58,974 nt of DNA from Polyangiaceae bacterium (lineage in GTDB: Bacteria > Myxococcota_A > Polyangia > Polyangiales > Polyangiaceae): positions 1 to 58,974 of the forward strand of contig JAJDAH010000134.1 in assembly GCA_029261965.1 (NCBI GenBank), given 5' to 3'. The position numbers and the translations under genes are program-made. Positions 1 to 58,974 of the stretch are shown piece by piece. Position 1 is the stretch's first letter, and each line of letters opens with the position of its first letter. The notes beneath the pieces were generated by a model that did not search any database, was not told the DNA's origin, and saw nothing but the letters and a program-made list of their open reading frames with translations.

Positions 1-866
1 ACCGCGAAGCCCGCGAGGTGGTACAGGTGGACACTCTCGCCCAGGAAAATGATCGCCGAAACTGCCCCGAAGACCGGCATGAGGTGCAAGAAGAAGGAAG
101 TCGTGTTCGGGCCAATCCTGGCGATCGCCGCGTTGTAGCAAAGGTATGCGACAACGGAGGCGAAGACGCCGGTGTAGGCGACACTGGCGATTGTCGGGAT
201 ATCCAGGTTCATGCCCGCGCCCGTCGATTCTTCCCACAGGTAGACGGGCAGCATGAGCGCGACGCCAATGACGCTCATGTAGAACAACAGCGATAGGCCT
301 CCCAGGTCAACCGGGCGGCGCTTCAACAAGATCGAATAGACGCCCCAAACCAAGAGAGCGACCAGGACCCAGAGATCGCCCGAATTAAAGCGAAGCGCCG
401 CCAGGGCGGTCACATCGCCGCGCGAAACCAGGATCAAAGCACCGATAAGGGAAACGGATATACCGAGGACCTGGCGCCGCGTGATGGTATCGCGAAACGC
501 GACCCACGACAGAACCACGACGATGAGCGGAGCCGTCGAATTGAGGAGCAGCGCGTTAATGGCCTCGGTGGCGCGAAGACCGACATAGATCATCGAGTGA
601 AAAAGCGCGGTGCCGGTGGCGCCCAGAGCCAACACGATTTTCCAGTGGGTCCGGACAATGGGCCATTCGCGGCGCGCCTGGGAAATCGCAAAGGGCAAGA
701 GAACCGCGGCCGCCATGGTCCAGCGCCAAAAATTCAACCCCAAAGGCGGAACATCGGCGCGAACGGCACGTCCCAAGACCCAGTTGCCCGACCAGAAAAC
801 CGTCGCAAGCGCGGCGAGGGCGTAGGCAATCAGAACGCCGCGACTCACGCGCGCGGACTTGGACAC
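1..866 (-). CDS. EamA/DMT-family permease (3' end off window)
   Basis: Drug/metabolite-transporter superfamily inner-membrane permease, expected to export small metabolites; the substrate cannot be told. The reading frame is open from a GTG at 866 to the left edge, about 288 residues, close to the family's usual 300, so only the last few residues are missing. Successive hydrophobic helices are visible, and the final visible stretch (FGAVSAIIFLGE) is the typical EamA C-terminal repeat motif. The GTG is chosen because a GAGGG Shine-Dalgarno lies about 7 bases upstream and the protein then begins with a short basic segment before the first helix. Transcribed in the same direction as the aldo/keto reductase upstream of it. 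Confidence 0.85.
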   Translation of the reverse strand, partial: MSKSARVSRGVLIAYALAALATVFWSGNWVLGRAVRADVPPLGLNFWRWTMAAAVLLPFAISQARREWPIVRTHWKIVLALGATGTALFHSMIYVGLRATEAINALLLNSTAPLIVVVLSWVAFRDTITRRQVLGISVSLIGALILVSRGDVTALAALRFNSGDLWVLVALLVWGVYSILLKRRPVDLGGLSLLFYMSVIGVALMLPVYLWEESTGAGMNLDIPTIASVAYTGVFASVVAYLCYNAAIARIGPNTTSFFLHLMPVFGAVSAIIFLGESVHLYHLAGFA

Positions 867-929
867 CCGATTCCCTCGCGGCACTCTCTACCCCTCCCCA
901 GATCGCTTGCGCCTCCTGCCCGCACCCCC

Positions 930-1922
930 TCAACAATACCGTTCCGCGCCTTCCCATTGCTTGGTCGAGTAGCGGTCGCCGTGGGCGAAGCCGGGCGGTA
1001 ACAGGCGGTCGATCTCGGCCAGGTCTTCGGGCGTGAGCGTGAGCGCCGCGCCGGCGGCGTCGTCTTCCAGGTGGGCGACACTACGGGTGCCGGGGATCGG
1101 GATCAGGTGATCGCCGCGGGTCAGCACCCAGGCCATGGCGAGGGCCGCCGGTGTGGGGCCCTTGGCGGCGGCGAAGACCTTGAAGGGTTCGAGCGCTTTC
1201 ATGTTGGCGCTGAAGTTGGGCTCCAAAAAGCGCGGGGAGTTCTTGCGGAAGTCGCCCTTGGCAAATGTTGTCGGATCGGGCGCCTTGGCCGCGAAGACGC
1301 CGCGACCCAAGGGCGAAAAGGGCACGAAGGCCACGCCCAAATCTTTGCAGGCCCGAATCATCCCCAGTTCGGGAAATCGCGACCACAAGGAATACTCACT
1401 TTGCACCGCCATGACCGGATGCACGGCACAGGCACGGCGCAGCGAATGGGGCGCGATTTCGGAAAAGCCGATGCCGCCGATCTTGCCCTCGTCCTTGAAG
1501 CGCACCAGGGTTTCCATCACATCCTCGATGGGGCGCGCTTGTTCGCGCCGGTGAATGTAATAAAGCTCCACATGATCGAGGCCGAGGTGCTTCAGTGACT
1601 TTTCAAGCGCCGCGCGCAAATGCTCCGGCGAGTTGTCGAATCCGCGCTCGTTGGTTTCGGGATGGCGCCGGATGCCGGCCTTGGTCGCGATCTTGAAACG
1701 GCCCGGATGGTCTTTGATGAAAGCGCCGATCACCTGCTCCGACACACCGGCGCCATAGACGTTCGCCGTGTCCAGGAAATCGATGCCGAGGTCCAGCGCC
1801 TTGGTCAGCGTGGCATGGCTTTCCTGCACATCGGTCGGCCCATAGGCGCCGGCGAAGCTCCAGCATCCCAAACCGATGGCGCTGACCTTAGGGCCGTCCT
1901 TACCGAGTTGCCGTTTCTGCAT
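930..1922 (-). CDS. aldo/keto reductase
   Basis: NADPH-dependent aldo/keto reductase of about 330 residues, cytoplasmic, reducing an unknown carbonyl substrate. The catalytic tetrad is visible: Asp51, Tyr56 (DTANVYG), Lys81 (ATKAG) and His124 (YYIHRRE). The C-terminal nucleotide-binding segment IPIPGTRS is present. The sequence resembles the AKR11/AKR13 type of single-domain TIM-barrel enzymes. The ATG at 1922 is preferred over an in-frame one seven codons upstream because the family starts just before the first beta strand (MQKRQLG) and a GAGGCG purine run precedes it. It lies 63 bp upstream of the EamA permease on the same strand, possibly co-transcribed. Confidence 0.88.
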   Translation of the reverse strand: MQKRQLGKDGPKVSAIGLGCWSFAGAYGPTDVQESHATLTKALDLGIDFLDTANVYGAGVSEQVIGAFIKDHPGRFKIATKAGIRRHPETNERGFDNSPEHLRAALEKSLKHLGLDHVELYYIHRREQARPIEDVMETLVRFKDEGKIGGIGFSEIAPHSLRRACAVHPVMAVQSEYSLWSRFPELGMIRACKDLGVAFVPFSPLGRGVFAAKAPDPTTFAKGDFRKNSPRFLEPNFSANMKALEPFKVFAAAKGPTPAALAMAWVLTRGDHLIPIPGTRSVAHLEDDAAGAALTLTPEDLAEIDRLLPPGFAHGDRYSTKQWEGAERYC

Positions 1923-2087
1923 CGCCTCGCCTTTCCGTTTCACTGCGTCGTCCGACAGATTCTGTTAAGAAAATCAAAATACTATAATCGCCAAATCAAG
2001 CCAAACCCTGTGCGGCCGCCGCGTTGGCCTTCAGAACCCCTTATTTGAAGGGGCTCGCCCCTCGCACAGCGATCTTGGGAGAATGAG

Positions 2088-2540
2088 ATGAGACCGTTCA
2101 TCGGAACCCTGAAGGCATCTCTGGTCGGAATCATGGCGTCGGTCGCCTTGAGCGGCTGCGCGCAAGTGCAACAGATGCTGGTCGATTTGGATTCCCTCTC
2201 CAGTCCTCTCTATCTAAGTCTGGGTCCACCGCCGCCGCCGGGCATTTCCCAGATCCGTGTCACCAACGGGGCCGGCAAGACGGTCATGGAATCGGACAAG
2301 ACCATTCGCGTGAGCGGCCTCGGCGCGGATCCGGACCTGGCCGATTTGGACGGGACCTTGACCATCACGGCAACCTGGGAGGACGGCCAGGTAACGACGC
2401 AAACCCTCACCCATGAGCCGAACATGCCAGTTGCCTTAAAATACTACGGCAGTGGCCATTCCTTCGCCGTCAGTGAAGACATAGCCGAAACCGCGCCCGC
2501 CACCAGCGACGAACCGGAAAGCCGCGCCGGCGGCGATTAG
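2088..2540 (+). CDS. small lipoprotein of unknown function
   Basis: 150-residue predicted lipoprotein. The N terminus has a basic start, a hydrophobic stretch and the lipobox LSGC near residue 23, so the mature protein should be lipidated and held in the outer or inner membrane. The middle contains beta-rich sequence with alternating Thr/Val residues; no enzyme motif is seen. GGGAGAATGAG precedes the ATG as a good ribosome binding site. The gene converges on the ABC exporter with 18 bp between the stops and shows no visible terminator. Family not recognised. Confidence 0.75.
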   Translation: MRPFIGTLKASLVGIMASVALSGCAQVQQMLVDLDSLSSPLYLSLGPPPPPGISQIRVTNGAGKTVMESDKTIRVSGLGADPDLADLDGTLTITATWEDGQVTTQTLTHEPNMPVALKYYGSGHSFAVSEDIAETAPATSDEPESRAGGD

Positions 2541-2558
2541 ACTCGAGATTTCGGGAAC

Positions 2559-4397
2559 CTAATCGCTGCCCGCCACCGCGGCCCGTGCCGCCGTGGCCAC
2601 ACCTTCGTCGAACTGCAAGGCGGCGAGGCGGGCGTAGAGCCCGCCGCGGGCGGTGAGCTCCGCGTGGGTGCCGGTCTCGACAATGCGGCCCCGGTCCAAG
2701 ACCAAAATGCGATCGGCCTTGAGCACGGTCGCCAGGCGGTGCGCAATCACCAGGGTGGTGCGCCCGGCCATGAGACGGTCGAGGGCCTGCTGCACGGCGC
2801 GCTCGCTTTCCGCGTCCAGGGCGCTGGTCGCCTCGTCGAGCAGCAGCACGGCGGGGTCGCGCAGGATGGCGCGGGCTATGGCCAGGCGCTGGCGCTGCCC
2901 GCCCGACAGGCGCACGCCCTTCTCGCCCAGGAAGGTGTTCAAGCCCTCAGGCAATGCCTCCAGAAACTCCAAAGCGGCCGCGGCCTGGGCGGCCTCGCGG
3001 ACGTCCTCGTCGCTCGCCTCCGGCCGCCCATAGCGGATGTTCTCCCAGGCGTCGGCGGAGAACACCACCGGCTCCTGCGGCACCAGGCTGATGCGCGCCC
3101 GCACCTCGCCCGGATCGGCCGCGCGCAGATCGACCCCGTCGAGCAGGACGCGACCGCCCTGGGGGTCGTAAAAACGCAGCAAAAGTTGAAACACCGTGGT
3201 CTTGCCGGCGCCCGAAGGACCGACGATGGCGATCTTCTCGCCCGGCGCCACTTGGAAATTCAGGTTCTCCAGGGCCGAGACATCGGGCCGGGCCGGATAC
3301 CGAAACGCCAAATTCTCGAAGGCCACCTCGCCGCGTGCCGGTTGGGGCAAGGCCAGTGGCTGGTCCGGGGCGGCGATCTCGGTCTCGGTCGCCAGCAGCT
3401 CCATCAATCGCTCGGTGGCGCCGGCGGCGCGCTGCAGGTCGCCGATCACCTCGCTGATCGCCCCGGCCGCGCTGGCCACCACCACGGCATAGAAAACGAA
3501 GGCGGACAACTCCCCGGCGCTGATCCGCCCATCCAGCACATCGTGGCCGCCGATCCACAAAATGATGGCGACGGCACCGAACACAAAAACGATGACGATC
3601 GAGGTCAGCATGGCCCGCGCACTGATCCGCCGGACCGCTGTGGCAAAGGCGGATTCGGTCCGGGCGCCGAAACGTTCCCGGTCGATCGCCTCGTGCCCGA
3701 AGGCCTGGACCGTGCGAATCGCGCCAAGGGATTCCTCGGCATAGGCGCCGACATCGGCAATCCGGTCCTGGCTGGCCCGGCTGAGCGCCCGCACCTTGCG
3801 CCCGAATACCAGGATCGGCACCAGGACCAGGGGCACCACCAGGACCACCAGCCCGGTCAGCTTGGCGCTGGTCACGACCAGGAGCGCCAGCCCGCCGATC
3901 AGCAACAAGGTATTGCGCAGCGCGAAGGAGGCCGAGGTGCCGATCACCAACTGCAGGATGCTGGTGTCGGTGGTCAGGCGCGAGAGGATCTCCCCGGTCC
4001 GGGTGACCTCGAAATAGGCCGGCGACAGGGCGATGACCCGGGCATAGACCGCGCGGCGGATGTCGCCCACGACCCGCTCGCCCAACCAGGAGACCAAGTA
4101 GAAACGGGCATAGCTGGAGGCGGCGAGCAGCAAAACCACGCCGATAAGGACCAGGACCGCCTGGTCCAGAAGCTCGGCGTTGCCGCTGGCGAAGCCCTCG
4201 TCCACGAGGCGCCGCAGCCCCATGCCCATGCCCAGCACCGTGGCCGCCGCGACCGTCAGCGCGACCCCGGCCGCCGCGACCTGGGCCCGATAGGGCTGCA
4301 CGAAGCCCCAGACCTGGCGCAATTGGTTCAGGTTGCGGCTGCTGGGCCGATCGGTCCCCCGGACCGCCTGCGTAGCGCTGCCTTCGCCGCGCGCCAC
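2559..4397 (-). CDS. ABC-B exporter, fused permease and ATPase
   Basis: 612-residue half-transporter of the MsbA/LmrA type: an N-terminal six-helix transmembrane domain (roughly residues 35-330) followed by a nucleotide-binding domain. The Walker A motif GPSGAGKTT, Q-loop VPQEPVVF, signature LSGGQRQR, Walker B VLLLDEATSALD and switch histidine IAHRLATV are all intact, so it should work as a homodimer exporting lipids or hydrophobic compounds across the inner membrane. The substrate is not deducible; similarity to MsbA does not prove a lipid A role. It is transcribed divergently from rpmE. Confidence 0.93.
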   Translation of the reverse strand: MARGEGSATQAVRGTDRPSSRNLNQLRQVWGFVQPYRAQVAAAGVALTVAAATVLGMGMGLRRLVDEGFASGNAELLDQAVLVLIGVVLLLAASSYARFYLVSWLGERVVGDIRRAVYARVIALSPAYFEVTRTGEILSRLTTDTSILQLVIGTSASFALRNTLLLIGGLALLVVTSAKLTGLVVLVVPLVLVPILVFGRKVRALSRASQDRIADVGAYAEESLGAIRTVQAFGHEAIDRERFGARTESAFATAVRRISARAMLTSIVIVFVFGAVAIILWIGGHDVLDGRISAGELSAFVFYAVVVASAAGAISEVIGDLQRAAGATERLMELLATETEIAAPDQPLALPQPARGEVAFENLAFRYPARPDVSALENLNFQVAPGEKIAIVGPSGAGKTTVFQLLLRFYDPQGGRVLLDGVDLRAADPGEVRARISLVPQEPVVFSADAWENIRYGRPEASDEDVREAAQAAAALEFLEALPEGLNTFLGEKGVRLSGGQRQRLAIARAILRDPAVLLLDEATSALDAESERAVQQALDRLMAGRTTLVIAHRLATVLKADRILVLDRGRIVETGTHAELTARGGLYARLAALQFDEGVATAARAAVAGSD

Positions 4398-4544
4398 TAC
4401 CGCCGCCTCTTTTCTTGGGTCCCGATCATGGGTTATCCCTAGCCCAATCGCGGCAGGCTCACAACCGGGCCGGCGGCCCTCTCGTCCCCTTGCGCTGGCC
4501 CGGTGGCTCGGCTATACAGCCGCCCTTCGAGGAGTACCCAGCCG

Positions 4545-4769
4545 ATGAAGAAAGACATCCATCCCGACTACCACGAGATCACCGTGGTGATGACCGACGG
4601 GACCGAATACAAGACCCGCTCCACCTATGGCGAGGCGGGCGCCAGCCTGCGCCTGGACATCGATCCCAAGACCCACCCGGCCTGGACCGGCGAGCACCGC
4701 TTGGTCGATACCGGCGGTCAGGTCGCGAAGTTCAAGAAGCGCTTTCAAGGCCTGGGCCTGAAGACCTGA
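4545..4769 (+). CDS. rpmE: 50S ribosomal protein L31
   Basis: 74-residue ribosomal protein L31, recognised by its N-terminal [10 protein letters not shown] motif. It is the cysteine-free (C-) form: none of the zinc-binding cysteines of the C+ paralogue are present, so no zinc is expected. The ATG at 4545 is chosen over an upstream in-frame ATG because GGAG at 4531-4534 lies ten bases before it and the family motif begins exactly there. The gene is monocistronic, followed by an intrinsic terminator at 4823-4851. Confidence 0.97.
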
Positions 4770-4822
4770 GGCCCCACCGGCGAATCTAGCCCGGCTGAGA
4801 CCGGGCCCCATATGCGATACCA

Positions 4823-4851
4823 GGGCATCCGCGCGGCGGGTGCCCTTTTTT
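4823..4851 (+). terminator. intrinsic terminator of rpmE
   Basis: A ten-pair GC-rich stem (GGGCATCCGC with GCGGGTGCCC, one G-U pair, three-base loop) is followed directly by six T residues, 54 bp after the rpmE stop. Confidence 0.85.
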
Positions 4852-4880
4852 ACGCGCATTGGCGTCAATACTCAGATCCT

Positions 4881-5081
4881 CGTCATCCCGGACGTTAGAG
4901 CCTGCCCCCGACTGGATCGGGGGCGAGCCCGAAAATCGCCCGATTTTCGGGAGGTGAGCCTTACGATCCGGGATCCATGTATCCACCTGCCCGACGCCTG
5001 AACGACGGCGCGATGGATCCCGGATCACTGACTTTCCTTACCAAACCAAAGGTTTGGAGGAAAGTCGCGTCCGGGATAACG
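4881..5081. repeat. 201-bp intergenic inverted-repeat element
   Basis: Outer arms CGTCATCCCGGACG (4881-4894) and CGTCCGGGATAACG (5068-5081) are inverted repeats with one mismatch. Inside lies a perfect 14-bp inverted pair, GATCCGGGATCCAT (4965-4978) and ATGGATCCCGGATC (5013-5026), plus two smaller hairpins around 4905-4955 and 5041-5060. The element sits wholly between rpmE and the DUF1465 gene. Such folded, non-coding elements are common as dispersed repeats in related genomes; only this copy is in the window. Confidence 0.6.
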
Positions 5082-5117
5082 GGGGAACTTAATGCCACTA
5101 ATCTAAGTTCCACCACA

Positions 5118-5531
5118 CTAGTTCGGGGTGGAGGAATCCAGCAGGGCGTCCAGGCGTTCGACCCGGGTATAGAGGCTGTGGCTGCGCTCCAGAAGCTCCG
5201 CCAGGCGCAGGGGGATCTTCTCGTCGGCGACCAGATCGCTCACGGCGCAGACCTTCTGGCCGGACAGCCTGTAGGGCGCTTCGGCCGCCTGATCGCGGGT
5301 CAGCTCCCCGGCGTGAACGGCCTTCTGCACCAGAAGCCAGGCCACGATTTGCCCGACCCTGGCGGTCACCCTCATGGATTCGCAGGAAACCACGAGGCGC
5401 TCGGCGGGATCCAGGTTGGTAACCTCCGCGCCGTCCCGATAGACGATGTAGTTGCGGGCCTCGCGGGCGAGCGCGAGCGCCTCCTCAAAGGTATTGTCGA
5501 AATACGCAACGGTGGGTTCGGGATCGGTCAC
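5118..5531 (-). CDS. DUF1465 family protein
   Basis: 137-residue soluble protein of DUF1465, a family conserved in Alphaproteobacteria with no known biochemical function. The N-terminal part (YFDNTFEEALALAREARNYI) and the RLAELLERSHSLY helix near the C terminus are the recognisable parts. No signal peptide or membrane segment is seen. Synteny with the ABC exporter and rpmE is, from general knowledge of these genomes, a recurring alphaproteobacterial arrangement. Confidence 0.8.
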   Translation of the reverse strand: MTDPEPTVAYFDNTFEEALALAREARNYIVYRDGAEVTNLDPAERLVVSCESMRVTARVGQIVAWLLVQKAVHAGELTRDQAAEAPYRLSGQKVCAVSDLVADEKIPLRLAELLERSHSLYTRVERLDALLDSSTPN

Positions 5532-5725
5532 AAGCGCCTTCGGCCAAGCTAGAGCGGGGGCCTGGGCGGCAGCCCGGCCTTTCCGTTGGTTAATCCTAGG
5601 CCCGCCCGCTTAATATTTGGTTGGTTCCGAAGCATCCTCTCGAGGCCACCCCTGCCGGTTTTTTCTCGTTGGAAATCAAATTATTAGAGACCTTTTGTTT
5701 TCACGGCTCCAGCGCACGGCACCAT

Positions 5726-5753
5726 CTTGAAGGGCGCCAAGAGATCACTATAT
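5726..5753 (+). promoter_or_regulatory. candidate heat-shock (RpoH) promoter of the Hsp20 gene
   Basis: CTTGAA at 5726-5731 matches the sigma-32 -35 element, and CTATAT at 5748-5753 after a 16-base spacer is an acceptable alphaproteobacterial RpoH -10. It would give a leader of roughly 110 bases carrying the RNA thermometer. Inferred from motif match and gene function only. Confidence 0.45.
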
Positions 5754-5811
5754 CGAAGATGTCGCCGGGGATGCCGCGAACTTGGGTCCCGGACGGCGAC
5801 AGGCATAGAGG

Positions 5812-5865
5812 GCTCGACCATGGTGGTGGGCCCTGCCGTTAACCATGTTGCTCACTGGAGGATAT
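5812..5865 (+). promoter_or_regulatory. ROSE-like RNA thermometer
   Basis: The leader ends in a hairpin in which ATGTTGCTC (5845-5853) pairs with GAGGATAT (5858-5865). The pairs are A-U, U-A, G-U, U-A and U-G, then an unpaired G, then C-G, U-A and C-G around an ACUG loop. This sequesters the Shine-Dalgarno GGAGG (5857-5861) with the TTGCT motif and weak pairs that define ROSE elements. A second hairpin lies upstream (AGGGC near 5812 with GGCCCT near 5830). Heating should melt the stem and open translation of the Hsp20 at 5870. Confidence 0.7.
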
Positions 5866-5869
5866 GGCT

Positions 5870-6334
5870 ATGCGTAGCAACGACCTCACTCCCCTTCTGC
5901 GTGCCACGGTCGGCTTCGACCGGATGATGAACCTGCTCGATTCCGCGACCCGGGTCGACGAAGGCGCGCTGAGTTACCCACCTTACAACATCGAAAAGAT
6001 CGGCGAAGACGATTACCGCATCGTCATGGCCGTTGCCGGCTTCGGCGAGGACGACCTCGACATCACGGTCAAGGAGAACAGCCTCATTGTTTCCGGCAAG
6101 AAGGACAAGGCCGAGGAGAACGTGAAGTACCTCTATCGCGGCATCGCGACCCGGGGCTTCGAGCGGCGCTTCGACCTGGCCGACCACATCAAGGTGACCG
6201 GCGCGAAGCTCGAGAACGGGCAGCTCTACGTCGATCTGGTGCGCGAGATCCCCGAGGCGAAGAAGCCCCGCAGCATCAAGATCGAAGCGGTTGAGCCTAC
6301 CAAGCGCAAGGTCCTGGAAGGCAAGGCGGCCTAA
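5870..6334 (+). CDS. Hsp20-family small heat-shock protein
   Basis: 154-residue alpha-crystallin-domain chaperone (IbpA-like) that holds unfolding proteins in the cytoplasm. The N terminus MRSNDLTPLLRATVGFDR and the core segments (PYNIEKIGEDDYRIVMAVAGF, then ENSLIVSGKK) are typical of alphaproteobacterial class A Hsp20. The ATG at 5870 is chosen over an in-frame ATG at 5864 because GGAGG ends at 5861, giving eight bases of spacing, and the earlier ATG lies in the thermometer stem. A GC-rich hairpin follows the gene. Confidence 0.93.
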   Translation: MRSNDLTPLLRATVGFDRMMNLLDSATRVDEGALSYPPYNIEKIGEDDYRIVMAVAGFGEDDLDITVKENSLIVSGKKDKAEENVKYLYRGIATRGFERRFDLADHIKVTGAKLENGQLYVDLVREIPEAKKPRSIKIEAVEPTKRKVLEGKAA

Positions 6335-6371
6335 GCGCCAAGTCCTTCGGACTTCGACTTGAACCTACCGG

Positions 6372-6399
6372 CCGGCCGGGTGGGAAACCGCCCGGCCGG
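6372..6399 (+). terminator. hairpin after Hsp20 gene
   Basis: A perfect nine-pair stem (CCGGCCGGG with CCCGGCCGG, ten-base loop) 37 bp after the stop. It is not followed by a T run, so it may protect the 3' end rather than terminate by itself. Confidence 0.5.
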
Positions 6400-6602
6400 T
6401 TCGCGTTCCGGCCAAGTCATGGACTCATTCGCGCGCGGTCGCGCGTGACTATGTCTGTTCGCAGGTCACGGCGTGGACGGGGAAAGATGATCCAGAACGG
6501 ACATCCCGCTCTTTCTTGGCACTCACTCGAAATTGATTCAGGGAATACCGAGGTCCGGCCTACTCTTTCTTTACTCCAGCTGCATGGGATGAGGAGGCCC
6601 AT

Positions 6603-7409
6603 ATGCCAGACGTTTTTGCGAACATCACATCCGTTCCGAAAGACATGCTTGAGGTCGTAGCGAAGGTTTTGGAAACGAGAGCCGCCATCCCATCTCAGCA
6701 GGAAATGCTACGGGACTATCTGTCACAAATCCCATTTCCCGAGAACGCCGAAGTTCTTGAGGTCGGATGTGGCACGGGACCGGTTTGCCGTGTTGTCGCG
6801 GGTTGGCCAAACGTGGTGAAGGTTGTGGGCGTGGATCCGTCTCCTGTGCTTCTTGCCAAGGCGCGTGAATTATCGGACGGCATCGCCGGGATGGAGTTCG
6901 AAGAAGCTAATGGCAAGGCGCTCCGATTTGATAATGGGTCTTTTGACGTGGTGATCCTGCACACAATACTAACACATGTCCCAGAGCCCGAAGCCATCCT
7001 GGCGGAAGCTTTTAGGGTTCTAAAACCCGGTGGCAGCCTTGGCTTATGCGATGGAGATTTTGCAACAACAACGCTCCAGACCGGACCGAACGATCCGCTG
7101 GGGGCCTGTACGGGAGCGTTTGTTGAGGGCTTCGTAAATGACAAGTGGCTCGTCCGCCGAATGTCGGCGCTTGCACAAGCTGCGGGTTTCAAGGTGCAGC
7201 CGATACGCAGCTATGGCTTGATCGAAACAATCACACCTGGATTGACGATGAGCTGGGTAGATCGTGGCGCGGACGCTCTTTCGGCTCAGGGCCGGATTGG
7301 GTCGGAGCTTGCAGAGGCTCTGAAGGCCGAAGGACGGCGGCGCGCGGAAACCGGGTCGTTCTTTGGCTACATGGCTTACGCGGCTTTGACCGCTCATAAG
7401 CCCGGCTGA
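6603..7409 (+). CDS. class I SAM-dependent methyltransferase (type 11)
   Basis: 268-residue methyltransferase of the UbiE/type-11 fold. Motif I is VLEVGCGTGPVCR near residue 51, motif II carries the acidic residue in VVGVDPSP, and the post-motif region shows FDVVILHTILTHVPEPEAILAEAFRVLKPGG. The substrate is unknown; similar proteins act on small molecules. GAGGAGG precedes the ATG. By eye the base composition is clearly less GC-rich than the genes on its left, and it faces a second methyltransferase (7627-8631) convergently, which suggests an acquired patch. Confidence 0.85.
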   Translation: MPDVFANITSVPKDMLEVVAKVLETRAAIPSQQEMLRDYLSQIPFPENAEVLEVGCGTGPVCRVVAGWPNVVKVVGVDPSPVLLAKARELSDGIAGMEFEEANGKALRFDNGSFDVVILHTILTHVPEPEAILAEAFRVLKPGGSLGLCDGDFATTTLQTGPNDPLGACTGAFVEGFVNDKWLVRRMSALAQAAGFKVQPIRSYGLIETITPGLTMSWVDRGADALSAQGRIGSELAEALKAEGRRRAETGSFFGYMAYAALTAHKPG

Positions 7410-7480
7410 GGCTCCTATAGCAATTCTTCCCGCGAACGTCCGATTACCGGAGTCGGCTAACCTTACCCCTGGCGGCCACG

Positions 7481-7499
7481 AACTGCACACGGTGCAGTT
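7481..7499. terminator. inverted repeat between convergent methyltransferases
   Basis: AACTGCAC and GTGCAGTT form an eight-pair stem with a three-base loop, midway between the two convergent methyltransferase genes. There is no long T run on either side, so terminator function is only a guess from position. Confidence 0.35.
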
Positions 7500-7626
7500 T
7501 CGGGTTTATAGCCGACGATTGAGCCAGGGAGTCGGCTTTCAAATGAATTCCTTCAGCAATACCTCAGATAGCTGACTCGCAGAGGCGGCAACCCTGAGGG
7601 TAAAAGATGACCCGAAGCAGCATTGG

Positions 7627-8631
7627 TTAGCATTGAATTAGAAAGAGGTAGCGCGCGATCCTGCCCGCTTCGACATCGGGGAGGTAATCCTCCTTCGACT
7701 CCCGTATCAAGCTATCCGCAATGAAGCCATTGCCCTCTGCTTCAAACTCCTTCTTCAACTCCGTTGCGGCCGCGAAGTTCCGGCGCCAGAACTCGCCAAT
7801 TTCCTTCGTGTAGTCGAAGGTTTGGAGCGGCAGCCCAACCTTTGCGATGGCCTTTGCCAGTTGGCTGTGTTGAGCCGCAAGCAAATCCGGCGGGTCGCCA
7901 TCGCCGATATGGTGGTTCATGAAAATGCCGATCCGCCCGCCGGGTTTTAGAGCGCGCTTGAGCGCGGACAATGTGGCCTCAAGATCGGATGCCCAATAGA
8001 GCGTGTCGAGGGAGACGATGGCGTCGAAAGATCCTTCCGGGTAGTCCAGCGCATTGAAATTACCTTGCTTGAAGCTGAGCCTATCCCGCTTGTGTTTGGT
8101 ACGGGAGGCGGCCTCAGCGATCGCCGTAGCCGCGTAGTCGAGGCCAGCGACCGATGCTCCGGTCTGATCGGAAACGTACTCCGCGATGATGCCTGCGCCG
8201 CAGCCGAGATCCAGTACCTTTTCGCCGGGTTTGATGTCCAGAAGCTCCATCAGGTGTTTGAGAGAGGCCATATCGGCCTGCCCCTCCTGGCAAAGGTCCT
8301 CGCCGAAGACACGTTCGCACAGCTTTGAATGAGCCACACTCGACCGCGCGGCGGGGTAGAATTTTTGGTAATAGTACCAGAACATGTCAGGGCGTTCGCT
8401 GTAGTAGCTGCGGGCCAAAGGTCGACCAGCGCCGGTCAGACGGTAGCCGCTTTCGTCGCCCGAGATCAGCGCCTTTTGTGCCAGTCGCTGGAAAGCACCG
8501 GTCCAGTCTTCCTTGAAAACCCAATAACCGTCGCCGCGCGCTTCAATCGCCGGCCGGTTCACGACCGCCCCTTCTTCTACAAGCTTGTATATCGAGGCCA
8601 AGACTTGAACTTCCGCTTCGCTAAGGTCCAT
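7627..8631 (-). CDS. class I SAM-dependent methyltransferase with N-terminal helical domain
   Basis: 334-residue methyltransferase. An N-terminal domain of about 110 residues (DLSEAEVQVLASIYKLVEEG, winged-helix-like) precedes the catalytic domain, which shows motif I VLDLGCGAGIIAEYV, SVAGLDYA and FDAIVSLDTLYWASD. The ATG at 8631 is chosen over a more distal in-frame start because AGGGGTGG lies just upstream and the earlier residues look non-native. The substrate is unknown. Its GC content is somewhat lower than the flanking core genes. Confidence 0.82.
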   Translation of the reverse strand: MDLSEAEVQVLASIYKLVEEGAVVNRPAIEARGDGYWVFKEDWTGAFQRLAQKALISGDESGYRLTGAGRPLARSYYSERPDMFWYYYQKFYPAARSSVAHSKLCERVFGEDLCQEGQADMASLKHLMELLDIKPGEKVLDLGCGAGIIAEYVSDQTGASVAGLDYAATAIAEAASRTKHKRDRLSFKQGNFNALDYPEGSFDAIVSLDTLYWASDLEATLSALKRALKPGGRIGIFMNHHIGDGDPPDLLAAQHSQLAKAIAKVGLPLQTFDYTKEIGEFWRRNFAAATELKKEFEAEGNGFIADSLIRESKEDYLPDVEAGRIARYLFLIQC

Positions 8632-9263
8632 CAATCCACCCCTGATCGCGATAGATGCCAAAAAACTTGCCGTTTCATCACCCGCAACGCAACGCCTCTT
8701 TGGTCTCCTTGTGGCTAGAAACGCCCTAACCGATGGCCGCAACTGGGCGACAGGTTTCCGATCCGAAAGCCGACATCAGAGCCAGCGATAAGTAGCGCAG
8801 TCCATTGGTCATAGGCAGAAATTCGATCTCCCTTGTCACCCACGGGCTTGACCCGGCGATCCATGGCGAATGCCAGGCACAATGTCAGAGTGAATGCCCG
8901 GATCAAGTCCACGGCTGTCCGGTTTAATTTTGTGGACGTTGTGCATGGCATTGATTCTGCTCGTGTCCAAGCATTTAGAGATGTTTTGGACACGGAAGCC
9001 GTGTCCCCTCTCCCGGCGGGAGAGGGTCAGGGTGAGGGGGTTTTGTTTTCTTACTTCGTTGAGGGCGGAGCGTTCTCAAACCCACAGAAATCTGCGCCCC
9101 CGATACCAAATCCCCCTCACCCTCCCGCTTCGCGGGGCCCTCCCTCTCCCGGCGGGAGAGGGCAAACCTGCGCCGAGCCAAATTAAACCGGACAGCCGTG
9201 GATCAAGCCCGGCAATGACACTACCGAAAAGGAGCCATGCCACGTCGTTGATGAAAAAACGCT
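8632..9263. other. gene-free interval occupied by repeats
   Basis: No credible gene is seen in this 632-bp stretch. Roughly half is the MITE-like element. The remainder (about 8826-8902 and 9208-9225) reads as a dispersed intergenic repeat interrupted by it. Short open frames here have no ribosome binding site or family resemblance. Confidence 0.6.
8903..9207. mobile_element. MITE-like element with 23-bp TIRs and 5-bp target duplication
   Basis: Perfect 23-bp terminal inverted repeats occupy 8908-8930 (beginning TCCACGGCTG) and 9180-9202 (ending CAGCCGTGGA). They are bounded by the direct repeat TCAAG at 8903-8907 and 9203-9207, a likely target-site duplication. The 295-bp element encodes no transposase; inside are two CT-rich palindromes (8996-9043 and 9113-9166). 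Joining the flanks restores a GGATCAAGCCCGGCAATGAC-type sequence, so it seems to have inserted into another dispersed repeat. Transposition would need an enzyme supplied from elsewhere. Confidence 0.72.
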
Positions 9264-9551
9264 TCAAATTGGGCCGAGGTTCAGCTCCTTAGCGCGATCG
9301 TAACACGCGCCGCACAAAAGCTTGACGGAAGCGAACTCCAGCATTTCTTGAGTCCACTCACCGCCTTTGAGCGCAACCAACTCGTTGCACGCTGTACACA
9401 CTGCGTCAGGTCGTGCTTGGTCGGAATCTTCCGCCCACCAGAACCCATACGGTTGGTTCTCTGATAAACCTTGGACAATGTGCTGACAGACAAAAGTTTC
9501 ATCCTGAGGACCGTGTATGTCGCAGTGAACTTGTTTTGGTTGGTCGTTCAT
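9264..9551 (-). CDS. small Cys/His-rich, probably zinc-binding protein
   Basis: 95-residue protein not assigned to a known family. It carries three Cys/His clusters spaced like zinc ligands: HCDIHG with FVCQH near the N terminus, CTAC in the middle and CGAC near the C terminus, plus a Trp-Trp pair (GFWWA). No signal or membrane segment is visible, so a cytoplasmic zinc-binding protein is the best reading. It lies between the MITE-like element and a gene-free stretch, in the lower-GC patch. Confidence 0.65.
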   Translation of the reverse strand: MNDQPKQVHCDIHGPQDETFVCQHIVQGLSENQPYGFWWAEDSDQARPDAVCTACNELVALKGGEWTQEMLEFASVKLLCGACYDRAKELNLGPI

Positions 9552-9893
9552 ATTTTCGGAACCTAAAGAAAGCTACAAATCTCAAAAAAATGGAGTACTC
9601 CACCGCAAATACCCTACCACTACCTACAAAATTTAAAACCGCCTCACTATGGATCGAAGGCGGGCGTCACGGCGCTGAGCTTAGTGCCGACCTCGGCCCC
9701 CCGTTGCAGACCCGTCTCTCGACTATGAGCGTACGATCATTCGAGGTTCGGTCTAATCGGCCAGCGTCGGTTTTTCGGGCGCCGCGCGGATGCCGATGGG
9801 TGACTTGCGCGGTCCGGTCCCGCGTTCGCCGGCAATGAAAAATTGGCGCCGTTTTTCCGTGAGACGCAAATCGCGATCGGAGCGGCGCGCCGG
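9552..9893. other. gene-free interval
   Basis: No intact gene. The left part is AT-richer and holds a short palindrome (TGGAGTACTCCA near 9590); the right part is the degenerate thioesterase-tail copy described separately. Confidence 0.5.
9687..9800 (-). pseudogene. degenerate copy of a thioesterase gene 3' end
   Basis: This 114-bp segment aligns along its whole length with 10891-11006, which holds the last codons and downstream sequence of the thioesterase gene. By eye about four bases in five agree. Read on the minus strand it still gives GIRAAPEKP...AD and a TAG at 9755-9753, matching the thioesterase tail GIRAALEKLKPTD. The rest of the gene is missing. The two copies flank the quinone oxidoreductase gene in direct orientation. 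Confidence 0.6.
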
Positions 9894-10877
9894 TCAGGCG
9901 ACCCGCACCAGGCAAGCCCCGAACAGCGCCCCCGTTTCGATCGCTTCATGGGCCGCGATCATCTCATCGAAGGCGAAGCGCGAACCGACACGATGGCTGA
10001 GGGCGTTGCCGGCGATCAGTCTTTCCACCTGGACGAACGCCGCATCCTGAGCCTCGCTCGGCATGCCGAAGATAGCGAAGGGGCGGAGCGTGACGTTCTT
10101 GTACATAAGCGCCAGAAAAGGCACTTGCGGAGTCGCGGCGCCGTCGGAGCTGTAGGCCGCGATGACGCCGTTGTCGCGAACCAGAGCCGGCGCGTCGGCG
10201 ATGTTGGCGCCGAAGGCGACGTCCAAGACACGATCGACGCCGGTCCCGCCGGTGATCCGCGAAACGGCGGCGGGGATGTCGTCCGATTTGTAGTTGAGGG
10301 CATGGTCCGCGCCGAGGCCGAGAACGTGATCGATCTTCTCCGCCGAGCCCACCGTGGCGATGACCCTGGCGCCGGCGTGCTTGGCCATCTGCACCGCATA
10401 ACGCCCGACACGGCCGGCGGCGCCGGTCACCAGGATGGTCTGGCCGGAGATGTCGCCGTCGGCGAACAAGCCTCGGTGCGCGGTCACCGCGGGGACACCG
10501 AGACAAGCGCCGTCCTCAAAGGATTGTCCATCGGGAAGATGCCGGGCCTGGCGGGCCGGCAGCACACAGTATTCCGCCGCCGTGCCCATGGGCCTGAAGG
10601 CCTGGGCGCCGAAAAGCCAAACCCGCTCGCCGACGCGCGCCGGGTCCGCGTCCGGGCCGACGGCGTCGATGACGCCGCTGCCGTCATTGTTGGGAACGAT
10701 ACGCGGAAAGCGCGCGAGCTCCCGGCCCAAATGGCGGCGTTTACAGTCCGTCGGGTTGACGGCGGAAACGGCAAGCTTCACGCGGACTTCACCGGGCCCC
10801 GGTTCCGGCGTCTTCATCTCGCCTAACCGCAGAACCTGTGCGGCGGCGCCCGCTTTTTCGTACCAGTACGCTTTCAT
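9894..10877 (-). CDS. zinc-independent MDR oxidoreductase (quinone reductase-like)
   Basis: 327-residue medium-chain dehydrogenase/reductase of the NADPH:quinone oxidoreductase group. The GroES-like N-terminal domain (PGPGEVRVKLAVSAVNPTDCKRR) lacks catalytic zinc ligands. The Rossmann domain has the nucleotide-binding motif VTGAAGRVGRYAVQMAKHAGA. It probably reduces quinones or enones in the cytosol. It is flanked by direct copies of a roughly 115-bp segment (9687-9800 and 10891-11006), hinting at local duplication or insertion. A distant paralogue lies at 20671-21678. Confidence 0.87.
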   Translation of the reverse strand: MKAYWYEKAGAAAQVLRLGEMKTPEPGPGEVRVKLAVSAVNPTDCKRRHLGRELARFPRIVPNNDGSGVIDAVGPDADPARVGERVWLFGAQAFRPMGTAAEYCVLPARQARHLPDGQSFEDGACLGVPAVTAHRGLFADGDISGQTILVTGAAGRVGRYAVQMAKHAGARVIATVGSAEKIDHVLGLGADHALNYKSDDIPAAVSRITGGTGVDRVLDVAFGANIADAPALVRDNGVIAAYSSDGAATPQVPFLALMYKNVTLRPFAIFGMPSEAQDAAFVQVERLIAGNALSHRVGSRFAFDEMIAAHEAIETGALFGACLVRVA

Positions 10878-10957
10878 GACTTTCTTACAACCGACCTCGG
10901 CCCCCTCGTTGCAGCCCCACCTCTCGACGATGAGCGCACGATCGATCGAGCTCCGGT

Positions 10958-11401
10958 CTAATCCGTCGGCTTCAGTTTTTCGAGCGCCGCGCGTATGCCG
11001 TCTGGGATCGGCACCGCCTTCATGCTGGCGCGCTCGACAAAGACGTGGACGAAATGCCCGTCGGCGGCGGCCTCGGGCGCGCCGGTTTGAAACAGACCGA
11101 TCTCATAGCGCACGCTGCGCCGGCCCAGGTGTCCGACCCGCAGGCCGGCCTCGATGGTTTCCGGAAACGCGAAGGCGGCGCGGTAGCGGCAGGCCGACTC
11201 GGCGCAGACTCCAACCACCGCGGATTCGTGAATATCCAGGCCCCCCACATGAATCAGGTAGTCCGCTATCACCGTATCGAAGTACGAATAGTAGACCACG
11301 TTGTTGACGTGGCCGTAGATGTCGTTGTCCATCCAGCGCGTCGGGATGGCCAAAAAGTGGGAAAAGTCGGCGCGGCCGATCTTGGGGTTTTCGGCACTCA
11401 C
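10958..11401 (-). CDS. acyl-CoA thioesterase, hotdog fold (4HBT)
   Basis: 147-residue hotdog-fold thioesterase of the YbgC/FadM type, hydrolysing acyl-CoA esters. The active-site region IPTRWMDNDIYGHVNNVVYYSYFDT contains the expected Asp and His-Val-Asn-Asn. The start is a GTG at 11401 that overlaps the stop of the upstream hydrolase by four bases (GTGA), so the two are translationally coupled. The gene's 3' end is duplicated at 9687-9800. Confidence 0.88.
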   Translation of the reverse strand: MSAENPKIGRADFSHFLAIPTRWMDNDIYGHVNNVVYYSYFDTVIADYLIHVGGLDIHESAVVGVCAESACRYRAAFAFPETIEAGLRVGHLGRRSVRYEIGLFQTGAPEAAADGHFVHVFVERASMKAVPIPDGIRAALEKLKPTD

Positions 11402-12186
11402 AAAACCGCCCTCAAGGCATCCAAGGTCTCGTCCGGTTTTTCCAACATCATCATGTGCCCGCTGCCCGCGATAAGAGTTATCTCCGCGCCCGCGATCGCC
11501 CCGGCCAGCTTGGCGCCCGCCTTCGCCGGGGTCATGAGATCGCCGTCTCCGGCGACGATGCGGCACGGGCAGGAGACCTTGGCGGCGGCCGCCATCGCGC
11601 CGGCATAAGCATCGCAGGCGGCCAGGTCGCCATGGAGCACGCCCGGCGCACTGCGCTCCAGCACCCGTTCCGCGCCGCCCATGAGCCACAGGCCCGGAGC
11701 CCGGTTACCGCCCAGGTGCCCGGCCCGGCCGTGCCCCCAGGAGGTGACCAGATCGACCGCCAGATGTTGGTTCGCCTGCGCGGCGGCGAGCAAATCGGGA
11801 TGCACCGGCATCTTTGGCGCCGCGCCGAGCAGGGCCAGGGCCCGCACCTTGGATTTCAGCTCCGCCGCCGCGGCCAGGGCAACGAGGGCGCCCATGGAAT
11901 GCCCGGCCAAGGCCGCCGTCCGCACCCCGGCGGCGTCCAGCAGCCGCCCGAGCCAAGCGGCCATGTCCTCGATCGAGCTCAAGGGCGCGCCGGCCGAGCG
12001 GCCATGGCCCGGCAGATCGACCGCCAGAACGTTGCGTCCATGATGCGCGAAGTAGCGCGGTTGCAATGCCCAGACGGTATGATCCATGCCGGCGCCATGC
12101 ACAAAAACAATAGAATCTCGTACGGCATCGAAGGGCTGTCCCCCGGTCGCGGCGAAGACATCGTTGCCATCGACGGTCAGGTTCAT
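11398..12186 (-). CDS. alpha/beta-fold hydrolase
   Basis: 262-residue alpha/beta hydrolase. Visible are the oxyanion region FVHGAGMDHTVW, the nucleophile elbow AGHSMGALVAL (Ser), the acid in VAGDGDLMTP (Asp) and the catalytic His in IAGSGHMMMLE. Probably a carboxylesterase or thioesterase partner; the GTGA overlap with the following acyl-CoA thioesterase suggests joint action on acyl esters. Substrate unknown. A CT-rich repeat pair lies between this gene and the metY-type gene upstream. Confidence 0.87.
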   Translation of the reverse strand: MNLTVDGNDVFAATGGQPFDAVRDSIVFVHGAGMDHTVWALQPRYFAHHGRNVLAVDLPGHGRSAGAPLSSIEDMAAWLGRLLDAAGVRTAALAGHSMGALVALAAAAELKSKVRALALLGAAPKMPVHPDLLAAAQANQHLAVDLVTSWGHGRAGHLGGNRAPGLWLMGGAERVLERSAPGVLHGDLAACDAYAGAMAAAAKVSCPCRIVAGDGDLMTPAKAGAKLAGAIAGAEITLIAGSGHMMMLEKPDETLDALRAVL

Positions 12187-12220
12187 GGATACCTGGCGCC
12201 CGTGCGGCGGGTGGAAAGGT

Positions 12221-12320
12221 CACCCCCACCCCGGCCCTCCCCCCTCAAGGGGGAGGGAGAAGAAAGTACGGCCACTCCCCTTTTCCCTCCCCCCTTGAGG
12301 GGGAGGGTTAGGGTGGGGGG
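12221..12320. repeat. paired CT-rich palindromic repeat
   Basis: Two palindromes, CCCTCCCCCCTCAAGGGGGAGGG-type at about 12235-12257 and its near copy at about 12285-12307, are arranged head to head with outer CACCCCCACCCC and GGGTTAGGGTGGGG arms. Related copies lie inside the MITE-like element (8996-9166) and at 51712-51860. All are intergenic and look like one REP/BIME-like family. Confidence 0.65.
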
Positions 12321-12346
12321 CCCTTTGGTGCCGCGTGCCACCGCCA

Positions 12347-13642
12347 TCAGGCCTTCTGCGAGGCGCGGATGGCCTGGTGCAAATCCGCGACGATGTCCTC
12401 GGCGTCTTCGATCCCGACCGAGAGCCGCACCATGTCCTCGCCCACGCCAGCATCCGCGAGTTGTTCCGCTGTCATCTGCTGGTGCGTGGTGCTGGCGGGG
12501 TGCAAGACCAGCGTCTTGGCATCGCCGACATTGGCCAGATGAGAGGCCAGCTTGCACGCCTCGATAAAGCGCGCGCCGGCCGCCCGGCCGCCCTTGAGCC
12601 CGAAACTAACGATGGAACCCGCGCCCTTGGGTAACAGGCGCCGGGCGAGCTCGTAATCCGGGTGGCTGGGCAGCGAGGGGTGCAGGACCCAAGCGACCGC
12701 CTCGTTCGATTCCAGAAATTCGAGAACCTTCACCGTATTGGACATGTGGCGTTCGAGTCGCAGCGGCAGGGTCTCAACCCCTTGCAGGATATAGAAGGCG
12801 TTCTGCGGGCTCATGCAGGCGCCGAAATCGCGCAGGCCCTCGGCGCGCGCGCGCATGCAAAAGGCCTGCGGGCCGAACTCCTCGGCGAAGTCGATGCCGT
12901 GATAGCCGGCGTAGGGCTCGGTCAGGGTCGGGAACTTGGCCGCCTTCTCCCAGTCGAAACGGCCGCCGTCGACCAGAACGCCGCCCAGCGCCAGACCGTG
13001 GCCGCCCAGCCACTTGGTCGCCGAATGCAGCACGATATCGGCGCCCATTTCGATCGGCCGGCACAGGTAAGGCGTCGCGAAGGTATTGTCGATCATCAGG
13101 GGCAGACCGGCCTCGTGCGCGATCTGGGCCAGCGCCGGGATATCCAGCACCTCCAGACCGGGGTTTCCCAGGGTTTCGGCATAAACCAGGCGGGTTTCGG
13201 GCCGAATCGCGGCACGGAATCCGTCCAGGTCGCGCGGCTTCACGAAACTCGTCTCGATCCCGAAACGCGGCAGGGTCAAACCGAAGAGGTTGATGCTGCC
13301 CCCGTAAAGCGAGGCCGAGGATACGATGTGCCCGCCCTGCCCCATCAGCGTGACGACGGCCAGGTGCAGCGCCGCGTGGCCCGAGGCGGTCGCGATCGCG
13401 CCGACTCCGTGCTCCAGCGCCGCAACCCGCTCCTCCAGAACCGCCACGGTCGGATTGGAAATCCGGCTGTAGATATGGCCGGCTCGCTCCAGGTTGAACA
13501 GCGAGGCCGCATGCTCGCTGTCGCGAAAGACATAGGAGGTCGTCTGATAGATCGGCACCGCGCGCGCGCCGGTCACCGGATCGGGCTGTTGCCCCGCGTG
13601 CAAGGCAAGGGTATCGAACTTCAGAAACTTGGGATCGGCCAT
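12347..13642 (-). CDS. metY: O-acetylhomoserine sulfhydrylase
   Basis: 431-residue PLP enzyme of the Cys/Met metabolism family that makes homocysteine from O-acetylhomoserine and sulfide. The N-terminal [12 protein letters not shown] and IYQTTSYVF motifs and the PLP lysine in [10 protein letters not shown] (Lys210) are intact, and length fits the homotetrameric OAH sulfhydrylases. The ATG at 13642 is preferred over a TTG four codons upstream because the family begins MADPKF-like. No good Shine-Dalgarno is seen; the bases just before the ATG can pair with the leader, suggesting translational control (see the leader entry). Confidence 0.93.
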
Positions 13643-13890
13643 CGAGTCGCTCAATTCGTTAACGGCGCTTAAGGGAGCCGGTCAGCGACTCCGCCGGTCC
13701 ACATGAGTCCAACGAACCTACACGAAATCCGGCGGCCGTCTCAACGGCTCCCCCCTCTTTGTCCAGGCCTCGCCTGGCAAGGAGCGGGAGTTTGCCGCGA
13801 TCCAGGCAAAAAAAATGGGGGCCGCGGACCCCTTTGCCTGGGTTGCGGCCCCTCAAATTTTTTTAACGCCTCAGCCTGTCAACTTGCCGG
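13643..13890 (-). promoter_or_regulatory. structured metY leader, candidate riboswitch or attenuator
   Basis: The roughly 250-base leader (minus strand) has, in order: a hairpin 13852-13818 followed by eight U (13815-13808); a hairpin CCAGGC/GCCTGG (13777-13763); an eight-pair helix GGGAGCCG/CGGCTCCC (13752-13745 with 13680-13673) enclosing a seven-pair helix CCGCCGG/CCGGCGG (13735-13729 with 13697-13691); and GAGTCGCT (13691-13684), perfectly complementary to AGCGACTC (13651-13644) two bases before the ATG. GCCGT/ACGGC can form a competing hairpin. It does not match the SAM-I, SAM-II or SAH consensus as I know them. Confidence 0.5.
13808..13864. terminator. bidirectional terminator-like hairpin inside the metY leader
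   Basis: GGGGCCGC (13818-13825) and GCGGCCCC (13845-13852) pair perfectly. On the minus strand the stem is followed by eight U (13815-13808); on the plus strand by seven T (13858-13864). Placed about 40 bases after the predicted metY start site, it could act as an attenuator or end a short leader RNA. Confidence 0.6.
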
Positions 13891-13896
13891 ACCGAG

Positions 13897-13925
13897 ACCT
13901 TATGCGGGGTGAAAGACGCAGTCAA
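13897..13925 (-). promoter_or_regulatory. sigma-70-type promoter of metY
   Basis: On the minus strand TTGACT (13925-13920), a 17-base spacer and TAAGGT (13902-13897) form a near-consensus promoter. Transcription would begin near 13890 and run through the structured leader into metY. Confidence 0.6.
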
Positions 13926-14290
13926 GAACGGAATAGTTAACAAGGACTTGGCGGTTGTGAGCGCCTTCGCGTCCACGATCCCTGGTAGGTGCACGATCAA
14001 ACTAACACAAGGGGCGGCGTCTTTGCGGTCTTAGGGCCGAATCGGCGGAACAAGCCCGCCGCGCCAAAGAAAAAACCGCCGGACGAACCGGCGGTAAGTT
14101 AACAGGGAGGCATTACAAGGAACGGAACCTAATCCGTCCAACGACCGGAGTACCCAGGGCGGGACCCGCAGATCGTCTATGGAGCATTCTAGACACAGAC
14201 TGCTAAAGAATGGTTAACAAAAAACGAAAGATTATTGCGTAAATAATTATACAAGGCGGCGGGATTCAGCAGATTTGGCGCCACCCGGCC
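13926..14290. other. gene-free interval between metY promoter and bdhA stop
   Basis: Apart from the terminator at 14066-14095 no gene is visible. 14195-14265 is markedly AT-rich and without an open frame of note. Confidence 0.5.
14066..14095 (-). terminator. intrinsic terminator downstream of 3-hydroxybutyrate dehydrogenase
   Basis: On the minus strand ACCGCCGG and CCGGCGGT form an eight-pair stem with a five-base loop, followed by a U-rich tail (TTTTTCTTT). It is the first strong terminator after the dehydrogenase stop at 14291. Confidence 0.75.
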
Positions 14291-15070
14291 CTATTGCGCC
14301 ATCCAGCCGCCGTCGATTGGGATCGGCACCCCGGTCATCTGCGCCGCCGCGTCCGAGCACAGGAAACAGGCCAGCCCGGCAATCTGCTGCGCGGTGACGA
14401 ATTGCTTCGTGGGCTGTCTTTCCAGCATGGCGGCCGTCGCCGCCGCCTCGTCGCAACCGTCGCGCGCCGCGCGGGCCTCGATCTGCTTTTGCACCAGCGG
14501 CGTGTGCACCCACCCGGGACAGATGGCGTTACAAGTGATGCCGCTGCCCGCGGTTTCCAGCGCGGTCACCTTGGTCAAGCCGACGATGCCGTGCTTGGCC
14601 GCAACATAGGCGGACTTCTCAACCGAAGCCACGAGGCCGTGCACCGAGGCGGTGTTGATAATCCGGCCCCAACCGCGCCCACGCATCTTGGGCAGGGCGG
14701 CCCGAGTCGCGTGAAAGGCGGATGAGAGATTGATCGCGATGATCGCATCCCATTTTTCAGCGGGGAAGTCCTCGAGCGTTGCGGTGTATTGGATGCCGGC
14801 ATTGTTGACCAGGATGTCGATAGCACCGAAGCGCGCTTCCGCTTCTTCGATCATGGCCGCGATCTGCGCGGGCTTGGACATGTCCGCGCCGGAATAGACG
14901 ACCTCGACCCCACTATCCTTGGCGATACCGGCGCGGGTCGCCTCGATCTCCCCGGCATCGCCAAACCCATTGAGCACGAGATTGGCGCCCTCGCCCGCCA
15001 TCGCCTTGGCCATGCCCAGGCCTATGCCACTGGTCGAGCCGGTCACAAGCGCCGTCTTACCCTTCAACAT
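14291..15070 (-). CDS. bdhA: 3-hydroxybutyrate dehydrogenase
   Basis: 259-residue short-chain dehydrogenase interconverting (R)-3-hydroxybutyrate and acetoacetate with NAD, the usual exit step of polyhydroxybutyrate breakdown. The cofactor motif TGSTSGIGLG (10-19), the NNAG strand, and the Ser142-Tyr155-Lys159 active site (NTASVHG, YVAAKHG) are present. The tail QMTGVPIPIDGGWMAQ is typical of this enzyme. A terminator follows about 200 bp downstream. Confidence 0.93.
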   Translation of the reverse strand: MLKGKTALVTGSTSGIGLGMAKAMAGEGANLVLNGFGDAGEIEATRAGIAKDSGVEVVYSGADMSKPAQIAAMIEEAEARFGAIDILVNNAGIQYTATLEDFPAEKWDAIIAINLSSAFHATRAALPKMRGRGWGRIINTASVHGLVASVEKSAYVAAKHGIVGLTKVTALETAGSGITCNAICPGWVHTPLVQKQIEARAARDGCDEAAATAAMLERQPTKQFVTAQQIAGLACFLCSDAAAQMTGVPIPIDGGWMAQ

Positions 15071-15723
15071 CTGAGTGTCCTTCGCGCGGTTATGAGATCA
15101 CATCTGGGCCAAGACATAGCGATGTGGACAGCCTTCCGCTACCCCAAGCATCAAGTAACGACTCAGTTTGAGCGTTGGTGTGCTCAAAGCACAAAGCCGG
15201 CTTGAACGTCGGCTTAGCGCTCCAAGCGCGGCCGTTATGCCGCGCAATGTCGGGCCTCGCTTCTTTACCAAAACCGGACCTAAGAACGCACGGGAGAGGT
15301 CCGGAACCATCCGAAATCGGCTGCACGGAAATCGGTTGAGGCTGTTCTCTGACTCCGGGGTTGGAGTCACGCTTTCCGTGGTGCTGCCATTCTCCGCACC
15401 TGTCGGGCGTTATCCGGGAAATCTCGGTCAAAATTCCAATTTTATTGATCTCGGTCAACGACCAGTTTTTCGGAGCGAGAGTAAATTGCAGGCGTGAGGC
15501 GCGTATTCAGGGCCTTTGCCGCGATGCCATGAGGGCAGGATGAACGAACCTTGTCATTCATGGGCCTGCTAACAGATCCTGGCGATCGGGCCGAGGCGAG
15601 CGGAGAAAGTTTTGTGGCTCTCGGGAGCGGTTTTGTCAGGAGTCTCTGGCATCGCCAGCGATCCGAGCAGTGAAGTTGGTCTGGCGGCAAACGTCCAGGA
15701 GCCGCCGTAGTGGGGGTAAACAG
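15071..15723. other. 653-bp regulatory interval before the molybdoenzyme operon
   Basis: Short open frames here lack ribosome binding sites and family resemblance, so none is called. Visible structure: an inverted repeat TGACTCC/GGAGTCA near 15350-15370 and the FNR-like box with its direct repeat at 15421-15458. The long untranslated distance to the operon start (about 265 bp) is unusual. Confidence 0.5.
15445..15458 (+). promoter_or_regulatory. FNR/CRP-family binding site
   Basis: TTGAT-CTCG-GTCAA matches the FNR consensus TTGAT-N4-ATCAA in nine of ten positions. Its right part, ATCTCGGTCAA, is repeated exactly at 15421-15431, 27 bp upstream. The position before a Mo/FeS respiratory operon supports anaerobic control; which regulator binds is inference. 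Confidence 0.6.
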
Positions 15724-18309
15724 ATGCTAGTCACCAGAAGAGCGTTTATCCAGAAGTCGGGCGTTGTCGCCGGTCTGGCCACAGTTGGGGGCAATCTGCC
15801 GGTCATCGCTAGGGCCGCCGCCGCGGCCAAGGGCCGGGGCGCCGCCGCGGCCGCAAACTACGTGAAGTCCACTTGCGTGCACTGCGTCCAGTTCTGCGGC
15901 ATCTCGGTGAAGATGGAGAACGGAATCATCCGCACCATCTATCCCGATCAGGCCCGCGGCGATTATTACAATAAGGGCATCTGCCCCAAGGGTGTCGCGG
16001 GCGGGTTCAACACCTACAACCCGTACCGGGTCAAGGCGCCCATGAAGCGGACCAACCCTGAAAAGGGTGTCAACGAGGATCCGCGGTGGGTCGAGATCTC
16101 GTGGGATGAGGCCTTCGACGCGATCGCCGCGCGACTCAACAAGATCAAGAAGGAGGATCCGCGCAAGCTGATCTGGCAGCACGGTCACGGCAAGTACCTG
16201 ATCGGCGATAAGTTTCCGAAGGCGTTCGCCAAGGCCTTCGGTACGCCGAACCTGGTGCACCGCACGACGGTGTGCGAGGCCGCCCGCCACGTCGCCGACG
16301 AGGTAACCTGGGGTTACCACGGGTTCCTGCCCGACGTCAGCCACTGCAAGATGCTGCTGAACTTCGGCGGCAACTACCTCGAGGGCGGCCAGTGGGGACG
16401 CTGGCTGGACCACAGCACGGCGGACGCCAAGGAGCGGGGCCTCAAGATCGTCGTCGTCGAACCGAGGCTGTCCCATTGCGCCGCCAAGGCCGATGAATGG
16501 ATTCCCGTCCGTCCCGGCAAGGACGTGGTGCTTATGCTGGGCATGGCCAAGGTCCTTATCGACAAGGGCCTGATCGACGAGGCCTTCCTCACCACCACCA
16601 CCAATGCGCCCGACCTGGTTGGCGAAGACGGCAACGTGCTTAGCACCGCCGATGGCAAGCCGCTTGTGTACGACAGCGTGAGCAAGAGCGCCAAGCCCTT
16701 CACCGCCGGCGTCATGCCGACTCTTCGGGGCACCTACACGGTGAACGGTAAGCCCTATAAGACGGCGTTCGAGCTGTTCGTTGAGAGCCTCAAGGACATC
16801 ACGCCCGCCTATGTGGAGACGGTCGCGGACGTCCCGGCGGCAACCGTCGAGCGGCTGGCGACGGAATTCGGCGAGGCGGCGACGATCGGTGCCACCATCA
16901 CCTTGGACGGCCACGTTCTGCGCCACCGGCCGGTCGCCATCTATACCTTCCGCGGCTTGGCTGCCAAGCAGTTCGGTGTGCAGAACTGGCGCACCGGCCT
17001 GATCCTGCAGATGCTGGTCGGCTGTGTCGATGCGGTGGGTGGAATTAACCTGCACAGCGTCTACAAGTCGCCCAAGTACCTGAAGCCGTCGAAGGCCGAG
17101 TATCCGCCCAAGCGGGTCGACCTGCAGACCAGTGTGTACTTCCCTCATGCCACTCACAACGTGGCGCAACAGGTGGCGCTCACGCTGCTCGATCCCCAGG
17201 CCTACGGGCTCGAATACACGCCGGAGATGCAGATCTTCTATGCCACCAACCGGCCGTTCTCGGCGTCCGAGGGCTGGAAGCAGGTGGACGGAATGAAGCC
17301 GACCTTCAACGTCGTCATCGACATCGTGATGAGCGAGGCGGCGTGGATGGCGGACATCGTCCTGCCCGACCTGACGTACCTGGAATCGTGGCACTTCTCG
17401 CCGACGCGCTACACGCCGACAACGAAGCACAGCGCCATCCGCCAGCCGGTGGCCAACGTCTACAACCTGCCCCACGACGCCTACTCGATTCTCTGGGAGC
17501 TGGCCAAGCGGGTCGGCGTTCGGGACAAGTACATCGAGAACGTCAACAAGGCATGGGGGCTCAAGAAGCACCCGATGGAGCCGGGCCGCGACTACACCGC
17601 GCGCGAGGCGGTCGAGCTCATCTGGCTGGAGAAGACCAAGGACAAGAAGCCATTCGCCTACGCCCTCGAGCACGGTTTCCTCGGTAAGAAGCTCAAGGTC
17701 GAGGACACCTACCTCAAGGGCGTCGAGAAACAGTTCAAGGGGCCCGATAAGCCGAAGATGTACTTCTATGCCGAGCAGCTGGTCGGCAGCTACGCCAACG
17801 TCAAGAAGGCGGTCGAGAAGAACGGTATCAAGAACATCGATCTCGCGGCCTACAAGATCGCGCTGTCACCGCTGCCCCTGAAGGAGCATGCCTTCCCAAC
17901 GCCGCACGTTGAGGCGACCGATTTTCCGCTCTACCTGATCACCTACAAGCGGATGTACCGCAACCAGGGCGGCAACACGGCCCTGAACCCGATCCTCAAC
18001 GCCCTCGGCGACACCGATGAGAACTGGGTGGCCATCAATTCGGCCACCGCCAAGAGCCTGGGCATCGCGGACCGCGGCCAGGTGGTCATCGAGACCCGCG
18101 TTGGTAAGGTCCAGGGCATGGCCCGGCTCAGCCAGGGCATCCGGCCGGACACCGTGGCCGTCTCCTACCACTACGGTCAGTGGAGCGGCGGGATGCCGGC
18201 CTCGGCGCGCAAGGGCATCTGGATCAATTCGGTGCTGGAGCTCCATCCCGACGTGGTTTCGGGCATGAACAGCTTCAACGACACCAAATGCAAAGTCTAC
18301 AAGGCATAG
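15724..18309 (+). CDS. molybdopterin oxidoreductase catalytic subunit (DMSO reductase superfamily)
   Basis: 861-residue Mo/W-bisMGD enzyme. The N terminus has a twin-arginine motif (TRRAFIQ) and hydrophobic stretch, so it is exported folded by Tat. A [4Fe-4S] site is formed by Cys51, Cys54, Cys58 and Cys87, and Cys184 (TTVCEAARH) is the likely Mo ligand. The PMKRTNPEKG...WVEISWDEA segment resembles the ArrA/PadB/acetylene-hydratase branch more than nitrate or formate enzymes. The substrate is unknown. ATG at 15724 is chosen because GGGGG lies eight bases upstream and the Tat signal starts there. First gene of a four-gene operon. Confidence 0.92.
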   Translation: MLVTRRAFIQKSGVVAGLATVGGNLPVIARAAAAAKGRGAAAAANYVKSTCVHCVQFCGISVKMENGIIRTIYPDQARGDYYNKGICPKGVAGGFNTYNPYRVKAPMKRTNPEKGVNEDPRWVEISWDEAFDAIAARLNKIKKEDPRKLIWQHGHGKYLIGDKFPKAFAKAFGTPNLVHRTTVCEAARHVADEVTWGYHGFLPDVSHCKMLLNFGGNYLEGGQWGRWLDHSTADAKERGLKIVVVEPRLSHCAAKADEWIPVRPGKDVVLMLGMAKVLIDKGLIDEAFLTTTTNAPDLVGEDGNVLSTADGKPLVYDSVSKSAKPFTAGVMPTLRGTYTVNGKPYKTAFELFVESLKDITPAYVETVADVPAATVERLATEFGEAATIGATITLDGHVLRHRPVAIYTFRGLAAKQFGVQNWRTGLILQMLVGCVDAVGGINLHSVYKSPKYLKPSKAEYPPKRVDLQTSVYFPHATHNVAQQVALTLLDPQAYGLEYTPEMQIFYATNRPFSASEGWKQVDGMKPTFNVVIDIVMSEAAWMADIVLPDLTYLESWHFSPTRYTPTTKHSAIRQPVANVYNLPHDAYSILWELAKRVGVRDKYIENVNKAWGLKKHPMEPGRDYTAREAVELIWLEKTKDKKPFAYALEHGFLGKKLKVEDTYLKGVEKQFKGPDKPKMYFYAEQLVGSYANVKKAVEKNGIKNIDLAAYKIALSPLPLKEHAFPTPHVEATDFPLYLITYKRMYRNQGGNTALNPILNALGDTDENWVAINSATAKSLGIADRGQVVIETRVGKVQGMARLSQGIRPDTVAVSYHYGQWSGGMPASARKGIWINSVLELHPDVVSGMNSFNDTKCKVYKA

Positions 18310-18322
18310 AGGGGTACGCAGC

Positions 18323-19018
18323 ATGACCAGGTATGTCCGTCTGATCGACACAGAACGGTGCATGGGCTGTCGCGCCTGCGTTGCCGCCTGTTACACCGAG
18401 AACTATTTCACGCCGGATGCGCCGTGGAACGTGGTCGTCGAGCACGAGATCGGGACCTACCCGAACACCCAACTCGCGTTCATACCGGTGAACTGCATGC
18501 ATTGCGAGGATCCGCCCTGTATGACGGTCTGCGACGAGATCGGGGTACACGCGATCACCAAGAATGAGTTCGGAGTTGTCCTCATTGACTACGACAAGTG
18601 CATCGGCTGCAAGTACTGCGTGGCGGCTTGCCCCTACGGCGTACCCCAGTACAACGAAAGCCTGAAGCAGCTATACCCGGAGGCGGAGGCGGCGACGACT
18701 CCTTACGAGCAAGTCGACTACGCCGACCGTCACCCCACCCACCAGAAGAAGGCGAAGGTGGTGGAGAAATGCACCATGTGCTGGCACAAGCTGGAGGCGG
18801 CGATGGAGGCCGGCAAGGCCGACCGCATCGGCAAGGACCCCGAGTACACCCCCAGTTGCGACTTGGTCTGCCCGGTGCAGGCGCGGATCTTCGGCGATAT
18901 CGACGATCCCAACAGCGAGGTCGCCAAGCAGATCGGGGCCAAGAAGGCCGCCCAGATCAAGAAGGAATACGGAACGCGCCCGCAAGTCTATTATGTCCTG
19001 GAAGGAGGCGACTTCTGA
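18323..19018 (+). CDS. four-cluster ferredoxin subunit of the molybdoenzyme
   Basis: 231-residue electron-transfer subunit of the DmsB/PsrB/NrfC type. Four cysteine groups for [4Fe-4S] clusters are visible: CMGCRACVAAC at residues 13-23, CMHCEDPPCMTVC, CIGCKYCVAACPYG, and CTMC completed by the later C..VCP. It lacks its own signal peptide and is probably exported with the Tat-carrying catalytic subunit. It begins 13 bp after the catalytic gene with GAGGGG as ribosome binding site, and its stop overlaps the next start (TGATG). Confidence 0.93.
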   Translation: MTRYVRLIDTERCMGCRACVAACYTENYFTPDAPWNVVVEHEIGTYPNTQLAFIPVNCMHCEDPPCMTVCDEIGVHAITKNEFGVVLIDYDKCIGCKYCVAACPYGVPQYNESLKQLYPEAEAATTPYEQVDYADRHPTHQKKAKVVEKCTMCWHKLEAAMEAGKADRIGKDPEYTPSCDLVCPVQARIFGDIDDPNSEVAKQIGAKKAAQIKKEYGTRPQVYYVLEGGDF

Positions 19019-19377
19019 TGACCAAGATCCTCTTTTTCCTTACGGTCGCAGCGGTCGTTATGCCGGCCTTTGCGGCCGATTCTCTGGATTTGTCTGAAGT
19101 TGCGAAAGACATTCAAAAGGGCAAGGTCGACGTCGGCACCGAATACTCGATGAGCTTCGGCACGGGTCGTTTCCACAATATCCACGCGAACACCCTGGGG
19201 CTGAACTGCGAAAGCTGCCACGGCGGAACCGAGTACCAACCGGATTTCATCCTATTGCGCAAATACGAGGATGATACGAGCGGGTCGCCCGGCAAAGTCG
19301 ACCAGAGCTCATGCTTGGGATGCCACACGGCCGGTGGCATAGCGACGACATTGTACAACGGCCGAGCAACCAAGTGA
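19018..19377 (+). CDS. small diheme cytochrome c
   Basis: 119-residue periplasmic c-type cytochrome. A Sec signal peptide (TKILFFLTVAAVVMPAFAA, cleavage near residue 19-20) is followed by two haem sites: CESCH at 64-68 and CLGCH at 99-103. No membrane anchor is present in the mature part. It overlaps the ferredoxin gene by one base and the chaperone gene by four, so it is tightly built into the operon and is the likely electron partner that replaces the usual membrane-bound quinone-reactive subunit. Family not recognised beyond class. Confidence 0.88.
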   Translation: MTKILFFLTVAAVVMPAFAADSLDLSEVAKDIQKGKVDVGTEYSMSFGTGRFHNIHANTLGLNCESCHGGTEYQPDFILLRKYEDDTSGSPGKVDQSSCLGCHTAGGIATTLYNGRATK

Positions 19378-20048
19378 GCGGTGTCGAGCGGTTGGCGGAG
19401 GTCGCACGGGAACGCAGCCAGGTCTATTGGTTCCTGAGCACCTTCTACACGACCCGGCCCGACGCCCGTTTCTTCGCCGATCTTGCCGGGCGGGTCGCAG
19501 CCCTGGAGGCGGCCGGTACGGACCCCGCTGGCGAAGGGGTCGACCATCTCCGCAGCGCGCTGAATGAACCCGACGCCGGCGGGCTCGCGGAGCGTCTCAC
19601 GGTCGAATACACGCGCCTCTTTCGTGGGTTGAGCGCCAATTACGGCCCACCGCCGCCTTATGAATCCTTGTACCGCGGATCGCAGCTCATGGGCGAAGTG
19701 ACGGCGGCCGTCATGGCGCGGTATGCGGCCGCCGGTTTCGGCGTCATCGACGAAGACCTCGGACCGCAAGATCACATCGGCGCTGAGCTTAAGTTCATGG
19801 CCCTGCTCTGCCACGACGAGATCGCAGCGTGGGAACGTGCGGATCGCGATGCGGCGGCCCGTAGCTGGAAGCTACAACGAGAGTTTCTGGCCAAACACCT
19901 GTTGCGATGGGTCCCGGCATACTGCCGCCGGCTCCAAGAGGAAAGCGTCGAACGGTTTTACATCGGCGCCGCGTTGCTCACCGAACACGCGGTTATCGCG
20001 GACAACGGGGTTCTTGACGATCTCTTGATGACGGCCGAGGCTGAGTAG
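19374..20048 (+). CDS. TorD/DmsD-family redox enzyme chaperone
   Basis: 224-residue, all-helical cytoplasmic chaperone of the TorD family, which binds the Tat signal or apo-form of a molybdoenzyme and supports cofactor insertion before export. Family hallmarks include EYTRLFRGLSANYGPPPPYESLYRG and the later PQDHIGAELKFMALLCHDE. The start is a GTG at 19374 overlapping the cytochrome stop (GTGA). Its dedicated client is presumably the catalytic subunit encoded at 15724. Confidence 0.88.
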   Translation: MSGVERLAEVARERSQVYWFLSTFYTTRPDARFFADLAGRVAALEAAGTDPAGEGVDHLRSALNEPDAGGLAERLTVEYTRLFRGLSANYGPPPPYESLYRGSQLMGEVTAAVMARYAAAGFGVIDEDLGPQDHIGAELKFMALLCHDEIAAWERADRDAAARSWKLQREFLAKHLLRWVPAYCRRLQEESVERFYIGAALLTEHAVIADNGVLDDLLMTAEAE

Positions 20049-20160
20049 CCTCGAGCGCGCGCTTCGGGCGGCCCGTTTCCGTGTGTGTCACCGATGATCG
20101 CTACGCTGTCGAGGCCCACCCAAGCATCGAGGAACGCTGACACCCGGGCGAATCGCGCGC

Positions 20161-20409
20161 ATGATAGCGGCCATGTCCGCGAAACTGGCCGCCTGGTCGA
20201 TCCTGATCCTGGGCTTTGTTCTGCCGCTGTGTCACGTCGCCCTGTCGCGGCGAAGCGGTCCCTGGACTCCGCCGCCGGGCTCTCGTTGTCCGATGGGGCC
20301 CCGGGTGGGCTGGTTGGTGATGGTTTTGTTGCTGGGACCGATCGGCTGGCTGCTCTATTGGCGCTCACGCCCCCGGACCCGCCGGCCCGACAGACGTCTT
20401 AGGTCTTGA
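20161..20409 (+). CDS. small two-TM membrane protein
   Basis: 82 residues (78 if the second ATG at 20173 is used). Two hydrophobic segments are visible: residues 8-27 and about 49-68 (VGWLVMVLLLGPIGWLLYW), the second resembling the PLDc_N-type short helix followed by arginines. Function unknown. The Shine-Dalgarno is weak, and the 3' end overlaps the convergent DUF1192 gene by 11 bp, so the call is tentative. Confidence 0.5.
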   Translation: MIAAMSAKLAAWSILILGFVLPLCHVALSRRSGPWTPPPGSRCPMGPRVGWLVMVLLLGPIGWLLYWRSRPRTRRPDRRLRS

Positions 20410-20581
20410 AGAACGATTGGGCGCCGGTGAGATAGGACTTCTTGCTTTCGATCTTGGCCCTGACCCGCGCCGCCTCGGTCTCTAACTCCTCGAGATAGCT
20501 CTCCAGATCCTCGACCCCCATGAGGTCCAAATCCTTGGGCTTCGCCGCTTTTTTGCGTGGCTCCAGGTCCTCCGGATCCAT
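20399..20581 (-). CDS. DUF1192 family protein
   Basis: 60-residue protein of the alphaproteobacterial DUF1192 family, function unknown. After a charged N terminus it carries the signature LMGVEDLESYLEELETEAARVRAKIESKKS, predicted to be a coiled coil, and ends AQSFFKT. GAGAGGCGGG precedes the ATG. Divergent from the quinone oxidoreductase gene at 20671. Confidence 0.85.
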   Translation of the reverse strand: MDPEDLEPRKKAAKPKDLDLMGVEDLESYLEELETEAARVRAKIESKKSYLTGAQSFFKT

Positions 20582-20670
20582 GATCCCGCCTCTCCGAACC
20601 GTGTCTTGTCAGCTCCGCCATGCCATATTAGACCTTCGCCCAGCACAATCCAAATGTACGGAGACAGCCC

Positions 20671-21678
20671 ATGACCGGCGCCCTGCCCAGGACCATGACC
20701 GCGATCGAGATCCAGTCTCCGGGCGGCCCCGAGGCGCTGGTCCCGGCCGACCGCCCGGTCCCGACGCCGGGCGCGGGGGAGGTGCTGATCCAAGTCGCGG
20801 CGGCCGGGATCAACCGGCCGGACATCTTGCAGCGGACGGGCAACTATCCGCCCCCGCCCGGCGCCTCGGACATTCCGGGCCTCGAGATCGCCGGGCCGAT
20901 CGTCGCGCTTGGCGAGAATGCGGGGGACCTGAAGCTCGGCGATACCGTCACGGCCTTGGTCACGGGCGGCGGCTATGCCGAATACTGCGCGGCCCCGGCG
21001 GCCCAGTGCCTGCCCATACCCAAAGGACTGAGCCTTACCGAGGCGGCCGGTATCCCCGAGACCTTCTTCACGGTCTGGAGCAACGTGTTCGATCGCGGCG
21101 GCCTGAAAGCCGGTGAGAGCTTTCTGGTCCACGGCGGGTCCTCGGGCATCGGCACGACCGCGATTCAGTTGGCCAAAGCCATGGGCGCGCGGGTCTTCGC
21201 GACAGCGGGTTCGGCCGAGAAATGCCGGGCCTGCGAAGGGCTCGGCGCCGAACGCGCGATCAATTACCGCGAGGAAGATTTTGTCGCGGTCGTGAAAGAG
21301 GCCACCGGCGACGGCGTCGACGTCGTCCTGGACATGGTGGGCGGCGATTACATTCAGCGCAATATCAAGGCCCTGGCGCCGGACGGACGGCTTTGCTTCA
21401 TCGCCTTCTTGGGCGGTTCGGCCGCCGAAGTCGATTTCCTGCCGGTCATGCTGAAGCGTTTGACGGTCACCGGCTCGACCCTGCGGGCGCGCGATGTCGC
21501 CTTCAAAGGCGCGATTGCCCAGGCTTTGAGCGAGAAAGTCTGGCCCTTGATCGAGGCTGGCCAGGTCAAACCGGTGATTCACCAAACCTTTCCGCTGGCC
21601 CAGGCCGCCGAGGCCCACCGCCTGATGGAAACCAGCGGGCATATCGGCAAGATCGTTTTGACGACAGACGTCAAATAG
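20671..21678 (+). CDS. NAD(P)H-quinone oxidoreductase, PIG3 type
   Basis: 335-residue zinc-free medium-chain reductase of the TP53I3/PIG3 subgroup. The GroES-like domain contains NRPDILQRTGNYPPPPG, a subgroup hallmark, and the Rossmann domain has VHGGSSGIGTTAIQLAKAMGA. It probably performs one-electron or hydride reduction of quinones with NADPH in the cytosol. GGAG lies seven to eight bases before the ATG. It is a distant paralogue of the gene at 9894-10877. Confidence 0.9.
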   Translation: MTGALPRTMTAIEIQSPGGPEALVPADRPVPTPGAGEVLIQVAAAGINRPDILQRTGNYPPPPGASDIPGLEIAGPIVALGENAGDLKLGDTVTALVTGGGYAEYCAAPAAQCLPIPKGLSLTEAAGIPETFFTVWSNVFDRGGLKAGESFLVHGGSSGIGTTAIQLAKAMGARVFATAGSAEKCRACEGLGAERAINYREEDFVAVVKEATGDGVDVVLDMVGGDYIQRNIKALAPDGRLCFIAFLGGSAAEVDFLPVMLKRLTVTGSTLRARDVAFKGAIAQALSEKVWPLIEAGQVKPVIHQTFPLAQAAEAHRLMETSGHIGKIVLTTDVK

Positions 21679-21858
21679 GGAAGGTCTCCAAAACGAAAAT
21701 AGGCGCTCAGAGCCTGTCGAGAGCGCCGTATATGCCTTTTTTCGGCTTGGCCCCTACCTATATTCAGAGTATCCAACGGCATCCCTGATATCGCGTCCCA
21801 GGTTTGAAAAGCGGCGCGGCGCCGGCGCTTGACCGCCCGGCGCACGGAAGGAGGATTT

Positions 21859-22479
21859 ATGGTTCAACCCCTTATGCCCAAGGCGACGGCCGTGTGGCTG
21901 GTCGAGAATACGACGCTGACCTTCGATCAGATCGCGGATTTCTGCGACCTGCATCCGCTCGAGGTCCAGGGCATCGCCGACGACGAGGTCGCGATCGGCA
22001 TTCAGGGCATCGATCCGACAAGCAATAATCAACTAACCCGCGAAGAGATCGAGCGCTGCCAGAGGGACCCCAAGGCCAGTCTAAAAGCGGCCAAGCGGGA
22101 ACTGCCGCCGCCGAAAAAGCGGACCAAGGGGCCGCGCTATACGCCGGTCGCGAAGCGCCAGGATAAGCCCGATGGGATCGCCTGGCTTGCGCGCCACCAC
22201 CCGGAGCTGAAGGATTCGCAGATCGCCAAGTTGATCGGCACAACCAAGAACACGATCCAGGCCATACGCGATCGCAGCCACTGGAATTCGCAGAACATCC
22301 GGCCCCGCGATCCGGTGCTGCTTGGCTTGTGCAGCCAGGGCGATCTGAACGCCGCGGTCGTCAAGGCGCGCCGCGCCGCCGAACGCGCCGGAATCACGCT
22401 TCCCGCGCCGGTCGAGGTCGAGCACACGCCCGAGCCGGAGCCCTCGACGGAAAAGGACCCCTACGGCCTGTTTCGCTGA
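21859..22479 (+). CDS. trcR: TrcR, DUF1013 RNA-polymerase-associated cell-cycle regulator
   Basis: 206-residue DUF1013 protein. The family is specific to Alphaproteobacteria, and in Caulobacter the member TrcR has been reported to travel with RNA polymerase and affect cell-cycle transcription. Recognisable parts are the N-terminal HTH-like MPKATAVWLVENTTLTFDQIA, the CDLHPLEVQGIAD segment and the second helical region DGIAWLARHHPELKDSQIAKLIGTT..TI. The ATG at 21859 is chosen because GGAGGATTT lies directly before it. An intrinsic terminator follows at 22503-22533. Confidence 0.88.
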   Translation: MVQPLMPKATAVWLVENTTLTFDQIADFCDLHPLEVQGIADDEVAIGIQGIDPTSNNQLTREEIERCQRDPKASLKAAKRELPPPKKRTKGPRYTPVAKRQDKPDGIAWLARHHPELKDSQIAKLIGTTKNTIQAIRDRSHWNSQNIRPRDPVLLGLCSQGDLNAAVVKARRAAERAGITLPAPVEVEHTPEPEPSTEKDPYGLFR

Positions 22480-22502
22480 GCCGTTCGAGTTAAAGAAAAA
22501 TG

Positions 22503-22533
22503 CCCCGGGCCGCTCGCCCGGGGTTATTTTTTT
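22503..22533 (+). terminator. intrinsic terminator of trcR
   Basis: CCCCGGGC and GCCCGGGG pair in an eight-base stem with a five-base loop, followed by TTATTTTTTT. It lies between the convergent trcR and RND genes. Confidence 0.9.
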
Positions 22534-22546
22534 GTCGGTTGAGGTT

Positions 22547-25500
22547 CTAGGCCGCGCCGCTCGCCGAGACCTCCGGGGCAGCCGCGCCGTTCTCGTCACG
22601 GGCCAGGGTGGACAAGCCCAGATCGTGGAGGATGGCATAGAGCGCCGGAATGACGATCAGGATTAGCACGGTCGAGGCCATGAGGCCGAAGGCCAGAGAG
22701 GTGACCAGCGGAACCAGAATTTGCGCCTGCAGGCTTTGCTCGAATAGCAGCGGCGCCAAGCCGGCGATGGTCGTGAGCGAGGTCAGGAGAACCGGCCGGA
22801 AGCGGTCGCGGCTCGCTTGGCGCGCCGCCTCGTGCACTTCCCTGCCCTCGCCCGCACGCAGCTTCACGAAGGTCACCAGCAGGATAGAATCGTTCACGAC
22901 GATGCCGGCCAGGGACGCGTATCCCAGCATGCTCGGCATCGACAAGTCGAGCCCTAGCAGCAGATGCCCCCAGACAACGCCGATCAAGGCGAGCGGAATC
23001 GCCAGCATAACGATGAGCGGCTCGACATAATCCCGGAACTGAAAGCTGAGCAGGACAAAGACCCCGACCAACCCCAGAAGGAAGCCGCGCGCCATCGAGG
23101 CTTGGGTCTCGCCCTGCTCCGCCGTCTCGCCTTCGAGCGACAGGGTGACCCCAGGATAACGCGCGGCGAAATCGGGCAGGAAGCGCGACCGGGTGTCGGC
23201 CAGAATCTCGTTCAGGTTCCCGCTTTGCGGATCGATATCGCCGCGCACGCTTACGGTTCGGCGGCCGTCGATCCGGGCGATTCGGGCGAAACCACGCCCG
23301 ACATCGAGCGTCGCCACGGCGGAGAGGGGCACTTGCGCCCCGTCGGGTAAGGTCACCGAAAAATATTCCAGATCGGCCAGGCTGTCCTGATCGCCGGGCG
23401 CCAATTGAACATCGATCTCAAAACTTTCCGAACCGACCTGTATCTCGCTCGCCGTTGTGCCATGAAAAGCGGCGCGTAACTGCCCGGCGATCGCCGCCGC
23501 GTCGAGACCCAGGGCCGTGGCGCCCTCGCGCAACTTTAGGCGCAACTCCGGCTTGCCGGGGCGCAGATCGTCGCTGAGATCGAGCACGCCGGCATAGCGG
23601 CCGAGCCAGTCGGTGACCTCGTTCGCCGCGGCCTTGAGCGCCTGCAGATCGTCGCCTTGCAAGCGAACGTCGATGGGCACCCCGGCGGGACCGAACTGAG
23701 GCTCCTTAAACGCGAGCGAAACGACATCGGGGATAGTTCCGATTTCGGTGCGCCAGGCGTTGAGGATTTCGTCGATGCGCAAGCCGCGCAACTCACCGCT
23801 CAGAAGATCCGCGGTCACGGTCGCGACATGCGGACCCGATTCGAACGCATCCGCATTGAGATTGTATTGGACCAGGGTGCTCTCCACCAAGCGCGCCCCG
23901 CCGGGCAAGCCAGCGGACAGCGCCTCGTCGACCCGCTCGAGCGCACTTGCGATCCGGGCCACGGCCTCACGCGTGTGGGCCAAGGGCGTCCCCTGCGGCA
24001 ACAAAAGGCGCGCTTCGATCACGTCGCCGTCGAGGTCCGGGAAGGCGCGAAACTTCAGATGCCCGCCGGCGACCATGCTAAGCGAGGCCAGAAAGGCAAA
24101 AACAACCAGCCCGACCGTGAGATAGCGCCACCGCACCGCCAGATCCACCAAGCGGCCCAGGCCAGCCTCCTTGAAGCGCTCGAAGCCGCTGTCGAAGGCC
24201 TCGCGAAACCGGCCCCTAGGGGACTTCGCACCGGCGTGCTTCATGTGGTGCGGCAAGATCAGGAACGCTTCGATCAGGCTGACCGCCAAAGTTATGATCA
24301 AGACGATCGGCACAACACGCAGAACCTTACCGATATCGCCTTCGATAAAGGCCAAGGGCAGAAACACGCAAACCGAGGTAACGAATGACGACACCACACC
24401 GGCGGTGACCTGGGCGGTTCCCTCGACCGCCGCGTCGTGGGGCGAGCGCCCGGCGCGCAAGCGGCTGGCGATGTTCTCCGCGATGACGATCGAATCGTCC
24501 ATGATCAAACCGATCGCGATCAACAGCGCGACCATGGTCAACATGTTGATGGAGAGGCCAAACAGGGTCATGGCGAAGATCGACCCCATGAAGGAAACCG
24601 GCAGGCCCATCGCGACCCAGAACGAGACCCGGAACGAGAAGAACAGCCACATCGTCAGGAACACTAACAGCAAGCCCTGCCAGCCGTTCCTTCCCAACAT
24701 CCGAAGGCGATCTTCGACCACGGAGGCCGAATCGCGGGTTAGGGCCAGTACCACGGCCGGCGGCGCCCGTTGCCGCTCATCCTCGACAAAGGCTTCGACC
24801 GCCTGCTTGACCGAAATCGTATCCTGCGCCTTGGTCTTACTGACCTGCAGCAGCACCGCGCGCGTGCCGTTCCGGTAAACGCGCTCTTCATCCAACTCAA
24901 AGCGATCGGTGATGTCCGCTATCTGTCCCAAGCGTACTTCGGCGCCAGTTTTGCCGCCACGCACCACGAGGTCCCGATAGGCCCTTGGATCGCGCCGCTC
25001 ATCGGCAAAGCGAACCGTTACGTCGCGCTCGCTGGTTTCGATGGTGCCCGAGGGGCGGTCGACGTTTTGCCGTTCAACGATCGCGGCCACGTCCGAGACG
25101 CTCATGCCCAATTGCCGCAAGGCCGTGGTGTCCAGGGAAATACGAATCTGGCGTTCGGAAAAGCCCTGAATCTCGACCAGGGACACACCCGCGATAGTGG
25201 TCAGGCGATCCTTTAAGTTTTCGGCATAGACCTTGAGATCCGGTTCGGACATCGGCCCGCTGACCGCGATCGCGATCACCTTGTCGGTGCGGTTAAGCTC
25301 CCGGACCGTCGGCGCCTCCGCCAGATCGGGAAAGTCGTCTATGGCGTCGATCTCGGTTTTAACCTCGGCGATGAAACGCTCCAGGTTGCCGCCTTCAATC
25401 ATCTCGATGGTCGCCGAACCCAGTCCCTCGCGCGCCTCGCAACGTATCTCGAGCAGATCGGTAACGCCGTCGACCGCGTCCTCGAAACGTTGACAGATCG

Positions 25501-25678
25501 CCTCCTCGACGTCTTCCGCGCTGGCCCCGGGATAGACCACCCGCGCTTGAAGCTCATTGGGGGTAAAATCAGGCAAGGTCTCGCGCTTGAGTCCAGGCAA
25601 GGAAAACGCACCCAAAATCAGCAGAAGCAACATCAGCAGATTGGCGGCGGTCGGGTGCCCGGCGAAAAAGCGGATCAT
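22547..25678 (-). CDS. RND efflux transporter, inner-membrane pump
   Basis: 1043-residue AcrB-like RND permease. It shows the expected layout: first helix at residues 12-30, a large periplasmic porter loop (PGASAEDVEEAICQRFEDAV), a block of helices with the proton-relay region (LVALLIAIGLIMDDSIVIAEN), a second periplasmic loop and a final helix block (GYASLAGIVVNDSILLVTF). Both internal pseudo-repeats are complete. Its ATG overlaps the stop of the membrane fusion gene by four bases. No outer-membrane channel gene is adjacent, so a TolC-like partner elsewhere is expected. Drug or lipid substrate unknown. Confidence 0.93.
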   Translation of the reverse strand: MIRFFAGHPTAANLLMLLLLILGAFSLPGLKRETLPDFTPNELQARVVYPGASAEDVEEAICQRFEDAVDGVTDLLEIRCEAREGLGSATIEMIEGGNLERFIAEVKTEIDAIDDFPDLAEAPTVRELNRTDKVIAIAVSGPMSEPDLKVYAENLKDRLTTIAGVSLVEIQGFSERQIRISLDTTALRQLGMSVSDVAAIVERQNVDRPSGTIETSERDVTVRFADERRDPRAYRDLVVRGGKTGAEVRLGQIADITDRFELDEERVYRNGTRAVLLQVSKTKAQDTISVKQAVEAFVEDERQRAPPAVVLALTRDSASVVEDRLRMLGRNGWQGLLLVFLTMWLFFSFRVSFWVAMGLPVSFMGSIFAMTLFGLSINMLTMVALLIAIGLIMDDSIVIAENIASRLRAGRSPHDAAVEGTAQVTAGVVSSFVTSVCVFLPLAFIEGDIGKVLRVVPIVLIITLAVSLIEAFLILPHHMKHAGAKSPRGRFREAFDSGFERFKEAGLGRLVDLAVRWRYLTVGLVVFAFLASLSMVAGGHLKFRAFPDLDGDVIEARLLLPQGTPLAHTREAVARIASALERVDEALSAGLPGGARLVESTLVQYNLNADAFESGPHVATVTADLLSGELRGLRIDEILNAWRTEIGTIPDVVSLAFKEPQFGPAGVPIDVRLQGDDLQALKAAANEVTDWLGRYAGVLDLSDDLRPGKPELRLKLREGATALGLDAAAIAGQLRAAFHGTTASEIQVGSESFEIDVQLAPGDQDSLADLEYFSVTLPDGAQVPLSAVATLDVGRGFARIARIDGRRTVSVRGDIDPQSGNLNEILADTRSRFLPDFAARYPGVTLSLEGETAEQGETQASMARGFLLGLVGVFVLLSFQFRDYVEPLIVMLAIPLALIGVVWGHLLLGLDLSMPSMLGYASLAGIVVNDSILLVTFVKLRAGEGREVHEAARQASRDRFRPVLLTSLTTIAGLAPLLFEQSLQAQILVPLVTSLAFGLMASTVLILIVIPALYAILHDLGLSTLARDENGAAAPEVSASGAA

Positions 25679-27063
25679 CGCAACGGCGTCTTTCCCGCCG
25701 CCTGGTCCCTTAAGCGCGCGGCCAGCGCCTCGTCCGCGCGCGGCGCCAACAACATGCCTTGAATCGCCGGCACCAGGTCGGACACGACAAGCCGCTCGCC
25801 GGGTGTCAGCCCCTCGCGAATAACGACAAAATCGCTCTGCGCCGCGCCGGTCACGACCGGGCGAATCTCCAGGCGGTTATCGCCGTTGGCCAAATAGACC
25901 GCCGCCTCGCCCTTGGGGCCGGCATGGAGCGCGACGCGCGGCGCCACGATGTACCCGGGGCGCACCGGGGTACGCAGCTCAACTTCCACGAACATGTTCT
26001 TAATCAGAGGCGGGCGGGTTCCCGGGATGACCTTTTTGTACGGGTCGTCGACGGCGACGATGAAGCCGATCGTGCGGGTCTGAGAATCAACCGTGTCGCT
26101 GACCCGGTCAAAGCGCGCCTCCCAGGCCGCGTTCAACTCTCCGGTCCGCAGGCGTACCCGTGCACTCAGGTTCCATTGCCGTGGCAAATTCGACAGGCTT
26201 GGAACATTCAAGGCACCAAGGTCATGGCCGACCGGGACCAGGGGCCGCACGTGATCGAACGCCATCTGTGCCGAAATCTCCGCAACATTCACCGAATCGG
26301 CGACCACGAGCTTCTGATTTACGGCGGCGAACTGCATTTCCTCAGTCGCCACCTCGGCAATTCGGGCGTCGAATGGCAGGCGAATCTCGGTCCGCGTCAG
26401 ATCGAGCTCCGCCTGCGCCAACTCAGCTTCCTTGAGCGCCCCGTCGGCCTCCAGCAGGCGCCGCTCGGCGGGTATCAACGCCAATTGGTTTTGAAGATCC
26501 TGAACACGCTGGCCTTGCGCCAACAAGGCGCTTTCGGATTGGTCGGCGCTCGATTGGCTCGCATTGCCCCGGGCCAACAAGGTCTTCTTGCGGTCGAAGT
26601 CGGCTTCCGCAAGGATCAGGGCACGGCGCTCGATGCTCAACAGGGCCGTAGTATTGGCTTCGCGAACCGAAATCTCGTTGAGCTGAGCGGCGATGCTTTC
26701 CAGTCCGGCCTTGCCGCGAGTGACCGCCAGGTCGTAATCGGTCGGATCGATGCGCAGAATGAGCGTCCCGGCCGCGAGGACGCGGCCACGTTCCAAATCC
26801 GGATGCCGGTAGACGATCTTGCCGGCGACCTCGGCCGCCGCCTCCCAGACCTTGCCGGGCTGCACGTAACCGTACCCAAGGGCGCGCGGAACATAATCGC
26901 CGGCCACGACCTCGATAAAGCGGATCGGGCGAGCGGTTTCGCTTGGCGGCGATTGCTCCGGTGCGGAGCGGCCGGAAATTTGCCACGCGATCAAAAGCGC
27001 GCCCACCAGAATTGGCGGGACGATCAACAGACGCCTGAAAATTTTCCCCGCATTCACCGGCAC
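25675..27063 (-). CDS. RND efflux membrane fusion protein
   Basis: 462-residue periplasmic adaptor (HlyD/AcrA type). One N-terminal anchor helix (LLIVPPILVGALLIAW) is followed by the lipoyl half-motif around VAGKIVYRHPDL, a long alpha-helical hairpin (about 120-200, AAQLNEISVREANTTALL), the second lipoyl half (LTRTEIRLPFDARIAEV) and a beta-barrel region. The start is taken as the GTG at 27063 because GGAGG lies six bases upstream; an in-frame upstream ATG at 27114 lacks a ribosome binding site. It is co-transcribed with the RND pump. Confidence 0.88.
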   Translation of the reverse strand: MPVNAGKIFRRLLIVPPILVGALLIAWQISGRSAPEQSPPSETARPIRFIEVVAGDYVPRALGYGYVQPGKVWEAAAEVAGKIVYRHPDLERGRVLAAGTLILRIDPTDYDLAVTRGKAGLESIAAQLNEISVREANTTALLSIERRALILAEADFDRKKTLLARGNASQSSADQSESALLAQGQRVQDLQNQLALIPAERRLLEADGALKEAELAQAELDLTRTEIRLPFDARIAEVATEEMQFAAVNQKLVVADSVNVAEISAQMAFDHVRPLVPVGHDLGALNVPSLSNLPRQWNLSARVRLRTGELNAAWEARFDRVSDTVDSQTRTIGFIVAVDDPYKKVIPGTRPPLIKNMFVEVELRTPVRPGYIVAPRVALHAGPKGEAAVYLANGDNRLEIRPVVTGAAQSDFVVIREGLTPGERLVVSDLVPAIQGMLLAPRADEALAARLRDQAAGKTPLR

Positions 27064-27177
27064 CCCCGTCCTCCACCTTTTCACGAGGGCGCCAGAATAC
27101 TCTGGCCACGCCACGAGCCAAGGCCCGGAATATCGTTATCCCAAGTAAGCTGCCGCTTAGATCAAGTCTTTCTGAAC

Positions 27178-27357
27178 TTAGGCGGCGGCGCTCGGCTCCC
27201 GAATTTCCCGGTCAAGTCGTGCGCGTGCCAAGTCCACGGCCTGCCAAACGTCGCGCAGGGTCAGCCCATCTCTGTGCAAAATGAACTCGAGGATCGGATC
27301 GGACAGTAGATCTTCCAAGGACGGCTCACCCTCCACCCAAGCCCGCTTTTTGGTCAT
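27178..27357 (-). CDS. small protein of unknown function (59 aa)
   Basis: A short open frame with a strong GGGAGG ribosome binding site six bases before its ATG at 27357. The 59-residue product begins MTKKRAWVEGEPSLEDLLSD and contains a hydrophobic/charged helix (ILEFILHRDGLTLRDVWQAV), ending AAA. The motif SLEDLLSDPILEFIL..D.L resembles short regulatory or toxin-antitoxin-sized proteins, but I recognise no family. It lies 114 bp upstream of the efflux operon and is read in the same direction. Confidence 0.65.
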   Translation of the reverse strand: MTKKRAWVEGEPSLEDLLSDPILEFILHRDGLTLRDVWQAVDLARARLDREIREPSAAA

Positions 27358-27734
27358 AGTGCCTCCCTGTTTCTCGCGCCTTGCCAGTTAACATAGGGAC
27401 GCACTGCGAAATGACATCGTGGAGAATCGTGATTATTTTGTGGCACTTGGCGGGTTAGAGTGAGGCCTGGCCCCCGGGTTGGCGAGCCGGGCACGCCGCC
27501 TATAGATCTGTACAGGGGTCTTGCCGGTATGATTAATAATTCGTAAGGGGCGAGAGGTTAGGCTGACAACTCTGGTCACAGCATTGATTTTTTTGCGCTA
27601 ACGTTATTCACTGGCAGCGAAGCGCGACTCGCCGGACGGCAATTCCGGGCGGGTGCATTCGCAATAAGGGGGGCGGCACGGCAGGGGCACCGTGGGCTCG
27701 AACCTACTATGATCCGCCCGGGAAGAGTGCCGAT
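27358..27734. other. 377-bp interval before the XrtA locus
   Basis: No gene seen. It holds a CCCGG/CCGGG hairpin near 27480 and a T-tract (27587-27593). A TGGTCA-N5-TTGAT string near 27570 is only a poor sigma-54 match and is not called. The interval marks the change from efflux genes to the exosortase cluster. Confidence 0.4.
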
Positions 27735-29186
27735 TTGAGACGCCAGGCGAGGACTTTTGGCATCGTGACCACGGCTTCCGCGTGCGGGGCCTTGGCGCTT
27801 GGCGCCGCCCCGATGGCGGCGGAATTTCGCTTGGAGCCCAGTATTTCGGTCCAAGAGAGCTTCTCCGACAACGTCGACCAAGATCCCGACGGCCAGGAAA
27901 AGACGGCCCTCATTACGGAAGTGTCGCCGGGCGCAATCCTGCGTTGGACCGGCCGGCGCGTGACGACCTCGATCGACCTAGCCCTGACGGCCAGCCACCA
28001 AACGGACGGTGAAGACGAAGGCATTACCCTCGAACCGAACGCGGCGGGTCTGGGAAGCGTCGAAATCCTACGCGAGAATTTATTCCTGGACGCCGCCGCG
28101 GCGGCCAGCGCCGATTTGCTGAATACCCGCGAGCAAGATACCGAGGCCAACCGGGAGATCATTCAAACTTATAGCGCCAGCCCCCGTCTGGTCGGCAGCT
28201 TTGGAAGTTTCGCGGACGCCGAAACGAGTTACCGCTTCGACCAGGTGATCAACGACGACAGCGGCGACTCGGAGACTTTGGGTAATAGCCAAACTCACAC
28301 GATCGAGGCCGCGCTGAACTCCGGATCGGATTTCGCGATATATCGTTGGGGTCTTAGCGGCCAGGTTTCTGAGAGCGACCGCGATAACGATGATGACGTA
28401 TCGCGCCGCGACGCCAGATTGGACCTGGAATATGTGGTGGACCGGTCGTTCTCGCTGTTAGCGAGCGGCGGATACCAGTTTTTCGACGACGGCGATCAAT
28501 CCAACGATATCAACGACCCGACGTGGAATGGGGGCTTTCGGTGGCGCCCTGGGCCACGCACGGACCTCACGGCCACTTACGGTCAGCGCGACAACGCGAA
28601 AAGCCTGGCAGCCGATCTTCGGTACCAGATTACCCCGCAAACCGGTTTTTTTGCGATTTACAGCGAGGTCCTGGAAACCGGGCAGGAGCGTTTGGCCCGA
28701 GACCTATCTTCGATCGGTACGGACCCGGATACCGGTGCCCTCATCGATACCAATACGGGTTTACCCTTTGACCCCTCCACCAGTTCGACCTCGCTCGACA
28801 ACGATACCCAGCGCACCAAGACCCTCTCCACCGGTCTGAATGGGGTCCGCGGCCGCAATACCTTCGGCATTACCGGCACGGTCGAGTTCACTGAGGATCA
28901 GAGCAGTATTGGCGACGACGAAGACGCTTATATCGTTAATCTGAGCTGGGGGAGACAATTGAGCCCCCGGGCCCAGATTGGAACAAATGCTAGCTATGCC
29001 AGAAACGAGTTCAAACTCGACGGCCGTGAGGATAACGAATACTCTGCCGGCATAGAATATTCGTATAATTTATTCGAGAATATGAGAGCATTCGGCAGTT
29101 ACGATTTTACAAAACAAGATTCTACAGACAGCAACGAAGAGTTTCTTGAGAACTTAGTAACCTTAGGCGTCGGCGTTACGTTTTGA
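27735..29186 (+). CDS. XrtA/PEP-CTERM-associated outer-membrane beta-barrel protein
   Basis: 483-residue outer-membrane protein of the family found next to exosortase A (TIGR03016-like). A signal peptide (about 1-29, ending APMAAE) is followed by many amphipathic beta strands with aromatic girdles and acidic turns, and the chain ends in a strand closing with Phe (LGVGVTF), as porins do. It probably forms a channel or anchor for the exopolysaccharide. The start is TTG at 27735 with GGGAAGAG upstream. First gene of the locus; GC content is slightly lower than in the preceding genes. Confidence 0.82.
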   Translation: MRRQARTFGIVTTASACGALALGAAPMAAEFRLEPSISVQESFSDNVDQDPDGQEKTALITEVSPGAILRWTGRRVTTSIDLALTASHQTDGEDEGITLEPNAAGLGSVEILRENLFLDAAAAASADLLNTREQDTEANREIIQTYSASPRLVGSFGSFADAETSYRFDQVINDDSGDSETLGNSQTHTIEAALNSGSDFAIYRWGLSGQVSESDRDNDDDVSRRDARLDLEYVVDRSFSLLASGGYQFFDDGDQSNDINDPTWNGGFRWRPGPRTDLTATYGQRDNAKSLAADLRYQITPQTGFFAIYSEVLETGQERLARDLSSIGTDPDTGALIDTNTGLPFDPSTSSTSLDNDTQRTKTLSTGLNGVRGRNTFGITGTVEFTEDQSSIGDDEDAYIVNLSWGRQLSPRAQIGTNASYARNEFKLDGREDNEYSAGIEYSYNLFENMRAFGSYDFTKQDSTDSNEEFLENLVTLGVGVTF

Positions 29187-29525
29187 TCTTGCCGGAATAC
29201 CGATAAGGGTCACCCCAGTTCTCGGGGCTTCCAAACCAAGGCCTGGGGAGTACTGGCAAATCATTGATCTACCTACAAACTTAATTGAATGTTAAAATTG
29301 TGAAGCCAGTATGATATGAGGTCACCTACGGGTGGGTCGGCAACGACGCGTTTTCGGCCGGAGCGGGGGCACTTGCAGGGCAGCGACGTCCGAAGGATTT
29401 CTCCTCAGTTCGCTAGGACCCGAGCCTGCCGCTCAGCAAGGGTATGCGGCAAATGCCACACGGCAACCAGTAAGTGAAGTGCGCGGCACCTTCGAAACAG
29501 TATTGCAGCATCTGAACCGGTCAAG
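29187..29525. other. 339-bp interval inside the XrtA locus
   Basis: No gene, promoter of clear type or strong terminator is visible. A short AT-rich stretch (29262-29312) could carry a promoter for the ATPase gene. Confidence 0.35.
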
Positions 29526-30359
29526 ATGTACAGAGAATTCTATAAGCTTACTGGTCGGCCATTCCAACTGAGCCCGGATCCGGCCTTCTTCTTCGAGGCG
29601 AAGCCGCACAAGAAAGCGCTGGCTTACCTGACCTATGGTATCAGCCAGAGCGAAGGCTTCATCGTCATCACGGGTGAGATCGGCGCCGGCAAGACGATCC
29701 TGGTCGAATATATCCTTTCCACTTTCGTCGGTAAGAACGTCGTTGCGGCAAAGGTAATTACGACTCAATTGAATGCGGACGATCTTTTGCGCATGGTCGC
29801 CTCCGCCTTCGACATCCCCCAGGAAGGCGCGGATAAGGCCACGATTTTACGGCGCATGGAATCCTTCCTCGTCGACTGCGGCCGCACGAACAAGTCCGTC
29901 CTGTTGTTCGTCGACGAGGCCCAGAACTTGCCGCACAGCGCCCTGGAAGAATTACGCATGTTATCGAACATGCAGGTGAGTGGGCGCTCGCTGTTGCAGA
30001 TCTATCTTCTGGGCCAACCGGAATTTCGCCGCACGATCGCGCGTAAGAGCCTGGAGCAACTGCGCCAAAGAGTGATTACATCCTATCATCTACAACCGCT
30101 CGATGCTGAAGAGACGCAACTATATATCGAGCATCGCCTGCGCCGTGTCGGCTGGCAGGACGACCCGCACATTACCCCCGAGGCATTTCAGATGATCTTC
30201 GAGGCGGCCGGCGGTGTGCCCCGCAAGATCAACCTGTTATGCGACCGGCTACTGCTGCTGGGGTATCTTGAGGAGAAGCACGAGATCGACGCCGAGATCG
30301 TCAAAGAAGTCGTGCTCGATATGCATACAGAGGGATCGGCGCCGGCGCTCTCGGCATGA
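29526..30359 (+). CDS. XrtA/PEP-CTERM-associated AAA ATPase
   Basis: 277-residue ExeA-like AAA ATPase of the type that accompanies exosortase A (TIGR03015-like). It begins MYREFYKLTGRPFQLSPDPAFF, then shows Walker A GEIGAGKT near residue 52, Walker B LLFVDEAQNLP near 122, and the sensor region GGVPRKINLLCDRLLLLGYLE. It probably powers assembly or regulation of the polysaccharide export complex at the cytoplasmic face. It is followed by the deacetylase and FemAB genes, likely one transcript. Confidence 0.9.
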   Translation: MYREFYKLTGRPFQLSPDPAFFFEAKPHKKALAYLTYGISQSEGFIVITGEIGAGKTILVEYILSTFVGKNVVAAKVITTQLNADDLLRMVASAFDIPQEGADKATILRRMESFLVDCGRTNKSVLLFVDEAQNLPHSALEELRMLSNMQVSGRSLLQIYLLGQPEFRRTIARKSLEQLRQRVITSYHLQPLDAEETQLYIEHRLRRVGWQDDPHITPEAFQMIFEAAGGVPRKINLLCDRLLLLGYLEEKHEIDAEIVKEVVLDMHTEGSAPALSA

Positions 30360-30483
30360 CGCCGTTTCGGCCCCTCCCGGCCGCATCCAGGACATTTCAG
30401 TGTCCGGCCGCATGCTGGACAAAGGCGCCATCGGCGGCGGCGCAAAGTCTAGATTGCATTGCCCAATTATCGGAGGCTGACTT

Positions 30484-31407
30484 TTGGTAATGGAGGCGAG
30501 GGCGGACAATCGGCTGCCGGCCGGGAAATCGGACGCTGGACGCACAAGCCGTGTGAACGGTCGCCCGGTCAACGCGATGAGCGTCGACGTCGAAGACTAT
30601 TTCCAGGTCTCCGCTTTCGCGGCCACGACACGCCGCGAGGACTGGGATCGTTATCCCAGCCGGGTTGAGCGAAACGTCGATGTCATCCTGGAACTTTTCG
30701 ACGGCCAGGATGTGAAAGCGACGTTTTTTACACTGGGCTGGATCGCCGAAAAATACCCGGAAATACTGCGCCGCATCGTGGCTGGCGGCCACGAGGTCGC
30801 CAGTCACGGCTACCACCACATCCGGGTCACCGAACAGACCCCGGAGGAATTTCGCGCCGACGTGCGGCGCACCAAGGCAACGCTGGAGGATCTTTCGGGC
30901 ACCCCGGTGCGCGGCTACCGCGCGGCCAGTTTCTCGGTCGATTCTCGTACCCCCTGGGCCTTTGAAATCCTGGCCGAGGAGGGTCACGCCTATAGCTCCA
31001 GCGTGTATCCGATCCGGCACGACCTTTACGGCATGCCCGAGGCGCCTCGTTTCCCCTTCCATCCGGACGGGGGTAAGGGTCTACTCGAGATACCGGTCAC
31101 CACGGTCAAGGTATTGGGCCACAATTTCCCCTGCGGCGGCGGCGGATATTTTCGCTTGCTGCCCTATACGCTCTCGCGCTGGGCGATGCGGCGGGTGAAC
31201 GCGGCGGACGAACAATCTTGTATCTTCTATTTCCATCCTTGGGAGATCGATCCCGGTCAACCCCGGGTGTCGGGCCTGGCGTTCAAATCCCGCTTCAGGC
31301 ACTACACCAACCTCGGACGCATGCAGCATAGGCTGCGGACTGTGTTGTCGGAGTTCTCCTGGGACCGCGTGGACCGCGTTTTCCTCGGCGCCGAGGCGGA
31401 AAGCTGA
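30484..31407 (+). CDS. XrtA-associated polysaccharide deacetylase
   Basis: 307-residue NodB-type deacetylase with the C-terminal DUF3473 extension typical of the XrtA system (TIGR03006-like). It removes acetyl groups from the exopolysaccharide. Catalytic features are SVDVEDYFQ (Asp pair), HEVASHGYHH (metal histidines) and the later FYFHPWEIDPGQPR. The start is assigned to TTG at 30484: GGAGG at 30472-30476 is seven bases before it, but 13 bases before the in-frame ATG at 30490, so both remain possible. Two bases separate the stop from the FemAB gene. Confidence 0.9.
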   Translation: MVMEARADNRLPAGKSDAGRTSRVNGRPVNAMSVDVEDYFQVSAFAATTRREDWDRYPSRVERNVDVILELFDGQDVKATFFTLGWIAEKYPEILRRIVAGGHEVASHGYHHIRVTEQTPEEFRADVRRTKATLEDLSGTPVRGYRAASFSVDSRTPWAFEILAEEGHAYSSSVYPIRHDLYGMPEAPRFPFHPDGGKGLLEIPVTTVKVLGHNFPCGGGGYFRLLPYTLSRWAMRRVNAADEQSCIFYFHPWEIDPGQPRVSGLAFKSRFRHYTNLGRMQHRLRTVLSEFSWDRVDRVFLGAEAES

Positions 31408-31409
31408 GC

Positions 31410-32456
31410 ATGGACGGCACGACCCCCGTTCTGGAGATCCGCCACCTCGAGAATGCCCGACGCGGCGATTGGGATGCCTTTGTCGACACCTGCCCAGAGG
31501 CCACCTTCTTCCATCGCGGCGGCTGGAAGGAAGTGATCGAGCGCAGCTTCGGCCATCGATGCTACTACCTTTTCGCCGAGTCTCAGGGTATCGTTCGCGG
31601 TGTCCTGCCATTGGTATATATTAATAGCCGGTTGTTCGGCCGGTCGCTGATTTCCAACGGATATTCCGTGGTTGGCGGCCCGATCGCCCTAGACGCGCGC
31701 ACGCGCCAAGCGCTTGACGCCGAAGCGCTTCGTCTTGCCGAACAACTAAATGTCGATCACATCGAATATCGTCTACGCGCGCCCGCGCATTCCAACTGGA
31801 CATGCAATTCCGACCTCTACGTGACCTTCCGCAAAGACATAGACCCCGATCCCGAAAAAAATCTGCTGGCCATTCCACGGAAACAGCGTGCCATGGTTCG
31901 CAAGGGAATCAAGCTGGGTCTACAAGGCGAAGTGGATGAGACCACCGATCGATTTTTTTCCCTATACGCCGAAAGCGTGCGCAACCTCGGCACGCCCGTT
32001 TATTCGCGAAAATTCTTCAGCACCCTGAAAGACGTTTTCGGTCCCGATTGCGAGATCGTTTCGGTGGTCCACGAAGGACAGGCCGTCGCAGGGGTTATGA
32101 ATTTCTTGTTTCGCGATGAGATCCTGCCCTACTACGGCGGTGGCGGGGTAGCGGCCCGCGCGGTCGCGGGAAACGATTTCATGTATTGGGACGTCATGCG
32201 CCGGGCGTGCGAACGCGGGACACGCGTGTTCGACTTTGGCCGCAGCAAGCGCGGGACAGGCTCCTTCGCCTTCAAGAAGCACTGGGGATTCGAGGCGGTG
32301 CCCCTACACTACGAATACAAACTTGTGCGCGGGCGCGAAGTGCCGGAAATCAATCCCACGAACCCGAAGTTCCGGCTTCTTATTTCCATGTGGCGCCGCT
32401 TACCGCTGCCGGTCGCGAACATTCTGGGGCCCTTAATCTCGCGCGATCTGGCATGA
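31410..32456 (+). CDS. XrtA-associated FemAB-like acyltransferase
   Basis: 348-residue protein of the FemAB/GNAT-fold family associated with exosortase A (TIGR03019-like). Motifs include EATFFHRGGWKEVIERSFGH near the N terminus and, in the C-terminal half, FRDEILPYYGGG with DFGRSKRGTGSFAFKKHWGF. Members transfer an aminoacyl or acyl group; here the acceptor is presumably the exopolysaccharide or a sorted protein. The stop overlaps the xrtA start by four bases (ATGA). Confidence 0.9.
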   Translation: MDGTTPVLEIRHLENARRGDWDAFVDTCPEATFFHRGGWKEVIERSFGHRCYYLFAESQGIVRGVLPLVYINSRLFGRSLISNGYSVVGGPIALDARTRQALDAEALRLAEQLNVDHIEYRLRAPAHSNWTCNSDLYVTFRKDIDPDPEKNLLAIPRKQRAMVRKGIKLGLQGEVDETTDRFFSLYAESVRNLGTPVYSRKFFSTLKDVFGPDCEIVSVVHEGQAVAGVMNFLFRDEILPYYGGGGVAARAVAGNDFMYWDVMRRACERGTRVFDFGRSKRGTGSFAFKKHWGFEAVPLHYEYKLVRGREVPEINPTNPKFRLLISMWRRLPLPVANILGPLISRDLA

Positions 32457-34051
32457 GTGCGCGCGTCGTGGACGAGGGCGCGGAGGATACGGCCAAGCCG
32501 GACACCGACCGGCGCGAGTTGCGCGCAGGCGCCTGGCGTTGGGCAGGTGGCGCCGTCGCCCTTGGCGTCCTTTCGATTCTCGCTATTTTTTGGGAGACGG
32601 CCTGGTCTATCGCCCATACCTGGTCGACCTCGCCCGCCTTCAGTCACGGCTTCTTGATAGCCCCCATTTCCGGCTTCTTGATCTGGAGACAACGCGATCG
32701 CCTGGCGAGGCTTTCGCCGAAGCCTTCGATCTTGGGCTTGGCCGCCTCGGCGGTGGCCGCTCTGGTTTGGCTGATCGGCGACGTCGCCGCAGTGCAAATT
32801 CTCCAGCAGGTCGCGTTGATCGCCTTCTTGCAATGTGTGGTTCTGGCCGTGATCGGTATAAGGGCGACCGCCGTCATCGCGGTCCCGCTCCTCTATCTAT
32901 TTTTCGGCGCGCCGTTCGGCACCTTCCTGATCGCGCCCCTGCAAGACGTAACCGCCGCGTTCGTCGTTCGCATGCTGCAGCTCATCGGCATGCCGGTTTA
33001 TCTGGATGGCATCTTCATACATATTCCAAGCGGTAGCTTCGAGGTGGCCGAAGCCTGCGCAGGCTTGCGGTTTCTCATTACCTCGATCGCGCTCGGCGTT
33101 ATCTTTGCCTACGAATTCTATCGGCAGCTTTGGCGCCGCGCGCTATTCATGGCCTTGTCGGTGATCGTGCCGATCATCGCGAACGGGTTTCGCGCCACCG
33201 GAATAGTTCTCTTGGCGCATTACAGCGACTATGAGATCGCGGCCGGCGCCGATCACATCACCTATGGCTTGATCTTCCTCAGCCTGGTCCTGTTCTGCTT
33301 ACTTGGCATCGGGTATTCGTTCCGTGAGCCGTATAGCGAAATCGCCGCTGCCGCCGCCCCATCTGCCACGCCGGCCGCCCAACCGGCCGACAACCAAGCT
33401 GCCGCCCGGGTTTTGTCGCTGCTTCGCTTTCCGGCGGCGGCGGCAGGGGTGTTGCTGATCGCGGTCGCGAGTTGGACCTACGCAACGCAGGTCGTCGGTA
33501 CCGACGAGAAATCACGGGCGTCGCTATCTTCGCCCGCCGCCGGTCCTTGGCATGCGGTGGCCCCGGTTCCCACCGATTGGCAACCCACTTTCCCCAATGC
33601 CAGCCAAGAGATCATGCAGAGCTATAGCGACGGCGCCCGGCGGGTAGACGTCTATCTCGCGTTTTTCGCCCAGCAGCGTCAGGGTGCGGAGGCGGTAAAT
33701 TGGATGAACAGCTTGGCCGGGGCGGCGCCCTGGACGCGCGGCGGCGGCGGCTCCCTAGAGGTCCAGGTTTCCGGTCAATCGATCGCCGCCAACTATGAAA
33801 GAATTGTCGCGCGCGAGCGCCGGCGGACAATCTGGTATTGGTATTGGGTCGATGGCCGCCTAACCGACAGTCCTTTGTATGCTAAAGTCCTGGAGGCCAA
33901 AGCGAAGTTGTTGAGAGGCGAACAAGCCGCCGCGGTGATTGCGCTGGCCACCGATTCGACCGACGACCCTAAAGTCGCCCAGGCCGCATTGTCCGAGTTT
34001 CTGGCACAGGCTTGGCCCCTGACGCAGATGGTCGCCACGCAAAAATTTTAG
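32453..34051 (+). CDS. xrtA: exosortase A with fused EpsI domain
   Basis: 532-residue fusion. The N-terminal half (about 30-300) is the polytopic exosortase, a transpeptidase/protease that cleaves PEP-CTERM tails in the inner membrane: Cys202 in AEACAGLRF, Arg247 in ANGFRATG and His268 in ADHITYG are the expected catalytic residues. After one more helix (about 330-350) comes a periplasmic EpsI-like domain (PTDWQPTFP...YLAFFAQQRQGAE...NWMNS). The start overlaps femAB by four bases. The substrate in this window is the PEP-CTERM protein at 47834-48535. Confidence 0.93.
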   Translation: MSARVVDEGAEDTAKPDTDRRELRAGAWRWAGGAVALGVLSILAIFWETAWSIAHTWSTSPAFSHGFLIAPISGFLIWRQRDRLARLSPKPSILGLAASAVAALVWLIGDVAAVQILQQVALIAFLQCVVLAVIGIRATAVIAVPLLYLFFGAPFGTFLIAPLQDVTAAFVVRMLQLIGMPVYLDGIFIHIPSGSFEVAEACAGLRFLITSIALGVIFAYEFYRQLWRRALFMALSVIVPIIANGFRATGIVLLAHYSDYEIAAGADHITYGLIFLSLVLFCLLGIGYSFREPYSEIAAAAAPSATPAAQPADNQAAARVLSLLRFPAAAAGVLLIAVASWTYATQVVGTDEKSRASLSSPAAGPWHAVAPVPTDWQPTFPNASQEIMQSYSDGARRVDVYLAFFAQQRQGAEAVNWMNSLAGAAPWTRGGGGSLEVQVSGQSIAANYERIVARERRRTIWYWYWVDGRLTDSPLYAKVLEAKAKLLRGEQAAAVIALATDSTDDPKVAQAALSEFLAQAWPLTQMVATQKF

Positions 34052-34136
34052 AGCTTTAGGTTCCTGGCGGCGCTCTTAGCTGTCTAGCTAAAGATAATTG
34101 GTTTAAGGTCGCCTTGCCTTGAAACATGACGCCCGC

Positions 34137-34934
34137 ATGGAACGCCGCGCATTCCTGTCTTCTTTGATATCCGGGTGCGCCGGTTTTACAGCTACGCTTT
34201 GCTGGCCCGGCCCGCAAGGGCGCGCGGCCGAGCTCATCGAGACGATTAAACGTATCAAAAAGAGCGTGGTCGCCGTCGGTACTTATCAGCGTTTGCGGCG
34301 GCCGCCGGCCAAACTCCTGGGCTCCGGCTTCGCCGTGGCCGACGGGCGCCATATAGTCACCAGCGCCCATGTCATACCCAAAAAACTGGGCGGGACTCCC
34401 CAGGAGACTCTGGCGGTCTTCATTCGCACGGGCAAGCAGAACGCCGAGATGCGCACCGCAAGCGTCGTAGGGACCGATCGCGCCCATGATGTCGCGATCC
34501 TGCGCATTTCCGGCGCCCCGCTGCCCGCCGTCAGATTCGGCGACGATCAAGCCGCCGAGGAAGGCCTAGATATCGCCATCACCGGCTTTCCTATCGGCAC
34601 GGTGCTTGGCCTGCGCGCCTCGACGACCCGTGGCATCCTTTCGGCGATCACGCCGATCTCCTTGCCGCAGGTTTCGCCTCAACTCCTGGATCCGAAGATG
34701 ATTCGGCAGCTACGCGACGGGTTTGTCGTATTTCAGCTCGACGCAACCGCCTTTCCGGGCAATAGCGGCAGCCCGATGTACGAGGCGCGGACCGGATCGG
34801 TCTTGGGCATCGTCAACAGCGTCTTCGTGAAGGACACCAAGGAGCGGGTCTTGCAGGATCCTAGCGGTATCACCTACGCAACGCCGATCGGCCACGCCAA
34901 GGTCTTGCTGAAAACTCTAAATTTAGGTAGGTGA
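34137..34934 (+). CDS. exported trypsin-like serine protease
   Basis: 265-residue chymotrypsin-fold protease with the full triad: His78 (VTSAHVIP), Asp118 (RAHDVAIL) and Ser210 (FPGNSGSP). No PDZ domain follows, unlike DegP. The N terminus MERRAFLSSLISGC combines a twin-arginine pair with a possible lipobox (ISGC, Cys14), so it may be a Tat-exported lipoprotein; if not, a plain signal peptide. A TTG at 34119 is an alternative start. It lies between xrtA and the sugar transferase, so it may process sorted proteins, but that is inference from location. Confidence 0.82.
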   Translation: MERRAFLSSLISGCAGFTATLCWPGPQGRAAELIETIKRIKKSVVAVGTYQRLRRPPAKLLGSGFAVADGRHIVTSAHVIPKKLGGTPQETLAVFIRTGKQNAEMRTASVVGTDRAHDVAILRISGAPLPAVRFGDDQAAEEGLDIAITGFPIGTVLGLRASTTRGILSAITPISLPQVSPQLLDPKMIRQLRDGFVVFQLDATAFPGNSGSPMYEARTGSVLGIVNSVFVKDTKERVLQDPSGITYATPIGHAKVLLKTLNLGR

Positions 34935-34965
34935 TCCGTAAGTCTCTCACTGCGGAATTCCCGGG

Positions 34966-34994
34966 ATTGGTCAATTATATTAACCAATATTGAC
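34966..34994. promoter_or_regulatory. inverted repeat upstream of the sugar transferase gene
   Basis: ATTGGT (34966-34971) and ACCAAT (34983-34988) are inverted repeats with an 11-base AT-rich gap, interleaved with GTCAAT/ATTGAC (34970-34975, 34989-34994). It is 120 bp before the gene at 35115 and could be an operator. No regulator is assigned. Confidence 0.3.
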
Positions 34995-35114
34995 TACTAA
35001 TGCGGCTGACCGGGGGGGCGCCCAGAGTTCTGGGCGACTTCAAGACCGACTTACATCTGTATTTTCGCTTGCCGACCGCGCGTGCGGAGTGGCTATACCT
35101 GCTAGATTGAGAAG

Positions 35115-36503
35115 ATGTTTAAGATCTTCAAAATGCACTTTCCAAAACCGTTCCTGATTCTAGTTTTGATCGAGGCCGCAATCCTCGTGTGCTCGCTGTA
35201 TATCGGCGAGGCAACCTCTTGGGTCGGCTTCGAATTCACCTGGGAACACATCCAAGAGGGCCTGCCCAGCGCCCTGGGTTACGCCGCGATCTTCCTGATC
35301 ATCATGTTTTCGCTCGGCATCTACAACGAGATCGTTGCGACTGCGTTTTATCATGTCGTACTGCGCCTCGGCGTCAGCTTCGTGCTCGGCTTTGTCGTCG
35401 TCTCAGCCATATTTTATATGTTTCCGTCCTTGTTGATTTGGCGCGCCGTATTGGCAGGCGCCCTTATTTCCGCATTTTTGGGCATCCTGACCGCCCACTA
35501 CGTTTTCTTGCATGCGATCGACCTGACGCCCCTGAAGCGCCGCGTCGCGGTTCTGGGCGCCGGACACCAGGCGGCGCGAATCGATCTGATGGAGCGCCAG
35601 GACCGGGCTCTCGGCTTCGTATGCATGGGCTTTTTCGAAATGGCGGGCGAAAACACACAAGTACCGCCGGCACGAATCACATCGTCCGAGATATCGCTGA
35701 AAGATTTCGTCAAGGCACGCAACGTTAACGAGATCGTTATCGCGGTCGACGAGCGCCGCCAGAACCTGCCCATGGAGGAGCTGACCGAATGCGCGTTCCA
35801 GGGCATAGATATCATCGACTACCTGGCATTTTGGGAGCGCGAGGCAAGCCGTATCGACATCGACGCGCTGCCGCAAAACTGGCTGCAGTTCGTCATCAGC
35901 TACCCCGGCGGGCGCCTGCATGAGTTCGTCAAGCGGCTGTTCGATGTGACGGTCAGTCTTGCCGCCCTAATCCTGCTGCTGCCGCTCATGGCGTGCACGG
36001 CCTTGGCGATCAAGCTGGACAGCCCAGGTCCAATATTCTACCGGCAAAGCCGGGTCGGCCTGCGCGGAGAAAACTTCGAGCTTCTTAAGTTCCGCAGCAT
36101 GGGCACCGACGCCGAGAAAGACGGCGTGCCGCGGTGGGCGGCCGGACAAGACGACCGGGTGACCGCGGTTGGCGGTCTCATACGCAAGGTGCGGATCGAC
36201 GAAATACCTCAGGTCATAAATGTTCTTAAGGGTGAAATGAGCTTTGTCGGGCCGCGCCCGGAGAGGTCTTTCTTCGTAGAGCAGCTGGCCCAGGAAATCC
36301 CCTTCTACGCGGAGCGTTTCCGGGTCAAGCCGGGGATTACCGGCTGGGCTCAATTGAATTACCCCTATGGCGCCTCGACCGCCGACGCACGCCATAAGCT
36401 TGAATACGATCTCTATTACATTCGTCACTACGGCCTGATATTGGACACGATTATCGTTCTTCAGACCGTGCGCGTGGTGTTGTGGCCGCCGAAGCAAGAG
36501 TAA
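35115..36503 (+). CDS. XrtA-associated undecaprenyl-phosphate sugar transferase
   Basis: 462-residue polyprenyl glycosylphosphotransferase of the WcaJ/TIGR03013 type that starts the exopolysaccharide repeat unit by moving a sugar-1-phosphate to undecaprenyl phosphate. N-terminal helices (about 10-135) are followed by a Rossmann-like domain (VAVLGAGHQAARID) and the catalytic C-terminal domain, with KRLFDVTVSLAALILLLPLM, DSPGPIFYRQSRVG, KFRSM and FVGPRPERSFFVEQL. The stop TAA overlaps the next ATG (TAATG), so the following glycosyltransferase is coupled. Confidence 0.93.
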   Translation: MFKIFKMHFPKPFLILVLIEAAILVCSLYIGEATSWVGFEFTWEHIQEGLPSALGYAAIFLIIMFSLGIYNEIVATAFYHVVLRLGVSFVLGFVVVSAIFYMFPSLLIWRAVLAGALISAFLGILTAHYVFLHAIDLTPLKRRVAVLGAGHQAARIDLMERQDRALGFVCMGFFEMAGENTQVPPARITSSEISLKDFVKARNVNEIVIAVDERRQNLPMEELTECAFQGIDIIDYLAFWEREASRIDIDALPQNWLQFVISYPGGRLHEFVKRLFDVTVSLAALILLLPLMACTALAIKLDSPGPIFYRQSRVGLRGENFELLKFRSMGTDAEKDGVPRWAAGQDDRVTAVGGLIRKVRIDEIPQVINVLKGEMSFVGPRPERSFFVEQLAQEIPFYAERFRVKPGITGWAQLNYPYGASTADARHKLEYDLYYIRHYGLILDTIIVLQTVRVVLWPPKQE

Positions 36504-37660
36504 TGAGCGCCGGCGCACAAGATACCGCGCTGGCTGGCCCGCTAACCGGCCGCCATTTCCTGCATGTGTTTCCCTCGTTCAATTCGGGCGGCGTGCCGAT
36601 CCGCATCGCGAACGTGCTGAACCACATTGGACCGTCGCTCCGGCACACCGTCGTGGCGATGGATGGCGGCTTCGCCGCGCGGTCGCACTTAAACCCCAGT
36701 CTCGACGTAACGTTTCAGCCCATGCCGGACATCGGCCCAAATCCGGTTCGCGCGATTATGCAATTGCGGGCCAGGTTGCGCGCAAGTGCCCCAAGCCTCC
36801 TCCTGACCTACAACTGGGGCGCTGTCGAATGGGCCCTGGCGAATTACTTCGCGCCAATCTGTCCACACCTTCATTTCGAAAGCGGCTTCGGACCTGAAGA
36901 GGCCGACGGTCAACTTACCCGGCGGGTCTGGACCCGCCGAATTGCCTTGCGCCGGACATTTCGGCTTGTCGTGCCCTCGCACACGCTGGAAAACCTAGCT
37001 GTTCGCGTTTGGCGCATCGACCCAAACAAAGTGCTCTTGATTCCCAATGGCGTCGACTGTCAACGCTTCTCCGGCCCACCCGCCGCAGATGTCATACCGG
37101 GTTTCGCCAAGAGGCACGAAGAGGTGATCGTCGGCACGGTAGCCCCGCTGCGCGCCGAGAAGAACCTTTCCCGCTTGATTCGCGCCTTCGGTGCCGTGGC
37201 TCCAGAGTGCAACGCCCGGCTGCTGATCGCGGGCGATGGGGCGGAGCGCGCAAAATTAACGGCCCTGACCGACAGCCTGGGCCTAACGGAACGAGTTATC
37301 TTCGCCGGGCATGTCGAGCGGGTCGAGGATCTGCTTGGATGGTTCGACGTCTTCGCCATGTCTTCGGACACGGAGCAGATGCCCAATAGCCTCATCCAAG
37401 CGATGGCGGCGGGCTTGCCGGTCGCGGCCACGGATGTCGGCGACGTGAGGCGGATCGTGTCGGCGCCGAACGCCCCCTTTGTCGTGCCGAAAACCGACGA
37501 CAACGACTTAGCGGTTGCTCTGCGCCGCTTGATCGAGAACTCAGAACTTCGCGATACGCTTGGGGCCACCAATCGGGAGCGCGTTCGCACCGTCTACGAC
37601 CACCACCGGATGTTTCGCGCCTACACCGATCTCTACGCAGCGGCCCTCGCCTCCCGCTAG
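36503..37660 (+). CDS. GT4-family glycosyltransferase of the XrtA locus
   Basis: 385-residue GT-B glycosyltransferase (family 4), matching the PEP-CTERM-associated Stp2 type. The N-terminal acceptor domain has FPSFNSGGVPIRIANVLNH, and the C-terminal donor domain has GTVAPLRAEKNLSRLIRAF and the EQMPNSLIQAMAAGLPVAATDVG motif with the expected acidic residue. It adds a later sugar to the lipid-linked repeat in the cytoplasm. The ATG at 36503 overlaps the sugar transferase stop. Confidence 0.92.
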   Translation: MSAGAQDTALAGPLTGRHFLHVFPSFNSGGVPIRIANVLNHIGPSLRHTVVAMDGGFAARSHLNPSLDVTFQPMPDIGPNPVRAIMQLRARLRASAPSLLLTYNWGAVEWALANYFAPICPHLHFESGFGPEEADGQLTRRVWTRRIALRRTFRLVVPSHTLENLAVRVWRIDPNKVLLIPNGVDCQRFSGPPAADVIPGFAKRHEEVIVGTVAPLRAEKNLSRLIRAFGAVAPECNARLLIAGDGAERAKLTALTDSLGLTERVIFAGHVERVEDLLGWFDVFAMSSDTEQMPNSLIQAMAAGLPVAATDVGDVRRIVSAPNAPFVVPKTDDNDLAVALRRLIENSELRDTLGATNRERVRTVYDHHRMFRAYTDLYAAALASR

Positions 37661-37668
37661 ACCATGCT

Positions 37669-39612
37669 CTAGCCGGTCAGAGCGACGGGCGCCGGGCACG
37701 ACCCGACGCTTCCCGATACGCCGTGGACCTGGCGCAGAAACGACTCGAACATGATCAAGGCCCAGATCGGCGTGCTGTAGTCGGAGGCGCCCGATTGGTG
37801 GCGCTCGACCATGGTGGTCAAGAAGCGGGTATCGAACATGCCGGTTTCGGCGAGCACGGGCCCGGTTAGAGCGTCCCGCACGCGCTCGCGCAAGGGGCCG
37901 CGGAACCAGGAGGCCAGGGGAACTCCGAAACCCATCTTCGGCCGATATAGAACTTCATCCGGGACACGCCCTTCGAGGGCCTTCTTAAAGATATATTTCC
38001 CCTCCCGGCCCTTCAGCCTCAGGCTGGGCGGTATACGCGCCGCCCATTCGAGAAAGACATGGTCTAGGATCGGCACCCGAACCTCCAGGGAATTGGCCAT
38101 ACTTGCCCGGTCAACCTTGGTCAGGATATCGCCTGGCAGATAGGTCCTGAAATCGGCGTACTGGATACGCTCCAAGTGATCCTCGGTCGGCGCCTCAGCC
38201 ATGACCCGGCGCATTGTCTCGCTGGCCCGATAGCCTTGAAGGTCCGCGACAAGCCGCGGCGAAAACAGGCGCCGGCGCAAGTCGTCCGAAGTGAAGGATA
38301 CACTGTGGAAATAAGCGTCGGCCGAATCCCGGGCCAAGGCCTGAAACGTGGTCTTGGCCCGCAACGGCTTGGGCGCCCAGTCCATCTTGGGATAGAGGCT
38401 GCCGAGCAATCCAAACAAAGGCTGGCGCAGGCCCCTGGGCAAACGTCCGCGCACCAATTCCTCGTAGTGATGCCAGCGATGACGGCGGTAACCGGCAAAG
38501 GTTTCGTCGCCGCCGTCCCCGGACAAAGCGACGGTGACATGCTGCCGCGCCAAGGCGGAAACCTGGAATGTCGGGATCGCCGAAGAGTCGGCGAAGGGTT
38601 CGTCGTACATCCCGGCGAGCCGGTCAACCAGGTCGAACGCGTCGGCGTCGACGGTTTCGCTGCGGTGCCGGGTCGCGTAACGCTTGGCCACCAGATTCGC
38701 ATAGCCCGACTCATCGAAGTCCGCCTGTTTAAATCCGATCGAGCAGGTATTGACCGGCCCGTCGCTCAGGTCGGCCATCAGGGCGACGACGGCGCTGGAA
38801 TCGACACCGCCCGATAGGAACGCACCGAGCGGCACCTCCGAGACGAGCCGAAGGCGCACGGCCTCACGCAACTGCTCGACAAGCTCCTCAGCCATATCGC
38901 GCGCGCTCATCGCATGGCGAGGGGCGTTGAAGGTCATATCCCAGTAGGCACGCGGCGCGACGCGCTCTTGGCCACGGCGCAGCGTCAGCACATGTCCGGG
39001 GGCAAGCTTGGCAACGTCCTTGTAGATCGTCTTGGGATCGGGAATGTAGCCGTAGCCAAAATAGTCTTCGATCGCTTCCGCGCCGATTCGGCGCGGCAGG
39101 CCGGGGTGTTGCAGCAGCGCCTTTAACTCGGACCCAAATAGCAGGGTGCCATTGCCAAGCATCGCGTAATACAGCGGCTTGATACCCAGGCGGTCGCGGG
39201 CGAGAAACAAGGTCTCCCGATTCGCGTCCCAGAGTGCGAAGGCGAACATGCCCCGAAAGCGCTCCACGCAGCTTTCCCCCCACTCCTCCCAGGCGTGGAC
39301 GACGACCTCGGTATCGCTATGGGTGCGGAAGACGTGCCCGGCGGCGGTCAGTTCCTCGGCCAGGCTCTGAAAGTTGTAGATCTCGCCGTTGTAGACGATG
39401 ACGACGGAGCCGTCCTCGTTGAACAGCGGCTGATGACCGCCCGCCACATCGATGATCGAAAGGCGGCGATGCCCGAGGCCGATGCCCGGCGCGTCGAAGT
39501 AACCCGAATCGTCCGGACCGCGATGGCCCAGAGAGTCTGTCATGCGCCGCAGCAGCGCCCGGTCGATCGGCTCCTGGGTTCTGCTCTCGAATATTCCCGC
39601 TATTCCACACAC
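37669..39612 (-). CDS. XrtA-associated asparagine synthetase-like amidotransferase
   Basis: 647-residue glutamine-dependent amidotransferase of the AsnB fold, matching the type tied to the XrtA system (TIGR03108-like). Cys2 (MCGIAGIF) is the N-terminal nucleophile of the class II glutaminase domain; the synthetase domain has the ATP-pyrophosphatase loop FLSGGVDSSAVVAL and the later SGDGGDETFAGYRRHRW. It probably amidates a sugar acid or amino-acid substituent of the polysaccharide. It is convergent with the glycosyltransferase, eight bases apart. Confidence 0.92.
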   Translation of the reverse strand: MCGIAGIFESRTQEPIDRALLRRMTDSLGHRGPDDSGYFDAPGIGLGHRRLSIIDVAGGHQPLFNEDGSVVIVYNGEIYNFQSLAEELTAAGHVFRTHSDTEVVVHAWEEWGESCVERFRGMFAFALWDANRETLFLARDRLGIKPLYYAMLGNGTLLFGSELKALLQHPGLPRRIGAEAIEDYFGYGYIPDPKTIYKDVAKLAPGHVLTLRRGQERVAPRAYWDMTFNAPRHAMSARDMAEELVEQLREAVRLRLVSEVPLGAFLSGGVDSSAVVALMADLSDGPVNTCSIGFKQADFDESGYANLVAKRYATRHRSETVDADAFDLVDRLAGMYDEPFADSSAIPTFQVSALARQHVTVALSGDGGDETFAGYRRHRWHHYEELVRGRLPRGLRQPLFGLLGSLYPKMDWAPKPLRAKTTFQALARDSADAYFHSVSFTSDDLRRRLFSPRLVADLQGYRASETMRRVMAEAPTEDHLERIQYADFRTYLPGDILTKVDRASMANSLEVRVPILDHVFLEWAARIPPSLRLKGREGKYIFKKALEGRVPDEVLYRPKMGFGVPLASWFRGPLRERVRDALTGPVLAETGMFDTRFLTTMVERHQSGASDYSTPIWALIMFESFLRQVHGVSGSVGSCPAPVALTG

Positions 39613-40085
39613 TGACTGTGTCCTTCCGATGCGCCAAGCAGCGCCAAGATAGCAATTTCGCCTCGATACCGCATATCCCGAATCGACCCCGCAGCGGCGC
39701 TGGACCCAAGGTAGTTATCGGGCCAACCATAGGTAGCGATGCCGCACCTGTTACAAGTTTGGCCAAGGACAGCCTATATAGAGATGTAATATCACATCTG
39801 CATTGATGAAAAGTGTTGTCATAAATATCTAGAATGTTAGAACAGGGACTTATCTAGCGATTCTTATTTATCTCTGTCTTTCCTAATATTAGAATTTGTT
39901 CGGGAAGTTACCTCAAAAGATTAACAAATTTTCACTAGCAAAACACTGCGCCCTGTGTTATCATTCTTTTAACGATAAGGATTGAGTTGGAGGTTAACTC
40001 GGGGGAATAAGACGTAGGCGGAGAACAGAGAACGATAGGCTGGGGCGTAGAACCCCGCCAACGAAACCTCTGCGGGGAGATATCG
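39613..40085. other. AT-rich 473-bp interval with leader hairpins
   Basis: No gene seen in the first 450 bp. The stretch 39770-39980 is clearly AT-rich compared with its surroundings. Visible structure: TTATC/GATAA near 39958-39980, and a GGCTGGGG/ACCCCGCC hairpin with a bulged T at about 40040-40061, just before the small membrane protein gene. Divergent promoters for the amidotransferase and the small protein are expected here but not clearly recognisable. Confidence 0.45.
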
Positions 40086-40301
40086 ATGACCCAGAACTTT
40101 ACCAAGACGATCCCGGTTGCCGGGAACGTAAGCGACAGCGGGATGACCATCTCGCAGGGATTCCAAGGTTATGGGCAGCGCAAGGGATTGCGTGGCCTGT
40201 TCGCTTTGGGATTTCTTGTCCTTTCGGCCGCGGTCAGCTATGGGACGGTCTTTGTCCTGATTGACATGTGGTACAAGGGCGGAAGCTTGGGGATTTTTTA
40301 G
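40086..40301 (+). CDS. small single-TM protein inside the XrtA locus
   Basis: 71-residue protein with a Ser/Thr/Gly-rich N-terminal half, a basic patch (GQRKGLRG) and one membrane helix (LFALGFLVLSAAVSYGTVFVLI) near the C terminus. No PEP motif is present. GGGGAG lies six bases before the ATG, which with the long AT-rich leader supports a real, separately expressed gene. Function unknown; an inverted-repeat terminator follows at 40390-40429. Confidence 0.72.
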   Translation: MTQNFTKTIPVAGNVSDSGMTISQGFQGYGQRKGLRGLFALGFLVLSAAVSYGTVFVLIDMWYKGGSLGIF

Positions 40302-40389
40302 CCAAGCTCGCGGCGGCCTTGGACGCATTAACCTAGTTACCTGAGCGCCGTAAGCGCCCTTGTCCAAATCCGCAATGACAGTTTTCTTT

Positions 40390-40429
40390 GGGTGGAGGGT
40401 CTCGAATGCGAGACCCTCCACCCAATTTT
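40390..40429. terminator. long perfect hairpin, probable bidirectional terminator
   Basis: A perfect 15-pair stem (40390-40404 with 40409-40423) with an AATG loop, preceded by GTTTTCTTT and followed by AATTTT. It probably ends the transcript of the small membrane protein. It stops only a few bases before the tRNA gene. Confidence 0.75.
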
Positions 40430-40430
40430 C

Positions 40431-40506
40431 AGGCGCGTAGCTCAGTGGCAGAGCGTTGCCATTACATGGCAGAGGTCGGAGGTTCGATCCCTACCCGCGC
40501 CTACCA
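40431..40506 (+). tRNA. tRNA-Val (anticodon UAC), with irregular T stem
   Basis: A 76-base cloverleaf: acceptor AGGCGCG/CGCGCCT, U8-A9, D arm GCTC..GAGC, anticodon arm TTGCC-ATTACAT-GGCAG with UAC at 40463-40465, T arm GGAGG-TTCGATC-CC.., discriminator A and encoded CCA. The T stem pairs fully only if A40493 is bulged, one base more than usual, and position 32 is A rather than pyrimidine. Anticodon UAC reads valine GUA/GUG codons. The bulge leaves open that it is a degenerate copy. Confidence 0.8.
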
Positions 40507-40672
40507 ATGCCCGGACCGCTGTTGTGGGCCGCTCGTTGTGGGCCGCCCCGGTGGGCGGTGGCCGAAGCCAGGCAGGCTCACAGCCCTCCCGGCACAAACA
40601 CATTCTAGAGAATGAGGGCAGGCCACGACCAACCCCCATATTGGGGTCCGAAGGCACCCGTATCGCAAACGA

Positions 40673-40849
40673 TCAGTAGATCCAGATTGCAGATACGGCC
40701 AGGGCAATCCAGACGGCGCCGCTGGCGGCGATCCAGAAAAACACCGCGCCCCTTGTGGTCCAGTCGCGGCGCGCAATGCGCGACCGCACGGGAGCATCGG
40801 ATGGGCCCTCTGTTCGTCCCTCGTCAGAGGTGCTGGTCAACTCGGCCAT
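40673..40849 (-). CDS. small single-TM protein (58 aa)
   Basis: A short gene with AGGAGAG four bases before its ATG at 40849. The product has a charged, Ser/Asp/Arg-rich N terminus followed by one helix (GAVFFWIAASGAVWIALAVSAIWIY) that runs to the C terminus, giving an inner-membrane protein with its soluble part probably in the cytoplasm. No family recognised. It lies between the tRNA and prsR. Confidence 0.65.
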   Translation of the reverse strand: MAELTSTSDEGRTEGPSDAPVRSRIARRDWTTRGAVFFWIAASGAVWIALAVSAIWIY

Positions 40850-40972
40850 ACCACTCTCCTAACTCATGGGTTCCCAAGAGTGTCAGGCCAATAAATTAAC
40901 CATTCGTTAACGCTGCCGCGGGACCGCGGATGGCGATATCCCGGCGGCGTCTACAGACCTACTGCGCTGACT

Positions 40973-42340
40973 TCAGGTCTCGATCTCATGGCGGCGCAAC
41001 AGGTTGTATAGTTTTGGCCGGCTGATCTGCAGAATCTTCGCCGCGTTGGAAATATTTCCGCCAGACAGGGCCACCGCGTTTTCGATGGCGGCACGCTCGG
41101 CGCGGTCTCGCGCCTCCTGCAAGGTCTCCCGCCTCGGCTCTTCGCTCGGCGCCTTCAAATCGAGATCGGCGGCCGAGAGCCTCCGAGCCTTTGTCGTGAC
41201 GACCGCTCGCTTCAGCCGGTTTTGCAGTTCGCGCACGTTGCCTGGCCAAGCGTAGGCGACCATCGCGGCGACAGCTTCGGAGGTGAACCCGCGCACCGGG
41301 CGCCGAAATTCGCTCGCTAGTTTTAGAAGTTGATCGTTGGCGATAACGATTACGTCGTCCCCGCGTTCGCGCAGAGGCGGCAACTCGACAGCGAACTCGC
41401 TCAGGCGGTAATACAAGTCCTCGCGGAAGGTCCCGGTTTTTATGGCTTCGAACAAGTCTTGATTGGTCGCCGAGATCACGCGCACATCGACATGAATAGT
41501 ACGCCGGCCACCGACTCTTTCGATGATCCGTTCTTGTAAAAACCGCAGAAGCTTCGCTTGCAACGACAGACTGAGGTCACCGATCTCGTCGAGAAACAGG
41601 GTCCCACCGTCGGATAATTCTACTTTACCCACCGTGGTCTTGATGGCGCCGGTGAAGGCGCCTTTTTCGTGACCGAACAGCTCGCTTTCCAAGAGATGGT
41701 CCGGAATGGCCGCGCAGTTAATCGCGACAAACGGATTCTTCGCGCGGCGGCTGGAAACATGCACGCCGCGCGCTATCAGTTCTTTGCCGGTACCGCTCTC
41801 GCCCGTGATCAGCACACCGATGTCGCTGTCGGCCACATCTTTGACCCGACCTAAGGTCCGCTGCAAATCTGGAAATGTCGTGACGAATCCGGGAAATAGC
41901 TGGCCCCCACTTGCACGGGCGAGCTTGCGATGCTCGTCCTCGAGCAGCCAGAGTTCATAGGCGCGCGTGACGATCAGGCTCAAGGTATCGGCGTCGACAG
42001 GCTTTTGGTAGAAATCGTAGGCGCCGCTGGCCACCGCTTCGACGGCGTAATCGCGATCCGCCTGCCCGGTCATCATGATGATCTTGCAATCGGGCTCAAG
42101 TTCCAAAATACCCGTCAAAGTAGCCAGGCCTTCGCTTGGGCCGTCGGCATCGGGCGGCAATCCGAGATCCAAAAGGACTACTGACGGCCGCTCCAGCGCC
42201 ACGATCTCCAAGGCCGCCGAACGGTTCGACGCTGTCATGACTTTGTAAGACTCAAAGACCCACCGCAGCTGTCGTTGCAGGCCGGGATCGTCTTCTACAA
42301 TCAATATCTTGCGCTTGTCGGTACCTTGCTTGCTCGGCAT
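40973..42340 (-). CDS. prsR: PrsR, sigma-54-dependent response regulator of the PEP-CTERM system
   Basis: 455-residue NtrC-type regulator. The receiver domain has the acidic pocket (VEDD, residues 15-18) and phosphorylation site Asp58 (LLDLGLPPD). The AAA+ domain has Walker A GESGTGKE, the sigma-54 contact loop GAFTGA and GTLFLDEIGDL. A Fis-type HTH closes the protein (NISNAAKILQISRPKLYNLLRR). It should activate sigma-54 promoters when phosphorylated by PrsK, whose gene is 40 bp away; a fitting target promoter is found at 48622-48637. Confidence 0.93.
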   Translation of the reverse strand: MPSKQGTDKRKILIVEDDPGLQRQLRWVFESYKVMTASNRSAALEIVALERPSVVLLDLGLPPDADGPSEGLATLTGILELEPDCKIIMMTGQADRDYAVEAVASGAYDFYQKPVDADTLSLIVTRAYELWLLEDEHRKLARASGGQLFPGFVTTFPDLQRTLGRVKDVADSDIGVLITGESGTGKELIARGVHVSSRRAKNPFVAINCAAIPDHLLESELFGHEKGAFTGAIKTTVGKVELSDGGTLFLDEIGDLSLSLQAKLLRFLQERIIERVGGRRTIHVDVRVISATNQDLFEAIKTGTFREDLYYRLSEFAVELPPLRERGDDVIVIANDQLLKLASEFRRPVRGFTSEAVAAMVAYAWPGNVRELQNRLKRAVVTTKARRLSAADLDLKAPSEEPRRETLQEARDRAERAAIENAVALSGGNISNAAKILQISRPKLYNLLRRHEIET

Positions 42341-42380
42341 GCAGTCTCGACTTCCCTTCTTGGGCCCTAACGTTGGGTTC

Positions 42381-44504
42381 CTAGGCTCCGCTCGCGACCG
42401 GCAGGGTCACGCGCATTGTCGTTCCCTGCCCCGGAGCGCTGATCGCCTCCAGGTTGCCCCCGAACTCCCGAGCATATTCCCGGCACTGATAGACACCGAT
42501 CCCCATGCCCTGCTTCTTGCCCGATTGGAAGGGCTTGAAGAGTTCCCGCTGAACGAAGTCGCGCGCCATGCCCGGACCGTCGTCGGTCACATCGATCACC
42601 GCATAGCGGCCGTCGGCGCGCACGTTCACCTTAACGGTGCCCCCGCCCCCGGTCGCATCGGCGGCATTTTGAATCAGGTGTGCGATCAAGGCTTCCAAAC
42701 GATCCGGATTGCCGGCCACCGATAGATCGGTCCGGCCGCAGTCGACGATCAAGGCCGGACCTTGATCGGGCCTCGCCGCGGCAACTCGCCGGACGATCGG
42801 CTCCAAGGCTTGCGCTGCCATTGTGGAATCCTTGGCCTGAAACGCACTTATGCGTTCCATCAAGCGCTTCATTTTGGCAGAGGCGTCTTTGAGCGTTTCC
42901 ACCACGTCGTCGCGAAATTCCTGGCGGTGGCCGTGTTTCCCGAAATTCGTGCCGAGTACCGTTAGCTGACTGACCAGGTTCTTGACATCGTGCACGACAA
43001 AGGCGAAGCGGCGATTGAAGATCTCGAACTCGCGCGCCGCGTCCAGGGCTTCTTGGGCCTTATATTCGGCCAGGTAACTCGCGGCTTGGCGGCCAATCAC
43101 GCCAAGCAGATCGTAATCCTCCCAATCCAAAGTCCGGGCCGCACGCGGCTGCGCAAGGACCACCAGGCCAACCAGACGCCGGTGCCAAAGCGGAATCACC
43201 AGCCAGGCGCGCTTTAGATCGAGGAGCTCCGTCGGAACGCTGGCGCCGCCATAGGCCTCATTGCCCGCGCGAATTTGCTCCAGGTCTATAACCGCCTGCG
43301 ACTCCCTGAGTGTCTTGCCAAACGCGAACGCGAGATCGGGCGTGAACTCGGGAATCGCGAAATTCCATGTAGCGGCGTGATAGCTATGTGCCTCCTCCAT
43401 CAATATCATGACCCCGCCTGGGCTTTCCACAATGTCCGCGATTCCCTTCACGCAGCGCACCTCCAAGGGAGCTTCGTCGACGACGCCCAGAGTCCCCATG
43501 AAACGGAGCCATTCTTCCCGCCAATCGTATTTGTGCTTGAAGAAGTATTTATTGACGAACACCCGAACGTGCGCCCAATACACCCCGGAAAACAGGGCAA
43601 CGGCGAGAACGGCAAGAGCGCCGACCAAAAATACGATCCGAATCACGCTGCCGCGCTCGGCGACAATTTCCTCGAGCCAGAAACCAATGGCCGCGGCGAG
43701 CGAAAGATAAATCCCACTCGCGATCAGGGTAGTCGAGCCAACGACCACCTTACGAGATAGCGAAATATTCGTGCGCCAGATATCGGCCCGCGCCGCGGCT
43801 ACCGCGAAAAGCGGCGCGCACAACGCCTGTACCGCCCCTCGCGCTTCCTGCAACGAAGGATCGATGGCTCGAAACAGTACTGCGTCGGCGTATAAGAATA
43901 GATCGTAAGCAAAAAAGATGCCGGCTGAGAGACACAGAAACTTAATTTGCCAGCGCTGACCGACAGGGGTGTTGCGGTACAGCATTTCCGTCAGTAGCAG
44001 ACCCATGACGGCCGCGATAAGCCCCACTAGAGGGTCGAGGTTGACGCCGCCCGGCGACGAAATCCAGTTACTCCACAGCACCATGGAGGCGAGCGCCGCG
44101 CTGACCAACGCGACGACTCCCAGGGTGACGCTCGTTGACGGGACAACGCGAGCCCCCAAGGGGCCGCCACGCAGTAACAGATATAGTAAGAGCCCAAACC
44201 AAGTGCAGAACCGCAAGACCTCCAATGCCGGAACCAGGGGCCGATAAACCGGCAGGTCCGCGTAGTAAGCAGCGGAGAAACTGGTCCAGAGCGCGGTCGC
44301 AAACAACGCCAAGAGAACGAAGCCACCGGCCGCGTGCCGTGCCTTAAAGGCCAAGAAAACAAACAGGAGCGTAAATGCGGCCGCCCCGATGGCATAACTG
44401 ACGTTACCAAGCGAGGGATCCGACGAGGGTCCATACGACAGCCCCACGGACGGGCCGATAAGCACTCCCGCGAAGGTTACTAAACTTGCAAAATTACCTG
44501 TCAC
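42381..44504 (-). CDS. prsK: PrsK, membrane histidine kinase of the PEP-CTERM system
   Basis: 707-residue sensor kinase. An N-terminal block of about nine or ten hydrophobic segments (residues 1-320) forms the membrane sensor; a GAF-like domain follows (about 345-500). The kinase core has the phospho-acceptor in FVVHDVKNLVSQL and ATP-binding motifs NAADAT, DDGPGMARDF and GKKQGMGIGVYQ. Length and architecture fit the XrtA-system kinase PrsK (TIGR02916-like). The signal sensed is unknown. It is immediately upstream of prsR. Confidence 0.93.
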   Translation of the reverse strand: MTGNFASLVTFAGVLIGPSVGLSYGPSSDPSLGNVSYAIGAAAFTLLFVFLAFKARHAAGGFVLLALFATALWTSFSAAYYADLPVYRPLVPALEVLRFCTWFGLLLYLLLRGGPLGARVVPSTSVTLGVVALVSAALASMVLWSNWISSPGGVNLDPLVGLIAAVMGLLLTEMLYRNTPVGQRWQIKFLCLSAGIFFAYDLFLYADAVLFRAIDPSLQEARGAVQALCAPLFAVAAARADIWRTNISLSRKVVVGSTTLIASGIYLSLAAAIGFWLEEIVAERGSVIRIVFLVGALAVLAVALFSGVYWAHVRVFVNKYFFKHKYDWREEWLRFMGTLGVVDEAPLEVRCVKGIADIVESPGGVMILMEEAHSYHAATWNFAIPEFTPDLAFAFGKTLRESQAVIDLEQIRAGNEAYGGASVPTELLDLKRAWLVIPLWHRRLVGLVVLAQPRAARTLDWEDYDLLGVIGRQAASYLAEYKAQEALDAAREFEIFNRRFAFVVHDVKNLVSQLTVLGTNFGKHGHRQEFRDDVVETLKDASAKMKRLMERISAFQAKDSTMAAQALEPIVRRVAAARPDQGPALIVDCGRTDLSVAGNPDRLEALIAHLIQNAADATGGGGTVKVNVRADGRYAVIDVTDDGPGMARDFVQRELFKPFQSGKKQGMGIGVYQCREYAREFGGNLEAISAPGQGTTMRVTLPVASGA

Positions 44505-44910
44505 ATGCGACCTACTGTAAGACTGTCGGCATTGTAGATCATCCTAACTGCAAGACCATACCAGCCGCCCCAAATCTTGAACCGCGTGAGAACTTCACCG
44601 GCCGCACTTTAGTTGGCTTGCCAAGCTTCTTACACATCGAGGAGATGCCTAGGAGATCAAACGCACGCTCAGACTCAGTTCGCACAAATACAGTTACAAT
44701 ATATACCTTATCTTTGTTAAATTTGGCTATATTTGGTACTTTCCTACATAGATTTCCTTCTGGAAGACAATCATTATTTTATTGAGATCCGGCTTCTATA
44801 GTGCCTCATCCAGGCCGTTGAGCTTTTCTCGCGGCAGCCGGCGGAACGGGAAGAAGGCCGAAACTTAGCGCCGGTCTAGCGATTGGCCGCACCCCGGAGA
44901 GAGGGCAAGA
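44505..44910. other. AT-rich divergent control region of prsK and prsT
   Basis: No gene is visible. The stretch 44690-44785 is strongly AT-rich. It must hold the divergent promoters of prsK and prsT, but no clear sigma-54 pair was found; TGGTAT..TTGCA on the minus strand near 44560 has a one-base-short spacer and is not called. Confidence 0.45.
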
Positions 44911-47727
44911 ATGGCGAGGGTTGTCGATAATAGTTTGAGTTTGCTCCGCGCGAGGAAATTTCTGCTGCTTGGCGTACTCGCCGCGGCCGCTGTTTTGGCC
45001 GGGTGCGATGAATCGGGCAATATCGACTCGGCACAATATCTAGACCGGGCCCGAAACCACTTCGAAGCCGGCGATATCCGGGCCAGCGTCATAGAATTAA
45101 AGAATGCGTTGCAGCAAGATGCATCGAATGGCGAAGCCAGGCTTTTGCTTGGTCAAATCTACACCGAATCGGGCGATGGCACGAGCGCCCTGAAAGAGCT
45201 GAACCGGGCCGAAGAACTGGGCATCGCCCAAAACCGAACCGCAATCCACATGGGCCGCGCCCTGTTGCAAACCGGTGACGCGGCCGCGGCCCTAGTTAAG
45301 CTCGACATCGCCGCGAATGACCCAGCTACCAAGCTAGCAAATCTACACATCTTGCGCGCCGGCGCCTACGCCGCGCTTGGAGACCTCGGCAAAGCCGACG
45401 ACTCCTTTCGGTCTGCGCTCGAAGACGAGCCTGAAAATCTCAATGCGCTAGCCGGGCTCGGCGGCTTGCTCGTCGTGCGGAAGCGCTACGATGAAGCCGA
45501 GGAGATTGCCGCGAAGGCGCTTGCGATCGATGCCGATAGCGTCTCGGCGCGGGAAGTAATTGCTGAATCTCTGTTGGCGCGGGGGCGCGTTAGCGACGCT
45601 AAAGCTCACTTCCAGAAAATTGTCGATGCCAATCCGGAACTCCTTCGGGCTGTCGTGCGCTTGGCCTTCACACAGATCTCCACCGGCGATCTCGACGCCG
45701 CGATCACCAATCTCGATCGTGCGCTGATCCAAGATCCGGATAGCCCGGAGGCCAACTATTTTCGCGGCTTGGCGGCCTATCAGAAGAAAGACTACCAGAC
45801 AGCCAAGGCCCACGGCAGCACGATCCTTTCCGAACAACCCACTAATGGCCCGGCGATGCTCCTAACCGGGGCGGCGGATTTCGCTCTCAATCAGAATGAG
45901 CAAGCCCGCGCCCTGTTGACGCCCTACTTGAACGAATTTCCATCCGATGACCGGGCGCGCCGGTTACTTGGCGCGACCCTGATGCGCTTGGGCGATTCTG
46001 GGCAGGCTCTGGATGTCTTGCAACCGCTTGCCGACAAGTCGCTCGACGACGCGGAACTCCTCGCCTTGGTTGGTTCGGCGGCGGTGCAAAGCGGCGACAC
46101 CGTGATCGCGCGCAAATACTTGAACCGGGCCGCGGAATTGAGCCCCGATAGCGGTCAGGCGATGGTGCAGTTGGGCGCGATATCCCTGCAAGCCGGCGAA
46201 CCGCAACAGGCAATCCGGGAGCTCAAGCAGGCTTTATTGCAGAACCCGGATTTGGACCAGGCGTTGGCCGGGGTCGCCTTAGCGCACTTGCAGGCACGCG
46301 AATTCGATCAAGCGCTGGAAGCGGCCATTAAGTTCCGCGAGAAGGATCCTGGGCGCGCCGTGGGCGCGACCCTGGTCGGCATCGCTCTGGTTGCCAAGGG
46401 CGACCTTGAGGCGGCGCGAGGCGCCTTCGAAGATGCCCTGAAGATCACCCCAGCGGCACCCGATGCCGGGACGAATCTCGCGGTCCTCGAAGCCCGGGAG
46501 GGCAACTTGGACCGCGCACGAGAGATTGCGCACCAGGTTCTGACCCAGCACCCGGCAACCCCAAACTTGCTGCGTTTGCTGGCCAGCGTCGAGGAGCGCG
46601 CGGGACGCCGGGACGACGTCCGGCCCTGGCTGGAGAAGGCGATTGCCACCGACCCCGATGCCCTTGACGCGCGCGCCCTCCTGGGCCGGATTCACTTGAT
46701 CGGCGGGCGTGCCGCCGAGGCTTTGGCCGTGACGCGCGCCTACATGACGGCTAACCCGGACAACCTGCAGCTGCGCGAGGTGGTCGGACGCGCGCAACTG
46801 GCCACCAGACAAAACGCAGACGCCGTCATCACCTTGCGGCCGCTGGCCGAGGCCTTGCCGGATTCGGCGATGGCGCACCTGCTCCTGGCTGGCGCCTTCC
46901 GGGCCACAGGCGACTTGCCCCGCTACGAGGCGGAGCTTGAGCGGGTTCTAAAGATCGATGCCGAACACCTTGGGGCCAAGATCGGCCTAGCCGGCCTTCT
47001 CGCTCAAAAACGGGAATTTGGGCGCGCCCAAGACCTTTTGGCCCAGGTGAAGGAAGCTGCCCCCGAGGCGCCTGAAGTGCTCGATCTCGAAGGCGGGATC
47101 GCGATGGCGCGCGGTCGTCCGGAAGAGGCTGTCGAAGCCTACGGCAAGGCCCTGGAGAAACGCCCCTCCAGCGAAGCCGTCATGCGCTTGGCAATAGCTC
47201 AGCAACGGGGGGGAGATACCGAGGGCGGTGTGGAGAGCCTAACGAGGTGGCTGGATGAGAATCCAGATGACCGCGGCGCCCGTGGACTGCTGGGCGTTCA
47301 ATATGTGGCGCTACTCCGGCTGGAAGACGCCCGTTCGGCCTTCGCGACCATTGTCGAAACCAGTCCTGACGACGCCGTGGCGCTGAATAACCTGGCCACG
47401 GTCGAGGCCCGCCTTGGCAACGCCGACGATGCCCTGGCTCACGCGGAAAGGGCACACGAATTGGTCCCCGAAGATCCCGGGATCAAGGACACACTGGGCA
47501 CAATCTTGTTAGACGACGGCGACACGCAACGGGCCCTGCGCTTGCTGCGCCAAGCCGCCGATCAAGTGACCGACAATGCGGAGATCGGCTTTCACTATGC
47601 CCAGGCCCTGGTTGCGGTCGGCGATAACGCCGAGGCGCGCACAGTGCTGCGCAAGGCCCTCGACTTGGGCCAAACCTTCCATGGGATCGACAAGGCCCAG
47701 GACCTGATGCGGGAACTCGAACAGTAA
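44911..47727 (+). CDS. prsT: PrsT, TPR-repeat lipoprotein of the PEP-CTERM system
   Basis: 938-residue lipoprotein with lipobox VLAGC (Cys32) after a hydrophobic signal, then tandem tetratricopeptide repeats along nearly the whole length (for example GEARLLLGQIYTESGDGTSALKELNRAEELG near 73). It matches the XrtA-associated PrsT (TIGR02917-like), thought to act as a scaffold for polysaccharide or protein assembly in the cell envelope. GAGAGAGGGC precedes the ATG. It is divergent from prsK, and no PEP-CTERM tail is present. Confidence 0.93.
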   Translation: MARVVDNSLSLLRARKFLLLGVLAAAAVLAGCDESGNIDSAQYLDRARNHFEAGDIRASVIELKNALQQDASNGEARLLLGQIYTESGDGTSALKELNRAEELGIAQNRTAIHMGRALLQTGDAAAALVKLDIAANDPATKLANLHILRAGAYAALGDLGKADDSFRSALEDEPENLNALAGLGGLLVVRKRYDEAEEIAAKALAIDADSVSAREVIAESLLARGRVSDAKAHFQKIVDANPELLRAVVRLAFTQISTGDLDAAITNLDRALIQDPDSPEANYFRGLAAYQKKDYQTAKAHGSTILSEQPTNGPAMLLTGAADFALNQNEQARALLTPYLNEFPSDDRARRLLGATLMRLGDSGQALDVLQPLADKSLDDAELLALVGSAAVQSGDTVIARKYLNRAAELSPDSGQAMVQLGAISLQAGEPQQAIRELKQALLQNPDLDQALAGVALAHLQAREFDQALEAAIKFREKDPGRAVGATLVGIALVAKGDLEAARGAFEDALKITPAAPDAGTNLAVLEAREGNLDRAREIAHQVLTQHPATPNLLRLLASVEERAGRRDDVRPWLEKAIATDPDALDARALLGRIHLIGGRAAEALAVTRAYMTANPDNLQLREVVGRAQLATRQNADAVITLRPLAEALPDSAMAHLLLAGAFRATGDLPRYEAELERVLKIDAEHLGAKIGLAGLLAQKREFGRAQDLLAQVKEAAPEAPEVLDLEGGIAMARGRPEEAVEAYGKALEKRPSSEAVMRLAIAQQRGGDTEGGVESLTRWLDENPDDRGARGLLGVQYVALLRLEDARSAFATIVETSPDDAVALNNLATVEARLGNADDALAHAERAHELVPEDPGIKDTLGTILLDDGDTQRALRLLRQAADQVTDNAEIGFHYAQALVAVGDNAEARTVLRKALDLGQTFHGIDKAQDLMRELEQ

Positions 47728-47774
47728 CCGTCTTGCGGCTCATCGATGCGGCCGCGGCGCGCATGAAGCCGGGC

Positions 47775-47804
47775 AAAAAAAGAGGGGGCCATTCGGCCCC
47801 CTCT
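47775..47804 (-). terminator. intrinsic terminator of the PEP-CTERM gene
   Basis: AGAGGGGGCC and GGCCCCCTCT form a perfect ten-pair stem with a four-base loop. On the minus strand the stem is followed by a run of T (47780-47775 region), so it terminates the PEP-CTERM transcript about 30 bp after its stop. Confidence 0.85.
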
Positions 47805-47833
47805 TCGATTCTAGAGCGGTCTCCCAGATGACG

Positions 47834-48535
47834 TTAGCCGTCCAAGTGCCGCGCCGCCCGGCGCCGGGCCAGGAAACCGAGCCCGAGAAGGCCAATGCCG
47901 AACAGGGCTAGAGCCTGCGGCTCGGGAACGACGATCTTGGTGTTTCCGCTGCTTAGCACAAGCTGTTCGTTACCGTGCGTGATCCTCACGACCGTGGTGA
48001 GAGAAATGAGTCCATTGGGCGCCAACTCGAAGCCCTCCTCACCGACAACCGAGCCAACCTCGCCTAGCAACACGGTTTCGGCGAAAGCGACGTTGCCGCT
48101 ATCGTAGTAGCAGGAAGTGCTGACGGAGCCGCCGGATACGCCACCAATCCCGCAAGAGCCCCTGGAGAGGCCGCTAATCAAGAAATCCGTGTCCGTCATT
48201 TTGATCGTCAGAGTGCCGCCGGCACCGAAGCTCCCGGCGCTGAAAGCCATATCCATCACGGGGTGGGACGGGTCGCCCACGAACGGCTTGGACACACCGA
48301 AGGCCATCGCCAAAGTGAAATTGCCAACCCCAAGCAAAGGATTCGTAAGCAGAGCGCCGGTCCGCGGATCGAGGTCCGCCAGCAGCTGGTTGTCCGTGTA
48401 GGTCTTCGTTGTTATGCCGTCGCTGATTTCGATCATGAACGCCGCCTGCGCGCCGCTGCTGAGCATTACGCTTCCAGCTACGGCGAGCGCCATGGCGCCC
48501 ATGAACATCTTACCTAGATACTTTCGCGATCCCAT
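47834..48535 (-). CDS. PEP-CTERM sorting-domain protein
   Basis: 233-residue secreted protein. A signal peptide (KMFMGAMALAVAGSVMLSSGAQAA) precedes a beta-rich, Ser/Gly-rich passenger with one Cys pair region (SCGIGG..SCYYD). The C terminus is a textbook sorting signal: VPEP, a hydrophobic helix (LALFGIGLLGLGFLA) and the RRR cluster, so XrtA is its expected processing enzyme. ATG at 48535 is preferred over 48550 because GGGGAG lies seven bases upstream. It has its own sigma-54 promoter and terminator. The role of the passenger is unknown. Confidence 0.92.
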   Translation of the reverse strand: MGSRKYLGKMFMGAMALAVAGSVMLSSGAQAAFMIEISDGITTKTYTDNQLLADLDPRTGALLTNPLLGVGNFTLAMAFGVSKPFVGDPSHPVMDMAFSAGSFGAGGTLTIKMTDTDFLISGLSRGSCGIGGVSGGSVSTSCYYDSGNVAFAETVLLGEVGSVVGEEGFELAPNGLISLTTVVRITHGNEQLVLSSGNTKIVVPEPQALALFGIGLLGLGFLARRRAARHLDG

Positions 48536-48621
48536 TAGTCCACTCCCCATGTTCTACCTGACAACCCAAAATAACCCTACTTGGTTCCGGCCAATCCGCT
48601 AAGCCGTGGTCCTCGTTAATA

Positions 48622-48637
48622 TGCAACCCTCATGCCA
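48622..48637 (-). promoter_or_regulatory. sigma-54 promoter of the PEP-CTERM gene
   Basis: On the minus strand TGGCAT-GAGGG-TTGCA fits the -24/-12 consensus TGGCAC-N5-TTGCA with a single mismatch and exact GG-N10-GC spacing. The start site would be near 48610, about 75 bases before the ATG at 48535. A sigma-54 activator, PrsR, is encoded in the same locus. Confidence 0.85.
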
Positions 48638-48644
48638 TTATAGT

Positions 48645-48668
48645 AATATGTTATTTTTCAATATGTTA
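48645..48668. repeat. direct repeat next to the sigma-54 promoter
   Basis: AATATGTTA occurs at 48645-48653 and again at 48660-48668, 15 bp apart, immediately upstream of the -24 element. It could bind an accessory protein such as a bending factor; function not known. Confidence 0.4.
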
Positions 48669-48730
48669 CGGCTTATAAATGATTAACATTCGCAGAGTAG
48701 TGTAAGCAAACCGGACAGTGTTCTAATCTC

Positions 48731-48794
48731 GGAATTCAGGGAGTTGTTGAATTCCAATACGTTAGACGAAAATACCTCTCTCCAGGGTATTTCG
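48731..48794 (-). promoter_or_regulatory. two candidate PrsR enhancer sites
   Basis: GGAATTCA-N9-TGAATTCC (48731-48755) and AAATACC-N9-GGTATTT (48770-48792) are perfect inverted repeats with the same nine-base gap. Their centres are 38 bp apart, and they lie about 100-150 bp upstream of the sigma-54 promoter, the usual place for activator sites. The two arms differ in sequence, so shared binding by one protein is uncertain. Confidence 0.5.
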
Positions 48795-48939
48795 AGAGTG
48801 TAATAAAACCGACCACCGGCTTTAGAGTTCCAGGCTATCACATAGCGACATCAATTGTTTATATATATTTATCAAATACTTATATATCGTCTCTCGCATA
48901 TCGTCGAAAATCGGCAGTGTAACGATTCGTGACACCCGG

Positions 48940-49953
48940 TCACGCCGGCTGCGCCGTGCCGCCAAGCGCCTCGTAAACCCCCAGAGGGGTGTCCGGCCGG
49001 CCGCCCATTCGATTGCAAAAGAAATCGAGATAGCCATCCAAGGTCGCGAGAAAGGCGGTCAGATCCGCCCGGTCGCGCACATAGGGGGTGCCGCCCGGCT
49101 GCAGGGTTGGGCTGTGGTAAGTCAGGGTGAAGACCCGGCACCCCTGGGCCATCAGGCTATGGGTCAGGCGGCAAAGGGCGGCGACGTCGATGCCTTCCGG
49201 GGTCAGGCGGATACGTTCCAGCAGGCGAAGACGGGCCGCGAAGCCGGGCGCGCGCAGAGCCATGCCCAACCGCGAGATAAGGCTGGGATAGATCGCCGGG
49301 CCGGTCCCGGCCAACGTGCCGGCGAAGCCGGCCGATTGCGGGATCTCAAGCAAGCGGCGTTCGCGGCCGAACCAATAGGGCCGCGGCCCGAAATCGTAAT
49401 AACACGGCCCGCCATCGGCGCCGAAGTCGGTATGGGGCACGACGCTGGTGTCGACCAGATAGCCCAGCTCCTCCAGGATCCGCCCGGTCGCCGGGCCGAG
49501 GCCCCAACGCCCGGCCCGAAAGACTCGCGGCTCGACACCCAGGTTCTCCGAGATGGTCCGGGTTAGGCCCGACAGCTTGGCCCGCTCCAGGCCTTCCGGC
49601 AGATTCCCGGCGTAGGAATTGAAGGCCGTAACCGCTTCCTCGTGCGGCGGCGAGACCCAGGGATGCAGATGGGCGCCGATCTCGCACGCGCCCGCGCGCA
49701 GGTACCCGCCCAGCACCTCGACGCCCGCATCGCTGTTCGCGACCGGAAAGTCGACCACGTAATTCGGCACAACGCCGTATTTGGCGAAGATGTCCTGCGC
49801 CGGCCCCTGCGCGCGGATCGACGCGACCCCGGTATTCTCGCGCGCCAGCGGTTTGGCCCAATCGAACTCCTCTTCCGTGTCGACCACGACGAGCAAGCGC
49901 GGCACGATGTCTCCAGGCACCTCGGCATAGTCGATTTGGCTTCGATCCAGCAT
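48940..49953 (-). CDS. polysaccharide deacetylase-like protein (WalW type)
   Basis: 337-residue protein of the NodB/WalW-like group. The N-terminal metal motif is VVVDTEEEFDW, the middle has CEIGAHLHPWVSPP (the histidines of the metal site) and FRAGRWGLGPATGRILEELGYLVDTSV, and the C-terminal part has TLTYHSPTLQPGGTPYV. It probably de-N-acetylates a cell-surface sugar. It lies next to the XrtA locus and may belong to it functionally, but it is not the DUF3473-type enzyme. Confidence 0.8.
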   Translation of the reverse strand: MLDRSQIDYAEVPGDIVPRLLVVVDTEEEFDWAKPLARENTGVASIRAQGPAQDIFAKYGVVPNYVVDFPVANSDAGVEVLGGYLRAGACEIGAHLHPWVSPPHEEAVTAFNSYAGNLPEGLERAKLSGLTRTISENLGVEPRVFRAGRWGLGPATGRILEELGYLVDTSVVPHTDFGADGGPCYYDFGPRPYWFGRERRLLEIPQSAGFAGTLAGTGPAIYPSLISRLGMALRAPGFAARLRLLERIRLTPEGIDVAALCRLTHSLMAQGCRVFTLTYHSPTLQPGGTPYVRDRADLTAFLATLDGYLDFFCNRMGGRPDTPLGVYEALGGTAQPA

Positions 49954-50141
49954 CGTATCTTACGGTTACCTGTGGCTGAGAATTCGGGCTAACGGCACGG
50001 GGCCCATCCTAATTGCGGGAACACCCCCACGCCATGCGTGTTTCGGCCTTTTCACCTAGCGCTGGATGGTTAAGCTTTCCGGAAGCCGGTATCCGCTAGA
50101 CTCCCGCGAATGCAATACCCGACAACCTTGGTTTTCCAACC

Positions 50142-51029
50142 GTGTCAGAGCTTAAAGCAGACCTCGACCCTCGCCTGAACGCCTATCGCCCGGATTTGGC
50201 CGCGAGCGCCCTGCGCGGCAAGGTCCATGCTGCCCGCTTTGTGGATGGGCGCGCGGCCCTGGTCGCCCGCGGCGTGGCTGATCTGCGCCGGCGGCCGGAA
50301 GCCTCCGCCCCCTTGGACACCCAGCTTTTGTTCGGCGAGACCGTAAGTGTTTTTGAGCGAACCAACGGTTGGGCCTGGGTGCAGAACGCCACCGACGACT
50401 ACGTCGGCTATGTCGAAGCGGCCGCGCTCGGCGATGCTTTGGAGGCCGCTCCCGGCCATTACCTGAAAGTCCTGCGCAGCTTCCTTTATCCCGAGCCCGA
50501 TCTGAAGGTTCCGCCGCTCGACGCGATCAGCTTCATGTCGCCCCTGCGCGTTACCGGCACGCGGGACCGCTTCAGCGAGGTCAGCCAAGCGGCCGGGGGC
50601 AGCGGTTGGATCTACACGGATCACTTGGCCGAAGCGGGCGAGACGGCGCCCGACTTTGTCGCCACCGCACATATGTTTCTGGGCGTGCCGTACTTGTGGG
50701 GCGGGCGTTCGAGCCTGGGCCTGGACTGCTCCGCCCTGGTGCAACTCTCGCTGGCCCGGGCCGGCGTGGCGGCCACGCGCGACAGTGGCGCGCAGTCGGT
50801 CAGCGTCGGACGGCCCTTAGCATGGCGCGCCGGCCAGACGCCATTACAACGCGGCGATCTTGTCTATTTCCCTGGTCATTGCGCAATCGCGCTCAACGAG
50901 ACCGACGTCCTGCACACCAACGCCGGTGCGATGCTGACCGCTATCGAACCTCTTGCAGACGTGATCGGGCGCGTCGAGGCCGAAAGTGGCGGCCGTGGCG
51001 TGACCGGTGTGCGCCGGGTCGAGCTTTAG
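50142..51029 (+). CDS. NlpC/P60 cell-wall peptidase with SH3 domains
   Basis: 295-residue C40 peptidase that cleaves the gamma-D-Glu to diamino-acid bond of muropeptides. Two SH3b-like segments (about 35-95 and 105-165, both with GW.W or GWIY) precede the catalytic domain with Cys196 (GLDCSALVQ), His246 (FPGHCAIAL) and His258 (VLHTN). No signal peptide is visible, which suggests intracellular muropeptide recycling like the dipeptidyl-peptidase VI group. The start is a GTG without an obvious Shine-Dalgarno. The next gene starts four bases after its stop. Confidence 0.88.
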   Translation: MSELKADLDPRLNAYRPDLAASALRGKVHAARFVDGRAALVARGVADLRRRPEASAPLDTQLLFGETVSVFERTNGWAWVQNATDDYVGYVEAAALGDALEAAPGHYLKVLRSFLYPEPDLKVPPLDAISFMSPLRVTGTRDRFSEVSQAAGGSGWIYTDHLAEAGETAPDFVATAHMFLGVPYLWGGRSSLGLDCSALVQLSLARAGVAATRDSGAQSVSVGRPLAWRAGQTPLQRGDLVYFPGHCAIALNETDVLHTNAGAMLTAIEPLADVIGRVEAESGGRGVTGVRRVEL

Positions 51030-51032
51030 GGC

Positions 51033-51674
51033 GTGCGCGCCTTCTTCTTTGACCTGGACGGCACCCTGACCGACTCGAAAGCGGGCATCGTGCAGTGTTA
51101 CCGGGTCGCGCTTAGGGCCCTCGGTGCGCCTGCGGCGAGCGACCCCGACCTGACGCGGCAGGTGGGTGCGCCTCTGCCGGTCATGCTCCGGGCGTTTCGG
51201 CCGGAAATTACGGACGCGGACATCGAACATGGGATTGCCGCCTACCGCGCGGCCTTCGAGCGTGAGGGCATTTTCAAAAACGAGCTTTATCCGGGCGTCC
51301 TAAACATGCTCGAGACGCTTCGCGAGTCAGGCCGCGAGAGCTGGATCGTGACCTCCAAACCGGCCCGCTATGCGCAGCAAGTCGTCGATATCCTTGGAAT
51401 TCGCGATCTGGTGACTGGCGTCATCGGCCCCGGTCTGGATGAACTTGGGACCAAGGTCGATCTGATCTGCCGGGCCTTGACCGCCGCCGGTCTGACCCCG
51501 GCGCAGGTCACGATGTTGGGCGACCGCCATTACGATGTAACCGGCGCACTGGAGGCCGGCGTCGCGCCGGTCGGCGCCCTTTGGGGCTATGGCACCCGCA
51601 CGGAGTTGACCGCCGCCGGCTGCCGCGAGTTCGCCGCGTCGGCCGAGGACTTTTCCAAGCGCTATGTGGCTTAG
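51033..51674 (+). CDS. HAD-superfamily phosphatase, phosphoglycolate phosphatase-like
   Basis: 213-residue HAD hydrolase. Motif I is FFFDLDGTLTDS (nucleophile Asp and acid Asp), motif II is the Ser in WIVTSKPARY, and motif III/IV is VTMLGDRHYDVTGA. The helical cap (about 15-85) places it with phosphoglycolate or pyrophosphate phosphatases; the exact substrate is uncertain. The GTG start follows the NlpC/P60 stop by three bases, so the two are co-translated. Confidence 0.85.
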   Translation: MRAFFFDLDGTLTDSKAGIVQCYRVALRALGAPAASDPDLTRQVGAPLPVMLRAFRPEITDADIEHGIAAYRAAFEREGIFKNELYPGVLNMLETLRESGRESWIVTSKPARYAQQVVDILGIRDLVTGVIGPGLDELGTKVDLICRALTAAGLTPAQVTMLGDRHYDVTGALEAGVAPVGALWGYGTRTELTAAGCREFAASAEDFSKRYVA

Positions 51675-51711
51675 CCGGATAAAGCTCTAGTGGATTGATT
51701 GAAACGAAAGA

Positions 51712-51860
51712 ATCCCCTCCCCCCTTGCGGGGGAGGGTTAGGGTGGGGGGAAGCGCGTCCGCGCGTCAAGAGACTCTTAGACCGCCTTGCGGCGGTGGCC
51801 CCCTCACCCGGCTCGGCTTCGCCTCGCCACCCTCTCCCTCGAGGGGAGAGGGCTTACAAC
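51712..51860. repeat. CT-rich palindromic repeat pair
   Basis: CCCTCCCCCCTTGCGGGGGAGGG with a GGGTTAGGGTGGGG arm on the left, and CCCCCTCACCC through CCCTCTCCCTCGAGGGGAGAGGG on the right, in head-to-head order. It is the third copy in the window of the family seen at 8996-9166 and 12221-12320. Confidence 0.6.
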
Positions 51861-51875
51861 GTCGGAGTCGACCCG

Positions 51876-52211
51876 CTAGTTCGCGGGCAAGCGCGGTGGC
51901 GGCCCGGCGCCCTGCCCTTCCTGCGCCTGACACAGGGCCTCGGCGCGGCTCTTGAACAGCGCCGCCTGACCGTCATCGATCACACCATCGGCCTGCATCT
52001 GATCTATGTCCTTGGCCCGCGCGGCCAGACACAGCGCGACCGGATCGTCCGCCGGGCGTGTCGCGGCGGCTTGGGGCGGCATCAGGTCGTCGCGGTGAAG
52101 CCAGGCCAGAGCTGCGCCGGCGCACAGGAAAACGCCGAGAGCCGCCAACCGCGCCCAGGGCCGGTCGAGCATGGCGCGCTTCTGGGTCGTCTCTTGGCCG
52201 GCCAGCTTCAT
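51876..52211 (-). CDS. small membrane-anchored protein of unknown function
   Basis: 111-residue protein with one N-terminal helix (ARLAALGVFLCAGAALAWL) and a periplasmic, Ala/Asp-rich tail with two cysteines (ALCLAARAKD..ALCQAQEG) that may form a disulfide. The start is uncertain: ATG at 52211 or the in-frame ATG at 52172; neither has a strong ribosome binding site. The tail motif DQMQADGVIDDGQAALFKSRAEALC is not one I recognise. Divergent from moaA. Confidence 0.6.
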   Translation of the reverse strand: MKLAGQETTQKRAMLDRPWARLAALGVFLCAGAALAWLHRDDLMPPQAAATRPADDPVALCLAARAKDIDQMQADGVIDDGQAALFKSRAEALCQAQEGQGAGPPPRLPAN

Positions 52212-52255
52212 CGCCGGAACGCTAGACGAGACCGATACCTTTGCCAAGCGCCCAG

Positions 52256-52299
52256 GCCGCCCCCAATCCCCCCAGAAGCCGCCCCCAATCCCCCCAGAA
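52256..52299. repeat. 22-bp tandem duplication
   Basis: Two exact copies of a 22-bp unit starting GCCGCCCCCAATCC lie head to tail at 52256-52277 and 52278-52299, between the small membrane protein and moaA. Only two units, so not a CRISPR or long satellite. Confidence 0.85.
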
Positions 52300-52350
52300 A
52301 TCGAGGGGTGGAATGGCCGCGCCAGGCCGCTATAGTACAACTCAAGCACA

Positions 52351-52373
52351 AGCAATTGGTCTGTATACAAGAC
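52351..52373. promoter_or_regulatory. operator-like inverted repeat before moaA
   Basis: TGGTCT and AGACCA flank the palindrome TGTATACA in TTGGTCTGTATACAAGACC, about 20-40 bases before the moaA ATG. The core resembles GntR-family operators. It overlaps the likely promoter or leader of moaA, so repression is plausible; the regulator is unknown. Confidence 0.45.
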
Positions 52374-52390
52374 CATCTGGGGAGCATTCG

Positions 52391-53392
52391 ATGACGCAAA
52401 TGATCGACCCCTTCGGCCGGGCGATCTCGTATCTCAGGGTGTCGGTCACCGACCGCTGCGACTTCCGCTGCGTCTATTGCATGGCGGAAGACATGACCTT
52501 CCTGCCCAAGGCGGAAATCCTTTCGCTCGAGGAACTGGACCGGGTTTGCAGCGCCTTCGTGCGCCAGGGCGTCCGCAAGCTGCGCATGACCGGCGGCGAG
52601 CCGCTGGTCCGGCGCAACATCATCAGCCTGTTCCGCAGTCTTTCCCGGCATTTGGAGAGTGGCGCCCTCGATGAACTGACCCTGACCACGAACGGTAGCC
52701 AACTCGACCGCTTCGCCCAGGATTTAGCCGACCTCGGCATGCGCCGGATCAATGTATCGCTCGACACGCTCAATCCAGACAAGTTCGCGGCCATCACCCG
52801 CTGGGGTAAATTCGACAAGGTCATGGCCGGGTTGGCGGCCGCCAAGGCGGCTGGCCTGCAGATAAAAATCAACACGGTCGCGCTGAAGGGCGTCAACGAC
52901 GACGAGTTCGACCGCATGATCGCTTGGTGCGGCGACGAGGGTTTCGACCTGACCTTCATCGAAGTCATGCCAATGGGCGACATCGGCGGCGAAAACCGGG
53001 TCGATCAGTACCTGCCGCTGTCGGTCCTGCGCGGGCGCTTGCGCGAAAACTGGACACTGAATGAGATCGACCATAAGACCGGCGGCCCCGCGCGCTATGT
53101 CAGTGTCGCCGAAACCGGCGGGCGGATCGGCTTCATCACCCCGATGACGCATAACTTCTGCGAAAGCTGCAACCGCGTGCGCCTGACCTGCACCGGAACG
53201 CTTTACATGTGCCTGGGCCAGGAAGACGCCGCCGACCTGCGCGCGCCTTTACGCGAAAGCGACGACGACGGCTTGCTCGACGCCGCCATGCGCGAGGCCA
53301 TCGCGCGCAAGCCCAAGGGCCACGACTTCATCATCGACCGCCGCCATCTGCGCCCGGCTGTCGGCCGCCACATGAGCGTCACCGGCGGCTGA
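52391..53392 (+). CDS. moaA: GTP 3',8-cyclase, molybdenum cofactor biosynthesis
   Basis: 333-residue radical SAM enzyme that rearranges GTP in the first step of molybdopterin synthesis. The N-terminal cluster is Cys23-Cys27-Cys30 ([11 protein letters not shown]); the C-terminal cluster for GTP binding is [12 protein letters not shown] with a further Cys (MCLGQ). The chain ends in the conserved Gly-Gly tail. ATG at 52391 is chosen because GGAG lies six bases upstream and the family starts at this point. The pathway supplies cofactor for enzymes such as the operon at 15724. Confidence 0.95.
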
Positions 53393-53483
53393 ACGCGGGG
53401 AGGTGAAGGGCAGGTACTATCGTCGTCGCCGGAAAAGCGTGCTAGTGTTGTCGCCCTGAAGGCCTAGGGCTGGAGCGAAGGCA

Positions 53484-53846
53484 ATGAAGGCGACGATGTT
53501 CGACCGCTATGGCGGGTTCGGCAGCGTGCATCGGGTGGTCTTGGCATTCTACGACAAGTTACTCGATTCCGACATTATGGCGCCGTATTTCGACGGCATC
53601 GAGATGCCGGCGCTGGTCGATCATCAAACTAAGTTCATTTCCCAGGTCATGGGCGGCCCCGCCTCCTATACCAACAACGTGCTGGAACAGGTCCACCGCA
53701 ATCTCGACATCACGCAGGAAGCCTTCGACGAGATGGCGAGCGTCCTGGAGCGGACGCTGGAGGAATTCGACTTCAAGGCCGACGACGTGCGCACGATCAT
53801 GGCCGACATTAAGAGCCGTCAGCCCTATATCGTGACCAAAAGCTAG
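53484..53846 (+). CDS. group 1 truncated hemoglobin
   Basis: 120-residue two-over-two globin. The proximal haem ligand is His71 (EQVHRNLDI, helix F), and Tyr23 at B10 (LAFYDKLL) suggests ligand stabilisation by hydrogen bonding; the GG and PAF-like turns fit trHb group 1. Probably binds O2 or NO. It precedes the adenylate cyclase gene by 13 bp on the same strand, so the two are very likely co-transcribed. GGAG lies seven bases before the ATG. Confidence 0.9.
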   Translation: MKATMFDRYGGFGSVHRVVLAFYDKLLDSDIMAPYFDGIEMPALVDHQTKFISQVMGGPASYTNNVLEQVHRNLDITQEAFDEMASVLERTLEEFDFKADDVRTIMADIKSRQPYIVTKS

Positions 53847-53859
53847 GCCGCGCCCGGCG

Positions 53860-54942
53860 ATGGAAATGAAGCTCGACGCGTTCAACAAATTGTTGATGGA
53901 GACGGTCGGAGTCGGATTGCTCATCGCCACCTATCCCGGGCTCGAGGTCATCTTCCGGAACCATCGCGTGCTGGAATGGTATCCCTCTTTCGACGACGAC
54001 ACGGGCACGCTGAGCGAACGGCTGGTGGGCCTCGACGAAGTGGCTCTGCGCTCGGCGCTCGACGGCGGGGAGAGCTATCAGGCGGCGCTCGAGGCCAAAG
54101 TCCGGCGGCGCGTCCATACGCTCTCCTTGGCGGCGACACAGACTAGTTTCAGCGACGGCGCATGGATCATCGTCGAGCTGCACAATGAAACCAAGGTACG
54201 CCAGCTCGAATCGATGATCGCCTCCTATTCCAAGATCGTCGAACAGCAGAACCGGTCGCTCAAGAAGGAAAAGGAGCGGGCCGAGAAGCTGTTGCTCAAC
54301 ATCATGCCGGAATCGGTCTACAAGGAACTCAAGACCTTCGGCGTGACCACGCCGCAGCGTTTCGACGAAGCCTCAATTCTGATGCTCGACTTTGTCGGCT
54401 TTACGACGTTATCGGTCGAGCACGACCCCTCGACCATTATTACCGAACTCAACGACATCTTCACCTCTTTCGACCGCATCGCCGAACAGCAAGGCTGCGA
54501 ACGGATCAAGACCATGGGCGACGCCTATGTCGCGGTCTCTGGCCTGCCCGAGCCGGCGAACGACCATGCCCAATCGATCGCGCGTCTCGCGCTGATGTGC
54601 GTGCGCTATCTGAAGCGGCGCAACTCGACGCACAAGATCCAATGGAATTGCCGGATCGGATTGGCGCCGGGACCGGTCGTCGGCTCGGTCATCGGCATCC
54701 AAAAATACGTCTACGATATTTTCGGGCCAGGCATAAACCTCGCCGCCCGGCTCGAGGCGCTCGCCGGGCCGATGGATATCCTGCTCAGCGAAGAGATGTA
54801 CGAGCGCCTGCGCGCGCATTTCCATATTGAGGATAAGGGCGAGGCGGAGGTGCGCGGATTCGGGCCGAAGCGGATCTACCACCTGCTCGGCGCCGACGAC
54901 TTGTCGGTTAACATCGAACCGCCGACAACGATGTTGGGATGA
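53860..54942 (+). CDS. class III adenylate cyclase with PAS-like and signalling-helix domains
   Basis: 360-residue cytoplasmic cyclase. An N-terminal PAS- or HNOBA-like domain (about 8-110) is joined by a coiled signalling helix (115-160, RQLESMIASYSKIVEQQN..KEKERAEKLLLNIMPE), as in soluble guanylyl cyclase, to the catalytic domain. Metal-binding Asp177 and Asp221, adenine-selecting Lys217 (KTMGD) and Asp286 (YDIFG), and Asn293/Arg297 of the transition state are present. The Lys/Asp pair indicates ATP, not GTP. No haem site of its own is visible; the globin gene upstream may supply sensing. Confidence 0.9.
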   Translation: MEMKLDAFNKLLMETVGVGLLIATYPGLEVIFRNHRVLEWYPSFDDDTGTLSERLVGLDEVALRSALDGGESYQAALEAKVRRRVHTLSLAATQTSFSDGAWIIVELHNETKVRQLESMIASYSKIVEQQNRSLKKEKERAEKLLLNIMPESVYKELKTFGVTTPQRFDEASILMLDFVGFTTLSVEHDPSTIITELNDIFTSFDRIAEQQGCERIKTMGDAYVAVSGLPEPANDHAQSIARLALMCVRYLKRRNSTHKIQWNCRIGLAPGPVVGSVIGIQKYVYDIFGPGINLAARLEALAGPMDILLSEEMYERLRAHFHIEDKGEAEVRGFGPKRIYHLLGADDLSVNIEPPTTMLG

Positions 54943-54981
54943 ACCCGCGCCTCTGTCCTGCCAATGCCGGCGGCTGAAGGC

Positions 54982-55086
54982 TTACGCCCGGCCGGGCTGG
55001 GCGATGCGGTCTGTTTCGACTCCCAACAAGCCGCCGGGGCGGAACATCAACACCAGGGCGAGCACGGCGAAAGCCGGAATCAGCGA
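54982..55086 (-). pseudogene. remnant of a LivH-type amino acid ABC permease
   Basis: On the minus strand the reading LIPAFAVLALVLMFRPGGLL followed by GVE...GRA and a stop matches the C-terminal end of branched-chain amino acid permeases (last helix plus FRPxGLLG tail). No matching sequence is found further upstream, so only about 35 codons survive. The cyclase gene lies on one side and an exported protein on the other; the rest of a transporter operon is absent. Confidence 0.55.
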
Positions 55087-55200
55087 TCGGCACAACCGCG
55101 CCCGGTCCGAATTGGCCGAGCACGCGGTCAGCCAGAGACAGAGAACCGTCGAGAGGCCACGAGGGAACCTTGGATGTGCCACGGCCCACCCTGTCGGTGT

Positions 55201-55686
55201 TTATTCGATTACGACCTGATGGGCGAAGTCGCGGCCGTCGCTGATCGTGATTTGTTGGAAGCCTAGCATCTTGACCAGATCGAAAAACGTGAAGATTTCC
55301 TGCACCCCCATCTGGGCGAAGGCTGGAAGTTGGCGCGCCGCCGCCGTCATGTTGGCAAAGATCGCGCGGGCCCGGAACAGCGTGTCGACGCGGCCATCGA
55401 CCAAGCCGACGATAATGAGCTTCTCCGCCTCGTTCCCCTTGGCAAAAACCGCGACCTGCGGCGGGTAGGGACGATCGAACTGCTGAATCGTCGTGCCGGT
55501 CACGAAACCGATTCTCAGGGCCCGGCTCGCCTCCGGCAGGGTGCGCGACCGGGCCGTGTAGACCTCCTGGGTCTGGGGCTCCGGATAATAGTAGCCGGCA
55601 TGCCGGTCGCTGTCGGCGCGAGCTTCCGCGACTGAGAAAAACACCAGGCAGGCCGCCGCGGCACCTAACGCGAAAAAGCCACGCAT
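55201..55686 (-). CDS. exported protein of unknown function
   Basis: 161-residue protein with a signal peptide ([27 protein letters not shown] at 55686 with GAAAGGGATTG upstream). The mature part contains [41 protein letters not shown] and the [25 protein letters not shown] segment, which together look like a conserved family found in Alphaproteobacteria and sometimes labelled as a molybdopterin-guanine dinucleotide protein A; I see no evidence for that role. Divergent from nadK. Confidence 0.75.
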
Positions 55687-55879
55687 ATTACAATCCCTTT
55701 CATTGGCACGGCCCCCATTGGCACGACCCCGACACCGGAGGCTCGGCACAAGGTTAGCGCGCTTAATACCCCGGTACAAAACCCTTGGCGCCTGGGCTGG
55801 CGTCGGCACTTCTGGTCGCTATACTTCGGCCCCGGAATACACACCGATCCGAACCGCCAGGGACCCTAGGAACCCATCA

Positions 55880-56659
55880 ATGAGCGATCGCTCCCCCGAT
55901 TCCAGTTTCGCCTTCGTGGCGAGCGAGACCGACGAGGCGGGCGACGCCCTAGCCCGCCTGCGCGCCCGTTACGGGGGGACCGGGCCGGAGGACGCCGATG
56001 TCATCGTCGCCTTGGGCGGCGATGGCTTCGTCTTGGAGACCCTGCACCGGTACCTGCACCGCGGCGTGCCGATATACGGCATGAACTGCGGCACCGTCGG
56101 CTTTCTGATGAACGCCTACAGCGAGGACGATCTGCCGGCGCGTTTGGCGCGGGCGAAGCAGGTCGTTCTCCACCCGCTCAGCATGATCGCGTGCGGCGCC
56201 GAGGGCGACACGACCGCCGCCCTGGCGATCAACGAAGTCTCTCTGCTGCGCCAGAGCCGCCAGGCAGCCAAGCTTCGCATCAGCGTCGACGGCGTGGTGC
56301 GTTTGGAAGAGCTGATCTGCGACGGTATTCTGTTATCGACGCCGGCGGGCAGCACCGCCTACAACCTCTCGGCTTACGGACCCATTGTGCCCATGGCGTC
56401 TCACCTGCTCCCGCTGACGCCGATCAGCGCGTTCCGCCCGCGGCGCTGGCGCGGCGCCCTGCTGCCGAATACGGCCCAGGTGACCATCGAAGTGCTCGAC
56501 CCCGCCAAGCGGCCGGTCAGCGCCACCGCCGACTTTACCGAGGTGCGCAACGTCTCGCGGGTCGAGGTGCACGAGGATTCCTCGATCTCGCTTTACCTGC
56601 TGTTCGATCCCGAACATCACCTGGAGGAACGCATCATCAAGGAGCAGTTCCAGCCTTGA
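55880..56659 (+). CDS. nadK: NAD kinase
   Basis: 259-residue ATP-NAD kinase that makes NADP. The GGDG motif ([10 protein letters not shown], near 45) and the later NEVSLLR and [17 protein letters not shown] segments are conserved. ATG at 55880 is chosen because the family starts here and the upstream open frame has no ribosome binding site or family match. The HAD gene follows 37 bp downstream. Confidence 0.93.
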
Positions 56660-56696
56660 GCGACCGTTCCGTCGCACGGCGTGGCCGCGCCGAGGC

Positions 56697-57368
56697 ATGA
56701 GCAAACTTATTGTCTTCGATTTCGACGGTGTGATCGCGGATAGCGAGATTGTCGCCAACACCGTGCTGGCCGAAGCCATCACCGAACTGGGCCTGCCCAG
56801 GAGTCTCGAGGAGTCGATCCGCCTTTATACCGGGAAACGAATCACCGAGGTGACCGCCGCGATCGAGGCGGCGCTGGGGCGCGCCTTGCCCGCCGATTTT
56901 GTCGGCGGCCTTCAGGCCCGGACGCTGGCGCGCTTCCGTAGGGAGCTCCGCGCGGTCGAGGGTGTGCGGGATTACATCGACGCCTTCGCGCCTGTCGCCC
57001 GCTGCATCGCCTCTTCGTCCTCTCCGCCTCGGCTCGCCGCGTGCTTGGAAATTTTACGGCTACAGCCGGCCTTCGGCGCTCACGTCTTCAGCGCCTCACA
57101 GGTCGCGCGCGGCAAGCCCCATCCCGATATCTTTTTGCATGCCGCCGATAGAATGGGGGTCGAAGCCGCCCATGCCATCGCGATCGAAGATAGTCCCTCG
57201 GGGGTGCAGGCCGCCGCCGCCGCCGGCATGACCGTCATCGGACTGTTGGCGGCCTCGCATATCCGCGAGGGACACGAGGCGCGTTTGAGAAACGCGGGCG
57301 CCCACTTCGTCGCGCGGACCTTCGCGCAAGCCGAAAGCATCACGCGCGATCTGCTTAAAAAAAGATAG
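56697..57368 (+). CDS. HAD-superfamily hydrolase, beta-phosphoglucomutase-like
   Basis: 223-residue HAD enzyme. Motif I is FDFDGVIADSE, motif II Ser in ASSSSPPRL, motif III Lys in VARGKPHPDIF, and motif IV is AIEDSPSGVQAA. The four-helix cap (about 17-85) and ASSSSP motif match beta-phosphoglucomutase-like phosphatases such as the YieH/GS1 group; substrate unknown. Same direction as nadK with a 37-bp gap. Confidence 0.87.
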   Translation: MSKLIVFDFDGVIADSEIVANTVLAEAITELGLPRSLEESIRLYTGKRITEVTAAIEAALGRALPADFVGGLQARTLARFRRELRAVEGVRDYIDAFAPVARCIASSSSPPRLAACLEILRLQPAFGAHVFSASQVARGKPHPDIFLHAADRMGVEAAHAIAIEDSPSGVQAAAAAGMTVIGLLAASHIREGHEARLRNAGAHFVARTFAQAESITRDLLKKR

Positions 57369-57446
57369 GGCCGCGCCTTTGGAGGGAAGGACACGGCCCG
57401 CTAAGCAGGGGAAGAAGTCTGCCCGGCAAACTTGGAAGCCTTGGCG

Positions 57447-57716
57447 TTACGACACCCGCCAGAAGGGGAGCGAAGCCTCGCGCTCCACGTCGGCCCGGCT
57501 CAGGCCCATATCCGAGAGCATACGGTCGTCCAATTGGCGCAGCCGGTTCCGTTCCTCGATCCGCCCCTGCCAGGTATACAGGGCCTCGATCAGCATCACC
57601 GGCAGGTGAAACAGGCGCGATACGAAGCCGCCCGCGCCGTGGGCGCCGATCGCGGTGCCCTGAGCCAGGACGGTTGCCATTTCAACGCCGTAGGGTGCGG
57701 AATGTGTCTTATTCAT
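57447..57716 (-). CDS. DUF1127 family protein
   Basis: 89-residue protein with the C-terminal DUF1127 signature (WQGRIEERNRLRQLDDRMLSDMGLSRADVEREA). Small DUF1127 proteins in Alphaproteobacteria have been linked to RNA turnover and stress, for example in phosphate and carbon control, but the role here is unknown. ATG at 57716 has AAGGAG eight bases upstream; a more distal in-frame start lacks one. Divergent from the LysR gene, with a shared 173-bp control region. Confidence 0.87.
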   Translation of the reverse strand: MNKTHSAPYGVEMATVLAQGTAIGAHGAGGFVSRLFHLPVMLIEALYTWQGRIEERNRLRQLDDRMLSDMGLSRADVEREASLPFWRVS

Positions 57717-57851
57717 CTCAAGTCTCCTTATCCGATCCCGGGGAACTTCATTTTGGCTGAAAACCAAGGATCTCGCCCGGATTGGAAGCCAATATGCGTC
57801 TTGTTGATTAAATAAATAGAGGCATTTGACGGGTTTCTCAAACGATGATAT

Positions 57852-57868
57852 CTTATGATTCGGATAAG
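57852..57868. promoter_or_regulatory. LysR-type operator candidate
   Basis: CTTAT-N7-ATAAG at 57852-57868 is a dyad containing the T-N11-A core of LysR-type sites, 22 bp before the LysR start; a half-site ATAAG recurs at 57882-57886. It lies in the divergent region shared with the DUF1127 gene, so autoregulation is likely. Confidence 0.45.
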
Positions 57869-57889
57869 GATTTCTAATCTGATAAGTAA

Positions 57890-58810
57890 ATGAGCCGCCG
57901 CCTCCCTCCCCTCAACGCCCTGCGTGCCTTCGAGGCCGCCGCGCGCCACCTGAGCTTCACCAAGGCGGCCGAGGAACTGAACGTGACCCAGGCCGCCATC
58001 AGCCACCAGGTCAAGGGGCTGGAGGACGTCCTGGGCATCTCGTTGTTCCGGCGCTTCAACCGGCGGCTGATGCTGACCGACGCCGGCCAGACCTACCAGC
58101 CGGCCCTCAGCGACGCCTTCGATCAGATGGAGGCCGCGACCCGGCGGATGCGCCTGGAGGAACAGACCGGGCCGCTCAAGGTCACGGTGGCGAACTCCTT
58201 CGCCGCCAAGTGGCTGCTGCCCAGGCTCCCCGCGTTCCGGGCCCGGCATCCCGACATCGACGTGATGGTCGCCGCCTCGGATTCGATCGTCGACTTCACC
58301 CGCGACGACTTCGATCTGGGGATCCGCTTCGGCCTCGGCCGCTATCCCAACCTGCGGGTCGATTTGCTGTTCGACGACGAGGTTTTTCCCGTCTGCAGCC
58401 CAAAGCTGTTGGAAGGCCCCCACCCCCTTTTAACCCCGGCGGACTTGGAACATCACACCCTGCTGCACGACGAGGTCGGATTTTCGGAGCTGCCGCATTG
58501 GGGCCACTGGATTGAGAAGACCGGCGTGCAAGGCGTCAGACACGATCGCGGCCACCGCTATAGCCATTCCAGCCTGGCCATCCAGGCGGCGATCGGCGCC
58601 CAAGGGGTCGCGCTGACACGCGCCTCCCTGGTCGGTCTCGATCTGGAGGCCGGCCGCCTGATCCGGCCCTTCGGACCGGCCCTGAAATCCAACTACGCCT
58701 GTTACGTCGTCTCGCCTAAAAGCACCGCCGACAAGCCGAAGATCACCGCCTTCCGCGACTGGCTGTTCGACGAGGTGGGGAAGACTGGTGGGGCGGCGGC
58801 GATTCCCTAA
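57890..58810 (+). CDS. LysR-family regulator, GcvA type
   Basis: 306-residue LTTR. The N-terminal winged HTH is PPLNALRAFEAAARHLSFTKAAEELNVTQAAISHQVKGLED; the effector domain begins near residue 95 (LKVTVANSFAAKWLLPRLPAF) and carries the DFDLGIRFGLG and LPHWGHW motifs of the GcvA subgroup. The regulated pathway is not certain; GcvA homologues control glycine cleavage, beta-lactamase or other operons. Divergent from the DUF1127 gene with a palindrome in between. Confidence 0.9.
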   Translation: MSRRLPPLNALRAFEAAARHLSFTKAAEELNVTQAAISHQVKGLEDVLGISLFRRFNRRLMLTDAGQTYQPALSDAFDQMEAATRRMRLEEQTGPLKVTVANSFAAKWLLPRLPAFRARHPDIDVMVAASDSIVDFTRDDFDLGIRFGLGRYPNLRVDLLFDDEVFPVCSPKLLEGPHPLLTPADLEHHTLLHDEVGFSELPHWGHWIEKTGVQGVRHDRGHRYSHSSLAIQAAIGAQGVALTRASLVGLDLEAGRLIRPFGPALKSNYACYVVSPKSTADKPKITAFRDWLFDEVGKTGGAAAIP

Positions 58811-58870
58811 CCGCTACAAAATTTTCGGTAATCGTGTGCTGAGACGGTATTCGCCTGACAGTTAGCGCCC

Positions 58871-58900
58871 CACCGGGCCTTGTCATGACAAGGCCCGGTG
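58871..58900. terminator. 30-bp perfect palindrome downstream of the LysR gene
   Basis: CACCGGGCCTTGTCA and its exact reverse complement meet without a spacer. No T run follows, so it is either a weak terminator or a dyad site for the next gene. Confidence 0.45.
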
Positions 58901-58970
58901 TGGCCATGCCGCTCCTGATTGGGGTTAGGATTGTTTTGCCGACAAATCCCAACCTTTTCAGGAGAACGAC

Positions 58971-58974
58971 ATGA
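58971..58974 (+). CDS. start of a gene running off the right edge
   Basis: The window ends with ATGA, preceded by a strong AGGAG Shine-Dalgarno (58960-58964) seven bases upstream. Only the first codon is visible, so no product can be named. Confidence 0.5.

Follow-up and report, generated by a model that had tools for sequence, protein, structure and literature searches.

The window, a stretch of 58,974 nucleotides from a contig of a Polyangiaceae bacterium, contains four closely spaced genes, designated A to D, and an upstream box:

15445..15458, + strand: FNR/Crp-type box TTGATCTCGGTCAA, one mismatch, 266 bp upstream of gene A
15724..18309, + strand: gene A, exported Mo/W-bisPGD catalytic subunit, 861 aa, ATG start; PF00384, PF01568
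18323..19018, + strand: gene B, four-[4Fe-4S] ferredoxin subunit, 231 aa; 16 Cys, four clusters
19018..19377, + strand: gene C, secreted diheme cytochrome c, 119 aa; CxxCH at 64 and 99
19374..20048, + strand: gene D, TorD/Nitrate_red_del-family chaperone, 224 aa from GTG; PF02613, 6.7e-26

The N-terminus of A, MLVTRRAFIQK, is of the Tat type. A and B are separated by 13 nt, B and C are joined by a TGATG overlap and C and D by a GTGA overlap, so the start of D is likely the GTG at 19374 rather than the ATG at 19311. No polytopic membrane subunit adjoins the operon within the window, where its neighbours are housekeeping genes. The four genes, their coordinates and their order had been reported in an earlier note and were borne out by the open reading frame positions, domains and motifs. 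In a comparison with the orthologues in L009, the closest relative, the third codon positions were the most divergent in A, B, C and D. Chance open reading frames were ruled out by this codon pattern, the domains and the conservation of gene order described below, and the operon is therefore not fortuitous.

About 85,000 genomes were scanned, and 24 relatives had identities of 52-81%; below these, identity fell to some 41% at best and was mostly 26-34%. The search for the same four-gene order that the earlier note had suggested found A-B-C-D in 22 of 22 complete loci, their hosts being alpha-, beta- or gammaproteobacteria and, in one case, an archaeon of the Archaeoglobaceae. Among 108 genomes of the window's family, the module was present only in the window's own genome, which speaks against vertical inheritance in that family and indicates that the module probably reached the organism by transfer. 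Its base composition is not deviant. Two other genomes of the family have relatives at 38-40%. None of the publications consulted describes the module.

The catalytic subunit belongs to the DMSO reductase/CISM superfamily (Mo-bisPGD), as its domains, cysteine set, ligand residue and fold match all indicate. It scored over the Pfam cut-offs for PF00384 and PF01568, and the [4Fe-4S] ligands Cys51/54/58/87 were invariant in the 24 orthologues, as was Cys184, which aligns with the Mo ligand position to which it had been assigned. The loop around Cys184, HRTTxCExxRHV, is nearly invariant among the orthologues and unlike the ArrA and ArxA loops. The segment PMKRTNPEKG, which begins at residue 106, had been described as ArrA/PadB/acetylene-hydratase-like; the segment is present, but it is not diagnostic because the form (M/L)(K/R)RTNPxKG is also seen in ArxA, ArrA and an uncharacterised sister group. 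The label acetylene-hydratase-like for that sister group was dropped, its best solved match being thiosulfate reductase.

A passed no curated family cut-off. The scores were 193 bits with the ArrA model (cut-off 1600 bits), 268 bits with PhsA (cut-off 694 bits), 111 bits with TIGR03479, the model for type II enzymes (cut-off 985 bits; the ligand in A is Cys184) and 63 bits with TtrA (against 1750), while the AioA model TIGR02693 gave no match in A. The closest solved relatives were the two subunits of Shewanella ANA-3 ArrAB (PDB 6cz7), ArrA for A (profile 3.9e-67; fold Z 24.9) and ArrB, 6cz7_B, for B (5.1e-50), and the fold Z of acetylene hydratase to A was 21.4, below that of ArrA. In two trees, which covered ArrA, ArxA and PhsA/PsrA-like proteins, the A clade was fully supported and separate from ArrA + ArxA and from the PhsA/PsrA-like proteins. 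Grouping inside a characterised clade, which the earlier note had named as fatal to its proposal, consequently did not occur for ArrA, ArxA or PhsA. Membership in ArrA was rejected on the score below the cut-off and the supported placement elsewhere in the tree, in ArxA on the position outside that clade and the lack of an NrfD-type ArxC and of ArxB2 in the operon, and in PhsA/PsrA on the separate clade, a score far below the cut-off and the lack of an NrfD-type subunit in the operon.

Each of the known systems shares some features with the module and differs in others. ArrAB has a Cys Mo ligand and can lack a membrane subunit, but in the module there is a fixed diheme cytochrome gene, and His155 and His189 of A align with ArrA Arg165 and Lys198, which we take to be the arsenate-binding residues. 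ArxB2ABCD with ArxXSR has the A, B and TorD parts, its type of arsenite-sensor triad adjoins the module in relatives and it lies in the same island in L026, but A is only about 26-28% identical to ArxA over its full length and cytochrome C stands in the operon instead of ArxC and ArxB2. PsrABC and PhsABC have the Cys ligand and the same A and B architecture, but differ by clade and by their NrfD/PsrC subunit. AioBA is likewise a periplasmic enzyme, an arsenite oxidase under AioXSR control, but it belongs to another lineage and has a Rieske subunit, for which there is no gene among the four. Perchlorate reductase, Pcr, belongs to the type II enzymes, in which Asp is the Mo ligand, and its genes follow the order A-B-cytochrome-chaperone. 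Its fold Z to A tied with that of ArrA, but PcrC is tetraheme, whereas the module has a Cys ligand and a diheme C.

The absence of a membrane anchor, which the earlier note had held up as a contrast with known operons, has precedents. Shewanella Arr works through the NapC-type CymA and lacks a membrane subunit of its own (PMC2500031), and in PcrABC the catalytic and FeS subunits are already paired with a c-type cytochrome, with no polytopic subunit (PMC5845722). The unusual points about the module are that its diheme gene is constant and that it forms a separate clade with an arsenic context. The description as a distinct, unassigned periplasmic Mo/FeS enzyme with a small diheme cytochrome as a constant part was upheld.

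The invariant residues of C among the orthologues are only the Cys and His of both CxxCH motifs, His53, His56 and Tyr113. These few residues include just four histidines, His53, His56, His68 and His103, which suggests that C carries bis-His hemes. Bis-His diheme cytochromes are often low-potential. The match of C to Cytochrome_C7 (Pfam) was 21.8 bits (E 1.7e-4) versus a gathering score of 24.8, and a fold search with a model of C (pLDDT 71) returned nothing useful. The N-termini of C are lipoprotein-like in L009, L021 and L028. When 56 distant loci were searched with the C profile, one further case was found, on a Chloroflexi contig (L061:980-5466), where a membrane-tethered C homologue precedes the ArrA-like gene of an ArrA-like operon and ACR3-like, permease and ArsR-like genes lie close by.

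The genes adjoining the module that could serve as quinone-side partners differ by lineage; the membrane subunit always co-inherited with the module, which the earlier note had listed as evidence against its proposal, was not what was seen. NapC-type tetraheme genes lie directly upstream of A in gammaproteobacterial loci (L011, L012, L016, L032), while heptaheme c and b561 genes lie downstream of the module in L021, L023, L024, L026 and L030. Flavocytochrome c genes adjoin it in L014, L017, L020 and L031, and in L018 Crp and flavocytochrome genes are on a separate contig of the same genome (L132). In several Thiobacillus-type loci and L010, the gene after D encodes a ferredoxin-like protein of 508 aa that contains 4Fe-4S regions (L017:12428-13951). 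None of NapC, heptaheme c/b561 and flavocytochrome c was found beside the module in the window, and the window's genome has no PF01292 b-type cytochrome. The assembly has one NapC/NirT match, next to an NrfA-like gene (an NrfHA-like pair, L125:4624-6710), which was set aside as a partner because the rest of its contig looks foreign, possibly a contamination. On these grounds, the idea that this genome conceals a quinone partner for the module was rejected.

The FNR-like box at 15445-15458 had been offered as a sign of a low-oxygen role. It is present with one mismatch, but a single one-mismatch hit in 59 kb is no better than chance (59/100 shuffles have one) and the box was rejected as stand-alone proof. 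It gains weight from L009, where a box without mismatches lies about as far from A, at -313; one-mismatch boxes also occur at most 350 bp upstream of A in L019, L022, L025 and L028. Low-oxygen control is plausible.

The earlier note saw no signature in A that fixes a substrate, but the relatives supply a genomic cue, arsenic. An AioX/ArxX-type X-S-R triad lies beside the module in L017, L019, L021, L024, L026, L027 and L031. L018 is probably an eighth case, since its contig L132, with the order X-S-R-Crp-Fcc, ends in Crp and FccB, as Thiobacillus-type operons begin. In L021, L023 and L027, A is preceded by sigma-54-type boxes, as suits a sigma-54 regulator R. The best PDB match of X was AioX (3.6e-53), ahead of ArrX (3.0e-44), and X keeps all seven arsenite-pocket positions listed for the sensor (PMC5908839), Cys106 included and with T for S163. 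Six of these eight sensors form a single supported clade together with ArxX proteins encoded next to arx operons. Moreover, X at 300 bits or more was found in 14 of 24 module genomes versus 0 of 189 background genomes (Fisher 7e-16). Aio was present in 5 and Arx in 3 of 23 relative genomes (union 7); Aio occurred in 4 of 189 background genomes, the background samples for AioA and ArxA being small and of mixed completeness. Immediately upstream of the module in L017 is aioA, in L026 arx lies no more than 10 kb away, and ars genes are nearby in L011, L014, L019, L025 and L029. Four module genomes contain a second, likewise unassigned Mo operon, made up of FeS, NrfD-like, catalytic and TorD genes and accompanied by an AioX-type X of its own; its BCA order resembles the 'Unk' clade of PMC2500031:

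L117:8092-13185: second Mo operon with AioX-type X
L121:1-3647: second Mo operon with AioX-type X
L130:1338-6524: second Mo operon with AioX-type X
L135:3006-8109: second Mo operon with AioX-type X

Among the subclades, the alpha/beta one shows the strongest arsenic link and the window's own a weak one; in the latter, the L009 genome has X on another contig, L011 has the ars genes and no arsenic link was seen in L010, L012, L015 and L016. In the window's genome, AioX, Aio and Arx gave no match and ACR3 none over the cut-off, so the arsenic reading for this organism rests on orthology; its protein presumably acts like the better-documented orthologues. The tie to a substrate is one of genomic association, and some of the arsenic neighbours may hitchhike because arsenic genes cluster in islands.

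Our tentative reading, to which we give a little less than an even chance, is that the product of the operon is a Mo-bisPGD oxidoreductase that acts on arsenic oxyanions in the periplasm and belongs to an uncharacterised clade, with A oxidising arsenite or a thio form and feeding C. In this scheme, D would load the cofactor and guard the Tat signal, and A and B would be exported folded via Tat. Arsenite, or a thio-substituted form, would be oxidised by A at the Cys184-ligated Mo, and the electrons would run through the four clusters of B to the putative bis-His diheme cytochrome C and then to a carrier that depends on the host. This could be the pool of cytochrome c, a protein of the NapC type or, on the side of the quinone pool, a pair of heptaheme c and b561. 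An arsenic substrate also agrees with ArrA and ArrB as the closest solved relatives of A and B and with the C-like domain in the Chloroflexi operon. The outward direction, A to B to C, is favoured by the arsenite-type sensors and the Aio/Arx hosts. However, a bis-His, often low-potential diheme may fit a reductase better, and the histidines of A at the positions of ArrA Arg165 and Lys198 also count against this reading.

The NapC neighbours and bis-His hemes could instead reflect a terminal reductase, in which quinol would reduce a NapC-type or heptaheme c/b561 protein and the electrons would pass by way of C and B to A, where arsenate or a further chalcogen oxyanion would be reduced when oxygen is low. 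The heptaheme c and b561 genes, the FNR-like boxes and the closeness of ArrAB by sequence and fold agree with this direction of flow, but the X sensors are nearer the arsenite-binding AioX/ArxX than the arsenate-binding ArrX, several hosts carry arsenite oxidases and the window's genome has no such partner except the NrfHA-like pair on the doubtful contig, which leaves a reductase unlikely. Still less probable is an enzyme of sulfur oxidisers acting on sulfide, polysulfide, sulfite or thiosulfate, with arsenic neighbours that merely reflect arsenic-exposed hosts. Many module hosts are Thiobacillus-like, flavocytochrome c genes adjoin the module or, for L018, lie on L132, sox-type genes are near it in L025, a SoxA-like gene is present in L031 and a putative ATP-sulfurylase-like gene, read from its open reading frame, lies upstream in L009. 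However, the sulfur genes are found mainly in one subgroup while the AioX-type sensors span alpha- and betaproteobacterial lineages, and the position of A relative to PhsA/PsrA does not favour a sulfur substrate.

Returning to arsenic oxidation, an undescribed enzyme of this kind is possible because the module of the relatives adjoins arsenite-sensing and arsenic-resistance genes, and thioarsenite is a possible substrate in sulfidic settings because flavocytochrome c and sox genes adjoin it as well. The more specific proposal, somewhat doubtful at present, is a further enzyme that oxidises As(III), evolved independently of the Aio and Arr/Arx lineages and perhaps acts on thioarsenites where sulfide is present, with a constant diheme cytochrome that joins it to different respiratory chains. 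If so, one Mo/FeS core keeps its cytochrome while the quinone-side partner swaps between lineages. Arsenic surveys target aioA, arxA and arrA; if the clade acts on arsenic, they miss, among others, Thiobacillus-like sulfur oxidisers, Methylococcaceae and Photobacterium relatives. Elsewhere in the window, at 44911-48550, a long TPR-type open reading frame and a PEP-CTERM-like one, as read from the frames themselves, lie near polysaccharide genes.
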